DNA of 64,000 bases. Source: Bacteroidetes bacterium 2013_40CM_41_45. GTDB lineage: Bacteria; Bacteroidota; Bacteroidia; AKYH767-A; 2013-40CM-41-45. The DNA is taken from NCBI GenBank assembly GCA_002215675.1, contig NGFH01000004.1:186001-250000 (forward strand). The letters are read 5' to 3'. The notes beneath the pieces were generated by a model. The model was not told the origin of the DNA. It did not search any database and was given only the letters and a program-made list of their open reading frames with translations. The position numbers and the translations under genes are program-made. How positions within the stretch are numbered: position 1 is the first letter of the stretch; each line of letters opens with the position of its first letter. Shown in pieces: positions 1 through 64,000 of the stretch.

Positions 1-1161
1 AATATTAAAACAATTTATCCCATGCTCCGGTACGACCCGGCAAGCGGTTATTATAATCTTGCCCTTGATATCAGGAGAGAAAGGGATTTGCGTGTGCAGT
101 TTGGCGGAAATATTTCTACACGTCCTATCAGTGAAGCTTTTGTAGGAACGCAATATAATTTCTGGGGAAAGCGGTCGCTTAGCATCAATACTTCGTTTTA
201 TTTCGGCAAGCTCTATAGCTCTGAACAACTAAAGCTTCGCCTCGATGTACCTGCGCGGATACCGTATTACGTTGAACCGGATATCACATTCAGCCAATGG
301 AACTTTTACAAAAGCAGCACAGAAGTTTTTTCCACGGTGCGGCCGCTTTATATAGTTCGCTCAGATGGATATTTCGGGTTGAACTTCGGAGTGCCTGCAC
401 GGAACAAAGGAAAGGTGGTTGCCGGGGGAGGATTCTACCGCACGGCTGACGATTATTACCAGACTACGTCCTTCACCCCAAGCGATACGGCAGACCGCAC
501 AGAATTTAATTCCCTCATTGCCTCCTTATCATTTGAGCGCAACACTCTGAACAGAAAACAATATGCGAGCAGCGGCACATATTTCAGCACCACTGTAAAA
601 TATTTTAGCGGAAGAGAAAAAACCATTCCCGGCTCCACTTCTCCAAAACTGGTCGAATCAACAGACCACCGTGACTGGTTTCAGCTTAAGATGGTGTACG
701 ATAACTATTACAAAAAGCGAGGCAGAATACGGCTGGGCTTTTACAACGAAAATGTTTTTTCAAATGAACCATTCTTCGGCAACTATACTTCCACGGTTCT
801 GATGGCTCCGTATTTTCAGCCGCTGCAGGAGACGCAGACGCTTTTCCTCCCCAACTTTCACGCACACAATTACTTCGGTGCCGGCTCGCGGAATGTAATC
901 AGCATCGCCGGAAACATTGACTTCAGAATTGAGGGATATGTCTTCCAGCCGTTTCACCAGCTGGTGCAGACGGCAGACCAGAAAGCCAAATACGGAAATG
1001 CATTTGAAAAACGTTACCTGATATTTTCTTCAGGAGTGGTTTACCATACCCCCATCGGTCCGCTGAGTATGTTTGTAAATTATTATGACGACAGGGAAAA
1101 ACCCTACACGTTCCTGTTTCACCTTGGCTATATTATTTTCAATAAAAGCCCGATGAACTGA
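1..1161 (+). CDS. Patatin-like phospholipase, C-terminal barrel part (5' truncated)
   Basis: Only the last ~386 codons are present. The frame is open to base 1 (it reads N-I-K-T-I-Y-P before the first Met at 22), so the gene starts outside the window. The visible part is rich in alternating polar and aromatic residues and ends in strands such as PIGPLSMFVNYYDD and FLFHLGYIIF, as in an outer-membrane beta-barrel. The segment from YPMLRYDPASGYYNL to GGNISTRPISEAFVG resembles the D15/BamA-like barrel that follows the patatin lipase domain in Bacteroidota patatin-family proteins of PlpD type. The catalytic patatin domain is not in view, so the lipase function is inferred from family architecture. 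Alternative: another Omp85-like protein. Confidence 0.7.
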   Translation, partial: NIKTIYPMLRYDPASGYYNLALDIRRERDLRVQFGGNISTRPISEAFVGTQYNFWGKRSLSINTSFYFGKLYSSEQLKLRLDVPARIPYYVEPDITFSQWNFYKSSTEVFSTVRPLYIVRSDGYFGLNFGVPARNKGKVVAGGGFYRTADDYYQTTSFTPSDTADRTEFNSLIASLSFERNTLNRKQYASSGTYFSTTVKYFSGREKTIPGSTSPKLVESTDHRDWFQLKMVYDNYYKKRGRIRLGFYNENVFSNEPFFGNYTSTVLMAPYFQPLQETQTLFLPNFHAHNYFGAGSRNVISIAGNIDFRIEGYVFQPFHQLVQTADQKAKYGNAFEKRYLIFSSGVVYHTPIGPLSMFVNYYDDREKPYTFLFHLGYIIFNKSPMN

Positions 1162-1171
1162 GCATTTAAAA

Positions 1172-1275
1172 GTTATTTCCCTTACGCTCACCCCTTACCC
1201 CTAAAGGGGAAACCCTTCGCGCAAAAGCATAGGCGGTTCTCCCTTTAGGGAGTCAGAGGGTAACAGGGGGAAGGA
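1172..1275. repeat. Palindromic intergenic repeat, CCCCTAAAGGGG family, copy 1
   Basis: Between the barrel gene and the 3' end of pnp. It holds two hairpin-forming words, CCCCTAAAGGGG and TCCCTTTAGGGA, separated by a GCGC-containing spacer and followed by AGAGGGTAA. The same arrangement recurs near 32870-32942 between korA and korB. It lies between two converging genes and may act as a bidirectional transcription end, but no T-tract supports a classic terminator. Confidence 0.6.
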
Positions 1276-1295
1276 AAATATTTTCCTGGCTTCTT

Positions 1296-3464
1296 TTAGT
1301 TTCTTCCGCTCACTTCACCAACGGTATCTTTCTTCGGTTTCTCAGGACGGGGCAGCAACGCCTTCCGTGAGAGTTTCAGCTTGCCGGTTTTTTCGTCAAT
1401 GTCTATAAGTTTCACCTTAACAATTTCTCCGGGTTTGAAAACTCCTTCCATGCTGGCGGTGCGTTCCCAGGAGATTTCTGAAATGTGCAGCAAGCCGTCG
1501 CGATTGGGAAGAATTTCTATGAACGCTCCGAAATCCATGATGTTTTTCACTTTGCCTTCGTATACAGTTCCGATTTCAGGAATAGCGGTAATACCTTTGA
1601 TACGTTTCTTTACTTCTTCGATGGATGCTTTATCGGTAGAACCGATTTCAATCACACCCTGGTTATCTATTTCCTCAATAACGATGGTAGTTCCGGTTTC
1701 GCGTTGCATTTCCTGGATAACTTTTCCGCCCGGTCCAATCACTGCGCCAATAAATTCTTTGGGGATAATCATCTTCTCAATACGGGGTGCATTCGGCTTG
1801 TAGTCCGCTCTCGGTTCACTGATTACTTTCAGCATCTCGCCAAGAATATGCATACGTCCTGCCCGCGCCTGTTCCAGCGCCTCCATTAAAATCTGGTCAC
1901 TCAATCCCTGTATTTTCAAATCCATCTGGCAGGCGCAAATTCCTTTTTCGGTTCCGGTAACCTTAAAATCCATATCACCAAGATGGTCTTCATCGCCAAG
2001 TATGTCCGAAAGCACAGCGTACTTTCCTTTTCCATCGGTAATTAATCCCATAGCAATACCTGAAACGGGCCTGCGGATTTTAACACCCGCATCCATCAGA
2101 GCAAGCGTGCCTGAACATACCGTAGCCATAGATGATGAACCGTTCGACTCAAGAATATCAGACACCACACGAACTACATACGGAAAATTATCTTCATCGC
2201 CAGGCATCACAACCTTAAGCGAACGCATGGCAAGATTACCATGCCCTACTTCTCTTCGGCCAAGTCCGCGGTTTGGTTTTACTTCTCCCGTGCTGAAGGC
2301 CGGGAAGTTATAGTGCAGCAAAAAGCGGTTAGTTCCGAAAATCACTGCTCCGTCAATAATCTGCTCGTCCAGCTTGGTGCCTAACGTAACCGTTGCAAGC
2401 GCTTGTGTTTCTCCTCTTGTGAAGAGCGCAGATCCGTGTGTTGAAGGCAGGTAATCAGTCTCGCACCAGATGTTACGAATGTCATTAGGTCCGCGGCCAT
2501 CGAGGCGTTTTTTAGTGTCAAGAATTACGCTTCGTACGGCATCGTATTCCACTTCAAAAAAGTAACGCTTCAGCATCATTGCTTTTTCTTCCTGCTCTTC
2601 CTCTGAAAGCGTTGCAAGGAAATCTTCTTTAATTTTATTGATAGCATCGTGGCGCTCCGCTTTTACGGGGTTTCCTTTACGGGCTATATCTGCAATCTTT
2701 TCAAAGGCAAACTTGCGTATGGATTCTCTTAGCGCTTCATCGTTCTCTTCGTGAGAATATTCGCGCTTGGGTTTATTGCCCATCATTTCCCTTAGTTCAA
2801 GCTGAGCTTTGCATTGTTGTTTGATAGCTTCTTTGCCGTGCTTGAGCGCTTCTACCATTTCCGCCTCACTCACTTCATTCATTTCCCCTTCTACCATCAG
2901 GATGTTATCAGCGTTGCCGGCAACAATCAAATCTATGTCGGCTTTTTCTATGTCAGAGAACGAAGGGTTAATTATTAATTTACCGTCAATACGTGCGACA
3001 CGCACTTCAGAAATAGGGCCGTTAAAAGGAATATCTGAAACGGTAATTGCAGCCGATGCAGCAAGGCCTGCCAGCGAATCGGGTGCAACATTTTTATCCC
3101 ACGATATAAGAGTAACCAATACCTGTATTTCGGCATGGTAATCTTCGGGGAACATAGGGCGCAGTGCACGGTCAATCAAACGACTGATAAGGATTTCATA
3201 TTCCGACGGGCGCGCCTCGCGCTTAAAAAATCCTCCCGGAAATCTTCCGGCAGCGGCATATTTTTCCTGGTAGTCGACAGTGAGCGGTAAAAAATCGCTT
3301 CCTTCTTTGGGTTCGGGTGACGATACAACAGTAGCGAGCAACATGCACTCGCCCATGCGCACAACTACGGAGCCATCTGCCTGTTTGGCAAGCACACCTG
3401 TTTCTAAGCTGATGGTGCGTCCATCGGGAAGCTCAAAGGTTTTTATAATTGGTTTTGGTTTCAT
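1296..3464 (-). CDS. pnp: Polyribonucleotide nucleotidyltransferase (PNPase)
   Basis: A full-length 722-residue PNPase, the 3'-5' phosphorolytic exoribonuclease of mRNA decay. Two RNase PH-like domains (about residues 10-220 and 310-540) flank an all-alpha linker. A KH domain follows at about 562-620 ([17 protein letters not shown]), then an S1 domain at about 629-700 ([20 protein letters not shown]). Conserved PNPase segments such as [18 protein letters not shown] and [15 protein letters not shown] are present. It lies 91 nt downstream of rpsO on the same strand, the classic rpsO-pnp pairing, so the two are probably cotranscribed. The ATG start is followed directly by conserved sequence. No anomalies seen. 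Confidence 0.97.
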
Positions 3465-3555
3465 TGAATTAAAATATTAAAATCGTTTTGAAATTTTTAT
3501 GATGAGTTATGCACGAAAGAAAAAAAGGCAATTCAAACGATTGCCTTGCCCGCAA

Positions 3556-3825
3556 TTACTTCCTTATATTAAGGTCGGTCAGAATTTTCCTGTAACGGGT
3601 AATGTCTTTTTTCTGAAGGTAGTTGATCAGCGCCTTTCTTTTTCCTACAAGATTAATAAGCGAACGCTGTGTTGCAACATCCTTGGGAACTGCCTGCAAG
3701 TGCCCGGTGAGGTAATTTATTTTTTCCGTAAACAGGGCAATCTGTGTTTCGGGAGAGCCGGTATCTTTTTCTTTTCGCCCGTATTTTTTAATGATTTCTT
3801 TTTTGGTTTCTGTTGTGAGCCTCAT
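3556..3825 (-). CDS. rpsO: 30S ribosomal protein S15
   Basis: An 89-residue protein of normal S15 length. The start MRLTTETKKEIIKKYG, the central GSPETQIALFTEKINYLTGHL segment (here split by normal family variation) and the end RKILTDLNIRK are typical. S15 binds the central domain of 16S rRNA early in small-subunit assembly. It is the promoter-proximal gene of the rpsO-pnp pair. The upstream 200 bases hold only AT-rich words; no autoregulatory structure can be identified by eye. Confidence 0.97.
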   Translation of the reverse strand: MRLTTETKKEIIKKYGRKEKDTGSPETQIALFTEKINYLTGHLQAVPKDVATQRSLINLVGKRKALINYLQKKDITRYRKILTDLNIRK

Positions 3826-3835
3826 TGGATAAATT

Positions 3836-3870
3836 GAAAATTAAGAATTAAAAATTAAGAATTAAAAATA
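3836..3870. repeat. AT-rich word repeat (AATTAAGAATTAAAA type)
   Basis: Tandem near-copies of the word AATTAAGAATTAAAA directly upstream of rpsO. Similar words recur at about 17700-17740 between engB and gldC, and inside the FadL signal-peptide region at about 24740-24810. The remaining bases to 4033 show no gene. Confidence 0.6.
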
Positions 3871-4033
3871 AGGGTACGAAGATAGAAATAAGTCAGGAAT
3901 GGGCAATTGCCCTTTTTACTCTAAAAAGCTATAAAATCAATACCTGTCTAAAGGGAATTTCCTCTTAACGCAATCGGATATCCGCATAACGACAGCGGGA
4001 ATAAGGGCATAGATTATGGGCCGGTGCTGATAA

Positions 4034-4876
4034 TTATTTAATAAATTTAATTGTCTTATCCATCTTGTCGCCAAGAATTCTGCATAAATAAACGCCCCGG
4101 GGTAATTGCTGTGTTAAAACAGGGATTTCATGATGTCCGTCAGGAAGATTATAGTTTTTACTGTAGACCTTTCTTCCCTTCACATCATATATGTTTACGT
4201 CAAAAGAAGAATTAGTGAAAAGGTCCGTATTGAGAAAATAATTTCCTGATTGAAAATCATAATTAAGTGAAGCACCAAGCAGGTGAGCTGTTTGGATTTC
4301 TCCTATTCCGTTAACATAAGTTAATGACAAGTCATCAAGATAACCATCTGTGATTGCAGCAGTAGTGAGAAGGTTGAAAACAAGAACCGTTGTGGCCGGA
4401 GCATTCGAAGATGTGTAATTTATTGTACAGTTAAAAGGAAGCCAGCTTGTAACATTTGTTGAAGCAGGACTATACACTGCCCCGCTGCCGATTGTAGTGC
4501 TGGATGCATCTGCCACAGTGACTGCAATGGTTATCCAGTTGACAGGGGTAGTGAAATTACCTTTCCAGTATCCTGACAAGACAAGCGGCTTCACCGAACC
4601 GGAATAAAAAAAATCAATTGAACCACCGTCATAGTTACTTCCGTCAAGTATGGAAACAAGATGAGCAGAATAATTGCCTGTTCTTCCCGGCGCCTGCAAT
4701 ACCTGGTGATAGCCCGGAGCATTATTTGTTATCCATCCCACGGGGTCAAGATATCCGCTTGGTCCGGTCGCCCAGGTTTCTAATCCTCCGTTCGTAATGA
4801 TCTGCCCCCAAACGAATGGATGCAGCAGAAGGGTGTAAAAAAAAATAATATTGATGAGTAAATGTTTCCTTTTCAT
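4034..4876 (-). CDS. Secreted T9SS type A sorting-domain protein
   Basis: A 280-residue exported protein. An N-terminal signal peptide (KHLLINIIFFYTLLLHPFVWG) is followed by a domain starting NGGLETWATGPSGYLDPVGW, of the jelly-roll, carbohydrate-binding-like kind common in T9SS cargo; I infer the fold only from this style. The last ~75 residues are a T9SS type A sorting domain: FDVNIYDVKGRKVYSKNYNLPDGHH, then LPRGVYLCRILG and a basic end. Such cargo crosses the outer membrane through the T9SS and is released or anchored by cleavage of this domain. The ligand is unknown. A good TAnnTTTG promoter lies just upstream. Confidence 0.8.
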   Translation of the reverse strand: MKRKHLLINIIFFYTLLLHPFVWGQIITNGGLETWATGPSGYLDPVGWITNNAPGYHQVLQAPGRTGNYSAHLVSILDGSNYDGGSIDFFYSGSVKPLVLSGYWKGNFTTPVNWITIAVTVADASSTTIGSGAVYSPASTNVTSWLPFNCTINYTSSNAPATTVLVFNLLTTAAITDGYLDDLSLTYVNGIGEIQTAHLLGASLNYDFQSGNYFLNTDLFTNSSFDVNIYDVKGRKVYSKNYNLPDGHHEIPVLTQQLPRGVYLCRILGDKMDKTIKFIK

Positions 4877-4901
4877 GATTTCAGGGTTAAAAATTGTTTT
4901 T

Positions 4902-4931
4902 CAAAGCTAAACAATATTCCCGCCTGCCAAA
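4902..4931 (-). promoter_or_regulatory. Predicted Bacteroidota promoter for the T9SS gene
   Basis: On the minus strand, TTTG (4931-4928), an 18-nt spacer and TAGCTTTG (4909-4902) match the Bacteroidota -33 TTG and -7 TAnnTTTG pattern. The ATG of the gene begins at 4876, giving a leader of roughly 20 nt. The -33 box lies within the arm region of a palindromic repeat. Predicted by pattern only. Confidence 0.5.
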
Positions 4932-4961
4932 ATCAAAGCCATTGCTTAGCAGGCAGGCAAC
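4919..4961. repeat. CCTGCC/GGCAGG palindromic element, copy 1
   Basis: The arms CCGCCTGCC and GGCAGGC are separated by about 22 bases that contain AGCCAT. On the other strand it reads GCCTGCCTGC, then ATGGCT, then GGCAGGCGGG. Related elements lie at 24749-24791 (inside a gene) and 34123-34171, and a shortened one near 16770-16795. Confidence 0.6.
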
Positions 4962-5016
4962 TTCATCTAACGCACAACCGGCCCATCAATGCGGGCGTTT
5001 AATTTGATAACATTAA

Positions 5017-5247
5017 TTATGCTGTCTTTGAGTTCTGCTTAATGTAGAAGGGAAACAGTTTCGGCTTGCTTATGGCAATTATCTTTTCAATCTTGTTTGT
5101 AAAAACATCGCGCCATTGTTCAAACAATTCGCCTTTGAATGAATACAGGTTTATTCGGTGTGCATAGTAGCTGACAGTCGTCAGGAATTTGCCTTCGCTC
5201 CTAAGAATGTCAGCACGTTTATTTAGTGTGAGAGTATCGAAATCCAT
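5017..5247 (-). CDS. Small conserved hypothetical protein
   Basis: A 76-residue ORF. Its composition and the run SEGKFLTTVSYYAHRINLYSF, followed by NKIEKI, resemble a family of small uncharacterised Bacteroidota proteins (a GTF..YYN.KINLY.. core followed by NKIEKIE). No signal peptide, membrane segment or catalytic motif is visible. Such genes occur widely in accessory regions, but their function is unknown. It has its own ATG, and no neighbour on its strand is close enough for an operon. Confidence 0.55.
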   Translation of the reverse strand: MDFDTLTLNKRADILRSEGKFLTTVSYYAHRINLYSFKGELFEQWRDVFTNKIEKIIAISKPKLFPFYIKQNSKTA

Positions 5248-5403
5248 TCGGTAAGTTTAACGATAATTAATGGAGAAAGCAACCGCAGAAATTTATCTTC
5301 CGTTGGGCGAAGTTTTGCGCCTGCTAATGTGTCTGAACTATGATTATGATGATTGATGTGATTGATATGATTAGAAGAAAAAGTATTTTTGGAGAATGAA
5401 AAA

Positions 5404-5425
5404 TGTCAGGACGAAAGTCCTGACA
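5404..5425. repeat. Perfect hairpin TGTCAGGAC-GAAA-GTCCTGACA, copy A
   Basis: Nine-base arms form a perfect stem closed by a GAAA tetraloop. Diverged copies with the same surrounding word, roughly ATTTGTCAGGAC(G/T)AAAGT then AGCACATAGAA, lie at 35979-36005 and 38195-38219. All three stand shortly before an accessory gene. The rest of 5248-5490 is AT-rich, with GATTGATGTGATTGATATGATT-like low-complexity words and no gene. Confidence 0.65.
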
Positions 5426-5458
5426 GCACAGCAAATATTATTAGAACAATAATGTTTT

Positions 5459-5466
5459 TACTTTTG
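5459..5466 (+). promoter_or_regulatory. Candidate -7 element (TACTTTTG)
   Basis: It matches the TAnnTTTG -7 motif and lies 25 nt before the ATG at 5491. No convincing -33 TTG is present at the expected distance, so confidence is limited. Confidence 0.35.
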
Positions 5467-5490
5467 CATCAACACAAAAAAACATAAACA

Positions 5491-5883
5491 ATGGCAAATT
5501 ATAAACAGCACGCTGGTACTGGAGCATTAGTAGGATTGATTGCAGGGGTAGTTATTAATGCAATTAATCAAGCTGACCGAAAAAACAATAATCCCGATTA
5601 TAAATTTGACTGGTGTGAAGCTGGCTTATACGCTTTAGGAGGTTCAGCTGTTGGAGCAGCTGCAGGAGTTTTACCAGACCTTTTGGAACCTGCGACAGAC
5701 CCAAATCATCGCAAAGTTTTTCATAGTTGGGCAGCTGGAATAGCACTCGCTTACGGAATTTATAAAGCAAACAAAAGTGATTTGAAAAAAGAAACGAAAG
5801 CAGCGATTAATGTTGCAGGGGCAGGTTACTTTTCACATTTATTGCTTGACGTTGGAACCCCAAAAAGGTTACCAATAATTTAA
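5491..5883 (+). CDS. YdjM/DUF457-like membrane-associated metal-dependent hydrolase
   Basis: A 130-residue protein with Gly/Ala-rich hydrophobic stretches at about 8-25, 47-66 and 80-95. It has the histidine and acid layout of the YdjM/DUF457 family: LPDLLEPATDPNHRKVFHS and, near the end, SHLLLDVGTPKRLPII. In the family, the D..P...HR...HS and SH.LLD..TP segments are taken as metal ligands in a membrane-bound hydrolase. The substrate is unknown. The protein is shorter than most family members. It is followed by a strong hairpin and then a predicted nuclease gene on the same strand. Confidence 0.6.
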   Translation: MANYKQHAGTGALVGLIAGVVINAINQADRKNNNPDYKFDWCEAGLYALGGSAVGAAAGVLPDLLEPATDPNHRKVFHSWAAGIALAYGIYKANKSDLKKETKAAINVAGAGYFSHLLLDVGTPKRLPII

Positions 5884-5905
5884 AAATAATTTTCTGCGTG
5901 AGTAA

Positions 5906-5938
5906 AACCCCTAAAGCGTTCGGAACGCTTTAGGGGTT
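5906..5938. terminator. Perfect 16-bp inverted repeat after the YdjM-like gene
   Basis: The left arm AACCCCTAAAGCGTTC pairs perfectly with its inverted copy, leaving one base at the centre. It starts 23 nt after the stop codon at 5883. There is no T-tract on the plus strand; on the minus strand the stem is followed by four T. It may end transcription or be another palindromic repeat related to the CCCCTAAAGGGG words. Confidence 0.5.
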
Positions 5939-5964
5939 ACCACATTCTTAATAAAAAATTAGCT

Positions 5965-6447
5965 ATGGAGCAAAAATCTGGGAGAACCTCACAAAACATT
6001 AGAGGTGAGGTATTGAAAGAGATAGGTGAACTTTCGTGTATCTTTTATTTATATTATCATTTTAATGATAAGGGCTGGTCAGTTTATAAAAATTATGATG
6101 AGAAAGGCTACGATATATTATTGGTTAAAGAAGGAGAGAAAAAACGAAAAATTGAAGTGAAGTCACGTCAAAGGTTAATTAATTCTGCAAGTAATAAGAA
6201 TACCAATACATACTTTACATTATCAGAAATAGAAAAAAAAGAGGCAGATTTTTTGGTGGCTTTTTGGATTGAACATAATATGTTCTTTATCGTCCCTACA
6301 AATGCAAAAGAATTAGAAAAGCACACATCAAAGAATAAACATACGTATGTTTTTAAGGTAAAACTGAATGAGAAACTGGGGAGTCTAAATGAAACTGCTA
6401 ATAAATATCTTGATTCTTGGGGTATGATAGTTCAGAATATTAAATAA
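5965..6447 (+). CDS. Predicted PD-(D/E)XK endonuclease-like protein
   Basis: A 160-residue protein with the pattern of a restriction-endonuclease-fold core. An N-terminal helix carries acidic residues (GEVLKEIGELSCIFYLYYHF), then come a GWSVY strand, Y49-D50-ILLV, and E64-V-K66-SR, i.e. the D...ExK metal site. The later segment EADFLVAFWIEHNMFFIVP resembles the strands found after the motif in Mrr/DUF3883-like nucleases. The target is unknown. It sits in a small accessory pocket between housekeeping genes, has no methylase beside it, and is visibly AT-rich. It could be a stand-alone defence nuclease or a remnant of a restriction system. Confidence 0.55.
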   Translation: MEQKSGRTSQNIRGEVLKEIGELSCIFYLYYHFNDKGWSVYKNYDEKGYDILLVKEGEKKRKIEVKSRQRLINSASNKNTNTYFTLSEIEKKEADFLVAFWIEHNMFFIVPTNAKELEKHTSKNKHTYVFKVKLNEKLGSLNETANKYLDSWGMIVQNIK

Positions 6448-6517
6448 GTTTTCTATCAACAGGTCGTTCCTTCAGAACTTTTTTTGAAAAGATTGAGAGA
6501 GTTACAACCCCCTTCGT

Positions 6518-6608
6518 GCATAGACCCGATTGAACCCCGAGTTATCGGGGTGAAAGCGGGCATGGAGATGGTGAGAGCTTCAACTGCTGGGCTCCAATTT
6601 TTTTTTAA
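6518..6608 (-). repeat. Dispersed GCCCAACATTT...GGGGCTATGC repeat family, copy 1
   Basis: On the minus strand it reads GGAGCCCAGCAGTT, then CCCGCTTTCACCCCGA, then CAATCGGGTCTATGC. It shares its order of blocks with copies next to korB (34180-34275) and smc (39135-39241). It contains an internal CCCCGA/TCGGGG hairpin. In all three copies the GAGCCCA end faces the stop codon of the neighbouring gene. Confidence 0.6.
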
Positions 6609-6615
6609 AACACGA

Positions 6616-6645
6616 ACGGATTGCTTCGCTACGCTCGCAATGACG
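6616..6645. repeat. GGATTGCTTCGCTACGCTCG word repeat
   Basis: A short palindrome-like word (ATTGCTTCGC, then GCTCGCAAT, then GACG) next to the 3' end of the M49 peptidase gene. Words of this kind are frequent in Bacteroidota intergenic DNA. No further copy was noticed in this window. Confidence 0.4.
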
Positions 6646-6651
6646 CTTTTT

Positions 6652-8727
6652 TCAGTTCACCACCGGCAACAGTCCGTAGGTTTTGCCATACTCCAGCATC
6701 TGCTCCAGGAAATCGGTTGGATATTCGATTTTAACGTCTGTTATTTTTTCTCCGTCCATCACGGGCACCAGGCGCGGCTGTATGAAGCCCATGTAGGGTG
6801 CAATGTTAAGCGGCTCATAACGTTTGTGCACTTCGGTTAAAAGTTGCTGGTCTACTTTTACTCCATAGGTTTCGATAAGATTTTTTCCGCCTTCATAGTC
6901 GCCTTCTGATTTAACGCGTTGTATTTCGCGGAGCAAGTCGCCAAAGAGGGTACGGAGCTTTTCATAGTCGTGGATGACGATGTATGTCTTTCCATCACGC
7001 ACAACTTTTTCAATCACATTATCTTTCTTTCCTTTTTCGTATGCCCACGCTGCAATAAGCTGGCGGTTGCGCATGTGAGCTTCTTCAAGATTATCGCCCG
7101 GATGGATGCGGAAGAGTTGTGTCATAAGTCCGCCGAGAATATAGTTGTCGTATTCCGCCTTGCCCACTTCGAGAGAAGGCATGACACCGATGTCAACCAG
7201 TTTTTTATCCATGATATAGTAGAGCGCAACCAAATCAGCGCGTGCTTCCTCGAGTGCGCTGGCGTAATTCTTCAGTGTTTTGTCTGTTGTGCCTACGCCT
7301 TCATTGATTTGTCCCGAAGCATGGCCGATAACTTCGTGCATATCGGTATGCAAATCACCGGCAAGGGCTCCGTATTTTTTTATGCGGGCTTTCACTTCAT
7401 CGCTGCTGCCGAACTCATCAATGCTTGGGCTCTTGGCACGTACATCGTTATACGCTTCAACAATATTTCCGAGTGAAACAGACTTGGAACCATGCACTTC
7501 GCGTATCCACTCGCTGTTGGGAAGATTAATTCCGATGGGAGTGGCGGGAGCAGCATCGCCAACTTCACCGATAATGGTAATCACTTTTGCAGAAATTCCT
7601 TTTACGCTTTTCTTTTTGTGTTCGTTCATGATGGGCGAATGGTCTTCGAACCATTGCGCCTCTTTTGAAATAGCAGCAATTCTTTTTGTCGCCTCCATGT
7701 CTTTCATGGAAACCACTGATTCGAAGCCGCCGTGCATGTGCAGCGCATCGAGGTAAACTTCAATAAATCCATTGACGGCATCGAGGCGCGATGAAGTGTC
7801 TTTCACCCACTCGATGCAGCAGTTGTCAAATGCTTTCAGGTCGCCCGTTTTATAAAAATCAATGAGAAGCTGAAAGTATTTTTTCTGCTGGTCATTCTCG
7901 GCAACAGTAACAGCTTTCTCAAGCCAGTAAACAATTTTTTCGATGGCTGCGGAATACATTCCACCTACTTTCCATACGTGCTCGGTGATTTTGCCGTCTT
8001 TCTCTTTCACCAGCTTAGAGTTAAGCCCGAAGGAAGATTTGTCGCCCGGGTTTTTCTTTCTCATGGCATCATAAAATGATTCCACTTCTTTCTGGGAAAC
8101 GCCTTCGTAAAAATTGTTCGCAGATGCCTTCACATTATCAATGCCGGGGCTCAGGTCAACTTCTTTCCCATCAATTTTCGGGTCGAATAAAATAGGCGTG
8201 AGAAAATCTACGAGAGATTTATCTGTGATTCCTTTTGTCGCAGGAAAATTCTCCTGCTTGCTTTTGCTGATTAATTCTTTGAGATACTCAGGAGCAAAAT
8301 CAGGAATCATTTTCGCACTGGAATAGTGGTGATGAATTCCGTTGGCAAAGAAGACTTCTTTCGCGTAATCAGTGAACTTTTTGTAGTCGGCAGAAGTTTT
8401 ATCTCCGCTGTATGTTTCAAGAATATTTTCCAGCACTTTGCGGATGAAAATATTATAACGGTATTTCTGGTCGTAGAAAATATCCCTGCCACATAACCCG
8501 GCTTCGTATAAATAGTACGCAAGCTGCTTTTGCGGGAGAGAAAGCTCAGCAAAGCCCGGAACTCTGTAACGCAATACTTGTATATCGGCAAAGCGGTCGG
8601 CTTTGAATTCAAACGTATCTTTTTTAACTGCGGTCTTTTCCTCCACAGCAGGATGTTGATTGCACGATGTAATAGCCACAACAGAGGCAATAATAATAGC
8701 TGAATAAATATAAGAAGCTCTTTTCAT
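6652..8727 (-). CDS. M49 family zinc peptidase (dipeptidyl-peptidase III-like) lipoprotein
   Basis: A 691-residue protein with a lipoprotein signal peptide; the lipobox ends VVAITSC at about residue 22. The M49 zinc site HEVIGH is at about residues 464-469 and the second ligand motif EEARAD at about 494, variants of HELLGH and EECRAE. DPP III releases dipeptides from the N-terminus of short peptides; the membrane anchor suggests peptide trimming in the periplasm or at the surface. The family's MutT-like N-terminal extension is not apparent. The next gene, divergently oriented, is a dipeptide epimerase, which fits a shared role in dipeptide use, though they are not an operon. Confidence 0.88.
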   Translation of the reverse strand: MKRASYIYSAIIIASVVAITSCNQHPAVEEKTAVKKDTFEFKADRFADIQVLRYRVPGFAELSLPQKQLAYYLYEAGLCGRDIFYDQKYRYNIFIRKVLENILETYSGDKTSADYKKFTDYAKEVFFANGIHHHYSSAKMIPDFAPEYLKELISKSKQENFPATKGITDKSLVDFLTPILFDPKIDGKEVDLSPGIDNVKASANNFYEGVSQKEVESFYDAMRKKNPGDKSSFGLNSKLVKEKDGKITEHVWKVGGMYSAAIEKIVYWLEKAVTVAENDQQKKYFQLLIDFYKTGDLKAFDNCCIEWVKDTSSRLDAVNGFIEVYLDALHMHGGFESVVSMKDMEATKRIAAISKEAQWFEDHSPIMNEHKKKSVKGISAKVITIIGEVGDAAPATPIGINLPNSEWIREVHGSKSVSLGNIVEAYNDVRAKSPSIDEFGSSDEVKARIKKYGALAGDLHTDMHEVIGHASGQINEGVGTTDKTLKNYASALEEARADLVALYYIMDKKLVDIGVMPSLEVGKAEYDNYILGGLMTQLFRIHPGDNLEEAHMRNRQLIAAWAYEKGKKDNVIEKVVRDGKTYIVIHDYEKLRTLFGDLLREIQRVKSEGDYEGGKNLIETYGVKVDQQLLTEVHKRYEPLNIAPYMGFIQPRLVPVMDGEKITDVKIEYPTDFLEQMLEYGKTYGLLPVVN

Positions 8728-8767
8728 ATTTGTTTTTTTGACAAGTGTTATTTAAATTGAGGGGAGG

Positions 8768-8798
8768 CAAAAATAGTGTTCCTTATGAGATGAATAAA
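8768..8798 (-). promoter_or_regulatory. Candidate promoter of the M49 peptidase gene
   Basis: On the minus strand, TATTTTTG (8775-8768) fits TAnnTTTG, with TTTA 19 nt upstream as a weak -33 element. The ATG is 40 nt downstream. Confidence 0.4.
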
Positions 8799-8810
8799 TT
8801 TGGTTAATTA

Positions 8811-8903
8811 CCTCATCCCTTTCGTCCCTTCTCCTGGAGGAGAAGGGATTCTGCATCACTGTACTCCTCCTCTCCTGCAGGAGAGGAGGCTTGGGAGGTG
8901 AGG
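8811..8903. repeat. Double palindromic repeat (CTCCTGGAGGAG / CTCCTGCAGGAG)
   Basis: Two facing units: CCTCATCCC...TTCTCCTGGAGGAGAAGGGATTC and TCCTCCTCTCCTGCAGGAGAGG...GAGGTGAGG. Each unit is itself a hairpin. They are related to the CCCCCTCTCC/GGAGAGGGGG elements at 34484-34580, 35841-35893 and 38070-38157. They fill the gap between the M49 gene and the epimerase. Confidence 0.6.
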
Positions 8904-8969
8904 ATTGAAATAACAATTTATCCATTTATCAATAAAACAATTAATAATTTGCCGGCCTTCAATAAGACA

Positions 8970-10004
8970 ATGATAACCCTTCGCTATTATCCATATCAAC
9001 TTAATTTTAAATATCCTTTTGCGATGGCCGCGGGTAGGAGAGAATCTACGCCTGTTGTTTATGTTGAGTTGGAATACGAAGGTTTGATTGGTTATGGCGA
9101 AGCAGCATTGCCAGGTTACCTTCCGGAAACGCAGACATCGGTTATTGATTTTCTGAAGAAACTTGATACGAAGGAGTTTACCGGTTTACCGGAAATAGAA
9201 AATGCACTCGATTATATTTTTGCGGTTGCTCCCGGAAATTTTGCCGCCAAGGCAGCGGTTGATATGGCGCTTCATGACCTTAGTGGAAAAACCCTAAATC
9301 AACCTTGTTATACTTTATGGAATCTCGATAAAAATAATTGCCCCAAAACAACTTTTACGATTGGCATTGATTCACCTGAAATGATTTTGAAAAAGCTGGA
9401 TGAAGCGAAGGATTTTAATTTGCTGAAGGTAAAACTTGACGGAAAAAATGATAAACAGATTATTGAAACAATCCGTACCGCAACAGATAAATCCATTTGT
9501 GTTGACGTGAACCAGGGATGGAAGGAAAAGGAAATGGCATTGGATATAATATACTGGCTTAAAGACAAAGGCACTGTATTTGTTGAGCAACCGTTAAACA
9601 AAAATAGATTGGAAGATGCACAATGGCTGAAAGAAAAAAGCCCGTTGCCGCTGATTGCCGATGAAGCGGTGCAGGCTTTTGATGACATAGAGAAAATAAA
9701 AGATGCCTATCACGGCATCAACATAAAGTTGATGAAGTGTGGCGGACTAAGAGAGGCAATGAAAATGATAAGGCATGCAAAAAAGCTGAGCATAAAAGTT
9801 ATGCTTGGCTGCATGAGCGAAAGCAGCTGTGGAGTTTCTGCTGCAGCGCAGCTTGCTCCTCTGGCTGACTGGACCGACTTGGACGGACCGCTTTTAATCA
9901 CTAACGACCCGTTCAACGGAATAACATACCGCAACGGAAAAATAATTCTGAATGATTTGCCGGGAACAGGAGTGATAAAAATAAAAGCCGGTACAGAAAC
10001 GTAA
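8970..10004 (+). CDS. Dipeptide epimerase (enolase superfamily, AE epimerase-like)
   Basis: A 344-residue protein when started at the ATG at 8970 (MITLRYYPYQL), which aligns with the family start; an in-frame ATG at 8898 lies in repeat DNA and is unlikely. The muconate-lactonizing subgroup residues are all visible: K153-V-K155, the metal ligands D179 (DVNQGW), E206 (VEQPL) and D231 (IADEA), and K253 (INIKLMKCGG). The segment MSESSCGVSAAAQLAPL, then DLDGPLL, matches L-Ala-D/L-Glu epimerases, which act on murein-derived dipeptides. The precise dipeptide cannot be read from the sequence. The gene ends 11 nt before the converging adhesin gene. Confidence 0.9.
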   Translation: MITLRYYPYQLNFKYPFAMAAGRRESTPVVYVELEYEGLIGYGEAALPGYLPETQTSVIDFLKKLDTKEFTGLPEIENALDYIFAVAPGNFAAKAAVDMALHDLSGKTLNQPCYTLWNLDKNNCPKTTFTIGIDSPEMILKKLDEAKDFNLLKVKLDGKNDKQIIETIRTATDKSICVDVNQGWKEKEMALDIIYWLKDKGTVFVEQPLNKNRLEDAQWLKEKSPLPLIADEAVQAFDDIEKIKDAYHGINIKLMKCGGLREAMKMIRHAKKLSIKVMLGCMSESSCGVSAAAQLAPLADWTDLDGPLLITNDPFNGITYRNGKIILNDLPGTGVIKIKAGTET

Positions 10005-10015
10005 TGTTCAAAATG

Positions 10016-13000
10016 CTATTTCAATAATGTCACCGAACCGATGTACTGATGTCTCTCATCAAAAATATCGGTGACCTTCACCAGGTAAACGTACACTCCC
10101 TCCTGCGCAATTTTATCGCTGTTGTTTGCTCTTCCATCCCACGGTTTTTCAAGCTCATTGCTCTGGAAAATTATTTCGCCCCATCTGTCATAGATGTACA
10201 TGGTGAACTCTTTTACATTAATTCCATCACCGGTAAACACGTCATTCAGTCCATCACTGTTGGGAGTAAACACATTCGGTATGTAGAAGCTGAATTCGGG
10301 CTTAACAGTAATCTCCTCGTATGCTGTGTCGGCACAGCCGAATTGGGTTGTGGTAATGAGCATTACCATGTAAGTACCCGTATCGGAATATGCATGAATG
10401 GGACTGATTTGGCTTGATGTATGGTTGTCGCCGAAATCCCACTGTACATAATCATAGGATAAAGAAGTATTGATAAATGTTATAGTCGGTTCATTCATTG
10501 AAACGATTTTAGGAATGGCGTGAAATGAAGCGACAGGATTTGGGTGAACAGTAACAAGATTTATAATGGAATCCGTTTGCGCACATCCGTTATTGCTTAT
10601 CACGGTAAGTGTTACAGTATAGCTGCCCGTTGAATTATATATGTGAGAAGGATTTTGCTGCGTTGATGAATTGGAAGTTCCCGAAGTATTATCGCCAAAA
10701 TTCCATGACCATGAACTTATAGTTGAGGGAGAAAGAATAGATGACATATCGAAAAATGCAACTGAAACAGGTGAACAGCCGGATACCGAGTCTGGCATAA
10801 TATTTACTACAGGCATCGGGTTTACAGTTACAGCAACAAGTGCCGTTGCCGTACATCCATTCATATCGCCTGTAACGGAATAAGTAATATTAGAAGATGC
10901 GCTCGAAGTGACGCTTGCTCCTGTTGTTGAGTTCAATGCCGTTGCGGGGCTCCAGGTAAACGTGTTTGCACCACTTGCACTAAGCGTTGCCGATTGCCCG
11001 TTGCAGATAGTTTGAGACGGTGAAACAGAAAGTACCGGCAAAGGATTAACAGTTACAGTCACCTGTCCCGTTGCCGTGCATCCGTTCAGGTCACCGGTTA
11101 CCGTGTATGTTGTTGGAGAAGATGGATTGGCTGTAACACTTGCTCCGGTTGTTGAACTTAATGCCGTTGACGGGCTCCATGAATATGTATTCGCCCCGCT
11201 GACGGTAAGCATTGCCGATTGTCCGTTACAGATGGTTTGAGGTGGTGAAACAGAAAGTACGGGCACGGGGTTAACATTTACAGTTACCTGTGCGGTTGCT
11301 GTGCATCCGTTCAAATCACCCGTTACTGTGTACGTGGTTGTGGAAGAGGGATTAGAGGTAACACTTGCACCCGTCGTTGAGTTTAGTGCCGTTGATGGAC
11401 TCCATGAATAGACATTCGCCCCATTGACAGTGAGCATTGTCGATTGCCCGTTGCAGATAGTTTGTGATGGTGAAACAGCAAGCACAGGCAAAGGATTGAC
11501 AGTTAGGGTAACCTGTGACGTTGCTGTACATCCGTTGATGTCACCCGTAACAGTATACGTAGTTGTAGAAGAGGGATTAGCGGTAACGCTTGCCGCGGTT
11601 GTGGAACTTAATGCTATCGAGGGAGTCCACGAATAAGTATTCGCCCCGTTTGCTGTAAGTAGTACTGATTGCCCATTGCAAATGGTCTGCGATGGTGAAA
11701 CAGAAAGTACCGGAACCGGGTTAACGTTTACAGTAACTTGTGATGTTGCCGTGCATCCATTAATGTCACCTATAACAGTATAAGTAGTTGTTGAAGATGG
11801 GTTGGCAGTAACGCTTGCTCCAATTGATGAACTTAATGTCGTTGACGGACTCCACGAGTATGTATTCGCACCATTGGCAGTTAGCGTTATGGATTGCCCG
11901 TTACAAATAGTCTGCGATGGTGAAACAGAAAGTACTGGTAGAACACTAACAGTCACTGTTATTTGTGCCGTTGCAGTGCATCCGTTCAGGTTGCCTGTTA
12001 CAGTATATGTTATTGTAGAAGACGGGCTGGCAGTAACGTTTGCTCCCGTAGTCGAACTTAGTGCCGTTGCGGGGCTCCATGAATATGTATTCGCTCCGCC
12101 GGCAGTAAGTGTTACCGGTTGCCCGTTACAGATGGTTTGAGGTGGCGAAACTAAAAGTACCGGCAATGGATTAACCGTTACGGTAACCTGTGCGGTTGCC
12201 GTGCATCCATTCAAATCACCTGCTACTGTATAGGTAGTTGTTGAAGATGGATTAGAACTAACGCTTGCTCCTGTAGTTGCACTCAACGCTGCAGATGGGC
12301 TCCATGAATATGTATTGGCTCCGTTGGCAGTAAGCGTTGCAGACTGCCCGTTGCAAATGGTCTGCGATGGTGAAACGGAAACTGAAGGAAGAGGATTAAC
12401 ATTAACAGTAACCTGTGCCGTTGCAGTGCATCCGCTAAGGTTACCTGTAACAGTATAAGTTGTCGTTGAAGAAGGATTCGCTGAAACCGAGGAACCCGTT
12501 GTTGCGCTCAACGCTGTTGACGGGCTCCACGAATATGTGTTTGCGCCACTTGCGGTGAGTGTTGCTGTTTGCTGTCCCAGGCAAATAGCAGGAGGCGTGA
12601 TAACATTCACAACAGGAAGCGCATTCACCATCACGGTCACTTGTGAAGAAGCTGTGCATCCGTTATTATCTGTGCCCGTAACTGTGTATATAGTTGTGGA
12701 AGCGGGAGTAGCTGTTACCGGTGAACCAATTGAAGAACTCAAGTTGGCCGATGGACTCCACGAATATGTGTTTGCACCACTTGCAGTGAGTGTTGCTGTT
12801 TGCTGTCCCACGCAAATGGCAGAAGGCATGATGACATTCACAACAGGAAGCGGATTCACCGTCACAGTTACCTGCGAGGAAGCTGTGCATCCATTATTAT
12901 CTGTCCCGGTAACTGTGTAAGTTGACGTGGAGTTTGGAGAAGCTGTAACCGGTGAGCCGGTTGAAGAACTCAAGCTGGCTGACGGGCTCCACGAATATGT

Positions 13001-16000
13001 GTTTGCGCCACTTGCGGTGAGTGTTGCCGTTTGCTGTCCAACGCAAATTGCAGGAGGTGGAGTAACATTAACGACAGGTAGTGGATTCACATTCACGGTC
13101 ACCTGTGTGGAAGCCGTGCATCCGTTACTCGTTCCGGTAACAGTGTAGGTAGTGGTAGAAGCAGGAGAAGCTGTAACCGGTGAACCAATTGAAGAACTCA
13201 GGTTGGCCGATGGACTCCACGAATATGTGTTTGCACCACTTGCAGTGAGTGTTGCTGTTTGTTGTCCCAGGCAAATGGCAGGAGGAGTGATGACATTTAC
13301 GACAGGAAGCGGATTCACCGTCACAGTTACCTGCGAGGAGGCCGTGCATCCGTTATTATCTGTCCCAATAACAGTATATGCGGTAGTGGAATTTGGAGAC
13401 GCTATAACCGGTGATCCGGTTGAAGAATTCAAGCTGACTGAAGGACTCCAGGAATATGCCTGCGCGCCATTAGCGGTAAGTGTTGCTGTTTGCTGTCCCA
13501 GGCAAATGGCAGGAGGCGGGGTAACATTAACGACAGGAAGAAGATTCACCGTCACTGATGTCTGGGTAGAAGCCGTGCATCCGTTATTGTCTGTTCCAAT
13601 AACTGTGTATGTTATTGTAGAAGAAGGATTCGCTGAAACAGAAGAACCCGTTGTTGCGCTCAATGCCGTTGATGGGCCCCACGAATATGTGTTTGCTCCA
13701 ATAGCAGTAAGTGTCGCGGTTTGTTGCCCCAGGCAAATTGCAGAAGGTGGAGTAACATTAACGACAGGCAGTGGATTTACGTTCACGGTTACTTGTGCGG
13801 AAGCCGTGCATCCGCTACTTGTTCCTGTAACAGTGTATGTAATTGTGGAAACAGGAGAAGCTGTAACCGGTGAACCTGTTGAAGAACTTAAACTGGTTGA
13901 CGGGCTCCACGAATATGTGTTTGCACCACTTGCCGTGAGTGTTGCTGTTTGCTGTCCAAGGCAAATAGCAGTAGGCAGAGTAACATTAACAACAGGAAGC
14001 GGATTTACATTCAGCGTCATCTGTGCTGAAGATGTGCATCCATTATTGTCTGTCCCTATAACCGTGTATGTTGTTGTTGACGAAGGATTCGCTGAAACGG
14101 GCGAACCTGTAGTTGAACTCAATGCTGTGGACGGACTCCAGGCATACGTGCTTGCACCGCCGGCAGTGAGCGTTGCAGATTGTCCGTTGCAGATGGTCTG
14201 CGTTGGGGAAACAGAAAGTACCGGCAGCGGATTCACCGTTACAGTAACTTGTGCTGTCGAAGTGCATCCATTCATGTTGCCTGTAACGGTATAGGTTGTT
14301 GTAGAGGTCGGATTGGCGGTAACACTTGCTCCGGTTGTTGCGCTTAATGCCGTTGAAGGGCTCCAGGAATAGGTGTTTGCTCCGCTGGCGGTAAGTGTTG
14401 TAGACTGTCCGTAGCAAATGGTTTGCGATGATGCCATAACCACAGGCGGAACATTCAGATTGTTAACCGTTACCGTTGCTGAAAAAGTAATGTTGCAGTT
14501 GGATGTAAGGGTAACGGTATAAACTCCGGCACAAAGATTCGTAGCTGTTTGAGTGGTTTGATTACCGGGCTGCCATAAATAATTGAATGAGCCGCCACCG
14601 CAGGATGTAGTAGTTACTGATGCAGTTCCGGTGCAGAGCAGGCAATCGGATGGGGTGGAAGCGGTAACAATGGTCACGTTATTTGGCGGAACATCTATAG
14701 ATGTTACAAAGCCATTTCCGCAGGCATACAATTTATTGTTCGTTCCCATCTTAACGTCATAAACAGTATTCGGAAGAATATAAGTATTAACCAGCGTAAG
14801 CGAAGTATTGTATACGCGAATCGTACTTTGATAACCTACGTAAATATTATCGCACTCATCTGCCCAGATTCCTCCCCAGTACATTGGTGTGCCGCCTAAA
14901 TTTAAACTTGTAACAAAAGCACCGGTTGTTTTATTCCATCGTTTCAGATTTACTCCATCGTATGTGTAAAGCCAGTTCGGACTATTGGTCATGCCATTAA
15001 ATCCATTTGCACATCCGCCCGAGAGGTAATATGCATTGTATGATTCCTGGAAAGTATGGCCGGACGGCACTACAAAAACCGGCATAAGTGATGGGATGGG
15101 GCATTTAAAAATTGTATTGTTAAACGCGTTTGAGATTGATGTTTGGGCCGAAACCATGTAGCAGAAATTGCTTCCATTGTCAATACTTAGTAAGCACATG
15201 TCATGATATTGCTCGCTTGTGCTGAGTATATTAACAGGAGTCCAGGTTGCAAGGCTCGTGTCAATTACAATACCCTGGTAGGTGCCGTTGGTTCCTCCGC
15301 CTGCTCCAATTAATTTGTTAATGCATCGGTTATATTCAATCCGCCAGAGTTCATTGAATTGGGATATTCCTATTGATACGCCCACCTGGGTGCCATTGGT
15401 ATTAACCTTATAAACACGGCAGCCTATAGATGGATTAAATGCTTCAGCTATGTAGCTTGTGCCGGTAACTTCATCTACGGCAAAGTCACCATAAGGCGCA
15501 CCCGAACAGCCGCTGTTATATATTCCTATTGCATTGTATATCCACTGTAAAACACCTGCGCTGTTGAACTTGCAAAGCTGAAAAGGATTGACAGAGCCAT
15601 ATGCATAAACATTTCCTGCAAGGTCAAAGTTCACATCATAGGCGCTGTTGGTGGTAAATGTGGGGGAGGAGGTCCATGGGTCAATGACAATTTCCTTTGA
15701 TGAATTATAATTTCCAAGCCGGAAGGATACTTCATCGCCTTCCAGAATAAATTCCGAAGCAACTACTTCACTGTTGCTGCGGTAAAATGTCTGCGGCACA
15801 TGGTCGGTAAAGTTGCCAAAGCTGCTGGTGATAATGGTGTTGTTGTGAGCATCGAAAAACATTTTCTCTTCGTTGTTGTATTTCATCCGAATCAACGAAA
15901 CATCTGCTCCGGGATGCAGAATCACCGAGTACTTTAAACCAGGTTTATCGTTGGGAATGATGTATTCCACATCTATACCCGGGTAAAGGTTTTTGTAAAT

Positions 16001-16573
16001 GATTTTTTTATATGCATCGGCTTTAATAGTCCCGGCACTTGCGCTATTTACCGGGTAAGTATAATAGTGCGATACTTTTTCTTCCGCCACCACTTCTGCT
16101 TTGGGGTTAGCGCCTACCCATTCCATATGAAGGTAATGCGGTACCCGCTTATACATATTTTCTTCCTCTTTTTCATTACGGGTCGAATTTTGGTCCATAA
16201 GCCCTTCTCTTTCTTCTTCACTCATTTGCACCCATTCATCATACCGGTATGTTAAACCTTTAGAGGAAAAATAGATATCCACGCTGCTTCCTGTAGCGCC
16301 AAATAAAACATCGGTATTTATTCCGTTATACCCATTGAACTGCCCCTTATTTTCGATGAAATCATTCTGCTCGAAAGGCGATGAGCTCCAAAGTACAGAG
16401 CCGGCATTATTTGCCTTGCTCATTTGTGCAAAAAGAGTTTTACCCGGGATACATATTAAAAAAATCAAAGAGAAAAAAGCGATCTGAAAAAACCCTTTGG
16501 CTCCATTGACATTAACCACCAGGCGGAATCGGGTTCCGTTTGCTGAGCCGGGATGAACGAGTAATTTTTTCAT
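10016..16573 (-). CDS. Giant T9SS surface protein with 16 Ig/PKD-like repeats and a gliding-type C-terminus
   Basis: A 2185-residue protein. After a long signal sequence (about 1-50) comes an ENKGQF-type N-terminal domain (about 65-300, the DUF7948 style), then a beta-propeller-like region to about 640 and a SprB-like unit with paired Cys. Sixteen tandem repeats of about 76 residues follow (about 705-1920), each of the form ICxGQ..TLTASGANTYSWSP and ending TYTVTG..GCTA. Two PKD domains (WNFGD, WDFGD) and a CHU_C / gliding-motility-associated domain (NVFTPNSDGLNDVF to GSVTLLK) close it. That ending marks T9SS type B cargo such as SprB adhesins. The gene stands close to gldB and gldC. It probably forms a surface filament used in adhesion or gliding; the ligand is unknown. 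Confidence 0.9.
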   Translation of the reverse strand: MKKLLVHPGSANGTRFRLVVNVNGAKGFFQIAFFSLIFLICIPGKTLFAQMSKANNAGSVLWSSSPFEQNDFIENKGQFNGYNGINTDVLFGATGSSVDIYFSSKGLTYRYDEWVQMSEEEREGLMDQNSTRNEKEEENMYKRVPHYLHMEWVGANPKAEVVAEEKVSHYYTYPVNSASAGTIKADAYKKIIYKNLYPGIDVEYIIPNDKPGLKYSVILHPGADVSLIRMKYNNEEKMFFDAHNNTIITSSFGNFTDHVPQTFYRSNSEVVASEFILEGDEVSFRLGNYNSSKEIVIDPWTSSPTFTTNSAYDVNFDLAGNVYAYGSVNPFQLCKFNSAGVLQWIYNAIGIYNSGCSGAPYGDFAVDEVTGTSYIAEAFNPSIGCRVYKVNTNGTQVGVSIGISQFNELWRIEYNRCINKLIGAGGGTNGTYQGIVIDTSLATWTPVNILSTSEQYHDMCLLSIDNGSNFCYMVSAQTSISNAFNNTIFKCPIPSLMPVFVVPSGHTFQESYNAYYLSGGCANGFNGMTNSPNWLYTYDGVNLKRWNKTTGAFVTSLNLGGTPMYWGGIWADECDNIYVGYQSTIRVYNTSLTLVNTYILPNTVYDVKMGTNNKLYACGNGFVTSIDVPPNNVTIVTASTPSDCLLCTGTASVTTTSCGGGSFNYLWQPGNQTTQTATNLCAGVYTVTLTSNCNITFSATVTVNNLNVPPVVMASSQTICYGQSTTLTASGANTYSWSPSTALSATTGASVTANPTSTTTYTVTGNMNGCTSTAQVTVTVNPLPVLSVSPTQTICNGQSATLTAGGASTYAWSPSTALSSTTGSPVSANPSSTTTYTVIGTDNNGCTSSAQMTLNVNPLPVVNVTLPTAICLGQQTATLTASGANTYSWSPSTSLSSSTGSPVTASPVSTITYTVTGTSSGCTASAQVTVNVNPLPVVNVTPPSAICLGQQTATLTAIGANTYSWGPSTALSATTGSSVSANPSSTITYTVIGTDNNGCTASTQTSVTVNLLPVVNVTPPPAICLGQQTATLTANGAQAYSWSPSVSLNSSTGSPVIASPNSTTAYTVIGTDNNGCTASSQVTVTVNPLPVVNVITPPAICLGQQTATLTASGANTYSWSPSANLSSSIGSPVTASPASTTTYTVTGTSNGCTASTQVTVNVNPLPVVNVTPPPAICVGQQTATLTASGANTYSWSPSASLSSSTGSPVTASPNSTSTYTVTGTDNNGCTASSQVTVTVNPLPVVNVIMPSAICVGQQTATLTASGANTYSWSPSANLSSSIGSPVTATPASTTIYTVTGTDNNGCTASSQVTVMVNALPVVNVITPPAICLGQQTATLTASGANTYSWSPSTALSATTGSSVSANPSSTTTYTVTGNLSGCTATAQVTVNVNPLPSVSVSPSQTICNGQSATLTANGANTYSWSPSAALSATTGASVSSNPSSTTTYTVAGDLNGCTATAQVTVTVNPLPVLLVSPPQTICNGQPVTLTAGGANTYSWSPATALSSTTGANVTASPSSTITYTVTGNLNGCTATAQITVTVSVLPVLSVSPSQTICNGQSITLTANGANTYSWSPSTTLSSSIGASVTANPSSTTTYTVIGDINGCTATSQVTVNVNPVPVLSVSPSQTICNGQSVLLTANGANTYSWTPSIALSSTTAASVTANPSSTTTYTVTGDINGCTATSQVTLTVNPLPVLAVSPSQTICNGQSTMLTVNGANVYSWSPSTALNSTTGASVTSNPSSTTTYTVTGDLNGCTATAQVTVNVNPVPVLSVSPPQTICNGQSAMLTVSGANTYSWSPSTALSSTTGASVTANPSSPTTYTVTGDLNGCTATGQVTVTVNPLPVLSVSPSQTICNGQSATLSASGANTFTWSPATALNSTTGASVTSSASSNITYSVTGDMNGCTATALVAVTVNPMPVVNIMPDSVSGCSPVSVAFFDMSSILSPSTISSWSWNFGDNTSGTSNSSTQQNPSHIYNSTGSYTVTLTVISNNGCAQTDSIINLVTVHPNPVASFHAIPKIVSMNEPTITFINTSLSYDYVQWDFGDNHTSSQISPIHAYSDTGTYMVMLITTTQFGCADTAYEEITVKPEFSFYIPNVFTPNSDGLNDVFTGDGINVKEFTMYIYDRWGEIIFQSNELEKPWDGRANNSDKIAQEGVYVYLVKVTDIFDERHQYIGSVTLLK
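10815..14455 (-). repeat. 16 tandem coding repeats, about 228 bp each
   Basis: The DNA periodicity corresponds to the 76-residue protein repeats. By sequence there are two subtypes. Repeats 1-2 and 10-16 carry the ICNGQS (ICYGQS in the first) signature. Repeats 3-9 carry AICLGQQTATL or AICVGQQTATL. The second type forms one uninterrupted central block, and its members are very similar to each other, as expected if it expanded by internal duplication. Each repeat keeps two Cys (TIC/AIC and GCTA), a likely intradomain disulfide. The periodicity also creates long shadow reading frames on the other strand. Confidence 0.9.
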
Positions 16574-17055
16574 AACCGTATCTTTTTTAAAAAGATGGTG
16601 AAAAAGTTCATGAAGTTGCTTTCAGCATATTATTCTTCTTTGAATCATTAATAACCAAAGCCGTTTTTTTTATTTGCCAGGCATACGTCTCGCTATAAAA
16701 GTACTGAATCAAACCGAACGATGAAAACAAGGGTTTCATAAAGCTTTTAACACTTTCAGCCACGTTGCAGCCAGCCTGCTTACGGGCGGGAAAGGAAAAA
16801 TAGAATTGAATAAACGAACTTTTCATATCAGGTAAATTGAAAAATCAATGTAAAGAACGCTATAATTTACAACAGTCAATCAAAAATTCCGTGAGTGAAA
16901 TAGTTTTGTTGGCGAATACAAAATTATTGGTTGAGTAACGCTCGATATCGTCCGTGTACGGATTTTTTTTGCTTCAGAGAAAAATTTCACCCACAGAAAA
17001 ATTACGTTCGCCAACTCTACTACGGTTAATCTTTTTACTATTGTCAAAACATTTC
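16574..17055. other. Intergenic region without a supported gene (482 bp)
   Basis: It separates the giant surface gene and engB, which are divergent. On the minus strand there is a possible -7 element TAATTTTG (16926-16919) for the surface gene, but no clear -33 box. A 72-codon ORF at 16608-16826 looks non-coding; part of it is a shortened CCTGCC-type palindrome (about 16770-16795). The engB frame is open upstream to a GTG at 16954, but that part does not resemble EngB. Confidence 0.5.
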
Positions 17056-17667
17056 ATGCATATCCGCACTGCCGAATTTCTCACCTCTTCTGCCGATACC
17101 AGGCAATTGCCATCGGGGAATATGCCGGAATATGCCTTTGCAGGAAGGTCAAACGTTGGGAAGTCATCCCTCATTAATATGCTGTGCGGAAAAAAAAATC
17201 TTGCCCGCATTTCTTCCACCCCCGGAAAAACAACACTCATCAATCATTTTCTCATTAATGAATCATGGCATCTGGTAGACTTGCCTGGTTATGGCTACGC
17301 AAAGACTGCTCGAACGGAGCGGGCAGCATGGAAAAAGATGGTAACTGAATATTTACTCAGCAGAAAAAACCTGATGACGGTTTTTGTACTGGTTGATATA
17401 AATGTTCCTCCACAAGAAAGTGATTTGACTTTTATGGAATTTCTCGGAAGCAATTCAATTCCCTTTGTTATTCTTTTTACAAAGGCAGATAAAGCGAAGA
17501 AGAATTTTTTAACAAAAGCAATTAATGATTACAAGAAAAAACTGAGTGCAGTATGGGAAGAATTTCCGAAAATAGTTATAACCTCTTCCATCAAAAAATC
17601 GGGCAAAGAAGAAATTCTGAGTTACATTGAAGGAACGAATAAAATTTTTATAGCAGAAAGAAAATAA
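17056..17667 (+). CDS. engB: Ribosome biogenesis GTPase EngB/YsxC (YihA)
   Basis: A 203-residue P-loop GTPase of TrmE-Era-EngA-EngB class. It shows G1 GRSNVGKSSLI, the switch I/G2 region with ARISSTPGKTTLINHF, G3 LVDLPGYGYAK, G4 FTKADK and G5 TSSIKKSG, in order and at normal spacing. EngB acts in late 50S subunit assembly. The ATG at 17056 (MHIRTAEFLTSS) matches the family start; the longer frame from a GTG at 16954 adds 34 residues with no family likeness. It converges with gldC. Confidence 0.95.
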   Translation: MHIRTAEFLTSSADTRQLPSGNMPEYAFAGRSNVGKSSLINMLCGKKNLARISSTPGKTTLINHFLINESWHLVDLPGYGYAKTARTERAAWKKMVTEYLLSRKNLMTVFVLVDINVPPQESDLTFMEFLGSNSIPFVILFTKADKAKKNFLTKAINDYKKKLSAVWEEFPKIVITSSIKKSGKEEILSYIEGTNKIFIAERK

Positions 17668-17699
17668 AAATGCTGTCGGCTGTGGCTTTTAGCTTCTCG

Positions 17700-17740
17700 C
17701 TTTTTCCAATTCTTAATTTTTAATTCTTAATTTTCTTTCA
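17700..17740. repeat. AT-rich word repeat between engB and gldC
   Basis: It contains AATTCTTAATTTTTAATTCTTAATTTTC, shown here only as a description: words AATTCTTAATTTT in tandem. The same word occurs upstream of rpsO. It overlaps the last codons of gldC. Confidence 0.5.
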
Positions 17741-18077
17741 GCACACCCGATTTTTTTCCAAACTCTTCGCAGAACTTTTTCATATCGGCAGTAGCATCCT
17801 TGTCATTTGTCGCCCTTTCATATGTGTCTGACATCGTGACAAGCGTTTCATAAAAAAAACGTTTCATCTCATCAACGAGCATATCTTTAGTCCAGAGGTC
17901 AACGCGGAATGTTGTACCTTCTTTCCTGTCCCACATCGACAGCAGAAATGCTTTGCAATAATTTATGTTCTCCATTCCACTGCCGGTTGCTTTCCACTGG
18001 ATGTCTTCGGGCAGGCCCTGTTCGTTAAGCCCCACTTTTATAGTTATAATGGAGTAGTTGAGTTTATTTTCGCTCAT
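17727..18077 (-). CDS. gldC: Gliding motility protein GldC
   Basis: A 116-residue soluble protein that matches GldC in length and sequence style: an N-terminal strand pair (INYSIITIKVGL-like, here LNYSIITIKVGLNEQGLPED), the IQWKATGSG segment, CKAFLLSMWDRKEGTTFRVDLWTKDMLVDEMKRFF-type core, and a charged helix end. In Flavobacterium johnsoniae GldC is needed for full gliding and is encoded next to gldB, as here. Its biochemical role is not known. It lies about 113 nt downstream of gldB on the same strand, with word-like repeats between. Confidence 0.88.
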   Translation of the reverse strand: MSENKLNYSIITIKVGLNEQGLPEDIQWKATGSGMENINYCKAFLLSMWDRKEGTTFRVDLWTKDMLVDEMKRFFYETLVTMSDTYERATNDKDATADMKKFCEEFGKKSGVLKEN

Positions 18078-18190
18078 AGTTTAGAGTTTAGTGTTCAAGT
18101 GGTGCGCATAACGAATACAAATGAATTTACGAATAAGGCATTACTTAATTCGTAGTTCGCATATTCGTAATCATTCGTTATTCGTACCAA
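18078..18190. repeat. Word-like repeats between gldB and gldC (ATTCGTA type)
   Basis: Multiple copies of ATTCGTA/TTCGTAAT-like words and of AGTTTAGAGTTTAGTG fill the space. The DNA is of the same word type as the in-frame insert in the sorting domain of the esterase gene (about 22330-22400). Confidence 0.5.
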
Positions 18191-19222
18191 TCACTTTTTA
18201 GGTTTGTATTTAGAATCTTTAAGAATTATAGTAGCATCGGTTTCTTTCATCAACCTGGCAGGTGATATTTCGGGGTTTTCTTTCATGTACGCTTTGATAA
18301 TCTGCCAGCCCACAAACGTACCTATATTTCCAGGCGATTCAGCAGGAAATCCGTTGGTGGTGGGCCCCTCGCTTAGGTATTTACTGAACAATTCAGAGTT
18401 GGAAGAAAATAAAAGTTGCTTCTCTACAAAAAAGGCCCAGATACTTTTTTCGTTTTCGTAACACCATTTTAATTGCGCTGAAGAATATCCCGTCAGCAAG
18501 GTGTCGTTTTCTTCAGGCATCATTGCTTTAAGGAGGTATAAAATTTTTCCGTGGTGAATCATCTGGCCCAGAAAGTCGTGTTTGCTTTCCGCCGGTTCAA
18601 ATTCGCTTTCCATCCAGCCCCGCATGGCATCAGCAGGAATATATTCCCTGCTCATCTTTGATATTTTGTAGACAGGAAATCCAAGCGCAGGGTAATATTT
18701 TGACTGGCTCCCCAGGTACATATCAAGGCCAATGCCCAGCACCGAATCGGTATTAATAATTGCGTAGTTAAAAAGAGATACAAACCCGATGACTTCCGGA
18801 ATCTTTTTTTCGGGGAAATAATATTTATACCGCCCAAAGGCATTGCCAAAGATTTTTTCCATTGCTGTCGCATCTTTAAAAGTATCCTTTACCGCATGGG
18901 TCACTTCATTAAAATCAGGGTCGGCTAAAAATCTTTTGAATTCACTCACAAGAACAACGCTGTCTCCATTGTTAATATGGATGATGTCATCGGTAAAGCG
19001 ATTAAAAAAATTCCCGTACTCCTTGCGAAGCATTGCCAACCGTGCTTCAACAGGTTCACCGGGATTCTCAGTCAGAGCCAAATCGAACCGTTCCATTTTC
19101 AGGTTTATATTAACGGAAGAAATACCAACACTGTCAGGATTGTTCTTGCATGATGGAGCAAGCAGCGTTGTGAAAAAAATAATCCCTGTACTAAAAAATA
19201 TTCGCGAAAGTTTAGCTAACAT
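18191..19222 (-). CDS. gldB: Gliding motility lipoprotein GldB
   Basis: A 343-residue lipoprotein: the signal peptide FFSTGIIFFTTLLAPSC ends in a lipobox with Cys at about residue 25. The following text INLKMERFDLAL and RKEYGNFFNRFTDDIIHI matches the family pattern in which a short R-F-D strand precedes a Y..FF..Y segment. Later parts (MIHHGKILYLLKAMMPEENDTLLTGYS, ENEKSIWAFFVEKQLLFSS, PGNIGTFVGWQIIKAYMKENP) match the GldB/DUF2268-like protease-derived fold. GldB is essential for gliding in F. johnsoniae; whether this organism glides cannot be told. It precedes gldC. Confidence 0.9.
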   Translation of the reverse strand: MLAKLSRIFFSTGIIFFTTLLAPSCKNNPDSVGISSVNINLKMERFDLALTENPGEPVEARLAMLRKEYGNFFNRFTDDIIHINNGDSVVLVSEFKRFLADPDFNEVTHAVKDTFKDATAMEKIFGNAFGRYKYYFPEKKIPEVIGFVSLFNYAIINTDSVLGIGLDMYLGSQSKYYPALGFPVYKISKMSREYIPADAMRGWMESEFEPAESKHDFLGQMIHHGKILYLLKAMMPEENDTLLTGYSSAQLKWCYENEKSIWAFFVEKQLLFSSNSELFSKYLSEGPTTNGFPAESPGNIGTFVGWQIIKAYMKENPEISPARLMKETDATIILKDSKYKPKK

Positions 19223-19241
19223 TGTGGCTTATTAATCCGGT

Positions 19242-19249
19242 CAAAAGTA
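19242..19249 (-). promoter_or_regulatory. Candidate -7 element of gldB-gldC (TACTTTTG)
   Basis: On the minus strand it fits TAnnTTTG and lies 20 nt before the gldB ATG. The gldB start and the start of the divergent barrel gene are only 26 nt apart, so promoters of each must overlap the coding region of the other. No -33 element was found. Confidence 0.35.
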
Positions 19250-19959
19250 TGAAAAAGACAATCGCATTTTTTTTTGTTGTGCTCACTTCGGGCATCGTGT
19301 CGGCACAGAATAACGCATCGAGTGATTCTAAATTACGTTTCGGTTTTAAAGTCGCCCCCTCCCTTGCATGGCTAAAGCCCGATGTGAAAGGTTTTGAGTC
19401 AGGCGGCTCTAAAATGGGTTTCATTTACGGGCTGATGATGGATTACAACTTCTCAAAAAATTATGCGTTCAGCACCGGGCTTGAAATAAGTTACCGCGGA
19501 GGAAAGTTAAAGTATGTATATGATTATAGCTCGGGAAATACTATCCACACGTATTCGGGTGATGATACGTATAACATCAAATACCTTGAGTTACCTCTTA
19601 CAATAAAGATGAAAACGAATGAGATTGGCTACATGACTTATTTCGGGCAGTTTGGTTTTCAACCGGGTTTTAAAATTTCTGCTAAAGAGGATTTTACGGA
19701 ATCAAAGACTAATCCTTCAGGAGTTCCTGATGTTGCGGCAAGGAGTGATGTAAACGCTGATGTTTCATCTGTAAATATTTCGCTACTGTTTGCCCTGGGT
19801 CTCGAGTACCGAGTAAGCGGCAACACTGCAATTATGGCATCTCTTCAGTTCAGTAATGGTTTTACGGATGTACTTACCGGAACTAATTACCTGGATAATT
19901 CGACAGAATTAAAAGCCATCTCCAATTATTTTTCGCTTAACATTGGCGTTTTCTTTTAG
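19249..19959 (+). CDS. PorT-family outer-membrane beta-barrel protein
   Basis: A 236-residue protein when begun at the ATG at 19249 (MKKTIAFFFVVLTSGIVSAQ), which gives a clean signal peptide ending SAQ; a longer frame from 19222 is not supported. The mature part has the outer-membrane beta-barrel (PF13568-like) pattern: KLRFGFKVAPSLAWLKPD, MMDYNFSKNYAFSTGLEISYRGGKL, YLELPLTIKMKTNEIGYM, then barrel strands to a terminal SLNIGVFF. PorT is a T9SS-related barrel, but most family members have no proven role. It is divergent from gldB. Confidence 0.8.
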   Translation: MKKTIAFFFVVLTSGIVSAQNNASSDSKLRFGFKVAPSLAWLKPDVKGFESGGSKMGFIYGLMMDYNFSKNYAFSTGLEISYRGGKLKYVYDYSSGNTIHTYSGDDTYNIKYLELPLTIKMKTNEIGYMTYFGQFGFQPGFKISAKEDFTESKTNPSGVPDVAARSDVNADVSSVNISLLFALGLEYRVSGNTAIMASLQFSNGFTDVLTGTNYLDNSTELKAISNYFSLNIGVFF

Positions 19960-19971
19960 CAGGTCATGCCG

Positions 19972-20002
19972 TTTAACTGATTTTTTAGTTTGCTTAGTTT
20001 TG
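19972..20002 (+). promoter_or_regulatory. Candidate promoter of nadE
   Basis: TTTA, a 19-nt spacer and TAGTTTTG (19995-20002) fit the Bacteroidota promoter form with a weak -33. The nadE ATG at 20023 lies 20 nt downstream. Confidence 0.4.
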
Positions 20003-20022
20003 CCTCCTGATTTTTGATCGGG

Positions 20023-21657
20023 ATGAAAATTGCTTTAGCGCAGCTCAATTACCACATAGGGAATTTTGAAAAGAATTCTGCTGCTATCATTCAGCAAATT
20101 CACAGCGCAAAGAATGCCGGTGCAGACATGGTTGTGTTTGCCGAACTGTGCGTCTGCGGTTATCCTCCCCTGGATTTTCTGGACTACAATTATTTTACCG
20201 AGCAGGCAGAGAAAGCCGTTCGGAGAATTGCAGAAGCAAGCAAAGGAATTGCTGTGATTGTCGGTTCGCCAAGTCGGAATCCCAAACCGGAGGGAAAAAA
20301 TCTTTTTAACTCCGCATTTTTTATAGTTGACGGAGAAATCAAAAAGGTTATTCACAAGTGCCTGCTTCCAACCTACGATGTATTTGATGAGTACCGGTAT
20401 TTTGAACCTGGAAAAAAATCGGAAGTTATTGAATACAAAGGAGAGCGTTTTGCGCTGACTATCTGCGAAGACTTATGGAACCTGGAAGACGACCCGCTCT
20501 ATACTTTTACTCCCGTAGATGCATTGATGAAAGACGGTCCCTCGTTTATTATCAACATTGCCGCATCGCCTTTTGATTACGACCATTACAACATCCGCAC
20601 AAACATTTTGGCGAAAAATGCAAAGCGCTATAAGCTGCCGGTTATCTATGTTAATCATGTCGGCTCGCAGACAGAATTGATTTTTGATGGAGGTTCGCTG
20701 ACTATGAATGCTAAGGGCGAGGTCGTAGAGCAGCTTAAATTTTTTGAAGAAGATTTTTTTATGGCAGATACAAAAGCAATCGACCCATCACCGGCTGCAC
20801 AGGTCAAAATTCCTGAAAAGACGGAGTTAATTTATCATGCGTTGATTCTCGGCATCCGCGATTATTTCCGCAAAATGAATTTCAATAAAGCAGCGCTGGG
20901 CTTGTCGGGAGGAATTGATTCTGCGGTGACGTTTGCATTGGCAGTTCATACACTCGGAAAAGAAAATGTTATTCCCGTTTTGATGCCGTCAAAATTTTCT
21001 TCTATGCATTCGGTAAGCGATGCAGTGCAGCTTTGCAAAAACCTTGATGTGCATTACGATTTAATCAGCATCTTCAGCATCTATGATGAATTTGTAGAAC
21101 GGCTTCATCCTTTGTTCAGCAATAAACCGTTCGACATCACCGAAGAAAATATCCAGGCAAGAATCCGCTCCATACTATTGATGGCGCTGTGTAACAAGCA
21201 TGGATATATTCTTCTCAACACTTCCGACAAAAGCGAATTAGCTACCGGCTACGGTACCCTTTATGGCGATATGAGCGGGGGACTTTCTGTAATTGGCGAT
21301 TTATATAAAACAGATGTATATGAGCTTGCCAAATGGCTCAATAGAAATGAAGAAGTGATTCCGAAAAATATTATTACCAAGCCACCGTCGGCAGAACTTC
21401 GTCCTGAGCAGAAAACCAGCGACTCGCTGCCGGACTTTTCTGTGCTCGATAAAATCCTGTATCAATACATCGAAAAATTTTCTCACCCCAAAGACATTAT
21501 CAAGCTTGGTTTTGATGAAGCCACAGTAATGAAGGTGATTCGCATGGTGAACAGCAATGAGTACAAGCGAAAGCAGCTTGCGCCCGTGCTGCGTGTATCT
21601 CCAAAGGCATTCGGTTTGGGAAGGCGTATGCCGATAGTGGGGAAGTATGAGGGGTGA
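20023..21657 (+). CDS. nadE: Glutamine-dependent NAD+ synthetase
   Basis: A 544-residue two-domain enzyme making NAD+ from deamido-NAD+ with glutamine as nitrogen donor. The N-terminal nitrilase-type glutaminase (about 1-255) shows the Glu in FAELCVCGYPPLDFL, the Lys in KCLLPTYDVFDEYRYF and the nucleophile Cys in LTICEDLW. The C-terminal synthetase has the PP-loop LSGGIDSAV and the NTSDKSELATGYGTLYGDMSG segment. The start is the ATG at 20023 (MKIALAQLNYHIG), matching the family; an upstream TTG is unlikely. It lies near gldB-gldC, an association also seen in Flavobacteriia as I recall. It converges with the nfu gene at a 3-nt gap. Confidence 0.95.
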   Translation: MKIALAQLNYHIGNFEKNSAAIIQQIHSAKNAGADMVVFAELCVCGYPPLDFLDYNYFTEQAEKAVRRIAEASKGIAVIVGSPSRNPKPEGKNLFNSAFFIVDGEIKKVIHKCLLPTYDVFDEYRYFEPGKKSEVIEYKGERFALTICEDLWNLEDDPLYTFTPVDALMKDGPSFIINIAASPFDYDHYNIRTNILAKNAKRYKLPVIYVNHVGSQTELIFDGGSLTMNAKGEVVEQLKFFEEDFFMADTKAIDPSPAAQVKIPEKTELIYHALILGIRDYFRKMNFNKAALGLSGGIDSAVTFALAVHTLGKENVIPVLMPSKFSSMHSVSDAVQLCKNLDVHYDLISIFSIYDEFVERLHPLFSNKPFDITEENIQARIRSILLMALCNKHGYILLNTSDKSELATGYGTLYGDMSGGLSVIGDLYKTDVYELAKWLNRNEEVIPKNIITKPPSAELRPEQKTSDSLPDFSVLDKILYQYIEKFSHPKDIIKLGFDEATVMKVIRMVNSNEYKRKQLAPVLRVSPKAFGLGRRMPIVGKYEG

Positions 21658-21660
21658 GGA

Positions 21661-22236
21661 TTACGCTTCTTCCGCTACTACTTCTTTCACTTCCGGCACC
21701 ATTTTCTTAAAGAGATTTTCAATTCCTCCTTTTAATGTTACCGATGAGGAGGGGCAACCGCTGCACGAGCCGCGCATAAGCAATGTTACTTTTCCGTCCT
21801 TGTAGGATTTGAAATCAATGGCGCCACCATCTTGTTCAACAGCCGGGCGCACATATTCTTCAAGTACGCTTTTTATTTTGCTTTCTAATTCTGTCGAAGA
21901 TACAATTTCATTAGAAGGAGAAACCGCCTGGGCAGGTATGCCTGTCAACACAGGAGCATCATTATCCAGAAAATAATTTCTGATGGTTTCGCGAATGGGA
22001 GTAATCAACTCATACCAATCCTGCTGTCCTTCTTTGGTGAGCGTGATAAAGTTGGAAAGAATGAAAACATTTTTGACGCCTTCAAATTCAAATAATCTTT
22101 TTGCGAGCAGGTTTGATTCTGCCTGCTGTGTCGAAGAATACTCAATCGGGTTTTCGCACAGGAAAATATCCGTAACAAACTTCATCGCCTGCGGATTAGG
22201 CGTCATCTCAGCATAAACAGTCACCAGCGTTTTCAT
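21661..22236 (-). CDS. NifU-like Fe-S cluster scaffold/carrier protein (Nfu)
   Basis: A 191-residue protein with two domains. The N-terminal Nfu/NifU N-domain (about 8-95) includes TPNPQAMKFV and ends around LITPIRETIRNYF. The C-terminal NifU domain (about 115-185) has LEEYVRPAVEQDGGAIDF and the cluster-binding CSGC (about 157-160) in MRGSCSGCPSSSVTLKGGIE. Such proteins carry 4Fe-4S clusters to apo-enzymes. No suf genes are in the window. The ATG is 18 nt from the stop of the gene upstream on the same strand, so an operon with the esterase gene is possible but functionally odd. Confidence 0.9.
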   Translation of the reverse strand: MKTLVTVYAEMTPNPQAMKFVTDIFLCENPIEYSSTQQAESNLLAKRLFEFEGVKNVFILSNFITLTKEGQQDWYELITPIRETIRNYFLDNDAPVLTGIPAQAVSPSNEIVSSTELESKIKSVLEEYVRPAVEQDGGAIDFKSYKDGKVTLLMRGSCSGCPSSSVTLKGGIENLFKKMVPEVKEVVAEEA

Positions 22237-22254
22237 CTATTGCTAAATAAACTT

Positions 22255-23520
22255 TTAATGCTGCACTGCAATTTTATAGGTAGACGCCTTTTCACCTGAT
22301 TTTAACTGAATGAAGTAAATACCATTTAAGAAATCCGAAATATTAATTTCGAATTTCGAATTACGGATTACGGATTTAAATACCAATTCACCCAATGTAT
22401 TATAAATAGTTACCTCAGCTTTTTCTGATAACTGATAACCGATAACGGATAACTGATTGCCTGCCGGATTCGGATAAATCAAAACGTCATCATTGCCTGA
22501 AAGATTTTCAATCCCCACGGTATTAGCATACGTACACTCAAGCTGGTAACCACAAACAAAATGCGCAAGAAAGTTTCGCATAATCACCCTTGTCGTGTCG
22601 TAATACTGTGCATTTGAAACTTCAGGGACGTGGTCCTGACCCCAATAAATATCAAAGCAGTTTTCAATGCCCATGTGATTAACTCTTGCTGCTATGGAAG
22701 AACTGCCGTCAACCCGGAGTATAGGGTATGTACCAAGCAAGTAAATGGTAGCGGAACCGTAAGGAACGGTTTGGTCATTAGTTCCATGAAAACTACAAAT
22801 CGGTTCATCGCCTGCATGAATCCATGAAGTATCACGAATGGCTCCGCAGATATTGACAATCGCTTTCACGTCCGAAGAATATCCCGGGTTGCCGCTAACA
22901 CCTTCCAGTCCGCCCGAAAGGCCGGCATGTGACGAATCAACCCACGAGGGATATTCGCTCATCTCATCGAGATACGCCATGTGTATCGCAATAATTGCCC
23001 CTGCAGAAACTCCGGCAAAGTAAATTTGGTTGGTGTCCACCTTATATGGATTGCCCTGGGCTGCGCTCTTCCTGAAGAAACGTACGGCAGCTTTTCCGTC
23101 ATGCACTCCGCGTATTACGCTTTCTGTTGCCCCGACAGAATCAGGAGTGCCGACCGGAATTCCGGTAATGCCAAGTCGGTAATCGATAGACGCAACTACA
23201 TATCCCATTTTGGCAAAGTCATGACAAAGCGGAACAACGTCTGTTCCTGTTTTACTTCCGAAAAGAAAACTGCCTCCGTGCGCCATGATAATTAGCGGAC
23301 GAAGCAAAGCGGCATCACCGGTGGGTTGATAAACATCCAGTAAAAGATTCTGCGGGGTATTGGTGTAGGTTACGTTGCTTCCGTACTGAATGTTTGAGGT
23401 TACATTATCGGCAGAAAAAATAGGGGAGAGGTATCTTCCTCCTCCGCACTGTGCGCTCAACTTGCCTGATGCAAAGCAAATGAGTGCAATGAACAATGAT
23501 ATTTTGTAAATAATTTTCAT
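22255..23520 (-). CDS. Secreted alpha/beta-hydrolase (carboxylesterase-like) with T9SS sorting domain
   Basis: A 421-residue protein with signal peptide MKIIYKISLFIALICFASG. The hydrolase domain (about 40-315) shows the oxyanion motif MAHGGSFLFGS, the nucleophile elbow GVSAGA, an acid candidate in FHGTNDQTVP and His in ARVNHMGIE, as in esterases of the carboxylesterase or acetyl-xylan-esterase style. A T9SS type A sorting domain follows (about 345-421: YPNPAGNQL to TYKIAVQH). Within it, NQLSVIGYQLSEK and KSVIRNSKFEIN are encoded by DNA of the intergenic word-repeat type. The substrate is unknown; a biopolymer ester is plausible. Confidence 0.85.
   Translation of the reverse strand: MKIIYKISLFIALICFASGKLSAQCGGGRYLSPIFSADNVTSNIQYGSNVTYTNTPQNLLLDVYQPTGDAALLRPLIIMAHGGSFLFGSKTGTDVVPLCHDFAKMGYVVASIDYRLGITGIPVGTPDSVGATESVIRGVHDGKAAVRFFRKSAAQGNPYKVDTNQIYFAGVSAGAIIAIHMAYLDEMSEYPSWVDSSHAGLSGGLEGVSGNPGYSSDVKAIVNICGAIRDTSWIHAGDEPICSFHGTNDQTVPYGSATIYLLGTYPILRVDGSSSIAARVNHMGIENCFDIYWGQDHVPEVSNAQYYDTTRVIMRNFLAHFVCGYQLECTYANTVGIENLSGNDDVLIYPNPAGNQLSVIGYQLSEKAEVTIYNTLGELVFKSVIRNSKFEINISDFLNGIYFIQLKSGEKASTYKIAVQH
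22335..22465 (-). repeat. In-frame word repeats inside the sorting domain
   Basis: On the minus strand, the words CAGTTATCCG, TTATCGGTTATCAG and TTATCAG encode QLSVIGYQLS. The words AAATCCGTAATCCGTAATTC and GAAATTCGAAATT encode KSVIRNSKFEI. Similar words occur in spacers here (18078-18190, 25430-25515). The reading frame is kept and the fold signature of the sorting domain continues on either side. Confidence 0.7.
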
Positions 23521-23557
23521 GCTGTTTGAATTTTAAGGGGTGTTAAAAGTAGTGAAG

Positions 23558-24838
23558 TCAGAAGATATAACTAAATCCAACACCCGGAACTACAGTTTTT
23601 GTCTGATAAGTACCTGAAAATCCTGTTTCAAGATTGGTGTCGGTTCGCTTTTGGGTTTGATTATAAAGCAATGATATATCAATACGAAGGTTATTTTTCA
23701 GGTTAAAGCTTGCGCCAGCAGTGCCTCCGATTCTGTCGGAGTCCGGTGTTTCAGGAGTCAGGTAGCCGTCAGGAACCGGAGAGGTATCGTAGTATATTCC
23801 GGCACGCAGCGTAATTTTAGTATTCAAAAAATATTCTGCTCCTAACCTGTAAATGAAAACATCTTTGTAATTGCGCGCTGAGGAAATATCTTCCAGCTTT
23901 TCGGTATTTGATTCAAAGTCGATGCGCAGCGAATCGTAAGAGCTCCAGCCAACAAAATTAATATCGGCAGCCAGAGTAAGTTTTTTGTTCAGCTTATAAC
24001 CTAATCCTAATGAAAGCACGGCAGGCAAATTAATTGAAGCAGAAAACCTGGTATCAGGGAAATATTGTTGAAGATAACCGGGAACAGAAAACGTTGCATC
24101 ACCTTCGGCAACTTTTGCAGTTACAGACGAGCGATAGCTTATTCCAGCGCTTAACTTATCCGAAGAAAAATAAATTCCTGCGTTCACGCCTGTTCCCATG
24201 GCATTCCCTTCAAGATTGCCTTCTCCGTATTCTGAAGCAAGATTCTGGACCGGTATTCCTTTTCTCAAAGCAAAATCTCCGGTTGCAATTACAAATCCCC
24301 CACCGATTCCGAAATGCTCATTTATTTTCCACGATAAGGTGGGCTGAATAAAAATGGTTTTAAGATTTATCTCGCGAATAATAAATTGTCCTTTCCAATG
24401 GTCGCCCCATTGCGCGCGGCTGCCGAAAGGAGTATACACACCCACGCCTGCCCGGATATTTTTTTTCAACGAAGCAGCATAATAAAACTCAAACGGAGTC
24501 CCCGTATTATGAATCATCTCTGCAGTGTAGGTTCCGGGAAACGCTTCAAGATACTGTGTACGGGGAATAATGAAACTCACTCCTCCGCAAATGTTTACCA
24601 TGGTATCCAGCCATCCCATTCCACCGGGGTTAAAAAAAATAGTTGCCGCGTCTGTTGCATATCCTGTTCCGGTGTGCCCCATGCCAATCTGCCGTTGCCC
24701 CTGCAGGTTTACCTGGAAACCACCGGCAAAGGAATTATGAATTAAGAACCCGCCTGCCACGGCAAGAGCCAACAAACGTTGGCGGGCAGGTGCAGAATTA
24801 AAAATTAAAAAAAGAAAACGGATTCGACCGAAAGACAT
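23558..24838 (-). CDS. OmpP1/FadL/TodX-family outer-membrane transport protein
   Basis: A 426-residue porin of hydrophobic substrates. Family features are the mature N-terminus GGFQVNLQGQRQIGMGHTGTGYATDAATIFFNPGGMGWL-type segment with the NPA/NPG-like turn, a hatch region, long barrel strands (LSLGLGYKLNKKLTLAADINFVGWSSY, YRLGAEYFLNTKITLRAGIYYD) and a terminal aromatic (VVPGVGFSYIF). FadL-type proteins carry fatty acids or aromatics through the outer membrane. The signal peptide is unusual: residues about 9-36 are encoded by a palindromic repeat flanked by AT words, giving FLIFNS and FLIHNS around a hydrophobic core. Confidence 0.9.
   Translation of the reverse strand: MSFGRIRFLFLIFNSAPARQRLLALAVAGGFLIHNSFAGGFQVNLQGQRQIGMGHTGTGYATDAATIFFNPGGMGWLDTMVNICGGVSFIIPRTQYLEAFPGTYTAEMIHNTGTPFEFYYAASLKKNIRAGVGVYTPFGSRAQWGDHWKGQFIIREINLKTIFIQPTLSWKINEHFGIGGGFVIATGDFALRKGIPVQNLASEYGEGNLEGNAMGTGVNAGIYFSSDKLSAGISYRSSVTAKVAEGDATFSVPGYLQQYFPDTRFSASINLPAVLSLGLGYKLNKKLTLAADINFVGWSSYDSLRIDFESNTEKLEDISSARNYKDVFIYRLGAEYFLNTKITLRAGIYYDTSPVPDGYLTPETPDSDRIGGTAGASFNLKNNLRIDISLLYNQTQKRTDTNLETGFSGTYQTKTVVPGVGFSYIF
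24749..24791 (-). repeat. CCTGCC/GGCAGG palindromic element inside the FadL signal peptide, copy 2
   Basis: On the minus strand: arm CCTGCCCGCC, a 22-base loop that contains TTGGCT, and arm GGCAGGCGGG. It encodes about residues 16-30, including LLALAVAGG, the hydrophobic core of the signal peptide. AT words (AATTTTTAATTC before, TTCTTAATTCATAATTC after) flank it, as they do other intergenic repeats. Confidence 0.7.
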
Positions 24839-24880
24839 TCAGCAAAAATAAAATAAAGCACAAGGTTCAGTCAAAATTCA

Positions 24881-24911
24881 TTGCTTTTAAAATCCGCACT
24901 CGCCATCTTTG
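24881..24911 (+). promoter_or_regulatory. Candidate promoter of msrB
   Basis: TTG (24881-24883), a 20-nt spacer and CATCTTTG (24904-24911) resemble the Bacteroidota promoter with one mismatch in the -7 box. The ATG of msrB at 24935 lies 23 nt downstream. Confidence 0.4.
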
Positions 24912-24934
24912 CGTTAGTATCGCAAAGAATAAAG

Positions 24935-25429
24935 ATGAAAACCCTGGTTCTATTGATATGCATAGCTTTCGTTTCTATGACAAGCTGCGGACAAATTCAA
25001 AACTCTAACAATATGAATACTGACAATAAGAAAAGAGAAGTCGTGAAAAATAATGAAGACTGGAAGAAAGAACTTACCCCGGAACAATATGAAGTTACCT
25101 GCAGTGGCGCTACCGAACCTGCCTTTACCGGTGAATACTGGAATAACCATGAAACTGGAATGTATTACTGTGTCCGCTGCGGTGCCCCGCTGTTCAGTTC
25201 GGATACAAAGTATGATTCAGGAACGGGATGGCCGAGTTTTTACGCTCCGGTAGGAGAAAATAAGATTGATGAAAACCTCGATACTTCTTTTGGTATGATG
25301 CGCACAGAAGTGGTTTGCCACAGGTGTGGCGCTCATCTTGGTCACCTTTTTGATGACGGGCCAAAGCCCACAGGCGAACGCTACTGCATCAACTCGGCTG
25401 CATTGAAATTTGAGAAGAAGGACAAGTAG
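24935..25429 (+). CDS. msrB: Peptide-methionine (R)-S-oxide reductase, lipoprotein form
   Basis: A 164-residue MsrB. The ATG at 24935 gives a lipoprotein signal peptide, [18 protein letters not shown], with lipobox Cys at residue 18; the longer frame from 24881 would hide it. The enzyme domain (about 45-160) has the zinc cysteine pairs CVRC and CHRC, the substrate segment [20 protein letters not shown], and catalytic Cys151 in [12 protein letters not shown]. It reduces methionine-R-sulfoxide in proteins. The lipobox predicts a periplasmic or outer-membrane-anchored enzyme, suited to repairing envelope proteins. No MsrA partner is in the window. Confidence 0.93.
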
Positions 25430-25515
25430 GTTATAAGTTATAAGTTATACGTTATACGTTATACGGGTTTGCTTAAAGTCATACCTTCGTATAACATATA
25501 ACTGATAACGTATCA
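25430..25515. repeat. GTTATAAGTTATACG word repeats between msrB and ruvX
   Basis: Repeated words GTTATAAGTTATA, CGTTATACGTTATAC, and ATAACATATAACTGATAACG, forming a loose inverted arrangement. It is of the same type as the in-frame insert in the esterase gene. No gene is present. Confidence 0.5.
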
Positions 25516-25524
25516 CTTTCTTTT

Positions 25525-25938
25525 GTGGGTAGAATTCTCGCTATTGATTATGGATTGAAACGAACGGGGATTGCTGTGACTGACCCCGAACGTATTATTG
25601 CAAGAGCGTTAAAAACAGTTCCCACTGCTGAGGTATTAGCATTTCTGAAAAAATATTGTGCCGAAGAAAAAGTTGACTGCATCATTGTAGGTATGCCCCG
25701 TAAAATGGACGGTAGTGAGTCAGAAATATCTCCGCATGTAAAAAGATTTATTACGACCCTGCGAAAAATGATTCCCGGTATTGAAGTCGGGGAGGAGGAT
25801 GAAAGATTTACATCGGCAATTGCACAGCGCTCGCTCATTTATTCAGGAGTAAAGAAGATGCAGAGAAGAGACAAATCACTGGTTGATATGACCAGCGCTG
25901 CTATCCTTTTGCAGGGATATCTCGAACGCATAAAATGA
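25525..25938 (+). CDS. ruvX: RuvX/YqgF-family Holliday junction resolvase-like nuclease
   Basis: A 137-residue protein of the RNase H-like YqgF fold. It shows the first acidic motif RILAIDYGLKRTGIAVTD, the VGMPRKMDGSES segment, DERFTSAIA and the last acidic site SLVDMTSAAILLQGYL. In E. coli YqgF acts in 5' maturation of 16S rRNA, and resolvase activity is reported for some members. The start is GTG at 25525, directly before GRILAIDYG, at the family's usual position. The stop overlaps the next gene's ATG (ATGA), so the two are translationally coupled. Confidence 0.9.
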   Translation: MGRILAIDYGLKRTGIAVTDPERIIARALKTVPTAEVLAFLKKYCAEEKVDCIIVGMPRKMDGSESEISPHVKRFITTLRKMIPGIEVGEEDERFTSAIAQRSLIYSGVKKMQRRDKSLVDMTSAAILLQGYLERIK

Positions 25939-26447
25939 TTGCTGCTGCGGAATTAAAAGACATTCCGGAATTGAATGCGCTGGTGAATTCTGCCTACCGG
26001 GGAGAATCTTCAAGACAGGGCTGGACAACTGAAGCTGATTTACTGGATGGTATTCGGATTGATGAGGAACGCCTGGAAGAATTAATTCTGAAACCGGATA
26101 CTGTCATTTTAAAATATACCGACAGCAATAACAAAATTATCGGGTGTGTTCACCTCGAAAAGAAAGGTCACAAAATGTACCTGGGAATGTTAACGGTTTC
26201 TCCCGCTTTGCAGGCAAGGGGAATTGGGAAGGAATTGATGCGGGGATCTGAGGCGCATGCAAAAAAAATGAAGTGTGATTCTGTTTACATGTCCGTACTT
26301 ACAGAACGAACCGAACTGCTTGCATGGTATGAAAGGCACGGTTATAAAAACACAGGGATAAAAAAACAATTTCCCTCTGAAGATCCCAGATTCGGTTTAC
26401 CTAAAAAAAAATTGAAGTTTGTGATACTGGAAAAGGATTTAAATTGA
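25935..26447 (+). CDS. GNAT-family N-acetyltransferase
   Basis: A 170-residue acetyltransferase: the N-terminal AAELKDIPELNALVNSAYRGES start, a central strand with IIGCVHLEKKGHKMYLGMLTV, and the acetyl-CoA loop QARGIGKELM (motif A, Q/RxxGxG/A). It continues with VYMSVLTERTELLAWYERHGYKNTG, the usual C-terminal GNAT layout. The substrate is not predictable. It is coupled to ruvX by a 4-nt overlap and converges with the amidohydrolase pair. Confidence 0.85.
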   Translation: MIAAAELKDIPELNALVNSAYRGESSRQGWTTEADLLDGIRIDEERLEELILKPDTVILKYTDSNNKIIGCVHLEKKGHKMYLGMLTVSPALQARGIGKELMRGSEAHAKKMKCDSVYMSVLTERTELLAWYERHGYKNTGIKKQFPSEDPRFGLPKKKLKFVILEKDLN

Positions 26448-26473
26448 CAATTGTTTTATTGTGATTTGATTTT

Positions 26474-27775
26474 TCAATTTAAGCCGTACTTCTTCATATA
26501 CTTCCTGTAAAGCTGCTTCTGCACATCATCCAAAACAATTTCTTTTCCACGGATAAAAGCAAGCTCAACATTGTTGGTTCTCATATCGAGCGCATCACCA
26601 GATGAAATAAAAAGTGTGGCATCTTTTCCGGTTTCAACGGTACCTGTTGTTGAATCAATGCCCAAAACTTTTGCAGGATTAAGCGTGATGCATGTTAATG
26701 CTTCTTCTTTCGTAAGCCCGTGCGCTGCGGCCGTTCCCGCCTGGAACGGAATGTTACGCTGCGGCCATGAGTTATCATCGGTGATAGAAACGCTGATTCC
26801 GGCTTTAGTCAGCAGGAAAGGAAGCTTGTAAGGAAGGTCAACGTCTTCGTCTTCGCGGGGAGGAAGTAAATGTGTCCGTGCAATCACAACGGGAATATTA
26901 TTTTCTTTCAGCAAATCCGTTACGCGCCATGAATCCATTCCCCCAACCAAAACCATTTTAACTCCAAACTCCTTGCAGAAATTTACCGCTGCAATAATTT
27001 CTCTGATAAAGTTGCAATGCACAAAAAGTTTTTTGTTCCCGCTGAATAGCTCCTTCATTGCTTCAAAGCGAAGGTTTTTTTCATCAGGGTTTTGTTTAGT
27101 ATATGTTTTTGCCTCGCTAAAAAAACTGCGGATATTTTCAAGCGACTTGCTGATGTTTTCCCTTTGCTTTTCTTCCTGCTCGGCATTTTGTCCTTTAGAA
27201 ATGGTCATGCGGGGCCAGTTCATGTGGATGCCCGCTTCTTCTTTATACAGGGCATCTTCCCAGTTCCAGCCGTCAAGCATCATTACCGAAGAAGTTCCCG
27301 AAATAGTTCCTCCCTGCGGGGTTGCTTCGGCTAGCAGCACTCCGTTCGAGCGGACGGTTGGAATTATTTTTGAATCGGTGTTGTATGAAATTGCCGCACG
27401 CACATTCGGGTTCATTTCTCCTACTTCATAGTAATCCCTCGTTGACCGGACCAGGTCAATTTCAGTCAGCCCGAGCGTTGAATTTAAAGCGATGATGCCG
27501 GGATAAATGTGTTTGCCATTTACATCAATCACTTTATATGAGTTCAAATCCTTCATGCCGCCTTTTCCCTTTGCATCTCCCGCATAGGTTATTTTTCCGC
27601 TGGCAAAAGCGACAACTCCGTTTTCAATTACCGTTCCGTTTCCTGTATGAAGTGTTCCGCCTTCAATCAATATCATTTCTGTTTGCTCAGGTGCAGGCGC
27701 AGGATTTTGTGCCGAAGAAATTCTTCCTGCAAACAATAAAACAATACAGCAAAACAATAATTTAACAATTCTCAT
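26474..27775 (-). CDS. Exported amidohydrolase-family protein, probably lacking metal ligands
   Basis: A 433-residue protein with signal peptide (KLLFCCIVLLFAGRISSAQ). The amidohydrolase fold is evident from the N-terminal small beta domain (GGTLHTGNGTVIENGVVAFASGKITYAGD) and the C-terminal TLNPAKVLGIDSTTGTVETGKDATLFI. At the position where active members have HxH, however, it reads YPGIIALNSTLGLTE, without His. Later ligands are also not obvious, apart from HCNF. It may have lost catalysis or may be a structural partner. It lies 42 nt downstream of a related, longer gene and is probably cotranscribed. In Bacteroidota such pairs often occur; their function is unknown. Confidence 0.75.
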   Translation of the reverse strand: MRIVKLLFCCIVLLFAGRISSAQNPAPAPEQTEMILIEGGTLHTGNGTVIENGVVAFASGKITYAGDAKGKGGMKDLNSYKVIDVNGKHIYPGIIALNSTLGLTEIDLVRSTRDYYEVGEMNPNVRAAISYNTDSKIIPTVRSNGVLLAEATPQGGTISGTSSVMMLDGWNWEDALYKEEAGIHMNWPRMTISKGQNAEQEEKQRENISKSLENIRSFFSEAKTYTKQNPDEKNLRFEAMKELFSGNKKLFVHCNFIREIIAAVNFCKEFGVKMVLVGGMDSWRVTDLLKENNIPVVIARTHLLPPREDEDVDLPYKLPFLLTKAGISVSITDDNSWPQRNIPFQAGTAAAHGLTKEEALTCITLNPAKVLGIDSTTGTVETGKDATLFISSGDALDMRTNNVELAFIRGKEIVLDDVQKQLYRKYMKKYGLN

Positions 27776-27817
27776 TTTAACCCAATTTTCAAATTATCTA
27801 ATTTTCAAATCTTCAAA

Positions 27818-30800
27818 TTAATTCTTAGGCTCATCCTCACAGTGAAACACTCCGTCATCCGGCTGTTCAGCCGGCTTCTCGGTTTTCTCTCCTTTGTTTT
27901 TTGCTTCTATCATCTTGCGTGCAAGCCTCGCTTTTTCCTTTTGGATTTCGGCACGCAGCGTAAGGTCATCGCTTTGATTATAGTAGCAGATTCCGTCAAC
28001 ATAAGTTCTGACTACACTCGCGTATACCGATAAAGGATTATCGTTCCACAAAACGAGGTCTGCATCTTTTCCTTCTTCAATGCTGCCCGTGCGGTTGTCA
28101 ATGTGCAGCATCTTAGCAGGGTTTAGTGTTACAAACTTCCATGCATCTTCTTCACTCACTCCGCCATACTTCATCGCCTTGGCCGCTTCCTGGTTCAGCC
28201 GTCTTGCCATTTCAGCATCATCAGAATTATATGCAACAGTAATTCCCACCTTATGCATGATGGCTCCGTTGTAAGGAATGGCTTCCATCACCTCATACTT
28301 ATAGGCCCACCAATCAGCAAACGAAGAGCCGGCAGCGCCATGCTTTTTCATTTTATCGGCAACCTTATACCCTTCAAGAATATGAGTGAAAGTATTAACA
28401 CGGAATCCCATCGAATCAGCAACATGCATGAGCATGTTGACTTCACTTTGGACATATGAATGGCACGTGATGAAACGTTTGTTGTTCAGGATTTCCACAA
28501 GTGCATCCAGCTCAAGATTTTTTCTCGGAAGAGAAAGACTTGCTTTTGTTTTTGAATCAGCAGCAGTAAATTTTTTGAATGCTGCCTCATATTCTTTTGC
28601 ACGTGTGAACGCGTCAACTATTGTTTGTTCAACTCCCATACGCGTCTGCGGGAAACGTACCGTCTGCTTATCGCCCCAATTGGATTGTTTCACATTTTCT
28701 CCGAGAGCAAATTTTATAAAGCCGCCCCATCCTTCGAATTTTAATTTCTCCGGCGACTGTCCCCAGCGAAGCTTAATGAGTTGTGTTTGTCCACCGATAG
28801 TGTTCGCGCTGCCGTGCAGAAGGTGTGATGAAGTAACTCCTCCCGACAACTGGCGATAGATATTTATATCATCGCTGTTCACCACATCACCAATGCGGAC
28901 TTCTGAAGTAACCGATTGAGTTCCCTCATTCACTCCACTTGAAATTGCAATGTGAGAATGCTCGTCAATAATTCCTGAAGTAAGATGTTTTCCTGTGCCG
29001 TCAATAATTTCAGCATTCGGTGCAGAAAGATTTTTTCCGATTTGTTTTATTTTTCCGTCAGCGATTAAAACATCGGTGTTCGTGAGAATTCCCTGTGGCT
29101 CATTCGTCCACACTGTTGCATTTTTGAACAGGATGGTTTTTTGTTTTGGCAATTCTGTCCAGCCGTATGCAGAGTTGGGATAAGTAATTTTTCCTTCAGC
29201 AATCATTGGCTTTGCAGTATCTTTCTTTGCTTCAGGTACAAATTCAGAATCCAACACAGCACTCCAGTTTATCCAATCACCGTTTGCAAGCTGACCCGTT
29301 CCTTTCATTTCGGTTTTCTGATTATCGCTTACGGAACCACTGAGCCGAACCACTTCGCGTCCGGCTTTTTTCGGCATTTCATATTCTATACCGACCAATG
29401 TTGCGGTGCGGGTCAGAGTTACTTTTACTCTGCCCGTATCAGTCTGGATAGATGCTTCAGGTTGAAGGAAACCTCCGGTGATTCTTAATTTGAGAGTCGG
29501 ATCGCTGCCGACATTCAGCTTATAAGTGCCGCGGATATCTTTCAGTTCTAAATCGCTTATTTTATATCGCTTGCCGCTTATCCAGTTCTCGTAAATGATG
29601 TTGTCTTTATCAAAAATATTTTTTGAGGTGACAATAAAATTAGCAAGCATCCCTTTTTTCAGCGAGCCGGTTTCATTAGTTACGCCAAGCAGCTCGGCTG
29701 GTGTTTGTGTCAATGCTTTCAGCGCCTTCTCTTCAGTCAGTCCATTGTCAAGTGCCTTGCGGATGTTTTTCCAGAAATCTTTTTTGTCTTTTAATCCTGT
29801 CGATGTAATGGCAAAATTAAGTCCCGCCTTTTCCATTGCTGAAAGATTTGCGGGCGCAAATTCCCAATGCTTCATTACTGCGAGCGAAACATTAATCGCT
29901 TCGTAAGGGTCGGTCATCTCGAGAGGTGCGGGAAAATTTACAGGAACAATAAACGAGCTGCCGGTTGCTTTTAGCTCGTCCACACGTTGGTATTCATCTC
30001 CGTTTCCTTTGATAATATATTTTACGTTGAATTCACTGCCAAGCCGCGCAGCGCGGAGCTCATTCAGCTTATCGCCAGCTTCAAAAATCTGAGGAAGTGC
30101 CTGCAGCTTGTTCCACGCATCAAGAGATAGGTTTTCTTCTTTTTTATTTCCGCCTGCTGCATACCATTGTCCGTCATAATAAGTCTGCCTTAGAAGCGCA
30201 ATCGAACCCATGAGGGAAGAAGGATAATCCTGCGTTGAGCTTCCTTTATTGAAAGAATAATTAGCTGCAGCTTTTTCGCGAAGCATCAACTCATTTTCTT
30301 TTCCATTACCCAATGTGACCAGTGCAGAAGAACCGCGTGCGATACCGTCATGCTGATGCACAAGCGCTGTTCCGAAGCCGAGTTTGCGTAGCTCGTCTGC
30401 TTTTTTCTCATCGGCTGAAAATTGTGTGGAAGCATTCACTTCAGGGCGAATGGCCTGGTTCCAGTTGTATGCTCCTTTTGTATTGGAAATAAATTGCGGG
30501 CCGCGGTCATCATTGCCCCTGTCTTTTTTCACTTCAGGCATTCCGTAATCGGAATCCATTTCGATAAAAGAAGAGTAGATAAATTTCCCTTTTAAGTCTA
30601 TCGTATAGGCATCGGAAGGAACTGAAATATTTTTTCCGGCAGCTAAAATTTTTCCATCGCGAAGCAAAAGTGTGGCGCTGTCTATCGAGGTTTTATAATC
30701 GACAAAAATCTTTGCGTTGGTAAGTGCATAGGTGATGTGCCGTTCGTCTGCAACTCCGTTGACGGGAAAGGTTTGCTGGGCGTCAGAATAATGAAAGAGA

Positions 30801-30901
30801 ACTGAAAACAGACTAAATAGCAGGATGTATCGGCAGATTGGCATACAGCAAATTTTGACAGGCGAAAATAATGTTTTGAACAAACCCTGCACTTTTTTCA
30901 T
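27818..30901 (-). CDS. Large exported amidohydrolase-family protein with two amidohydrolase-like halves
   Basis: 1027 residues from the ATG at 30901 (the frame also extends to a TTG at 30916; a further ATG at 30844 gives the tidiest signal peptide, MPICRYILLFSLFSVLFHYSDA). The N-terminal half (about 50-440) has the fold but no HxH (YSSFIEMDSDYG). The C-terminal half (about 590-990) has all expected parts: IIDEHSHIA, ITCHSYVQ, FTHILEG, YNSDDAEMARR, and TLNPAKMLHIDNRTGSIEEGKDADLVLW. So a degenerate copy is fused before an apparently active one. Imidazolonepropionase-like or cyclic amide hydrolase activity is possible, but the substrate is unknown. The shorter paralogue follows directly. Confidence 0.8.
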   Translation of the reverse strand: MKKVQGLFKTLFSPVKICCMPICRYILLFSLFSVLFHYSDAQQTFPVNGVADERHITYALTNAKIFVDYKTSIDSATLLLRDGKILAAGKNISVPSDAYTIDLKGKFIYSSFIEMDSDYGMPEVKKDRGNDDRGPQFISNTKGAYNWNQAIRPEVNASTQFSADEKKADELRKLGFGTALVHQHDGIARGSSALVTLGNGKENELMLREKAAANYSFNKGSSTQDYPSSLMGSIALLRQTYYDGQWYAAGGNKKEENLSLDAWNKLQALPQIFEAGDKLNELRAARLGSEFNVKYIIKGNGDEYQRVDELKATGSSFIVPVNFPAPLEMTDPYEAINVSLAVMKHWEFAPANLSAMEKAGLNFAITSTGLKDKKDFWKNIRKALDNGLTEEKALKALTQTPAELLGVTNETGSLKKGMLANFIVTSKNIFDKDNIIYENWISGKRYKISDLELKDIRGTYKLNVGSDPTLKLRITGGFLQPEASIQTDTGRVKVTLTRTATLVGIEYEMPKKAGREVVRLSGSVSDNQKTEMKGTGQLANGDWINWSAVLDSEFVPEAKKDTAKPMIAEGKITYPNSAYGWTELPKQKTILFKNATVWTNEPQGILTNTDVLIADGKIKQIGKNLSAPNAEIIDGTGKHLTSGIIDEHSHIAISSGVNEGTQSVTSEVRIGDVVNSDDINIYRQLSGGVTSSHLLHGSANTIGGQTQLIKLRWGQSPEKLKFEGWGGFIKFALGENVKQSNWGDKQTVRFPQTRMGVEQTIVDAFTRAKEYEAAFKKFTAADSKTKASLSLPRKNLELDALVEILNNKRFITCHSYVQSEVNMLMHVADSMGFRVNTFTHILEGYKVADKMKKHGAAGSSFADWWAYKYEVMEAIPYNGAIMHKVGITVAYNSDDAEMARRLNQEAAKAMKYGGVSEEDAWKFVTLNPAKMLHIDNRTGSIEEGKDADLVLWNDNPLSVYASVVRTYVDGICYYNQSDDLTLRAEIQKEKARLARKMIEAKNKGEKTEKPAEQPDDGVFHCEDEPKN

Positions 30902-30945
30902 GATAATTGCAAGCAATATTCAGCAACAACGGTTCATTATATTAT

Positions 30946-30953
30946 TAACTTTG
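30946..30953 (+). promoter_or_regulatory. Candidate -7 element of korA (TAACTTTG)
   Basis: It matches TAnnTTTG and stands 17 nt before the korA ATG at 30971, giving a leader of about 11 nt. No good -33 box is present. Confidence 0.4.
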
Positions 30954-30970
30954 CGCGTGATTTTTAAGAT

Positions 30971-32818
30971 ATGAGTAAACATACTGACGTTCTTGATAAT
31001 GTCATCATAAAATTTGCAGGTGACTCCGGTGATGGTATGCAGCTGACAGGCAACCAGTTCACTAATACCACCGCTTTATTCGGAAACGACTTAAGCACTT
31101 TCCCCGATTTTCCTGCCGAAATCCGCGCACCACAGGGCACTCTTGCCGGTGTATCCGGTTTTCAGCTTCATTTTGGCAGTGTTGAAATTTATACTCCCGG
31201 AGACCATTGTGATGTGCTGGTAGTAATGAATTCAGCAGCGCTGAAAGCAAACCTTACCTACCTGCGCAAAGGCGGAACTATTATCGCCAACATCGATGGT
31301 TTTGACCCAAAGAATTTACGCCTTGCCGGTTATGCTGACGGAAAAAATCCGCTGGAAGACGGCACGCTTGAAGGTTTTAATGTGATTCAGCTTGATGTGT
31401 CGAAAATGACACGACATGCGCTCGAGGATTCAGGACTCGGCACCAAAGAAATCGACCGCGCAAAAAATATGTTCGTGCTTGGATTCCTTTACTGGATGTA
31501 TAACCGCCCGATGGAATTCACCGTACGTTTTCTCGAAGAAAAATTTAAGTCTAAGCCCGACATCCTTGCAGCCAACCTTAAAGTTCTGAAGGCGGGTTAT
31601 TATTTTGGAGATACACGCGAAGAATTTACAACCCGCTATTCCGTTGGTCCGGCAAAGATGCCTCCCGGAATTTACCGCAATATCATGGGCAACCAGGCAA
31701 CTGCCATAGGTTTGGTAGTGGCTTCAGAAAAATCAGGGCTGCCTATATTTTACGGTTCTTATCCTATTACTCCCGCTTCAGATATTCTGCATGAGCTGTC
31801 ACGGTATAAAAACTTTGGAGTAAGAACATTCCAGGCAGAGGATGAAATCGCTGCGATTTGTTCTGCTATTGGCGCGTCATTTGGAGGGCAATTGGGCGTT
31901 ACTGCATCTTCCGGTCCGGGCATTGCATTGAAGATGGAAGCAATGGGACTTGCCCACATGCTTGAGCTTCCGCTCATCATCTGCGACATTCAGCGTGGCG
32001 GACCTTCAACCGGTCTTCCTACCAAAACCGAACAAGCTGATTTGCTACAGGCATTATACGGACGTAACAGTGAAGCGCCCATGCCGGTGCTTGCCGCTGC
32101 AACTCCTTCCGATTGTTTCTATACCATCTTCGAAGCGTGCCGCATTGCGATTGAATTCATGACTCCCATAATATTCTTGTCTGACGGATACATTGCCAAT
32201 GGTGCGGAGCCGTGGCAGTTCCCAAAATCGTCTGACATGCCGGAAATAAAAGTGAATTTCCTGAAAGAGAAAAATGCGGGCGATAAATTTTTGCCATACA
32301 AACGCGATGAAAAACTTTCGCGTCCGTGGGCAGTGCCGGGTACAAAAGGACTGGAGCACCGTATCGGTGGCATTGAGAAGCAGCATGAAACGGGAAACAT
32401 TTCTTACGAGCCGCTCAACCACGAATTCATGGTGAAGCTTCGTGCAGAAAAAGTGGAGCGCGTGGCTGATTTTATCCCTCTCCAGAAACTGGATTCAGGA
32501 AATGATAAAGGAAAACTTCTTATTCTTGGATGGGGCTCTACATATGGTGCAATCAAGAGTGCGTGCATCAAAGCAAGAGCAGAAGGACTGGATGTATCTC
32601 ACGCACATGTGCGTTACATGAAACCGCTGCCTAAGAATCTAGGGGAAATCCTTTACAACTTCGAGCACGTGCTGATTCCTGAAATGAATACAGGACAGTT
32701 CATCAAAGTCATCCGCGATAAATATTTAATTCCTGCAGAAGGATTCAACAAAGTACAAGGCATACCGTTTACAGCAACAGAAATATTGGAGAAGATTAAA
32801 GAAGTATTGAAAAAATAA
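30971..32818 (+). CDS. korA: 2-oxoglutarate/2-oxoacid:ferredoxin oxidoreductase, alpha (gamma-alpha fusion) subunit
   Basis: A 615-residue subunit in which the gamma domain (about 10-190, starting [19 protein letters not shown]) is fused before the alpha pyrimidine-binding domain (about 225-470: [33 protein letters not shown], then [19 protein letters not shown]). The domain II part follows with [16 protein letters not shown]. With KorB it converts 2-oxoglutarate and CoA to succinyl-CoA, reducing ferredoxin. The two-subunit type lacks a built-in ferredoxin domain, as here. The next gene is korB, but 262 nt of repeat-rich DNA separate them. Confidence 0.93.
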
Positions 32819-33080
<262 letters not shown>

Positions 33081-34112
33081 ATGGAACCCACACAAGCTCC
33101 GGAAAAATTCACTTCCAAAGACCTTATCACCGACCAGGACGTACGCTGGTGCCCCGGCTGCGGAGACTACTCCATCCTCAAGCAGGCGCAAACCATTGTG
33201 CCCGACCTTGGACTGGCGCGCGAAAATATTGTTTTCATTTCCGGTATCGGATGCTCATCACGTTTTCCGTATTACATGGAAACATACGGCATGCACAGCA
33301 TTCACGGGCGGGCAACGGCAGTGGCAAGCGGGCTTAAAGCATCGCGCCCCGAGCTAAGCGTATGGATTGTTACCGGTGACGGTGACGGACTTTCCATCGG
33401 TGGCAACCACATGATTCATTTGCTCCGCAGAAATTTTAATGTCAACGTGCTGCTGTTCAACAACCAGATTTACGGATTGACCAAAGGACAATATTCACCT
33501 ACGTCCGAAGAAGGAAAAGTCACCAAGAGCACACCCATGGGCTCGGTCGACCATCCGTTCAATCCTATTGCGCTTTGCCTGGGTGCTGACGGCACCTTTG
33601 CCGCGCGCTCTATGGACAGAGACCCCAAGCACCTGCAAGCCATGCTGCGCAGGGCATACGACCATAAGGGCACTTCGTTCCTCGAGATATACCAGAACTG
33701 CAACGTGTTCAACGATGGAGCTTTTGAAGTTTATACCGAGAAGACGAGCAAGAAAAACGAAACACTTTTCCTCGAGCACGGCAAGCCGCTCATCTTTGGC
33801 GACACCGGCAACAAGGGCATCAAGCTGGACGGCTTCATTCCCGTAGTGGTCGACATACCCGAGGGCAGCTCACCCAACGACCTGTGGATACATGACGAGC
33901 GCGACCGCCTCAAAGCAAATATACTGGCGCGCTTTTTCGACAACCCCTCAAAGCCCAACCACTACCCGCGTCCGTTCGGAGTGTTTTACGTGGAAGACCG
34001 CTATTGCTACGAAGACCGCATGGGCGACCAAATAACCCAAGTGCTCTCACAAAAAGGAAAAGGCAAACTTGACGACCTCCTCCGCGGAAAAGAAATCTGG
34101 GAAATTCAATAG
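33081..34112 (+). CDS. korB: 2-oxoglutarate/2-oxoacid:ferredoxin oxidoreductase, beta subunit
   Basis: A 343-residue TPP-binding subunit. WCPGCGDYSILKQAQ holds cluster-ligand-type cysteines (CPGC). GIGCSSRFPYYMETYGMHSIHGRA and VTGDGDGLSIGGNHMIHLLRRN include the TPP/Mg motif GDGD, followed by LLFNNQIYGLTKGQYSPTS. A C-terminal RPFGVFY segment matches the KorB form of Bacteroidota. The last ~60 codons use GC-rich codons more than neighbouring genes. The stop is followed at once by GATGTTAGAC words and the repeat block that opens the accessory island. Confidence 0.94.
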   Translation: MEPTQAPEKFTSKDLITDQDVRWCPGCGDYSILKQAQTIVPDLGLARENIVFISGIGCSSRFPYYMETYGMHSIHGRATAVASGLKASRPELSVWIVTGDGDGLSIGGNHMIHLLRRNFNVNVLLFNNQIYGLTKGQYSPTSEEGKVTKSTPMGSVDHPFNPIALCLGADGTFAARSMDRDPKHLQAMLRRAYDHKGTSFLEIYQNCNVFNDGAFEVYTEKTSKKNETLFLEHGKPLIFGDTGNKGIKLDGFIPVVVDIPEGSSPNDLWIHDERDRLKANILARFFDNPSKPNHYPRPFGVFYVEDRYCYEDRMGDQITQVLSQKGKGKLDDLLRGKEIWEIQ

Positions 34113-34483
34113 TTAGATGTTAGACGCCTGCCTGCCATTGCTATGGCTGTGAAGTGGCAGGCAGGTTGGACGTTAGACGTTTTTTGTAGCCCAACATTTT
34201 TTTCTCTCTCCCCCGAGTACTCGGGGTTACCGTCCTGCTTTCGGGTCGCGGGAGCTCCCCTCAATCAGGGCTAGCTGTCAGCAGCTGGAAGTCTCACAAC
34301 CTCTCCCCAAGCACTGTCATGCTGACGAAGGTCAGCATCCCCTCGTGAATGCTATGGTATCACAAATTGTGAGACCATAAATTATGTCACCCCTATGGGG
34401 TTCGATGATACACGTGTTGGGGAGTACTATAATCATGTCGCCCCTTCGGGGCTTAATATTTTTATCAAGCCCGTAGGGCTGAC

Positions 34484-34580
34484 ATGTTTGTAGCCCCGCC
34501 CTTTAGGGCGGGGTCAAGCAATCCCACAGAACTATTCCCCCTCTCCGTCAGCTGACGGAGAGGGGGTTAGGGGGTGAGGC
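34484..34580 (+). repeat. TTTGTAGCCCCGCC / CCCCCTCTCC composite repeat, left copy
   Basis: It holds the hairpin CCCCGCCCTTTAGGGCGGGG, then CAATCCCACA, then ATTCCCCCTCTCC with an inverted GGAGAGGGGG arm, ending GGGGGTGAGGC. The right copy (38070-38157) is the reverse complement with few changes. A partial copy in the same orientation as this one is at 35841-35893. Confidence 0.75.
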
Positions 34581-34610
34581 ATGGTTCCCTCAACAATCAT
34601 TTTTAAAATT

Positions 34611-34618
34611 TATATTTG
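34611..34618 (+). promoter_or_regulatory. Candidate -7 element of the antitoxin gene (TATATTTG)
   Basis: It fits TAnnTTTG and lies 10-19 nt before the two possible ATG codons. No -33 TTG at the expected distance; the upstream DNA is repeat. Confidence 0.4.
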
Positions 34619-34637
34619 CAGTAATAAAATGCGAAAC

Positions 34638-34859
34638 ATGAATATCACTTCAGTAAAGCTAAATCTTATCGAGTGGCTCATTCGTGTAAAGGATGAAACT
34701 ATTTTAAACAAAATAGAACTCCTGCGGAAAACGAATGTTGAGCGTTGGGATGAACTTACTCCCGAACAACAGGCAGAAATTGAAGAAGCATTTGCAGAAC
34801 TGGACAAAGGGAATGGAGTCGGGCATGAAGAAGTAATGTCCAAGCTTCGCAAGAGATGA
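34638..34859 (+). CDS. Antitoxin-like protein of a type II toxin-antitoxin module
   Basis: A 73-residue protein from the ATG at 34638 (an ATG at 34629 is also possible). MNITSVKLNLIEWLIRVKDE, then ERWDELTPEQQAEIEEAFAELDKGNGVGHEEVMSKLR matches the addiction-module component style, widespread in Bacteroidota, that is paired with RelE/ParE toxins: an N-terminal helix, a W-D-x-L-(S/T)-P-x-Q turn, then a G-x-G-x-x-H-E-E-V-M end that contacts the toxin. Its stop overlaps the next start (ATGA), as usual for such pairs, but the toxin is truncated. Confidence 0.7.
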   Translation: MNITSVKLNLIEWLIRVKDETILNKIELLRKTNVERWDELTPEQQAEIEEAFAELDKGNGVGHEEVMSKLRKR

Positions 34860-34957
34860 AAGTTACCTGGTCTTTGAAGGCAGTTGCCTCGCTTCAAAAA
34901 CTTGTAACTTTTATAGACGGCAAATGGGGAAACAAACAGGCAGACAAAAAATTCTAA
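34856..34957 (+). pseudogene. Truncated RelE/ParE-type toxin remnant
   Basis: A 33-residue reading frame beginning at the ATGA overlap with the antitoxin. MKVTWSLKAVASLQKLVTFI then KWGNKQADKKF matches the first strand and helix of RelE/ParE toxins (family form: K-V-x-W-S..A...L..I..YI...W....A). Full toxins have about 95-100 residues; the strands with the catalytic or gyrase-contacting residues are missing. The frame ends at 34957, three bases past the end of the opposing dinD gene at 34954. This suggests that the arrival of dinD removed the toxin's 3' part. Below normal gene-calling length. Confidence 0.6.
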
Positions 34958-35799
34958 TTCTTTTTTGACTTTTTTACTTCTTTCAAAATCTTTTTTTCTT
35001 CTCCTTCGAGCTTGCGCTGCACCTTTTTCACATCTTCAGCAGGTGGTAATGATTCAGGCTTAACACCTCTTTCATTCAGCATTTTTCTAACAGCAATATT
35101 ATTATCAACATGCTCCTCTGTAATTTGCTGTTCACCTTTGAGGTCTTTTTCAGAAACATTATGACTTGTAAGTTCTGTCGCGAAATCTTTTGCTTTAATA
35201 GTCAGTGTTGGAAGAAAATCCGCGAGGGGCCTGTTTTCTGGTATCCCCAATTTTCTTTTCATATCGTTCGTACTGAATCCTCCAAACAATGCCTGGTCTC
35301 CTTTGGATCGAATTATAGCAAATCCTTTATCGTCAACCCCACGCTCATAAATTATTCCGGATAACTTTTTTTCTGATTTAGATAACCTTTCTCTCGCGGT
35401 CACGCGAGCAACATCCAGCAAACGCTGTTCGATGATTTCCTGCTTTCGGGTCTGCACTGCAAAATAGGTTTGCGCAAACGCGATTTCATTTTTTGACGGA
35501 TCACCATTTTGACCGATAAGATAACAAGCATACCTTGTAAGCGCATAATCAGGTATTTCTCTTTGAGAACCGCTACCAAGTGCTACCATTTTCCCGGTTT
35601 CGGCAAAATGGTCAGATACATTTGCCCCGGCATTGTTACAAGCGGTTTTTGACTTTTCAATAACATTTAAAAAGTTATCCCATTTACTGTAGCCTAAAAT
35701 TTCCTGGAGTTCACGTGCACTCCAGCATTCAACGCCTTTATAAACGTAGCAGGCATGTTCAAATTTTTCAAACAGTTCCCTGATGAGTTCTTTTTTCAT
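34954..35799 (-). CDS. dinD: DNA damage-inducible protein D
   Basis: A 281-residue DinD homologue. The start EKFEHACYVYKGVECWSARELQEILGYSKWDNFLNVIEKSK is typical (BRO-N/antA-like part with W-S-A-R-E-L). ALTRYACYLIGQNGDPSK, then FAQTYFAVQTRKQE and the region AIIRSKGDQALFGG match the family too. In E. coli DinD is SOS-induced and inhibits RecA filaments in vitro. The C-terminal 50 residues are very Lys/Glu-rich. It opposes the toxin remnant at its 3' end. Upstream (35898-35935) is a 17-bp palindrome that could be an operator, although it does not resemble a known LexA box. Confidence 0.88.
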   Translation of the reverse strand: MKKELIRELFEKFEHACYVYKGVECWSARELQEILGYSKWDNFLNVIEKSKTACNNAGANVSDHFAETGKMVALGSGSQREIPDYALTRYACYLIGQNGDPSKNEIAFAQTYFAVQTRKQEIIEQRLLDVARVTARERLSKSEKKLSGIIYERGVDDKGFAIIRSKGDQALFGGFSTNDMKRKLGIPENRPLADFLPTLTIKAKDFATELTSHNVSEKDLKGEQQITEEHVDNNIAVRKMLNERGVKPESLPPAEDVKKVQRKLEGEEKKILKEVKKSKKN

Positions 35800-35840
35800 A
35801 TCTCAGGTTATTATAACCCCCTATTGATTTAGCTAAAGTA

Positions 35841-35893
35841 AACAATCCCACCACATCATTCCCCCTCTCCACCGGAGAAGGGGTTAGGGGGGC
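35841..35893 (+). repeat. CAATCCCACA-CCCCCTCTCC repeat, partial middle copy
   Basis: AACAATCCCACCACATCATT then CCCCCTCTCC, a short loop, GGAGAAGGGG and TTAGGGGGG. It lacks the GTAGCCCCGCC half found in the left and right copies. Same orientation as the left copy. Confidence 0.65.
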
Positions 35894-35897
35894 GTTA

Positions 35898-35942
35898 CTA
35901 GGGAAAACCCTAATTCGTATTAGGGATTTCCCTAGTTTTTTT
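35898..35942 (+). terminator. 17-bp inverted repeat followed by T7 (orphan terminator or operator)
   Basis: CTAGGGAAAACCCTAAT and ATTAGGGATTTCCCTAG pair over 17 positions with a single mismatch around a TCGT loop, and seven T follow on the plus strand. No plus-strand gene ends just before it. It may be the leftover terminator of a lost gene, or an operator of dinD (99 nt from its ATG). The rest of 35800-36048 holds repeats only. Confidence 0.5.
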
Positions 35943-35978
35943 GTCCACAAATTTTGTGTAAAATCAAAAAATTACATT

Positions 35979-36005
35979 TGTCAGGACTAAAGTCATGATA
36001 GCACA
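35979..36005 (+). repeat. TGTCAGGAC hairpin family, copy B
   Basis: TGTCAGGACTAAAGTCATGA then TAGCACA: like copy A at 5404, with two changes in the right arm, so the stem is weaker. It ends 43 nt before the ATG of the 92-residue gene. Confidence 0.6.
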
Positions 36006-36048
36006 TAGAACGATACTAATTAATTTAAACGAATAAATTTCAAAAGCC

Positions 36049-36327
36049 ATGTATCAAGACACGTTTTTTCATACGCTATCTGACGGAATAAAAGCCAAGT
36101 TTACAATTAGAGACAGAATAATTGAAGATGAAGTTTTCTACTATGCGAATTTCGTAAACACTGGGCTTGATTTTTATTCAAACTTTTCGGAGATTGAGAA
36201 AGAACTTTATTTAGGAATGGAAATTACTGATGGCAATCAGCACTCTATCAATTATCGTGACCCAGCACGTTTAAAAAATGACATACTGACTAAATATGGT
36301 AGTGTGTGGCTGATAACTGAAAAGTAA
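36049..36327 (+). CDS. Hypothetical protein, first gene before the DUF262-HEPN pair
   Basis: A 92-residue, acidic, probably soluble protein (YQDTFFHTLSDGIKAKFTIRD, YANFVNTGLDFYSNFSEIEKELYLGMEI, GSVWLITEK). I do not recognise a family. No signal peptide or catalytic motif. The start is an ATG just after a TGTCAGGAC-type repeat. The next gene on the strand begins 92 nt later, so the protein may be a small accessory part of that system, for instance an immunity or adaptor protein; this is inference only. The DNA is AT-rich, as in the two genes after it. Confidence 0.5.
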   Translation: MYQDTFFHTLSDGIKAKFTIRDRIIEDEVFYYANFVNTGLDFYSNFSEIEKELYLGMEITDGNQHSINYRDPARLKNDILTKYGSVWLITEK

Positions 36328-36418
36328 TGAAAACTACCCCGGTTTGTTTTCACTCTCCGATTTAACGTTAGCACAAGACATAAACTTATTATTTGAACAG
36401 TCAGAAATTAAAAATAAT

Positions 36419-37516
36419 ATGAAAGAAGTAAATGAACAAGAATTACCAGAAGAATCAATCGTAGACCAAGACGAACTGGACGATGAGGTTGCTTATGTGC
36501 AATATGACATTACCAGTTATGGAGCGGACTATACTGTTGACGGACTTGTTAAGCGCTTGAAAAAAGGCGACATTTTTATTCCACCATTTCAGCGCGATTA
36601 TGTTTGGAATCATGCAGAAGCGTCTCGCTTAATTGAATCGCTCCTGCTTGGGCTTCCAATTCCAGGAATTTTTTTGGCAAAAGAATCAGACAATAAGCTT
36701 TTAATAATTGATGGACAACAGCGCCTGAAGTCGCTGCAATTTTTTTATGATGGTTTTTTTAATCCTAAACCCGAACAAAAAACTAAAAGAGTTTTTAAAT
36801 TAATTAAGGTTCAAAAAAAGTTTGAAGGACTTACTTATGAAAAACTTTCAGATAGCGATAGAATAAAGATTGATGATTCAATCATTCACGCAACAATTAT
36901 TAAGCAGGAAGCTCCTGCTGAAGATAACACAAGTGTTTATCATGTGTTTGAACGATTGAATACTGGAGGTAAAAAATTGGCATCGCAAGAAATTAGAACA
37001 GCAATTTATCATGGGTCATTAAATAATTTAATTGGCACGTTAAATAAATTTGAAGATTGGCGTGAACTGTACGGACCAACAAGCGCACGATTAAAAGACC
37101 AAGAACTTATCCTAAGATTTTTTGCTGTGTACTATAATTTTAATTCTTATGCGAAACCTATGTTTGAATTTCTGAATAAGTTCAATTCTAAAAAACGAAA
37201 TGCTTCAGAAGATGTTTTAGAGGAATACAAAGAAACATTTAAAGATACAATCACATTCATTAAAGAAAATCTAGGTAAGGCAGCGTTTCGTCCCGATAGG
37301 TCTTTGAATGTTTCTGCGTTTGAAGCTGTAACAGTTGGCGTTGCCAAACTGCTAAAATTGAAGGACCGAGAAATTAATATTAGTAAATTCAAAACCGCTC
37401 ATCAGAAGTTATTCTCTGATTCAAGTTTTATTAATGCAATCACACGTGGAACTTCAGATGAAACCGCCTTTGCAGAAAGACATAAACTTGTTGATATGTA
37501 CTTTTCGGAAACATGA
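36419..37516 (+). CDS. DUF262-domain protein (ParB/Srx-like, GmrS-type N-terminal domain)
   Basis: A 365-residue protein starting at the ATG at 36419; a TTG at 36344 extends the frame without family likeness. The DUF262 motifs are intact: PFQRD at 56-60 (IPPFQRDYVW), DGQQR at 98-102 (IIDGQQRL) and FERLNTGG at 177-184. The QR-x-L and DGQQR motifs are the nucleotide-binding/hydrolysis site in GmrSD and BrxU-type proteins. No HNH-type DUF1524 C-terminal domain is present, although GmrSD-type nucleases have one; the C-terminal half (about 200-365) is helical. The stop overlaps the HEPN gene's start (ATGA), so the HEPN protein may supply the missing nuclease. Probable defence function. Confidence 0.82.
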   Translation: MKEVNEQELPEESIVDQDELDDEVAYVQYDITSYGADYTVDGLVKRLKKGDIFIPPFQRDYVWNHAEASRLIESLLLGLPIPGIFLAKESDNKLLIIDGQQRLKSLQFFYDGFFNPKPEQKTKRVFKLIKVQKKFEGLTYEKLSDSDRIKIDDSIIHATIIKQEAPAEDNTSVYHVFERLNTGGKKLASQEIRTAIYHGSLNNLIGTLNKFEDWRELYGPTSARLKDQELILRFFAVYYNFNSYAKPMFEFLNKFNSKKRNASEDVLEEYKETFKDTITFIKENLGKAAFRPDRSLNVSAFEAVTVGVAKLLKLKDREINISKFKTAHQKLFSDSSFINAITRGTSDETAFAERHKLVDMYFSET

Positions 37517-38007
37517 TTAGGAACGAGGAACTCAATAAACAATCCGAGAAAATTTTAAAGTTAATTGAGACTGCAGAAAAATCATTTGAAGAAGATGATG
37601 AAATGCGTTCTCACTTAGCAAAATATATTTGCATCCTGTGCTCTGGCTTTTTAGAAAATGCAATTAACTTGCTTTATACGGAGTATGTCAAGTCGGAAAC
37701 CTCAAGTGACTCGGTCATTTCATTTTCCTCAGGGATATTAAAGAAAGTTCAAAATCCCAATGCGTCAAGATTTCGTGACATTGCAAAAAGTTTTAAGCCT
37801 GAATGGGAGCAACCGTTAATAGATTATATGCAAATTGACGACAGAGCGTCTGCCGTAAATTATATCATTAAAGACCGACACAAAATTGCTCACGGAAAAG
37901 ATTCAGACATTACACTCATAAGAATTAGAGAGCATCACCTAAAAACAGTGGAGGTTATTAAATTTATAGAATCACAATGTTTTCCATTAGGGCACAAAGG
38001 GAATTAA
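37513..38007 (+). CDS. HEPN-domain protein (MAE_28990/MAE_18760-like predicted RNase)
   Basis: A 164-residue all-helical protein. It has the HEPN Rx4-6H catalytic motif, R122-H-K-I-A-H127, in KDRHKIAHGKDSD, after long amphipathic helices (LAKYICILCSGFLENAINLLYTEYV). HEPN proteins act as metal-independent RNases in toxin-antitoxin, abortive infection and CRISPR-associated systems; this fits the RiboL-PSP/MAE-type branch. It overlaps the DUF262 gene by 4 nt. A two-gene unit is therefore likely, with DUF262 as sensor or regulator and HEPN as effector. This is inference; HEPN subfamily placement is from memory of its motif and length. Confidence 0.75.
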   Translation: MIRNEELNKQSEKILKLIETAEKSFEEDDEMRSHLAKYICILCSGFLENAINLLYTEYVKSETSSDSVISFSSGILKKVQNPNASRFRDIAKSFKPEWEQPLIDYMQIDDRASAVNYIIKDRHKIAHGKDSDITLIRIREHHLKTVEVIKFIESQCFPLGHKGN

Positions 38008-38069
38008 TCAAGAGCCAACTTACTATCAGTTAGAATTCCCACCGCTCACAACTAGCCCCGAAATTAAAT

Positions 38070-38157
38070 GCCTCACCCCCTGACCCCCTCTCCAGAGGAG
38101 AGGGGGAATTGTGTTGTGGGATTGTTTACCCCGCCCTAAAGGGCGGGGCTACAAACA
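38070..38157 (-). repeat. TTTGTAGCCCCGCC / CCCCCTCTCC composite repeat, right (inverted) copy
   Basis: On the minus strand it reads TGTTTGTAGCCCCGCC, TTTAGGGCGGGG, CAATCCCACA, ATTCCCCCTCTCC, AGAGGGGGTCAGGGGGTGAGGC in parts. It mirrors the left copy at 34484-34580. A CACTCCTACGGAGTG hairpin follows at 38161-38175. Together these fill most of 38008-38215. Confidence 0.75.
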
Positions 38158-38194
38158 TTTCACTCCTACGGAGTGATTAAAGGTTTAATACATT

Positions 38195-38219
38195 TGTCCT
38201 GGACGAAAGTTCTGAATGC
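38195..38219 (+). repeat. TGTCAGGAC hairpin family, copy C
   Basis: ATTTGTCCTGGACGAAAGTT then CTGAATGC and TAGAATG. It runs into the first possible start codon (38216) of the next gene, which suggests that the true start is the ATG at 38225. Confidence 0.55.
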
Positions 38220-38224
38220 GTAGA

Positions 38225-39133
38225 ATGAAAATTGATTTTGAACAAGATTTAAAAACTGAACTTTATTTAGCGTTTAATGACTACGGTGTTAAAATTCCAA
38301 TAAGGAAAGCTACACGTGAGATGTTATTGGATTATTTAACAATCTTAAAAAAATTAATTCCAATAAAAGTTCGTAAGGTATTTTATGCTCCAGAATTTGA
38401 AGCGTCCTTACCAAATCATCCTAAGAAAAGAGAAATTGAATATATCAGATTACTATTTGAAACTGGAAAAAATGTAAATTTTTTTCAGAGTAAAAAACTT
38501 TTTCAATCACAGTTTCACGATCACTTATTATATGAATGGAACATATACCATTTTCACTTATCCTTACAACATGAGAAAAAGAGTCGCTTTGCAAAACAAA
38601 CTGATTTGTTATTGTTTATTTTCATTGCAGATGATTTGGTAGTATTTTTAGGTACAGAAAAGCATCATCGGGGAATATTTGGAGACGATAAATGGTTACA
38701 AATGCTTCATGACCATTTTCCGGAAATGATAAAGGAATATGAAGCTAAGGAAATTAAAGATGTATCGCCTCAAATTAATTCCATAGAACGACAGACATTA
38801 TGGGACAAAGGTTACACTTTAGGGTTTACTAAAATAAAAGACAGGGTTTACTTTTCCCCTGGAATTGGAAGGACTACAAGTGCGCACAGTACTCTTGTCG
38901 TTAAGACTGCGGGGGAAATTATTAGATGGTTGCATGTTATCCACGAACAATTTATTTCAGAAGGCAATGCAATTTGTAAATATTTAAACTTTGCTCCTGA
39001 AAAAGCAGAGTTTAAGTTACGCCTTGGAAATATTACTTTAGAGATTGCTGAAAATTATTCTCAAAAAATTGTGCTTACTTACAATCAAGTTTTAGATATC
39101 GAAAAGATAAGTAATAAGAATTCCAGTCCTTAG
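38225..39133 (+). CDS. Hypothetical protein of the korB-smc island
   Basis: About 302 residues from the ATG at 38225; the ATG at 38216 lies in a repeat. I do not recognise the family. No signal peptide or membrane segment. The centre is rich in His and aromatic residues: YEWNIYHFHLSLQHEK, TDLLLFIFIADDLVVFLGTEKHH and FGDDKWLQMLHDHFPEMI; such clusters could form a metal or nucleic-acid site. The N-terminal helices (RKATREMLLDYLTILKKLIP) and the C-terminal strands (FKLRLGNITLEIAENYSQKIVL) suggest two domains. It is AT-rich, unlike korB or smc, and is the last gene of the island. It may be a toxin or nuclease, but this is a guess from context. Confidence 0.55.
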   Translation: MKIDFEQDLKTELYLAFNDYGVKIPIRKATREMLLDYLTILKKLIPIKVRKVFYAPEFEASLPNHPKKREIEYIRLLFETGKNVNFFQSKKLFQSQFHDHLLYEWNIYHFHLSLQHEKKSRFAKQTDLLLFIFIADDLVVFLGTEKHHRGIFGDDKWLQMLHDHFPEMIKEYEAKEIKDVSPQINSIERQTLWDKGYTLGFTKIKDRVYFSPGIGRTTSAHSTLVVKTAGEIIRWLHVIHEQFISEGNAICKYLNFAPEKAEFKLRLGNITLEIAENYSQKIVLTYNQVLDIEKISNKNSSP

Positions 39134-39134
39134 G

Positions 39135-39241
39135 GCATAGCCCCGATTGCAGCGAGCTCCCGCGAGCGAAAAGCGGGACGATAGGATGAGTGAATTAAAA
39201 TGTTGGGCTTCTAAAACGTCTAATCTCTAAGGTCTAACATC
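39135..39241 (-). repeat. GCCCAACATTT...GGGGCTATGC repeat family, copy 3 (right edge of island)
   Basis: Read on the minus strand, directly after the smc stop: GATGTTAGACC, TTAGACGTTTTAGAAGCCCA, ACATTTTAATTC, CGTCCCGCTTTTCGC, TCGCGGGAGCTCGCTGCAAT, CGGGGCTATGCC. The left edge (34116-34275) has the same blocks in the same order in the opposite orientation, so the island is bracketed by inverted copies. Confidence 0.75.
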
Positions 39242-42200
39242 AAACAACCTCTGCCAAATCCACCGGCACCACTTGTGTTACGCCTTGCTCTACCATGGTG
39301 ATGCCGTAGATGATTTCGGTGGCTGCCATGGTGCGTTTGTTGTGAGTGATGATGATGAACTGCGAGTTTTCTGAAAACTTGCGGATGATGTTGTTGAACT
39401 TGTCGATGTTGCTGTCGTCAAGCGGGGCGTCTACCTCATCGAAGATGCAGAAGGGCGCGGGCTTTAGAAGATAGATGGAGAACAGCAGCGCGATTGCGGT
39501 AAGCGTTTTTTCTCCTCCCGAAAGCTGGCTGATGCTTAACGGGCGTTTGCCTTTGGGCTGCGCCAGGATGTGTATGTCTGATTCGGTTGGGTCTTCGGTG
39601 TTGGCGATGATGAGGTCGCACGTGTCTTCATCGGAGAACAGCGAGCGGAACACGCGGATAAAGTTTTCGCGTATAGCGCGGAATGCTTCCATGAATTTTT
39701 CTTTTGCCGTAGCGTCAATTTCGGCAATGGTTTCCATGAGCGATACGCGGGCATTGGTTAAATCGGTTTGCTGCCCGATGATGAAATCATACCGCTGCTT
39801 TATTTCGTTGAACGCTTCCACAGCCATGGGGTTTATTTCACCGTAGTTGTCGAGCGAGTTTTTAATGCGCGCGATTTTTTCGCGCAGTTCTTCCTCGGTA
39901 AATTCGGCTGACGGCTGGCGGTTGAGCAAGTCGTCAATCACGATATTGAACTCAACACTCAACCGTTCTTTGAGTGATGCAAGCTGCAGCTTTATTTCAT
40001 TCACTTTTTCTTTGATGCCGTTGAGGAGCGCATCGGTGTTTTCGCGCTGCTGGCGCAGGGCGCGGATGTTTTGCTCAATGGAATCGCAGTCGGCACGGGA
40101 GGAATAAAATTTGGTTTCTGTTTCTGCCACTTTTTTATCCAGTGATTCTTTTTCAGTATAAAGAACATGCAGCTGCGAATCATAATCGGTAGTGCTGCCG
40201 AAGATTTCAGCGATTCGTTTCTGTGTTGTTTCCAGCTCTGCAGCGTTGGTCTTAATAGTTTCCTGCAGTGTTTCCATCAGGTTATGCTTAAAGCCAAGGT
40301 CGCGGATGATGGTGGAAATTTTATTCTGCTGCTGCAGGCACCGGATGTTCATTTCGTTCAGCTCATCGTTGAGCCACGCGAGTTCCTTTGATGAAGATGA
40401 AACCGTTTGCTGCAGCGATAGCTTTTCTTTTTCTGCTACATTGAATTTATGGCGCAGCACGTTCAGCGTTTCTTCCACGCCACCGGCTTCGGTAACGGAA
40501 GTCTGTTCCAAAACTTTTTGCTGGGCGAGGAGGGAAGAGATGTGTCCATCGCTATTGGTAACGTCATCGTGCAACTGTTCTGCCTTTCCGACCAAGGTGG
40601 AATATTCGCTGTTCAGTTTTCCGGCTTCTTCAAGCAGTATCGTTTTGCGGTCGAGAAGCTTTTCAGTTTCTTTTCTTAGATCCTGCTGCTTCTGTAAAAG
40701 CTTATCGCGGAATGCTTTGTTTCTTTCCGCCTGCTTATTCAGCATTTCAATTTCTGATTCCAGCGCTTCGAGGTTCTTTATTCTGCCGATGCGCTTGCCG
40801 TCAAACAATCCCACCGAGCCGCCTGCAAGAGAATATTTAGTGCGGCAGTATTTTCCGTTTTTGGAAATAAAAATTGCATTAGGGTGTTGCTCTGCATCGA
40901 ACTCCAGTGTTTGTTCTTCATCGCTTGAAACGATGTACACATTGCGTAATAAATAACTGCACAGCGCTTTATATTTTGAATCAACATCAATTACTTCAAG
41001 AGCGTGAACGCAGTCAGAAATTTTTTCCGCTTCGTTTTGTTTTTCATTTTCAAAAGCAGAAAGAATAAAAAAGCTTGCTCTGCCTTTGGATGCTTCGGTT
41101 AAAAGGTTCACACATTTGCCTGCATCTTCTTTTGATTCCACCACAAAATAATTCATGAACGGCTCCAGGAAATTTTCAAGCGTATTGCGGTACTCGTGCC
41201 TGCAGGAGAGGATATCCGAAAACAACGGTGCATTGCTTAGAGCGGAAGAATTTTTCTTGAGATATCGCAGTGATTCAGGATATCCCTCCATGTTTTCAAT
41301 CAAACTCTTGGTCAGGTTGTATTCATTCTGGCGGGCATCGGTTTTGCGCGATGCTTCCATCACTGAATCAACAGCAGTCTTGAGTTCCGTTTCAACGTTT
41401 GCAATGGATTCACTTAGGTTTGAAAAATCGGTTTCAAGCTTCGAAATTTCTTTTTCCTTTTCGTCTTTCAGATGCAAAGCATCGTCTGCTTTTTTCTTCA
41501 GCGACTGCAGCTCATTTTCTTTCTCCTCATTTTCTTTTTGGATGCGCTCTATTTCCAGCTTCAGAGAAGAAAGTCGCACTTCCGATACGGCATGTGTTTT
41601 TTCTGTCTCGTGAATCTCCGCCTGGATTGCAAGAGTTTCTGTGGTTTTATGGTTCAGGTTTTCCTGAAGTTCGCTGTGCTCGTCTTTTGCTCCGTCTGTT
41701 TTTTCTTTTTGCTTTTTGAGAGATTCATTCAGCTCAACAAGAACTTTTTCTTCCGAAATCTTTTCGTTTTCAATTGCTTTAATATTGTCCTCAAGCTCGG
41801 TAACCGATGTTTTATCTTTCTGTAACTGTAAATTAAGCTGCGCTTCTTTATCCTGCAAAAACAACAAGCGTTCATTCGATATTTTTTTATCGTTTTCCTG
41901 CTGGCGGATGTAATTTATTTTTTCATTCAGCTCCTGCTGCGATTGCGATAATGCTTTTTCATTCTCCAGCGATTCAAGCTTTTGCTTTTGGAGTAATGCT
42001 TCTGCCTCGGTGATTTTTGTTTCGCTTCCGGTTTTTTCGTCCAGTAGCTTTTCTTCCTGGGAACTTAATGCTTCAAAGGTTTGTCCTGATTCCTGCAGTG
42101 ATTGCACAGCTAGCTCTGTGCTGAATTCTTTGTACTGCTCTTTTAGTTTTTTGTAACGCTCTGCCTTTTTTGCCTGGCTTTCGAGCGTTTTCATATTGCC

Positions 42201-42797
42201 TTCTATTTCAAAAAGCAAATCTCCAACCCGGCTTAGGTCTTTCTCGGTCTCTTCCAGCTTATTCAGCGTTTGCTTCTTGCGTATTTTATATTTCGAAATT
42301 CCGGCAGCTTCTTCAAAAAGCATCTTGATGGAATTGTCATGGTCGTTCAAAATTTCGTCTACCATTTTCAATTCAATAATGGCATACGAGTCCGGACCGA
42401 TACCGGTGTCCATAAATAAATCGGTGATATCTTTTAAGCGGCAGGGAGTGTGGTTAAGAGAATATTCGCTTTCACCGTTGCGGAAAAGTTTTCGTGTAAC
42501 GGTTACCTCATCGTATTCAACCGGGATAATATTTTTTGTGTTCTCAAACGTGATAGAAACTTCTGCGAGCTTGGCTGGTTTGCGTGTTTTTGTGCCGTTA
42601 AAAATAATGTTCTCCATTTTTTCGGAGCGCAGCATGCGGGTCTTTTGTTCGCCTAAAACCCAGCGCATGGCATCTACCACGTTCGACTTTCCGCTTCCGT
42701 TGGGACCGACCACAGAAGTCACTCCTTTATCAAAATGGAGGACAACTTTATCGCCAAAACTCTTGAACCCTTTAATTTCGATTTTTTTGAGACGCAT
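39240..42797 (-). CDS. smc: Chromosome segregation protein SMC
   Basis: A 1185-residue SMC from the ATG at 42797 (MRLKKIEIKGFKSFGDKVVL), the family's usual start; a longer frame to 42869 is not supported. An N-terminal Walker A (VVGPNGSGKSNVVDAMRWVLGEQ-like) is followed by a long coiled coil (about 170-500), a hinge (about 510-680: YPESLRYLKKN, MNYFVVESKEDAGKCV), a return coiled coil and a C-terminal head with LSGGEKTLTAIALLFSIYLL and the Walker B FCIFDEVDAPLDD. It condenses and segregates chromosomes, normally with ScpA and ScpB, which are not in this window. The end abuts the island's right repeat. Confidence 0.96.
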   Translation of the reverse strand: MRLKKIEIKGFKSFGDKVVLHFDKGVTSVVGPNGSGKSNVVDAMRWVLGEQKTRMLRSEKMENIIFNGTKTRKPAKLAEVSITFENTKNIIPVEYDEVTVTRKLFRNGESEYSLNHTPCRLKDITDLFMDTGIGPDSYAIIELKMVDEILNDHDNSIKMLFEEAAGISKYKIRKKQTLNKLEETEKDLSRVGDLLFEIEGNMKTLESQAKKAERYKKLKEQYKEFSTELAVQSLQESGQTFEALSSQEEKLLDEKTGSETKITEAEALLQKQKLESLENEKALSQSQQELNEKINYIRQQENDKKISNERLLFLQDKEAQLNLQLQKDKTSVTELEDNIKAIENEKISEEKVLVELNESLKKQKEKTDGAKDEHSELQENLNHKTTETLAIQAEIHETEKTHAVSEVRLSSLKLEIERIQKENEEKENELQSLKKKADDALHLKDEKEKEISKLETDFSNLSESIANVETELKTAVDSVMEASRKTDARQNEYNLTKSLIENMEGYPESLRYLKKNSSALSNAPLFSDILSCRHEYRNTLENFLEPFMNYFVVESKEDAGKCVNLLTEASKGRASFFILSAFENEKQNEAEKISDCVHALEVIDVDSKYKALCSYLLRNVYIVSSDEEQTLEFDAEQHPNAIFISKNGKYCRTKYSLAGGSVGLFDGKRIGRIKNLEALESEIEMLNKQAERNKAFRDKLLQKQQDLRKETEKLLDRKTILLEEAGKLNSEYSTLVGKAEQLHDDVTNSDGHISSLLAQQKVLEQTSVTEAGGVEETLNVLRHKFNVAEKEKLSLQQTVSSSSKELAWLNDELNEMNIRCLQQQNKISTIIRDLGFKHNLMETLQETIKTNAAELETTQKRIAEIFGSTTDYDSQLHVLYTEKESLDKKVAETETKFYSSRADCDSIEQNIRALRQQRENTDALLNGIKEKVNEIKLQLASLKERLSVEFNIVIDDLLNRQPSAEFTEEELREKIARIKNSLDNYGEINPMAVEAFNEIKQRYDFIIGQQTDLTNARVSLMETIAEIDATAKEKFMEAFRAIRENFIRVFRSLFSDEDTCDLIIANTEDPTESDIHILAQPKGKRPLSISQLSGGEKTLTAIALLFSIYLLKPAPFCIFDEVDAPLDDSNIDKFNNIIRKFSENSQFIIITHNKRTMAATEIIYGITMVEQGVTQVVPVDLAEVV

Positions 42798-42963
42798 ATT
42801 CCTAAATTTTATTCCGCAATTTGATGAAATTGAGGGCGAAGCTAATACGGAGCCCATAAATGTTATCAACGGGGGGCATTTAATTTTGTTGGTAAATTAT
42901 CTGTCAGCTTTTGCCTGGATGAACATGAAGAATTTTACTTGCATTATTCAATTAATTAATATG

Positions 42964-42994
42964 TTTGGCACTGCAAAAAATGTTAGTAATTTTG
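42964..42994 (+). promoter_or_regulatory. Consensus-like promoter of the TonB receptor operon
   Basis: TTTG (42964-42967), exactly 19 nt, and TAATTTTG (42987-42994) match the Bacteroidota sigma-ABfr promoter form (TTG at -33, TAnnTTTG at -7). The expected start is near 43000, leaving a leader of about 75 nt before the ATG at 43076. It is the best promoter match seen in the window. The rest of 42798-43075 shows no gene. Confidence 0.6.
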
Positions 42995-43075
42995 AGTTAA
43001 CATTTTAGCAACATAATATTTTCATACTTTTACACACTCATCAAAAAATCATCACGTTTTAACTCAACAATTCTC

Positions 43076-46000
43076 ATGGGAAGAAATTACCTGCTTGCTA
43101 TAATGGCAATGCTTATTGTTAACGTTGCGTCTTGGGCGCAGACCGGTTCTATTAAAGGAAAGGTTATTGATAAGACAACTCGGGAGCCGATTCCTTTTGC
43201 AAACGTTGTTGCAGAAATGAATGGCGCACTGGTTGCAGGTGACCAGACTGATTTTGATGGCAACTTTCACATCAAGCCCCTGAATCCGGGAGAGTATGAT
43301 GTTAAAGCAACCATTGTCGGTTACGGGCCAAAAGCAATTACAAAAGTTATTGTATCGATAGATAAGATAACGTTTCTTGATTTTGATATATCAAAAGGAG
43401 TGGATATAAAAGAGTTCACATTTGAGGGATATAAAGTTCCTTTGATTGATAAAGGAAATCCGGCAACGCAAAACACCATCACCCAGGACGAAATTAAAGT
43501 GGCTCCTACCCGTGATGTTAAAGCAATAGTATCTACTACGGCAGGAGTAGGGCAGCAGGACGATGGAAAGGAATTGCACTTCAGAGGAGCCAGGGCATCC
43601 AATGATGCAAACAATCCTGATAGAGACAGTTATATCTATATTGATGGAGTAAAAGTACGTGGCTCTGTAAATCTTCCACAGTCAAGTATTGAGCAGGTCA
43701 CCGTTATTACAGGAGGTGTTCCTGCACAGTACGGAGATGCAACATCCGGAATTACGGCTTTGACTACCAGGGGACCTTCAAAAAAATATTTCGGAGGAGT
43801 TGAAATGGTGACGTCAGAATTATTTGATGATTATGGATACAACCTTGCCGGTTTTAATGTTTCGGGCCCTCTCTACACCAAGAAGGATAAGGAAGGAAAA
43901 AAATCCGGAAACCCTCTTGCAGGATTTTTTGTTGCGGGAGAATATCAACATGAAAAAGACCCTAACCCTTCTGCCATAGGTGCCTGGGTTGTAAGAGACG
44001 ATATATTACGAAGCATGGAACAAACACCTTTTGTATTGTCGCCTACCGGCTCCGGCTTTGTTCAGAGAGGTGATTATTTAAGAACGGATTCCCTTGTGCA
44101 CGTGAAGGCGAATCCTAATGTAGCATCACGTTCATATAGAATCAATGGCAAGTTCGATATTCAGGCAGCAAAAAATGTGACCCTAACTTTTGGAGGTTCC
44201 TATGATTATAACAGACGGCACGACAGGATTGACATTTATTCAATAAACAATTATGCAAACAATGACCAGGAAACATACACTACCTGGAGAGCATATGGAA
44301 AACTAACTCAGAAATTCAGTTCTTCCGGAACATCAGAAGATAAAAGGGCGTCTACATTAAAGAATGCATTTTATTCCATTCAATTCGACTTTACCCGGTT
44401 CACCCGTGTAGATGAAGATGATTCTCACCAGGACAGCTATTTTAAATACGGTTATTTAGGTAAGTTTAAAACATACCGTGAAAAGACCTATAAGTTTACC
44501 AGTGATTCTTCGTTTACAGGCTTTGTATTAGATAGCTACAGGGACACGTTAGTTACCTACGAACCAGACCTTTCTGCCAACCCGATACTAACCAATTACA
44601 CCCAGCAATATCTGACCTATGTGCCAGACCCGGAAAGCATTACTCAGATAGAGAATGAAGGAGGAATGGTAAATGGAGATAATAGAATCCGGCTTAATAT
44701 TTATTCTCTCTGGGCATCACCCGGAAGACAGTTTAACAGGTATCTTAAAGAGGAAGACAATCAATACAGGATTAGTGCCAGCGGTTCTGCAGACTTAAAG
44801 AACCATTCTATTAATGTGGGGTTTGAGTATGAGCAGCGAATTGACCGCCAGTTTATTATAAGCCCAAGTGATTTATGGACGCTTATGAGGCAGCTTGCCA
44901 ATAACAATATTAAGAATTTTGATACGGCTACCGGCTATCATGTTGCACCCGATGTTATTGAGTACAACTATAAGTATGTTCAGAACCAGATTGATGGCCA
45001 GTATGTAAACGGTTTTTTTGAAAACTTCAGGAAAAGAGTAGGGCTCACCAATACGGATTGGGTTGATTTGGATTCATATGACCTTAGCAAGTTCTCGCTG
45101 GATTTATTTACTGCAGATGAACTGCTGAATAACGGAGGTAACTATGTCGCTTATTATGGTTATGACTACTTAGGCAATAAGACCAGTGATAACCCGAGTC
45201 TGAATGATTTTTTTAATGATAAAAAGGATGGAAACTTTACGAGAAAAATTGCTCCTTTTCAACCCATCTATACAGCGGGATATATCCAGGATAAATTTGC
45301 TTTCAACGATTTGATTTTTAATGTTGGCCTTCGGGTAGACCGCTTTGACGCCAATCAAAAAGTGTTGAAGGATAAATATTTGCTGTACCCCGCGCATACC
45401 GTTGCAGAAGTTCCCGGAAGCATGAATGCCACGGTAGGACATCATCCCGATAACATAGGAAGCAACTATGTGGTTTACGTAAACGATTATAACAGCTCTT
45501 CCCCGGTTATAACAGGTTACCGCAACGGAGACGACTGGTATGACGCCCAGGGTAACCAGGTTGCCGACCCGGCCGTGATAACCAATACAGGAAACAGTTC
45601 AGGAAACATTAACCCGTACCTTATAAGTCCGGGCGACAGATTAAAAAAGAAAATTGACCCCGATGCCGTATTTAAGGACTACGAACCTCAGACCACCTTT
45701 ATGCCCCGGGTTGCATTTTCATTTCCTATTTCAGACCAGGCATTATTCTTTGCCCATTATGACATATTAGCGCAGCGTCCTCCCGATAGGTTAAGAATGA
45801 GTCCGATTGATTATCTCTTTTTGGAAAGCCGTTCCGGATCTATCAATAATCCCGATTTGAAACCGGAAAAAACCATTGACTATGAGCTTGGATTTAAACA
45901 AGTGCTTAGCAAGAGTTCGGCTATAACCATTTCTGCATTTTACAGGGAGATGAGAGACCTTATTCAAGTCAAACAGATTACGTATGCCTTTCCTAAAACA

Positions 46001-46762
46001 TACACGACGTGGGACAATATTGACTTCGGAACGGTAAAAGGCATTTCTATTGCCTACGACTTAAGAAGGAGTGGCAATGTGAGAATGACTACCAGTTATA
46101 CCTTGCAATTTGCAGAAGGAACCGGCTCTGATGATAATGCAAATGCTAACCTGGTAAATACAGGGCAGCCCAACCTGAGAGAAATTAAGCCGCTCAACTT
46201 TGACCAACGCCATAATCTTGTAACATCATTTGACTTCCGCTTTGGAGGAGGCGCGGATTATAACGGGCCGATTTTATTTAATAAACCTATTCTTGCCCGC
46301 ACCGGTCTAAATGTAGTTTTCCGTGCCAACTCCGGGTATCCTTTTTCTCGCCAGTCTAATGTTACCCAGGCCGCTGCCGAATTAATCCAGGAACGCGCCA
46401 CACTTGAAGGAAATATAAACGGCTCGCGGTTACCCTGGCAGTTCAAAATTGACGCCAGACTTGACCATGATATAGAAATTAAATTTGGTAAAGCAAAAGA
46501 TGACGGCTCTCGTAAGAGTGTCTATGTTAATGTTTACCTCCAGGTTCAGAACCTGCTGGATGCAAAAAATGTTATAGCAGTTTATAAGGCAACCGGTAAC
46601 CCTAATGATGACGGTTATCTTACCGCTGCCACTTCTCAAAACAATATTAATACCCAGGTTGACCCTCAATCATTCAGAGACCTTTATGCTATTAAAGTAA
46701 ATAAACAAGAGAACTATAGTTTACCACGTAGAATACGCCTTGGAGTAAAACTTGACTTCTAA
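43076..46762 (+). CDS. TonB-dependent receptor with carboxypeptidase-regulatory-like N-terminal domain
   Basis: A 1228-residue outer-membrane receptor. After the signal peptide (LLAIMAMLIVNVASWA) comes a CarboxypepD_reg-like domain (about 22-110: GSIKGKVIDKTTREPIPFAN). A plug domain follows (about 130-260: RDVKAIVSTTAGV, GKELHFRGAR, IYIDGVKVRG, SIEQVTVITGGVPAQYGDATSGI). The rest is a 22-strand-type barrel ending RRIRLGVKLDF. A SusD partner is absent; the next genes encode a large secreted protein and a PorV-like barrel. The cargo may be a peptide, glycan or metal complex, but nothing in the sequence defines it. First gene of a three-gene operon. Confidence 0.9.
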   Translation: MGRNYLLAIMAMLIVNVASWAQTGSIKGKVIDKTTREPIPFANVVAEMNGALVAGDQTDFDGNFHIKPLNPGEYDVKATIVGYGPKAITKVIVSIDKITFLDFDISKGVDIKEFTFEGYKVPLIDKGNPATQNTITQDEIKVAPTRDVKAIVSTTAGVGQQDDGKELHFRGARASNDANNPDRDSYIYIDGVKVRGSVNLPQSSIEQVTVITGGVPAQYGDATSGITALTTRGPSKKYFGGVEMVTSELFDDYGYNLAGFNVSGPLYTKKDKEGKKSGNPLAGFFVAGEYQHEKDPNPSAIGAWVVRDDILRSMEQTPFVLSPTGSGFVQRGDYLRTDSLVHVKANPNVASRSYRINGKFDIQAAKNVTLTFGGSYDYNRRHDRIDIYSINNYANNDQETYTTWRAYGKLTQKFSSSGTSEDKRASTLKNAFYSIQFDFTRFTRVDEDDSHQDSYFKYGYLGKFKTYREKTYKFTSDSSFTGFVLDSYRDTLVTYEPDLSANPILTNYTQQYLTYVPDPESITQIENEGGMVNGDNRIRLNIYSLWASPGRQFNRYLKEEDNQYRISASGSADLKNHSINVGFEYEQRIDRQFIISPSDLWTLMRQLANNNIKNFDTATGYHVAPDVIEYNYKYVQNQIDGQYVNGFFENFRKRVGLTNTDWVDLDSYDLSKFSLDLFTADELLNNGGNYVAYYGYDYLGNKTSDNPSLNDFFNDKKDGNFTRKIAPFQPIYTAGYIQDKFAFNDLIFNVGLRVDRFDANQKVLKDKYLLYPAHTVAEVPGSMNATVGHHPDNIGSNYVVYVNDYNSSSPVITGYRNGDDWYDAQGNQVADPAVITNTGNSSGNINPYLISPGDRLKKKIDPDAVFKDYEPQTTFMPRVAFSFPISDQALFFAHYDILAQRPPDRLRMSPIDYLFLESRSGSINNPDLKPEKTIDYELGFKQVLSKSSAITISAFYREMRDLIQVKQITYAFPKTYTTWDNIDFGTVKGISIAYDLRRSGNVRMTTSYTLQFAEGTGSDDNANANLVNTGQPNLREIKPLNFDQRHNLVTSFDFRFGGGADYNGPILFNKPILARTGLNVVFRANSGYPFSRQSNVTQAAAELIQERATLEGNINGSRLPWQFKIDARLDHDIEIKFGKAKDDGSRKSVYVNVYLQVQNLLDAKNVIAVYKATGNPNDDGYLTAATSQNNINTQVDPQSFRDLYAIKVNKQENYSLPRRIRLGVKLDF

Positions 46763-46825
46763 AATAATTTTCACCCGCTAAAAAAATAACCGGCCTGCTT
46801 TAAGCAGGTCATAAAACACAAAGCC

Positions 46826-49800
46826 ATGAAATCAAAACTTATCTTGTTACTGCTTGCACTTGCAGGCAGTGTGCTGGCAAAAGAAAATGTCGGCTCCAGA
46901 AACAGGACGCAATCTGCGACAATGAAAAATATTGCCGCCGGATGCGCTGGCTCAACTGCTAAAACGGAATTAGCTTTTAATAATGTCCGTACGGTAATAC
47001 TTATTAATGGAGACATGTGGTGGGATGCAATGGCAAGCATAGGGCCGCAATATGAAATACCCAAAGGAGGCGGAATTCATTCCCTGTTTAGCGGTGCGCT
47101 TTGGATAGGTGGAATTGATGCGAGCAACAACCTTAAAGTTGCCGCGCAAACCTACAGGCAGAGTGGCAGCGATTTTTGGCCGGGACCTCTGGATACCACA
47201 TTGGCGAGCGTTAACCCGGATGTTTGCCTGCAGTATGACAGGCACTGGAAGCTAACCTTAGATGACTTGAAAAAATTTAAAGCATTTACAGAAGATCCCA
47301 ATTCTTCTCCGAGTTATACCGATGCTGATATTCCGGACGATATAAAAACATGGCCGGGCACAGGTGATGTTAGCGGAGAGCACCAGGGAAGATACCTGGC
47401 ACCTTATGTTGATGTTGACTCAAATGGAGTTTATGATTACCAGGCCGGTGATTACCCCGACCACAACCAGCTTTACTCTACTGTTGAGTGCGGAGATAAA
47501 TTGTTTGGCGACCAGTTTATATGGTGGGTATTTAATGATGTGGGTAACATTCATACCGAAACCGGTGGGGCAACAATTGGCCTTGAGATACATGCCCAGG
47601 CGTTTGTTTTTCATACCAACGATGAGGTTGATAATATGACCTTCTATAATTACAAGATAATTAACCGCTCCAGCACACAGATAAACCAGAATTATTTTGG
47701 TTGTTTTGTTGACGCTGACTTAGGAAATTTTCAGGATGATTATGTGGGATGTGATGTTCCACGCGGTTTAGGATATTGCTATAATGGCGATGCTGATGAT
47801 GACGGACCTAAAGGTTATGGCGTAAATCCTCCGGCTATCGGAGTCGATTTTTTCCAGGGCCCTCTTGCCGACCCTAATGACACTGTTGATAACAACCGCA
47901 ATTGTATTATTGACGAACCGGGAGAGCAAATTATTATGTCACGATTTGTATTTTACGTTAACGACTTTAGCAACTGGGGAAATCCGGAAAATGCAACTCA
48001 ATACTATAATTATTTAAAAGGCATTTGGAAGAATGGCCAGGTAATGACCTATGGCGGATTCGGGAATGGCGCGGGGAATGGCGCTACTGCAATTCCTTGT
48101 AAATTTATGTTTCCGGGCAATACAGACCATCAGTGGGAATGGGGCACAGGCGGAAACTGCTCTACTGCGGCACCGGCAGCAGCTCAGGCAGATTGGGATG
48201 AATATATTGCAGGTAATCTTCCATCTGACAGAAGATTTTTACATTCTGCCGGTCCGTTTACTTTGCAGCCGGGTGCTGTAAACACAATTACCACAGGCGC
48301 GGTATGGGCAAGGGCTACACAAGGTGGGCCGCAGGCATCGGTTAATCTCTTAAGAATTGTTGACGACAAGGCGCAACTTCTCTTCGACAACTGCTTTTCT
48401 ATCCTCAACGGGCCCGATGCGCCTGATGTTACATTGCGCGAACTTGACAAGGAAATCGTTCTCACTATTTCCAACTCTCCCTCATCCAATAATTATAAGG
48501 AACTGTACAAAGAAAAAGACCCTGCCATCCAGCATTCGATAGATACGCTATACAGTTTCGAGGGCTACCAGATATTTCAGCTCAAAAATGAAACCGTTTC
48601 TTCAAGCGAGCTGCATAATCCTGACCGCGCTCGTCTTGTTGCCCAGGTTGATTCTAAAGATACTATATCGCAAATTGTAAATCATTATTTTGATTTCGCT
48701 ACCTCTTCATGGCGATCTGTTGAGGAGGTCAACGGTGATAATAAAGGCATAAGGCATTCTTTCCGCATTACTACAGACAAGTTTGCAACCGGTGACACCC
48801 GCCTTATAAACCACAAAAATTATTTTTACATGGTTATTGCCTACGGCTTTAATAATGCTGAAGTAGCTCCCGACCCGTATTCAACTACTCAGGATGGACA
48901 AAGGCAGCCATATATAGCGGGAAGGCGGAATGTAAAAATATATACTGCTATTCCCCATAACCCGGTACCCGAAAATTACGGACAAGATTTGAATTCCATT
49001 TATGGAAACGGACCCAAGCTAACACGGGTTGAAGGCAACGGAAACGGGTACCTTATTAATTACCACACTCCGGATGCAAATGCTACTGATTTCTCTTCTA
49101 TACGGCTAACTCTTGACCTTACTGCTGAATCAGTCGCCGAAATTTTAGATGCAAGCACCGGATACAGGTCAAAACATCCGGAATATGAAGCAAGCAGGGG
49201 ACCGGTTAATGTAAAAGTTATAGACCCGGTGAAAGTTCCCAATGCAGATTTTATATTGTGGGTTGAAAATATAAATGACACGGCACATTGGTATTTGAAG
49301 AACCTTGACAGCGATGTTATAATGGCAGCAGATGCAAGATACAGCACATTATCTGAGCAGTTGTTTCCGGATTGGGGATTATCAGTAACCTTTTCAAAAA
49401 TTTCGGGCCCGCTTCTTACGTATGATGGTACCGATGATGGACATGGCTATGTTGAAGCCACTATGCAATTTACCGACCCTAACAAGCCATGGCTGATAGG
49501 AGTGCCTGACGGGGATGCAACTGCTAATGAAATTGACTCTGCATTTAATTGGATTCATCCCCCCGATACGGCTCTGGTATCCGGTATAGACCCCAGGTTG
49601 AAATATGAAAAAGTTCTTCAAGGAATATGGGCTCCGTACCGGTTGGTTTCACCGGGCACTTCCAGCACCATATGGCCGCACAGTCCTTCATATAATGCAG
49701 CTTCTGTAAAACAAAATTTAGGCCAGAATTTAAATAGCGTTGATGTAATAATAACACGCGATAAAAGCAAATGGAGCAGGTGCGTTGTGGTGGAGGCAAA

Positions 49801-51037
49801 TGCTTCAACGGCTCTTGCCGAAAACGGCACCCCCAAAGGAAACCCAAGGAGAACTTTTTCGATTAATAAAGACGGTGTGTATTCTACTGACACCACAGCC
49901 ACCAGCACCGACCCCAACTCGCCCGATTATATTTCAGGTAAAGGCATGAGCTGGTTCCCGGGATACGCGATAGATGTTGAAAAAGGAGAACGGCTGAATA
50001 TCATGTTTGCCGAAGATTCGTGGCTTGCCGGTGAAAACGGAAAAGATATGAAGTGGAACCCTTCTTCAAATTTTATTTCTGACTTAGGAGGTATACAATT
50101 GGGAGGTATGCATTTTATTTATATTGTCAACTCCAACAATGATGCTTCAGTAAATAATCAGATGGTACCCTATGATGGATGTGCCCAAATCCAGACTCTG
50201 TTTAATTCACCACTGTTAGTCTCTAAAACAAGGATCTATAAAAATGTGACCTGGGTTAACTTTCCGGTTATGCTTGAAGGATACAGTATGGAGGACAATG
50301 GAATGGTTCCTCCGTGCGATGTAAAAATACGCCTGCGTGTTGCAAGGCCATATTCTAATTATGGCACAGGCAACCCTGTTGACAGTGTAAGTCTTGCACA
50401 AAACCAGACCTATGTTGTGGCTAATGGAAGAATAAAGTATGATACTGCTTATTATAATGCAGGGCAGACTTTTACAACCTACGGAAATATTAATTCTTAT
50501 AGTGTCAAAACTAATAACACCTCTACTCCTGCTGCACTGGTACTTACATCGGGCGGAAACAACGGGTACCCCATGTATACGTTCAAGACGGACAACCTTG
50601 CAAATGCACCTTATAATGTTGAGGCTGCAAAAAGCGCCCTTGACTTGATTAATGTGGTTCCTAATCCGTATTATGCATACTCGGCATACGAAGGAACCCT
50701 GGTAGCCGGTGTTTCTGTTCAGCCGCAGTTAGACAACAGGGTCAAGATTGTAAACCTTCCGCCCAGATGTACTATTTCAATTTATACTGTTAACGGAATT
50801 CTGGTAAGGAGATTCAGCCGCGACGTAGCTGCCGATAATTCCTACGGGTCACAGGTGACAGACAAAAATTTTGAAACCAGCCAGGATTGGGATTTAAAGA
50901 ATCACAAAAATATTCCTATTGCCAGCGGTTTGTATTTGATTCACGTTGAAGCAAAAGATAACAGCGGTATTGTTATTGGAGAGCGAACATTGAAATGGTT
51001 CGGTGTGATGCGTCCTATTGACCTTGATTCATTCTGA
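46826..51037 (+). CDS. Large secreted protein with T9SS-type C-terminal region
   Basis: A 1403-residue exported protein (signal KSKLILLLLALAGSVLA). The N-terminal third (IHSLFSGALWIGGIDASNNLKVAAQTYRQSG, VFNDVGNIHTETGGATIGLEI) and the core belong to a family that occurs in Bacteroidota and Ignavibacteria beside PorV-like genes, without known enzymatic role. The end has a sorting-domain-like segment: NVVPNPYYAYSAYE, CTISIYTVNGILVRRFSRD and IPIASGLYLIHVEAKD. The last residues MRPIDLDSF extend past the usual T9SS end. It has many Asp/Asn-rich loops that may bind Ca2+. Middle gene of the operon, 63 nt after the receptor. Confidence 0.75.
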   Translation: MKSKLILLLLALAGSVLAKENVGSRNRTQSATMKNIAAGCAGSTAKTELAFNNVRTVILINGDMWWDAMASIGPQYEIPKGGGIHSLFSGALWIGGIDASNNLKVAAQTYRQSGSDFWPGPLDTTLASVNPDVCLQYDRHWKLTLDDLKKFKAFTEDPNSSPSYTDADIPDDIKTWPGTGDVSGEHQGRYLAPYVDVDSNGVYDYQAGDYPDHNQLYSTVECGDKLFGDQFIWWVFNDVGNIHTETGGATIGLEIHAQAFVFHTNDEVDNMTFYNYKIINRSSTQINQNYFGCFVDADLGNFQDDYVGCDVPRGLGYCYNGDADDDGPKGYGVNPPAIGVDFFQGPLADPNDTVDNNRNCIIDEPGEQIIMSRFVFYVNDFSNWGNPENATQYYNYLKGIWKNGQVMTYGGFGNGAGNGATAIPCKFMFPGNTDHQWEWGTGGNCSTAAPAAAQADWDEYIAGNLPSDRRFLHSAGPFTLQPGAVNTITTGAVWARATQGGPQASVNLLRIVDDKAQLLFDNCFSILNGPDAPDVTLRELDKEIVLTISNSPSSNNYKELYKEKDPAIQHSIDTLYSFEGYQIFQLKNETVSSSELHNPDRARLVAQVDSKDTISQIVNHYFDFATSSWRSVEEVNGDNKGIRHSFRITTDKFATGDTRLINHKNYFYMVIAYGFNNAEVAPDPYSTTQDGQRQPYIAGRRNVKIYTAIPHNPVPENYGQDLNSIYGNGPKLTRVEGNGNGYLINYHTPDANATDFSSIRLTLDLTAESVAEILDASTGYRSKHPEYEASRGPVNVKVIDPVKVPNADFILWVENINDTAHWYLKNLDSDVIMAADARYSTLSEQLFPDWGLSVTFSKISGPLLTYDGTDDGHGYVEATMQFTDPNKPWLIGVPDGDATANEIDSAFNWIHPPDTALVSGIDPRLKYEKVLQGIWAPYRLVSPGTSSTIWPHSPSYNAASVKQNLGQNLNSVDVIITRDKSKWSRCVVVEANASTALAENGTPKGNPRRTFSINKDGVYSTDTTATSTDPNSPDYISGKGMSWFPGYAIDVEKGERLNIMFAEDSWLAGENGKDMKWNPSSNFISDLGGIQLGGMHFIYIVNSNNDASVNNQMVPYDGCAQIQTLFNSPLLVSKTRIYKNVTWVNFPVMLEGYSMEDNGMVPPCDVKIRLRVARPYSNYGTGNPVDSVSLAQNQTYVVANGRIKYDTAYYNAGQTFTTYGNINSYSVKTNNTSTPAALVLTSGGNNGYPMYTFKTDNLANAPYNVEAAKSALDLINVVPNPYYAYSAYEGTLVAGVSVQPQLDNRVKIVNLPPRCTISIYTVNGILVRRFSRDVAADNSYGSQVTDKNFETSQDWDLKNHKNIPIASGLYLIHVEAKDNSGIVIGERTLKWFGVMRPIDLDSF

Positions 51038-51087
51038 TGTTGCAGTAATTAATTTAACCCTTATCAAAAAACGTAAGACATAACATT

Positions 51088-52146
51088 ATGAGAAAAGTTT
51101 TATTGGCTGGATGTATCGTAATCTTTTTCAATACTGTGATATTGGAGGAAGTGAAAGCAGGAAATAACGACCGTGTAGGACAGGCAGGAGCTACAGAACT
51201 CCTGATAAATCCGTGGGCGCGCTCATCCGGACTTGCCGGGGCCAACAGCGGTTCCATTCGCGGACTTGAATCTATGTTCCTGAATGTGGCAGGTACTGCA
51301 TTTACAAAGAGGACAGAAATTCTCTTCGCCCACACCGACTATTTCAAAGGTTCGGGAATCAGTATCAATTCTCTTGGCTTTACTCAAAAGGTAGGAGAAT
51401 CTGGCGTGATGGGATTAGGACTCATGTCGATGGATTTCGGGGATATTCAAATTACAACACCTGATTTGCCTGAAGGTAATATCGGAACTTTTTCTCCCCA
51501 GTTTCTTAATATTACAGCTTCCTATGCCAAAGTTTTCTCAAACAGTATATATGGAGGCATTGCGTTTAAAATTATTGATGAAAGTATTTCAAACCTAAGT
51601 GCAGGCGGCCTTGCTTTCGATGCAGGTATCCAGTATGTAACCGGTAGCAATGCTGACAAGGACAATATCAAGTTCGGAATTGCACTGCGCAACGTAGGCC
51701 CCCCGCTTACATTCAGCGGTGATGGTTTGTCATTTAAGGGAACCGTCATATCCACCGGCAATACCATTACGGTGGAGCAGCGGGTAGAAAAATTTGAAAT
51801 GCCTTCCCTCATTAATATAGGCATTACATACGACCGTAAATTTACCGATATGCACCGCCTGTCGGTTTGCGGAACATTCACAGCCAATTCTTTTTCTAAC
51901 GACCAATTTGCTCTGGGGCTTGAATATGCCTTTAAGGAGCAGTTTATGCTGCGGGGAGGATACCAATATGAAAAGGATATCAGCGATAAGACCCTGAAAC
52001 GTACCGCCAACAATGGATTGTGCGTCGGTGTGAGCGTTGATGTTCCTTTAGGCAAAGGCGGAAAAAAATTCGGAATAGATTATTCGTATACACTTACTAA
52101 TCCATTTGACGGAACCCACCGCATAGGAGCCAAGATAGACTTATAA
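51088..52146 (+). CDS. PorV/PorQ-family outer-membrane protein
   Basis: A 352-residue barrel protein with signal peptide. VGQAGATELLINPWARSSGLAGANSGSIRGLESMFLN is the PorV-like opening, followed by strand-rich segments (GVMGLGLMSMDFGDIQ, YGGIAFKIIDES, GIALRNVGPPLTFSGDG, LALGLEYAFKEQFMLRGGYQYEKD). PorV shuttles T9SS cargo to the attachment complex, while PorQ and other paralogues have less clear roles. This could be a dedicated shuttle for the preceding 1403-residue cargo; this is an inference from gene order. It is the last gene before a clear terminator. Confidence 0.85.
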   Translation: MRKVLLAGCIVIFFNTVILEEVKAGNNDRVGQAGATELLINPWARSSGLAGANSGSIRGLESMFLNVAGTAFTKRTEILFAHTDYFKGSGISINSLGFTQKVGESGVMGLGLMSMDFGDIQITTPDLPEGNIGTFSPQFLNITASYAKVFSNSIYGGIAFKIIDESISNLSAGGLAFDAGIQYVTGSNADKDNIKFGIALRNVGPPLTFSGDGLSFKGTVISTGNTITVEQRVEKFEMPSLINIGITYDRKFTDMHRLSVCGTFTANSFSNDQFALGLEYAFKEQFMLRGGYQYEKDISDKTLKRTANNGLCVGVSVDVPLGKGGKKFGIDYSYTLTNPFDGTHRIGAKIDL

Positions 52147-52171
52147 TCTTTAGTAGCAAATTACTGCAAAG

Positions 52172-52206
52172 GCAGTCCCGATGATACTATCGGGATTGCT
52201 TTTTGT
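52172..52206 (+). terminator. Rho-independent terminator after the PorV-family gene
   Basis: Stem GCAGTCCCGAT / ATCGGGATTGC (11 bp, one G-T pair) with a 6-base loop, followed by TTTTTGT. It lies 25 nt after the stop codon at 52146, and greA begins 25 nt after it. Confidence 0.8.
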
Positions 52207-52231
52207 TTTATTAATATTTCAAGCAATCAAT

Positions 52232-52705
52232 ATGACAAGCGTTAACTATTTAACAGAAGAAGGGCTTCGGAAGCTCCAGGAAGAAATTATTTTTTTGAGG
52301 AACATTGAGCGCCCCCGCATTTCGCAAATGATTTCAGAAGCCCGCGATAAAGGCGACCTGAGCGAAAATGCCGAATACGATGCAGCCAAAGACGCACAGG
52401 GAATGCTGGAACTTAAAATTCTAAAGCTGGAAGAACTGCTCGCCAATTCGAGAGTAGTAGATGGAAGCAAACTTGATAATTCCAAGGTGCTTATTCTCTC
52501 CACAGTTAAACTGAAAAACATGGGAAGCAAGCAGGAAGTGGTTTATACACTCGTTTCAGAACAGGAAGCCGACCTTAAATCGGGAAAAATTTCAGTGAGC
52601 TCTCCAATTGGAAAAGGACTGCTCGGAAAATCGGTAGGTGAGATTGCTGAAATACTTGCCCCATCGGGAAAAATGGAGTTCAAAATTCTCGAGATAAAAA
52701 GATAG
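52232..52705 (+). CDS. greA: Transcription elongation factor GreA
   Basis: A 157-residue GreA. The ATG at 52232 (MTSVNYLTEEGLRKLQEEI) fits the family start; the frame continues upstream to 52181 through the terminator and is not coding there. The N-terminal coiled coil contains ARDKGDLSENAEYDAAKDAQ, with the acidic tip residues that reach the RNA polymerase active site and stimulate cleavage of backtracked RNA. The C-terminal FKBP-like domain includes SPIGKGLLGKSVGEIAEI. The downstream epimerase starts 26 nt later. Confidence 0.95.
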   Translation: MTSVNYLTEEGLRKLQEEIIFLRNIERPRISQMISEARDKGDLSENAEYDAAKDAQGMLELKILKLEELLANSRVVDGSKLDNSKVLILSTVKLKNMGSKQEVVYTLVSEQEADLKSGKISVSSPIGKGLLGKSVGEIAEILAPSGKMEFKILEIKR

Positions 52706-52731
52706 TTATTGGGTTATCGGGGAGATTACCA

Positions 52732-53715
52732 ATGGCAGAAAATAAATTTCATTCGGTTGATTTATCTTCCTTTTCATTTCTTGTCACAGGCGGGGCGGGA
52801 TTTATTGGCTCTCATATAACGGATTATTTGCTTAAGCACGGGGCACGCCTTGTGCGCGTGATTGACAATCTCGTTACCGGCTTTGAAATTAATCTTGAAA
52901 GTTTTTCCGGAAATAAATCTTTTGAATTTTTCAAAGGAGATATTTCCAACCCGGATGACTGCAAAAACGCATGTTCCGGTATTGATTTTGTTTTTCACCA
53001 GGCAGCGCTCGGTTCGGTTTCAAGGTCAATAGAGTATCCGCTTAGCACCCACCAGACCAACAGCACCGGATTCATCAACATGCTTGTAGCAGCGAGAGAT
53101 TCAGGAGCAAAAAAATTTTTATTCGCCAGCTCATCATCCGTCTATGGCGATGAAGAGACGCTTCCGAAAAAAGAAAGCAAAACCGGAAATCCTTTGTCGC
53201 CTTATGCAGTAACAAAAGTTACCAACGAATTATATGCAGCAAATTTTTTTAGGACATACGGAATGAAAACCATTGGGCTACGCTACTTCAATATTTTTGG
53301 CCCCCGGCAATCACCCGGTGGACCATATGCTGCGGTGATTCCGCTTTTTATTGAGGCCATGCTTTCGGGCAAAGAAATTTTTATTGACGGTGACGGAAAC
53401 CAGACGCGCGATTTCACTTACATCGAAAATGCCGTGCAGGCAAATATTAAAGCAATGTTTGCAGACAATCCGCAATCATACGGTAAGGTATTTAACATTG
53501 CGGCAGGCCGTAATATCAACCTGAATCAGCTTGTTCAGCTTCTCGGTAAAATCACCAGCTACACAAAATCTCCTGTACATCGTCCCCCGCGAAAAGGCGA
53601 CATCAGGAATTCTTTAGCCGATATTTCTCTCGCAGAAAATCATTTCAGTTATAAACCGGAGACAAGCGTAGAGGAGGGGTTGAAAAAAACGGTGGAATGG
53701 TTCAGGAATAAGTAA
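52732..53715 (+). CDS. NAD-dependent sugar-nucleotide epimerase/dehydratase (WbpP/TviC-like)
   Basis: A 327-residue extended SDR. The NAD-binding GGAGFIGSH is at about 20-28, the SSSVYGDEETLPKKE segment follows, and catalytic YAVTK lies at about 156-160. RYFNIFGPRQSPGGPYAAVIPLFIEAML and GDGNQTRDFTYIENAV match UDP-N-acetylglucosamine 4-epimerases of the WbpP/TviC group most closely. Such enzymes provide GalNAc- or GalNAcA-type sugars for surface polysaccharides. The next gene, a CpsB-like phosphatase 11 nt on, supports a polysaccharide role. Confidence 0.88.
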   Translation: MAENKFHSVDLSSFSFLVTGGAGFIGSHITDYLLKHGARLVRVIDNLVTGFEINLESFSGNKSFEFFKGDISNPDDCKNACSGIDFVFHQAALGSVSRSIEYPLSTHQTNSTGFINMLVAARDSGAKKFLFASSSSVYGDEETLPKKESKTGNPLSPYAVTKVTNELYAANFFRTYGMKTIGLRYFNIFGPRQSPGGPYAAVIPLFIEAMLSGKEIFIDGDGNQTRDFTYIENAVQANIKAMFADNPQSYGKVFNIAAGRNINLNQLVQLLGKITSYTKSPVHRPPRKGDIRNSLADISLAENHFSYKPETSVEEGLKKTVEWFRNK

Positions 53716-53726
53716 ACCGCCATAAC

Positions 53727-54473
53727 ATGCCAGGCAATTTTTTTACTTCTCTTTTTGGAAAGCGCGAACAGCTCAGCAGTTTTTCTGAGCTGGCTACCGA
53801 TATGCATTCGCATTTCATTCCCGGTATAGATGACGGCTGCAAAAATATGGATGAGTCGCTTTCGCTGATTCGTTCTATGGCTGAGCTCGGCTTTCGCAAG
53901 CTCATCACTACTCCGCACATCATGAGCGATTATTTCAAGAATACCAATACCATTATTACGGAGGGATTGTTAAAGCTCAGGGAGAAATTAGCTGCTGAAT
54001 TTATTCATATAGAATTGGAAGCCGCGGCAGAGTATTATCTCGATGATGTGTTCCTTACATTACTTAACAAAGGCGACCTGCTCACCTTTGGCAGGGAAAA
54101 ATATTTGCTGCTCGAAGTTTCGTATATCAACTATCCTGAAAATTTTAACAACATGATTTTTGATATTCTTGTAAAAGGATATACACCTGTGCTTGCTCAC
54201 CCTGAAAGATATCCGTTCTGGTCAGCCAGGTTTGAGGAGTTCAAAAAGCTCAAGGATATGGGTGTGCTGTTTCAATTGAATATTACTTCTCTCTCGGGGT
54301 ACTATGGCCCTGATATAAAGCGAACGGCTGAAAAATTAGCCGCAAATAATATGATTGACTTTCTCGGCAGCGATGTACATCACGAGAAGCATATGATGGC
54401 GCTGAGAAAATCATTGAACAGCAAAACGCTGAGCGAACTTGTAAAAGGAAACCTCCTGAATAAAAAGCTTTAA
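53727..54473 (+). CDS. CpsB/CapC-family tyrosine-protein phosphatase (PHP fold)
   Basis: A 248-residue protein. The PHP-type metal motifs are visible: TDMHSHFIPGIDDG near the N-terminus, the TTPHIM strand, LEAAAEYYLDD, GYTPVLAHPERYPFW, and SDVHHEKHM near the end. In Gram-positive and some Gram-negative bacteria these enzymes dephosphorylate the tyrosine kinase that controls capsule chain length. No BY-kinase or Wzc gene is in the window. It lies 11 nt behind the epimerase, probably one operon, and converges with the GT2 gene. Confidence 0.87.
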   Translation: MPGNFFTSLFGKREQLSSFSELATDMHSHFIPGIDDGCKNMDESLSLIRSMAELGFRKLITTPHIMSDYFKNTNTIITEGLLKLREKLAAEFIHIELEAAAEYYLDDVFLTLLNKGDLLTFGREKYLLLEVSYINYPENFNNMIFDILVKGYTPVLAHPERYPFWSARFEEFKKLKDMGVLFQLNITSLSGYYGPDIKRTAEKLAANNMIDFLGSDVHHEKHMMALRKSLNSKTLSELVKGNLLNKKL

Positions 54474-54487
54474 GGTTACCGGCAATC

Positions 54488-55609
54488 TTAGCGAACCGTT
54501 CTTCTTTTCCAAACATACTTTCCTGTTTGTGAAAGAAAAGCAGTAACCACGAGATAAACAGGATAAATGAGCTGTGAAAGTAAAACGTATTGCCAGAGAT
54601 TTTTTTTGCTTGTGAACGAAAGCATTGCATTCATCAACAGAATTTCAGGAATTATTTTCAACCCGAGAAGCAGTATAGACACATGCCAATTCAATTCTCC
54701 AATCGATGACAGGAAAAATGAAACCACGAGTGACGCATGAAAAAGAAATACAATCAATCCTGCCAGGGCGCTGGCGACATTTTTTTGCTTTAATACTTTT
54801 GACCCCCACCGTTTTCTCTGGTTGAAAAAATCCCCGGCCGTTGATGCAGGATTTGTATAAACGATTGCTTCTTTCGACTTAAGAAAATGAACCTTGCGGG
54901 GATTCTGTTTTGCAATGCGGAACATGAGCAAGGTATCATCTCCCGAAGCGGCTTCTATCGAAGGATTGTACCCTCCCGTTTCTTCAAATATTTTTTTTTG
55001 ATATGCCAGATTAGCTCCGTTGCACAGCAGCGGCTGTCGGAAATAAATCCCTGCGACACCAATGGCAGTCAGCCCATGCTGTTCAAGTGATTGAAATGCG
55101 GATAATAAATTATTTTCTTCCCGTATGGCTGCCATTCCGCAAATCATGGCAGGAGAATATTTTTCATAATAACTTACAATGGCTGGCAGCCATTCACTGT
55201 TCATAGTGCAATCCGCATCGGTAGTGACTATTAATTCTCCGGTTGCATTTTTTATTCCCTCATTCAATGCATGCTTTTTCCCCGGCATATTTCCGGAGGA
55301 AGAAATAATTTTTACATTTAATGGATGGGATGCAATCCAATCTTTAACGAGGGTAACGGTTCGGTCTTCAGAGGTATCGTCAGAAACAATAACCTCGGTA
55401 AGATTTTTTGGATATGATTGCTGCGCAATGGCATTAAGACAATGCAAAATACTTTCTTCTTCGTTCCTCGCCGGAACGATAATGCTTACGCGGGTTTCAA
55501 ATGCGTGACGTTCTTGAGAAAAGGATTTTGTCATTTTCCAGCCCAACCAGCTTAGGAAAATAAAAAGAGCATAAACAACTCCGATAGAGAGCAGAAACGA
55601 GGCAATCAT
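54488..55609 (-). CDS. Family 2 glycosyltransferase (membrane-associated)
   Basis: A 373-residue GT2: an N-terminal membrane helix (LLSIGVVYALFIFLSWLGW), then VSIIVPARNEEESILHCLNAI, VIVSDDTSEDRTV, ELIVTTDADCTMNSEWL (the DxD-type motif), GGYNPSIEAASGDDTLLMFRI (ED-like base motif), and QRKRWGSK (Q/RxxRW). Two or more helices follow. It starts with a 4-nt overlap (ATGA) at the end of the flippase-like gene, so the two are coupled. It probably builds a polysaccharide or glycolipid; the sugar is unknown. Confidence 0.88.
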   Translation of the reverse strand: MIASFLLSIGVVYALFIFLSWLGWKMTKSFSQERHAFETRVSIIVPARNEEESILHCLNAIAQQSYPKNLTEVIVSDDTSEDRTVTLVKDWIASHPLNVKIISSSGNMPGKKHALNEGIKNATGELIVTTDADCTMNSEWLPAIVSYYEKYSPAMICGMAAIREENNLLSAFQSLEQHGLTAIGVAGIYFRQPLLCNGANLAYQKKIFEETGGYNPSIEAASGDDTLLMFRIAKQNPRKVHFLKSKEAIVYTNPASTAGDFFNQRKRWGSKVLKQKNVASALAGLIVFLFHASLVVSFFLSSIGELNWHVSILLLGLKIIPEILLMNAMLSFTSKKNLWQYVLLSQLIYPVYLVVTAFLSQTGKYVWKRRTVR

Positions 55610-56598
55610 CGTCCGGGAGTTTTGCCATTTTTGATTTTAACCGAAAGAAAAAACACGGAGCCGGCAATAGAAGGGATAGCAATATTAATAATCCAGATGG
55701 AAAGCGTAGCAAGGGTGATGGAAACGGGGTTTGAAATAATGCCGCTTAGGTAATACAGCGCCACCGAGCTGCGAACACCGATTTCGCTAAATGCAAAAGT
55801 GGGGATTACCGCCAGGGCAAGGTAAATAATTGAAATCATTTGTAGCGTTTCCGCATAAGGCGTTTCGGGAAAAAATATTTTTTGAAGCAAGTAATATTGG
55901 TGAACAAAAACCAGGTAGCGCAATAATGAAAGAATCAAAACCACAAAGAAATGTTTAGGCCTGTATAAATTGAGAACAGAAATATAACCTGAAAATTTAT
56001 TTAGAATTTTCAGCGAGGCAAATCGGGATGCCCAATAAGGAAAATAGATGAAGAGGAAAATCAATCCGCCCGAAACAAGAAGCAAAATAGCTCCGAGCGG
56101 ATAATAAAGAAGCGCAGATGAAACAAAAGTCCTGAAATAAAAGGCAAGGCAGAGTGAGCCGGCAGAAACCGTAATTACTAACTGCGCTATGCTTGCAAGC
56201 ACCGTAACGATAGATGCTTTAATTTTATCGGCTTCAGACAAATAAAGTATTCTTCCCACAAATTCTCCCGAGCGGTTGGGCACAAAAAAACTTACTGAAA
56301 TACCTGTGAGGACGGCCATAAAAGACCGGAGCGGAGAAATTTTTTCGAGTGGCCGCATTATTATTTTCCATTTCAGCGTTTCGGTAAAAAGGTTTATCAA
56401 CATAAGCAAAAAAACAACATACAAGAGCGTCCTGCTGTTATCATCTCCCAGCGATTTCAATGCAGCCTCAAGGTCATCGATGCTTTCATGGGTAAAAACT
56501 TTTTGAAGAATGAAACGTATTGCAAGTGCGGCAATCAGGATTTTAAACGTCCACACTGCCCAGCCGGGAACATTTTTGAAAAAACGGATGCTTAACAT
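55606..56598 (-). CDS. Flippase-like membrane protein (UPF0104 / lysylphosphatidylglycerol synthase TM type)
   Basis: A 330-residue integral membrane protein with about eight hydrophobic segments. The family's landmarks are visible: LIAALAIRFILQKVF, ISPLRSFMAVLTGISVSFFVPNRSGEFVGRILYLSEAD (the P-x-R-x-G-E loop), LLRYLVFVHQYYLL, and ALAVIPTFAFSEIGVRSSVALYYL. Members act as or beside lipid-linked glycan transporters, and in Bacteroidota they often precede glycosyltransferases, as here. The start lies only 39 nt from the divergent PLP-enzyme gene. Confidence 0.82.
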   Translation of the reverse strand: MLSIRFFKNVPGWAVWTFKILIAALAIRFILQKVFTHESIDDLEAALKSLGDDNSRTLLYVVFLLMLINLFTETLKWKIIMRPLEKISPLRSFMAVLTGISVSFFVPNRSGEFVGRILYLSEADKIKASIVTVLASIAQLVITVSAGSLCLAFYFRTFVSSALLYYPLGAILLLVSGGLIFLFIYFPYWASRFASLKILNKFSGYISVLNLYRPKHFFVVLILSLLRYLVFVHQYYLLQKIFFPETPYAETLQMISIIYLALAVIPTFAFSEIGVRSSVALYYLSGIISNPVSITLATLSIWIINIAIPSIAGSVFFLSVKIKNGKTPGR

Positions 56599-56637
56599 AA
56601 GCGGTATAAATATAGACCAAGCCCTGTTTGATTTGTT

Positions 56638-57516
56638 ATGAATGCTGACTTTTTATCTACTGAAAATATTCCGCTTACGGAAGTTCATGATTCACTGCTT
56701 AAAGAAAGCGGTCTGAAATTATTTGTAAAGCGCGATGACTTAATTCATGCTTCTATCTCGGGCAATAAATGGAGAAAACTTAGGTACAATATCCAAGAAA
56801 TGAAGCGGCAGGAAAAAAACCTGATGCTCACATTTGGCGGTGCATATTCCAACCATATACTTGCCACCGCTGCTGCAGGAAGTAAGCTTGGTTTCAAAAC
56901 AATTGGAATAATAAGGGGAGAAGAACCGCACGAAAGAAACCCTGTGTTAAAAGCGGCTGAAAATTTTGGAATGGAACTGCATTTCGTCTCGCGTGAAGAG
57001 TACCGGGAAAAAGAAACAAAGGGTTTTATTAATAAGTTGGAAAATACGTTTGGCGATTTCTATTTGGTGCCTGAAGGTGGGGCGAATGAATTGGGAGTAA
57101 AGGGCTGTACGGAAATCACCCGCGAAATAAAGATGGATTATACTCATCTATGTTGTTGTTGCGGCACGGGAACAACTCTTGCAGGGATTGCGCTATCTCT
57201 TCCTGCAGGAAAGAAAGCGCTGGGCTTTTGCATACATAAGGGTGATGAATTGGTCCAAAAAAGTATCAACCAATGGACATCAAATGCTGATAATTTCATT
57301 CTTGTCAAGGATTATCATTTTGGCGGTTTTGCTAAAAGCACAGGCCAGCTGCAAAAATTTGCAAATGAATTTTTCATGGAAACAAACATTCCTGTTGAAC
57401 CCGTTTATACGGCAAAAATGTTTTTCGGCATTTTTGATTTAGTCAAAAAAAATTTTTTTCAGCGAGGCAGCGTACTTGTCGCCATACATACAGGCGGAAT
57501 TCATAATCACCTATAA
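56638..57516 (+). CDS. PLP-dependent deaminase/desulfhydrase (ACC deaminase / D-cysteine desulfhydrase family)
   Basis: A 292-residue fold type II PLP enzyme. LFVKRDDLIHASISGNKWRKLR carries the Schiff-base Lys (K44 in GNKWRKL). MLTFGGAYSNHILATAAAG is the phosphate/nucleophile loop, with Ser and Asn for carboxylate binding, and CCCGTGTTLAGIAL is the glycine loop. The family includes ACC deaminase and D-cysteine desulfhydrase; without the residues specific to ACC deaminase being checkable here, the general name is safer. The CCCC run before GTGT is unusual. It is followed 52 nt later by a glucosaminidase gene. Confidence 0.85.
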   Translation: MNADFLSTENIPLTEVHDSLLKESGLKLFVKRDDLIHASISGNKWRKLRYNIQEMKRQEKNLMLTFGGAYSNHILATAAAGSKLGFKTIGIIRGEEPHERNPVLKAAENFGMELHFVSREEYREKETKGFINKLENTFGDFYLVPEGGANELGVKGCTEITREIKMDYTHLCCCCGTGTTLAGIALSLPAGKKALGFCIHKGDELVQKSINQWTSNADNFILVKDYHFGGFAKSTGQLQKFANEFFMETNIPVEPVYTAKMFFGIFDLVKKNFFQRGSVLVAIHTGGIHNHL

Positions 57517-57568
57517 CAATAACCGGATTTCAGCGTTAAAGAATTCCATAACAGATGAAATTATATCT

Positions 57569-58525
57569 ATGAAGACGAAAGTTTATCTGATAGTGGTTCA
57601 GCTTATTTTTATTTCATTCCTGCAGGCAGACCCTCAGCCGCCCAAGATGACGCGTGAAGAATATATTGCTCAGTACAAAGATGATGCAATACGCGATATG
57701 CTGAAGACGGGAGTTCCCGCAAGTATTACACTCGCCCAAGCAATGTTCGAATCGGACAACGGAAACAGCACGCTGGCCCGCGAGGCAAACAATCATTTCG
57801 GTATCAAATGCCATGAGGAGTGGAACGGGGAAACTCATTACCAGGATGATGATGTACGCAGTGAATGTTTCCGCAAATACAAATCCGTGCTCGAATCATA
57901 CGATGACCACTCCGAGTTTTTGCGAACCCGCCAGCGGTATGCATTTCTTTTTAGTTACGACCGCAGCGATTACAAATCATGGGCATACGGCTTAAAGAAG
58001 GCCGGATATGCCACCAACCCACAATATCCTGAACGCCTGATAAAAATAATTGAAGAAAATAATCTGCATGTGCTTGATGCAGCGGCTTCACCCGATGATG
58101 CGGTGTATGCATCGGTTTCACCCCCGGTAAATTACAAGCGACAGGCAGAACCCATAACTGAGGTAGCCATTGTAGAGCAGCGAAAGATTGGCGAATTGAA
58201 CCAAACGCAATACATTATTGCACGGCAGGGTGATACCTACCAAACCCTGGCGAAGGAACTTGACCTGATGCCCTGGCAGATTCTGAAATACAACGACCTT
58301 AAAAAAACAGACCGCATAAAAGAAGGAGAGACTATTTTCCTTAAGCCCAAGCGAAGCAAAGCGCAAGCCGATTTTCATGTTTTGGAACAAGGAGAAACGA
58401 TGAGAGATATTTCTCAGAAGTACGCAGTGAAACTAAAAGCGCTTTATAAGTACAATAAAATTGAAGAAGGGATTCAACCGGCCGTCGGAGAAAAAATCTC
58501 GCTCAGCAAAAAGAAGCCTGCATAA
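57569..58525 (+). CDS. Exported N-acetylglucosaminidase with two LysM domains
   Basis: 318 residues from the ATG at 57569, which opens a signal peptide (TKVYLIVVQLIFISFLQA); upstream in-frame codons overlap the previous gene. The glucosaminidase domain (about 35-165, FlgJ/LytD type) shows catalytic Glu61 in LAQAMFESDNGNSTLAREANNHFGIKC and the YDRSDYKSWAYGLKKAGYATNP end. Two LysM modules follow (about 211-262: IARQGDTYQTLAKELDL; 268-316: VLEQGETMRDISQKYAVK). It cleaves peptidoglycan glycan strands, probably for wall turnover or cell separation. It converges with the GT39 gene at a 7-nt gap. Confidence 0.9.
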   Translation: MKTKVYLIVVQLIFISFLQADPQPPKMTREEYIAQYKDDAIRDMLKTGVPASITLAQAMFESDNGNSTLAREANNHFGIKCHEEWNGETHYQDDDVRSECFRKYKSVLESYDDHSEFLRTRQRYAFLFSYDRSDYKSWAYGLKKAGYATNPQYPERLIKIIEENNLHVLDAAASPDDAVYASVSPPVNYKRQAEPITEVAIVEQRKIGELNQTQYIIARQGDTYQTLAKELDLMPWQILKYNDLKKTDRIKEGETIFLKPKRSKAQADFHVLEQGETMRDISQKYAVKLKALYKYNKIEEGIQPAVGEKISLSKKKPA

Positions 58526-58532
58526 AAATTCT

Positions 58533-60491
58533 TCAGAACTTCTCGAATAACCCGTAGAAATACGGGTTTCCTTTTTCGCTGCTCACCTTCATATTTGCGA
58601 GTGTAAAATTTGAATGGTCTTTATTCCACACATACACTTTCAGTGTTGCATTTTTTGTGTTGATGTGAATATCAGAAAAACGTAGAGACAAGTATACTTT
58701 TCCACGCTCACCCGGGTTAAGATAATCTGAAAATTTCACAGCGCGCCAGTCCAGCGTTTTGTCAAATGACTCCATAGACATTACCAGCAGGGGAGAGGCG
58801 GAGGTGTCTTCCAAAAATGCCTCCACACTTACATGGAGCAAATTATTTTCATTCTTTATCAGTTCGCCAAGAGGCATTTTAAACTCCACTCCGAATTCAT
58901 CGGATGCCTCGTAATGAAAATATTTTTTTGTTGATGTGGAATCATACAAAACTTTTTGCTCATTAAAATTCCAACCGACGTTCTTTGAGGAGAAATTATT
59001 TTCTGACGAAGAAATAGCTTCATCTTGCGCAGAAGCCTGAGGAATTTTAGAGCATACAAATATCTCGGTAAGGTGTCCTTTATATTTTGAAATTATATGC
59101 GGATAATACTCTTTCAGAACCTGCAAGCACTCCAGTGGATAAGCTCTTACTGTGGCAAAAACAAAATAATTTTTATTCGATTCTGAAACAATCTTACGAA
59201 AGTTACGCAAATCACCCGGATGACTGACAGCAAGATAATGTGAATTTTTATCAAAGGAAAAATTTTTCTTGTAGTAGTCCAGAAAGTATTCCTCTACATT
59301 AATCATTGCATCAATCGAATCATTTCCAAGTTGCTGCTTCGTATTGTTAATTTCCGAAATGATTTTATGGATTCCCTGGTTATAAAAAAGTTCGTAGTGT
59401 TTTCTTCCATACACTAATGTGATTGTACTGACAGAAAGAATTAAAATAACCATCGAAGATTTCAAAAGAGGTTTAACATCTTTCAGAAACGAAAACAAAA
59501 ACATGAGCAGGTATGGAAAAGAAAAAATCAAGACAGAATATTGGAGAATGGGATTTACTTTGATGGAATAAAAATATCCTGTAAGCAAAGGAACCAGGAA
59601 CCACACAAGAGAAATAAGACGGTGCTTTGAAAATATTTTTTCATGCTTCATTGCACTTTTTATAACACCAAATAAAAATATCGCTGCAACAAAAAAAAGG
59701 AATACTATTGAGTAATGAAATAGGTACCGAATGTACTTCAGAAAAAAGCTGCTGTCCGGTGCGCCAAGCCATCCTGCAGGTCCGCCTACTCCTTTGTAAC
59801 CGAACTGCACAAAAAATACCGGCAGGTATGGGAGGAATAGAAGTGGAATCAATACGCCGGCAATGAAATACTGCCAGAAATTTTTTCGACTCACGAATAG
59901 AAAACCTGTGAGCGCAACGATAGCTGTAAAAAAAAGACAGAAATAGTGCAGATATGAACAGGCAACCCCCGTAATCGTAAATGCTGCAAGCCAGAGGAAC
60001 TTTTTTTTATTTTCAGTTTCAAAAAATTTTGCCTGGCAGTAAACCAGAAGCAGCGTAAGAAATAATCCGGGTGAATAATGCCTTGCAATTACACTATACA
60101 TTACCGTGTATTGGACTGTGCTGACAATGGCAGCAGACAAAAGCCCCGCAATACTTCCAAACCATTTTGCAGCTATAAGATATACCAGCAGGATGGATAG
60201 TATTCCGCAAATCACGAACGGAAATTTTACAACCATTTCAGATGTGCCAAAAAGTTTAGTGTAATAATTTATAAAGACAGGAAGCAAGGGCGGATGAACA
60301 TCCGGCTTAACACCTTTTTCGATAAGCTCGCTAAAACTACCGTAGCTGGGTTGTGCCAGGGGGTGTATTTCATCATGCGTGTAGGGACAGCGGTCGAAAA
60401 AAATAAAACGCAGCACAGTTCCGGTAATAATAATCAGCAACAGCAGAAAAAAATCAGTTCGCGTACCGGGTAAAAATTTTTGCCGCTGCAT
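58533..60491 (-). CDS. Family 39-type (ArnT/PMT-like) membrane glycosyltransferase
   Basis: A 652-residue protein with some ten or more membrane helices in the first ~400 residues and a soluble C-terminal part. The signature loop after the first helix carries Asp-Glu (FFDRCPYTHDEIHPL), followed by GVKPDVHPPLLPVFINYYTKLFG and ARHYSPGLFLTLLLVY, matching GT-C enzymes of GT39/GT83 type that use polyprenyl-phosphate sugars. The C-terminal region (about 480-652) looks like a beta-sandwich and may bind the acceptor. It is 54 nt downstream of cdsA on the same strand. Donor and acceptor are unknown. Confidence 0.82.
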   Translation of the reverse strand: MQRQKFLPGTRTDFFLLLLIIITGTVLRFIFFDRCPYTHDEIHPLAQPSYGSFSELIEKGVKPDVHPPLLPVFINYYTKLFGTSEMVVKFPFVICGILSILLVYLIAAKWFGSIAGLLSAAIVSTVQYTVMYSVIARHYSPGLFLTLLLVYCQAKFFETENKKKFLWLAAFTITGVACSYLHYFCLFFTAIVALTGFLFVSRKNFWQYFIAGVLIPLLFLPYLPVFFVQFGYKGVGGPAGWLGAPDSSFFLKYIRYLFHYSIVFLFFVAAIFLFGVIKSAMKHEKIFSKHRLISLVWFLVPLLTGYFYSIKVNPILQYSVLIFSFPYLLMFLFSFLKDVKPLLKSSMVILILSVSTITLVYGRKHYELFYNQGIHKIISEINNTKQQLGNDSIDAMINVEEYFLDYYKKNFSFDKNSHYLAVSHPGDLRNFRKIVSESNKNYFVFATVRAYPLECLQVLKEYYPHIISKYKGHLTEIFVCSKIPQASAQDEAISSSENNFSSKNVGWNFNEQKVLYDSTSTKKYFHYEASDEFGVEFKMPLGELIKNENNLLHVSVEAFLEDTSASPLLVMSMESFDKTLDWRAVKFSDYLNPGERGKVYLSLRFSDIHINTKNATLKVYVWNKDHSNFTLANMKVSSEKGNPYFYGLFEKF

Positions 60492-60545
60492 ATTGCAACG
60501 TTACTTAATTTTTTAATTGGTGAAATTGCAGCGAAGAAAAAAACC

Positions 60546-61364
60546 TTAACGGCAGAAGAAATACACTGTAACAAAAACAAAGGGCGCAGAAAATAAAAGC
60601 GCGTCAAAGCGGTCGAGGATACCGCCATGTCCCGGAAGGATGTGCCCTGTATCTTTTACCTGCATATTACGCTTGAACATAGATTCCACCAGGTCGCCAA
60701 TAATTCCGGTCACGATAATCACAATAGCTATGATAAGCCATTGCAGCAGGGAAAATTGCCGATAGTATTGAGCGAGTATATAGGCAGCAATAAGTCCGCA
60801 GATTAAACCACCGATAACGCCCTCCCACGATTTTTTAGGAGAGATTCTTTCAAACAGGCGGTTCTTTCCAAAACGCGACCCTACCAGGTAAGCAGCCGTA
60901 TCGCTCGTCCAGAGTATCACAAAGTATCCTATAACAACAGAGCTACCGTAACCACCGGCTGAGTGCACAAATGGAATTGCAATAAATAGTGAAAGAGAGA
61001 GTGAGATATAAATAATTCCAAGGAGTGTGTAAGCTATGGATGAAAAAGGATTGGGGCGGTTGAGAAAAAGCTCATTGGCAAAAACGAAAAGCAGCACGGC
61101 AGGAAGCAGAAGCAAGAAATCTGCAGGAAGAGAACCTGCTAAGTGCAAAAAAACAATCGCTAATAAAAAAGAACCCAAAAAAACTCCGGAAAATTTCTGA
61201 ACCCGGATCCCGTTCTTTTCAAGAAGCGAATAAAATTCTGCAAGCCCTAAAATATTGACAATAAAAAACAGCGCTGCAAATGTGTACCCGCCCATCAGCA
61301 CTGCACCCAGCACAACGATGATAAAAATCGCCCCGGTTAATGTCCGTTGAAAAAAATTGCTCAC
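60546..61364 (-). CDS. cdsA: Phosphatidate cytidylyltransferase
   Basis: A 272-residue membrane enzyme making CDP-diacylglycerol from phosphatidate and CTP. It has eight or so helices and the family signature near the end: RISPKKSWEGVIGGLICGL, VIVTGIIGDLVESMFKRNMQVKDTGHILPGHGGILDRFDALLFSAP-type region (S-x-x-K-R...K-D-x-x...P-G-H-G-G-x-x-D-R-x-D). The start is GTG at 61364, overlapping the stop of the DUF2007 gene by 4 nt. Part of a tight block with DUF2007, LUD and ftsH. Confidence 0.95.
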   Translation of the reverse strand: MSNFFQRTLTGAIFIIVVLGAVLMGGYTFAALFFIVNILGLAEFYSLLEKNGIRVQKFSGVFLGSFLLAIVFLHLAGSLPADFLLLLPAVLLFVFANELFLNRPNPFSSIAYTLLGIIYISLSLSLFIAIPFVHSAGGYGSSVVIGYFVILWTSDTAAYLVGSRFGKNRLFERISPKKSWEGVIGGLICGLIAAYILAQYYRQFSLLQWLIIAIVIIVTGIIGDLVESMFKRNMQVKDTGHILPGHGGILDRFDALLFSAPFVFVTVYFFCR

Positions 61365-61564
61365 AGGTGTTTTTGCTGAATTAAAATTTTTGCAAAGATG
61401 ACATCTTCTTCTTTAACAAAAATTTCTATATCTCCGAAAGCATAGCTCGAATCCTTTTTATTTACCTCGATGGATTCAATATCGTTTTCCTTAAGCAGGG
61501 AACGCACGATGCTTACGATGTGCGGCTTATCAGTAAAGTAAATTCGTTCCCACCCTTTTTCCAT
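61361..61564 (-). CDS. DUF2007-family small protein
   Basis: A 67-residue protein: W-E-R-I-Y-F-T at the start, IVRSLLKENDIESIEVNKKDSSYAFGDIEIFVKEEDVIFAKILI. DUF2007 proteins (putative signal-transducing, a PII-like small ferredoxin-type fold) pair an amphipathic helix with a G-x-I-x-I/L-x-V strand, as seen. It overlaps cdsA by 4 nt and follows the LUD gene by 6 nt, so it is cotranscribed. Function is unknown. Confidence 0.8.
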   Translation of the reverse strand: MEKGWERIYFTDKPHIVSIVRSLLKENDIESIEVNKKDSSYAFGDIEIFVKEEDVIFAKILIQQKHL

Positions 61565-61570
61565 AAAAAA

Positions 61571-62224
61571 TTATGTTGCAGCAGCATCATCATCAAGAAG
61601 AAAAACATAAATTGCTTTAGGCCCGTGCGCTCCTGTTACCAAAGTTTTTTCAATGTCTGCCGTGCGGCTGGGGCCACTCAGGAAACTTACCATAGACGGA
61701 AACAGGCCGCGGTATGAGTTTCTTACTTTAATCAGTGCATCTTTAATATCGGGCACAAGCTGCGAAGTAAATGCAATAACAGCATGTATAGGGGAAGCCA
61801 CAACAGATTTTCTTCCGCCTCTTTGCTGCGAACTTACCAGCACGGTTCCCGTACGGGCAATCAGCGCTTCGCACAAAGTAAAAGAAACATCTCCTTCGGT
61901 CAGATTTTTTTCTTCCGAAGAAAAACGAATACCCGCCTTTTGAAGATAACCGGCAATTTTTTCATCGGCGGTAAAAATATTTTTCAGGGAAAGCTCTTTA
62001 ACAAAAGAAGAGAGATTGGAAATCAAAGCTGCTTCATGCTCACAAAAAACAAAATGCCCCCCGATAGCGGAAAACGAATGGGCAAAATTTATTTCAAGGG
62101 CTTCTGCCGGCTGAACATGAACAGGCGATTCAAAATCTGTATGCGGAAAAGGGTTGGCTACTTTATGCGTAAGCGCATTCCGGATTTTCTTAAGGATTTT
62201 TTCCCGCGAGGTACTTTCCAGCAT
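61571..62224 (-). CDS. LUD-domain protein (LutC/YkgG-like)
   Basis: A 217-residue protein of the LUD (DUF162) family: an N-terminal REKILKKIRNALTHK helix, a central GDVSFTLCEALIARTGTVLVSS segment and, near the end, VVASPIHAVIAFTSQLVPDIKDAL and SFLSGPSRTADIEKTLVTGAHGPKAIYVFLL (the S-G-P-S-R/K-T-x-D-I-E motif). LutC takes part in L-lactate oxidation in Bacillus, but here LutA and LutB are not nearby. The Bacteroidota gene next to ftsH probably has another role. It is 34 nt downstream of ftsH. Confidence 0.88.
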   Translation of the reverse strand: MLESTSREKILKKIRNALTHKVANPFPHTDFESPVHVQPAEALEINFAHSFSAIGGHFVFCEHEAALISNLSSFVKELSLKNIFTADEKIAGYLQKAGIRFSSEEKNLTEGDVSFTLCEALIARTGTVLVSSQQRGGRKSVVASPIHAVIAFTSQLVPDIKDALIKVRNSYRGLFPSMVSFLSGPSRTADIEKTLVTGAHGPKAIYVFLLDDDAAAT

Positions 62225-62258
62225 AAAGAATAGTTATGTGTTAAATCGCGAACAGGAA

Positions 62259-64000
62259 TTATTCTTTCGACTCCTGCGTCAATGGAACCTTATTTTCTGA
62301 TGGAGCAACGACAGGAGTTCCGTTTTGATTTGCGGTTGAACCTGAAACCGGGGCACTGTCTTCAATAAGTTTGGGTTCTTCAAACGGGCGCTTTCCAAAA
62401 ATATCTTCAAGGTCTTCTTTAAAGATGACTTCTTTTTCCAGCAGCCGTTTTGCCAGTGCGTCCAGCTTTGTCTTGTTGTCTTCGAGGAGCTTTTTAGTGC
62501 GCAGGTAACAAAGGTCAATCATCTTTTTTACTTCCTCGTCAATTATCTCTGCGGTTTTTTCGCTGTATGGTTTGTTGAAAGTGTAATCCTGCCCACCGGT
62601 GGAATCATAAAAACTCAGGTTTCCAACGCGGTCGTTCAAACCATAGATGGAAACCATGGCGTATGCCTGTTTGGTGATTTTTTCCAAATCACTGAGCGCT
62701 CCTGTACTTATCGTTTTAAAAATAATTTCTTCGGCAGCACGTCCGCCAAGGGCAGCGCAGATTTCGTCAATCATTTGCTCCTTAGTGGTGATTTGCCTTT
62801 CATCGGGCAGATACCATGCTGCGCCTAACGCATTTCCCCTAGGGACAATGGTCACTTTCACCAGCGGATGCGCATGTTCAAGCAGCCAGCTTACCGAAGC
62901 ATGGCCGGATTCATGATATGCAATCACTCTTTTCTCATGGGGAGTGATAATTTTATTTTTCTTTTCAAGTCCGCCTACTACACGATCAATGGCATCCATA
63001 AAGTCCTGCTTCTCGATGATTATTTTTCCTTTGCGTGCTGCAATCAGTGCCGACTCGTTGCACACGTTGGCAATATCGGCTCCTGAAAATCCCGGAGTTT
63101 GTCGTGCAAGAAAATCAATATCGAGCGACTTATCAATCTTAAGGTCTTTGAGGTGAACATTGAAAATTTCTTTTCGCCCGTTCAGGTCGGGGAGCTCCAC
63201 AAAAATGGTACGGTCAAATCTTCCCGGACGCAGCAATGCGCGGTCCAGAACATCGGCACGGTTAGTTGCCGCAAGTATGATAACGCCTGAGTTACTCGCA
63301 AAACCATCCATTTCGGTGAGGAGCTGGTTAAGCGTGCTTTCTCTTTCATCGTTTGCGCTGAAAGACGGAGACCTGCCCCTGGCTCTGCCAATGGCATCTA
63401 TTTCATCTATAAAAACAATACAAGGCGCTTTTTCTTTTGCTGTCTTAAATAAATCTCTTACGCGCGATGCGCCAACGCCCACAAACATTTCCACAAAGTC
63501 TGAACCTGAAAGCGAAAAGAATGGAACCTGTGCTTCGCCGGCCATTGCTTTTGCCAATAATGTTTTCCCTGTTCCGGGAGGGCCTACCAGCAACACACCC
63601 CGGGGAATTTTTCCACCGAGTGAAGTATATTTTTTGGGGTTCTTCAGGAAGTCTACAATTTCCATCACCTCAACTTTGGCTTCCTGCAAACCGGCAACGT
63701 CATTAAATGTAACTTTAACCTGCAGGTCTTTGTCAAATAAAGTAGCTTTTGATTTTCCAATGTTAAAAATCTGTCCGCCCGGTCCGCCGGCACCCACTCT
63801 TCGCATTAAAAACATCCAGAAAAGTATTATGATTCCTAAGGGCAGAATCCAGGTAAGAATAAAATCCCAGTATCCTTTGCTTTCGGGCTCATAATCAACC
63901 GGAACCCTCTGCACATCGGCCGGAAGGTCTTTTTGCGCTTCGGATAATTTCTTGTCGAATATCTCTGCCGGTCCTGTATTAATGTAATAGTGCGGTCCGG
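62259..64000 (-). CDS. ftsH: ATP-dependent zinc metalloprotease FtsH (N-terminus beyond the window)
   Basis: About 580 residues are visible; the frame is open to base 64000, where it reads GPHYYINTGPAEIFDK of the periplasmic domain. So the first ~100 codons are outside. The second membrane helix (FILTWILPLGIIILFWMFL), the AAA+ domain with Walker A GPPGTGKT, Walker B IVFIDEIDAIG and the SRH TNRADVLDRALLRPGRFD, and the zinc site HESGH in IAYHESGHASVSW are intact. The tail is Pro/Ser/Glu-rich. It degrades membrane and regulatory proteins. First visible gene of the ftsH-LUD-DUF2007-cdsA block. Confidence 0.96.
   Translation of the reverse strand, partial: GPHYYINTGPAEIFDKKLSEAQKDLPADVQRVPVDYEPESKGYWDFILTWILPLGIIILFWMFLMRRVGAGGPGGQIFNIGKSKATLFDKDLQVKVTFNDVAGLQEAKVEVMEIVDFLKNPKKYTSLGGKIPRGVLLVGPPGTGKTLLAKAMAGEAQVPFFSLSGSDFVEMFVGVGASRVRDLFKTAKEKAPCIVFIDEIDAIGRARGRSPSFSANDERESTLNQLLTEMDGFASNSGVIILAATNRADVLDRALLRPGRFDRTIFVELPDLNGRKEIFNVHLKDLKIDKSLDIDFLARQTPGFSGADIANVCNESALIAARKGKIIIEKQDFMDAIDRVVGGLEKKNKIITPHEKRVIAYHESGHASVSWLLEHAHPLVKVTIVPRGNALGAAWYLPDERQITTKEQMIDEICAALGGRAAEEIIFKTISTGALSDLEKITKQAYAMVSIYGLNDRVGNLSFYDSTGGQDYTFNKPYSEKTAEIIDEEVKKMIDLCYLRTKKLLEDNKTKLDALAKRLLEKEVIFKEDLEDIFGKRPFEEPKLIEDSAPVSGSTANQNGTPVVAPSENKVPLTQESKE

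Follow-up and report, generated by a model that had tools for sequence, protein, structure and literature searches.

A DUF262-HEPN gene pair in a Bacteroidota genome shares its two-gene make-up with the anti-phage system PD-T4-2

The stretch of DNA analyzed here (the window; 64,000 nucleotides of contig NGFH01000004.1 from Bacteroidetes bacterium 2013_40CM_41_45) carries a gene for a DUF262 protein directly followed by one for a HEPN protein, which raises the question of whether the two form a defense unit and of what kind. Our check of open reading frames and motifs returns both genes as first described, in tandem on the forward strand, and their features are collected in Table 1. The DUF262 protein would comprise 365 residues from the ATG at 36419 or 390 from a TTG at 36344, and the lengths of its homologues make the ATG the likelier start. 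Its stop codon overlaps the start of the HEPN gene, as had been noted earlier, and the shared ATGA suggests that translation of the two is coupled.

Table 1. Positions within the window of the DUF262-HEPN pair, its motifs and the adjoining features
Feature	Position	Strand	Remarks
Leader gene, 92-aa orphan	36049..36327	+	Adjoins the pair; probably coding; not conserved as a component
DUF262 (GmrSD_N/ParB-Srx fold) gene	36419..37516	+	Presumed NTP-dependent sensor/regulator without nuclease domain
PFQRD motif, DUF262 residues 56-60	36584..36598	+	Q58 and R59 invariant
DGQQR motif, DUF262 residues 98-102	36710..36724	+	Presumed NTP site; no variation among 26 aligned relatives
FERLN motif, DUF262 residues 177-181	36947..36961	+	F177, R179 and N181 invariant
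ATGA, DUF262 stop/HEPN start overlap	37513..37516	+	
RiboL-PSP-type HEPN gene	37513..38007	+	164 aa; presumed RNase effector
RHKIAH, R122-x4-H127 of HEPN	37876..37893	+	Presumed catalytic motif
Left dispersed palindromic repeat	35838..35891	+	Inverted relative to 38076-38129 (54 nt, 87%)
Right dispersed palindromic repeat	38076..38129	-	Includes terminator-like hairpin 38084-38106

The first-pass annotation had described a DUF262 protein with intact motifs and no C-terminal HNH (DUF1524) domain, and both parts of this description hold. PFQRD, DGQQR and FERLNTGG (residues 177 to 184) are all present, and among 26 aligned relatives the invariant positions are Q58, R59, D98 to R102, F177, R179, and N181. 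Pfam gives GmrSD_N alone (PF03235; 3e-31), confined to residues 43 to 197, with no match to a DUF1524/HNH domain in the protein and none to a separate GmrD-type partner. In the AlphaFold2 model, calculated like that of the HEPN protein for a single chain, the C-terminal half is wholly helical (pLDDT, 87.5); the closest structure is BrxU (Foldseek, 2.7e-5; Z, 9.8), a likeness best read domain by domain, the whole-chain rmsd being large. SspE, DndI, ParB, and sulfiredoxin are further structural matches, and BrxU is the only match in the PDB by sequence (0.0056). The model and the motifs together show a predicted ParB/Srx-fold protein with an intact set of NTP-site motifs. With GmrSD, BrxU, SspE, TgvAB, and GrwAB it shares the NTPase domain and the QR, DGQQR, and FxxxN motifs, BrxU being the closest solved fold to the model, but it lacks their DUF1524/HNH DNase, and its presumed effector is a separate HEPN protein.

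That second protein is recognized by Pfam as HEPN_RiboL-PSP (PF18735; 2.4e-13, 50.9 bits against a gathering cutoff of 28.4). Its RHKIAH site, numbered correctly from the start as R122 and H127, occupies residues 122 to 127, and the pattern R[NH]xxAH turns up in 0.1% of shuffles of the protein, so that its presence is not a matter of chance. An alignment of 22 partners, whose columns average 24% identity, leaves R122 as the sole invariant residue, with H127 (at least 90%) and F94 nearly so; all 22 match PF18735, as do further partners scanned. The model is of high quality (pLDDT, 95.2; pTM, 0.89), and its top matches, HEPN proteins for the most part, are YutE, HEPN/MNT toxins, TT1696, sacsin HEPN, and Csm6 HEPN, at Z scores of 7.7 to 9.2, a range that helical folds reach easily; the Foldseek E values are not significant. 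A profile search of the PDB by sequence returned only a ferritin (0.14). Fold model and alignment together show what is predicted to be a HEPN-fold protein whose R-x4-H dyad is under selection. Nothing in the partner is better conserved than this dyad, from which we argue that it is catalytic.

The same observation bears on a type IV restriction-like reading, according to which modified phage DNA would be nicked by DUF262 itself or by the pair, with HEPN serving as a noncatalytic or accessory DNA/RNA-binding subunit. The modeled DUF262 fold does match BrxU and SspE, and ParB/Srx proteins have been reported as DNA nickers (in work cited in PMC12839542). We nevertheless hold this reading to be improbable, given a DUF262 protein devoid of an HNH/DUF1524 domain and a partner whose best-conserved feature is the R-x4-H dyad.

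Relatives were gathered from plasmids, phages, viral contigs, genome contigs, and related genomes, mainly by DUF262 similarity alone, and a few loci were added through searches with a HEPN profile or the PD-T4-2_B model. A partner was called where the C-terminal half of a protein of 140 to 300 residues contained a HEPN-type R-x4-H, a motif present there in 2% of shuffled proteins. Such a gene lies directly downstream in 67 of the 114 dereplicated DUF262 loci, a count to be read with the knowledge that loci added by HEPN searches carry the gene by construction and that the largest collection was seeded with an alignment of HEPN-paired DUF262 proteins only. In 12 further loci an ATPase gene directly follows the DUF262 gene, and most of the remainder are truncated contigs, partial matches of short length, or long DUF262 proteins without such a partner. 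At 38% identity or more and with a complete next gene, the HEPN gene is found in 17/17 dereplicated loci, the window included; two other loci at this level are cut by a contig end, one of them within the HEPN gene.

The co-occurrence of the two genes is thus conserved, and the arrangement of the genes is tight: a spacing of -4 is the commonest among the 67 pairs, and -4 or -1 accounts for 23. Evolutionary distances of the two proteins correlate over 30 pairs (r = 0.79; equaled in 0 of 2,000 shuffles), from which we conclude that the genes stayed together, matching trees being expected of any linked gene pair and no proof of contact or of a complex. The HEPN side diverges faster (60 versus 46%, 54 versus 37%, and 50 versus 38% identity for DUF262 and HEPN in three comparisons), which is why the HEPN protein made a poor query, retrieving almost nothing from viral contigs and plasmids, and why the DUF262 query was needed. 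No convincing fused DUF262-HEPN protein was found among the long DUF262 proteins. Judged by sequence, the pair is shown to be real and conserved, its two genes moving as a unit across several phyla by inheritance and by transfer. Larger HEPN partners of about 210 to 280 residues accompany more distant DUF262 clades, which include a DGSQR subgroup (L007, L010, L021, and L078 to L096), and they appear to be additional branches of the two-gene make-up.

The first-pass annotation knew of no experimental study of such a pair, and this point is superseded. PD-T4-2, a two-gene operon from E. coli ECOR65 composed of DUF262 and PF18735 HEPN domains (PMC10952713) like the pair in the window, is reported to protect against T4, and its deletion from this native host to restore plaquing (Vassallo 2022; PMC9519451). 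Before that, a survey had recorded RiboL-PSP-HEPN genes in operon with ParB (Anantharaman 2013; PMC3710099), which is the same HEPN family with an R-x4-6-H site and the same operon association; where the survey treats this family, the record is computational, without experiment.

How close is the pair in the window to PD-T4-2? A bona fide pair (L009/L047), with PADLOC scores of 8.3e-157 for PD-T4-2_A and 6.9e-52 for PD-T4-2_B, likewise matches PF18735 and has R-N-x3-H, but its identity to the window is only about 30% (DUF262) and 20% (HEPN), and it reads DGLQR where the window reads DGQQR. Profile comparison of the two gives an E value of 2.9e-40 for DUF262 and, for HEPN, 3.6e-5 at 71% probability. 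The window DUF262 protein matches PD-T4-2_A at 4.2e-53, below its NsnA score. Its HEPN partner has no match to PD-T4-2_B (PDLC04028-30) at an E value of up to 0.1, nor to any other PADLOC model. In the DUF262 tree, the window falls into a clade of 19 rows (starred) without L047, a long branch elsewhere in the tree whose exact place is unsure. The pair therefore differs from PD-T4-2 in having no PD-T4-2_B match and in not grouping with bona fide PD-T4-2_A; it would represent the same make-up in a separate clade, to which function may be carried over by analogy of architecture.

In PADLOC, the DUF262 protein in fact scores best as NsnA of Menshen (Millman et al. 2022; 1.1e-70, across nearly the full length). 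Membership in Menshen, as this top match would have it, is ruled out by the partner: NsnB is an AAA/DUF3696 ATPase, whereas the window has a HEPN gene in that place. A true NsnA/NsnB pair was found at another locus (L005), and 9 of 10 ATPase-partnered DUF262 proteins fall into a separate clade of the tree.

With moderate confidence, we favor the reading that the pair is a horizontally acquired, two-gene anti-phage unit working like E. coli PD-T4-2, by architectural analogy. The split model put forward earlier, a DUF262 sensor or regulator with a HEPN effector in a defense context, is well supported by the conserved pairing, the matching trees, the fold models, the catalytic dyad, and the defense neighborhood. 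In GmrSD, BrxU, and SspE, DUF262 senses modified DNA and switches a nuclease domain by NTP turnover (PMC10952713, PMC12137116, PMC11411939), and it is by analogy with these that we picture, as the likely mechanism, an NTP-driven sensor that first keeps a HEPN RNase in check and later sets it free. The two proteins would form a complex in which DUF262 holds the RNase inactive. Infection would be detected by DUF262, most plausibly, as in those three systems, through a chemical feature of phage DNA; detection would drive NTP binding or hydrolysis at the DGQQR/QR/FxxxN site, upon which the complex would rearrange. Cleavage of tRNA, rRNA, or mRNA by HEPN, probably acting as a dimer, would follow, and this would stop phage production or arrest the infected cell. 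The leader gene would be dispensable for all of these steps.

Elsewhere in this DUF262 family the partner is a different one, the ATPase of Menshen, and so direct control of a nuclease by DUF262 is not a given. A broader idea, which we offer tentatively and think somewhat doubtful, is that, within the modification-sensing GmrSD family, the DUF262-HEPN pairs are the branch that targets RNA: the NTP switch that reads modified phage DNA and triggers a DNase in GmrSD and BrxU would trigger an RNase in these pairs, answering a mark on DNA by cleavage of RNA. If true, one DUF262 sensor would drive exchangeable effectors, namely, an HNH DNase, a HEPN RNase, and an AAA/DUF3696 ATPase.

The distribution of the pair is wide. 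It occurs in Bacteroidota and in one MAG each of Acidobacteria, Ignavibacteriales, and Desulfobacterales; its plasmid carriers come from Alpha- and Gammaproteobacteria, Actinomycetota, and Bacillota, and it is also found in an Akkermansia phage and on viral contigs; conjugative plasmids are among the carriers of its homologues. The DUF262 gene is absent from all same-family and same-order genomes sampled, and the closest relative found (L130) belongs to another family of the same phylum (DUF262, 60%; HEPN, 46% identity). GC content is 33 to 36% at positions 36000 to 39000, versus mostly 39 to 55% around them. This distribution, the mobile carriers, and the low GC content point toward horizontal acquisition.

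Frequent carriage on plasmids is also what would be expected of a toxin-antitoxin module, with a HEPN toxin and a DUF262 antitoxin serving mainly to maintain the element rather than to sense phages. Two overlapping genes in an operon that opens with the presumed inhibitor would fit such a module, and the modeled HEPN fold is nearest to HEPN/MNT toxins and YutE. The putative antitoxin, however, is a protein of 365 residues with an invariant NTP site, unlike the MNT proteins known as antitoxins of HEPN; Pfam finds no MNT or DNA-binding domain in it, nor was an MNT domain seen in the neighboring genes scanned. In addition, PMC9519451 describes a likewise composed system that was selected for phage defense. 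We regard the toxin-antitoxin reading as unlikely, and it is only partly distinct, since toxin-antitoxin-type and defense roles overlap.

The neighborhood suits the anti-phage reading. The earlier proposal to look for defense neighbors bore fruit directly downstream of the HEPN gene, where a gene at 38216-39133 (+), likewise of low GC content, matches PD-T4-7 in PADLOC (4e-37). PD-T4-7 has been grouped with toxin-antitoxin-like abortive-infection systems (Vassallo 2022), and two candidate defense units, the pair and a PD-T4-7 homologue, would lie side by side. Just upstream of the cassette, a gene at 34954-35799 (-) encodes a DinD-like Bro-N protein (NCBIfam PRK11525, 1.6e-109), which is also the PADLOC candidate PDC-S13 (4.6e-121).

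A dispersed palindromic repeat, present at nine places in the genome, lies at 34517-34546 and at the two positions in Table 1, that is, before orf 34581/dinD, before the leader, and, inverted, after the HEPN gene, so that successive cassettes are separated; its copies may mark where cassettes were inserted. We considered a transposon with terminal inverted repeats and rejected it, the 54-nucleotide arms being copies of this dispersed repeat. No clean empty site was found in seven genomes of the family, which keep korA-korB but in which the SMC and island genes do not follow, and Rfam gave no match within 34000-39300.

The 92-residue leader gene had been proposed as a third component. It is probably a coding gene, as its codon usage indicates (+0.11 per codon versus -0.31 [standard deviation, 0.10] for shuffles); it shares the strand of the pair, ends 91 bases before the DUF262 ATG, and falls within the same repeat-bounded, low-GC stretch. 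Yet searches of 61 related genomes, the viral contigs, and all DUF262 loci gave no homologue, Pfam, PADLOC, and PHROGs gave no match, and the closest relative has no equivalent upstream of the pair. A three-gene system including it is very improbable, and the leader is better regarded as a passenger unrelated to the pair or as an accessory specific to the lineage.

The two-gene make-up is already known, and what is added here is a branch of it that PADLOC does not recognize. Of the 22 HEPN partners sampled, just 5 match a PD-T4-2_B model; with the HEPN side this poorly covered and the DUF262 side scored as NsnA in the absence of an ATPase, loci of this kind can be missed or mislabeled. Close copies of a sister-branch pair are carried by E. 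coli plasmids (12 of 5,426 complete genomes, all on plasmids) and offer a direct laboratory route to a PD-T4-2-type mechanism. This route and the gap in the catalog on the HEPN side are the useful points of the finding.

A second short DUF262 gene without a nuclease domain is present elsewhere in the same genome (contig C1, about 118.9 to 123.5 kb). Together with a Ser/Thr protein kinase gene, it directly follows SspC- and SspD-like phosphorothioation genes (PADLOC, 6.5e-146 and 4e-92), in the place expected of SspE, and this arrangement is possibly an Ssp variant with a DUF262 and kinase effector.
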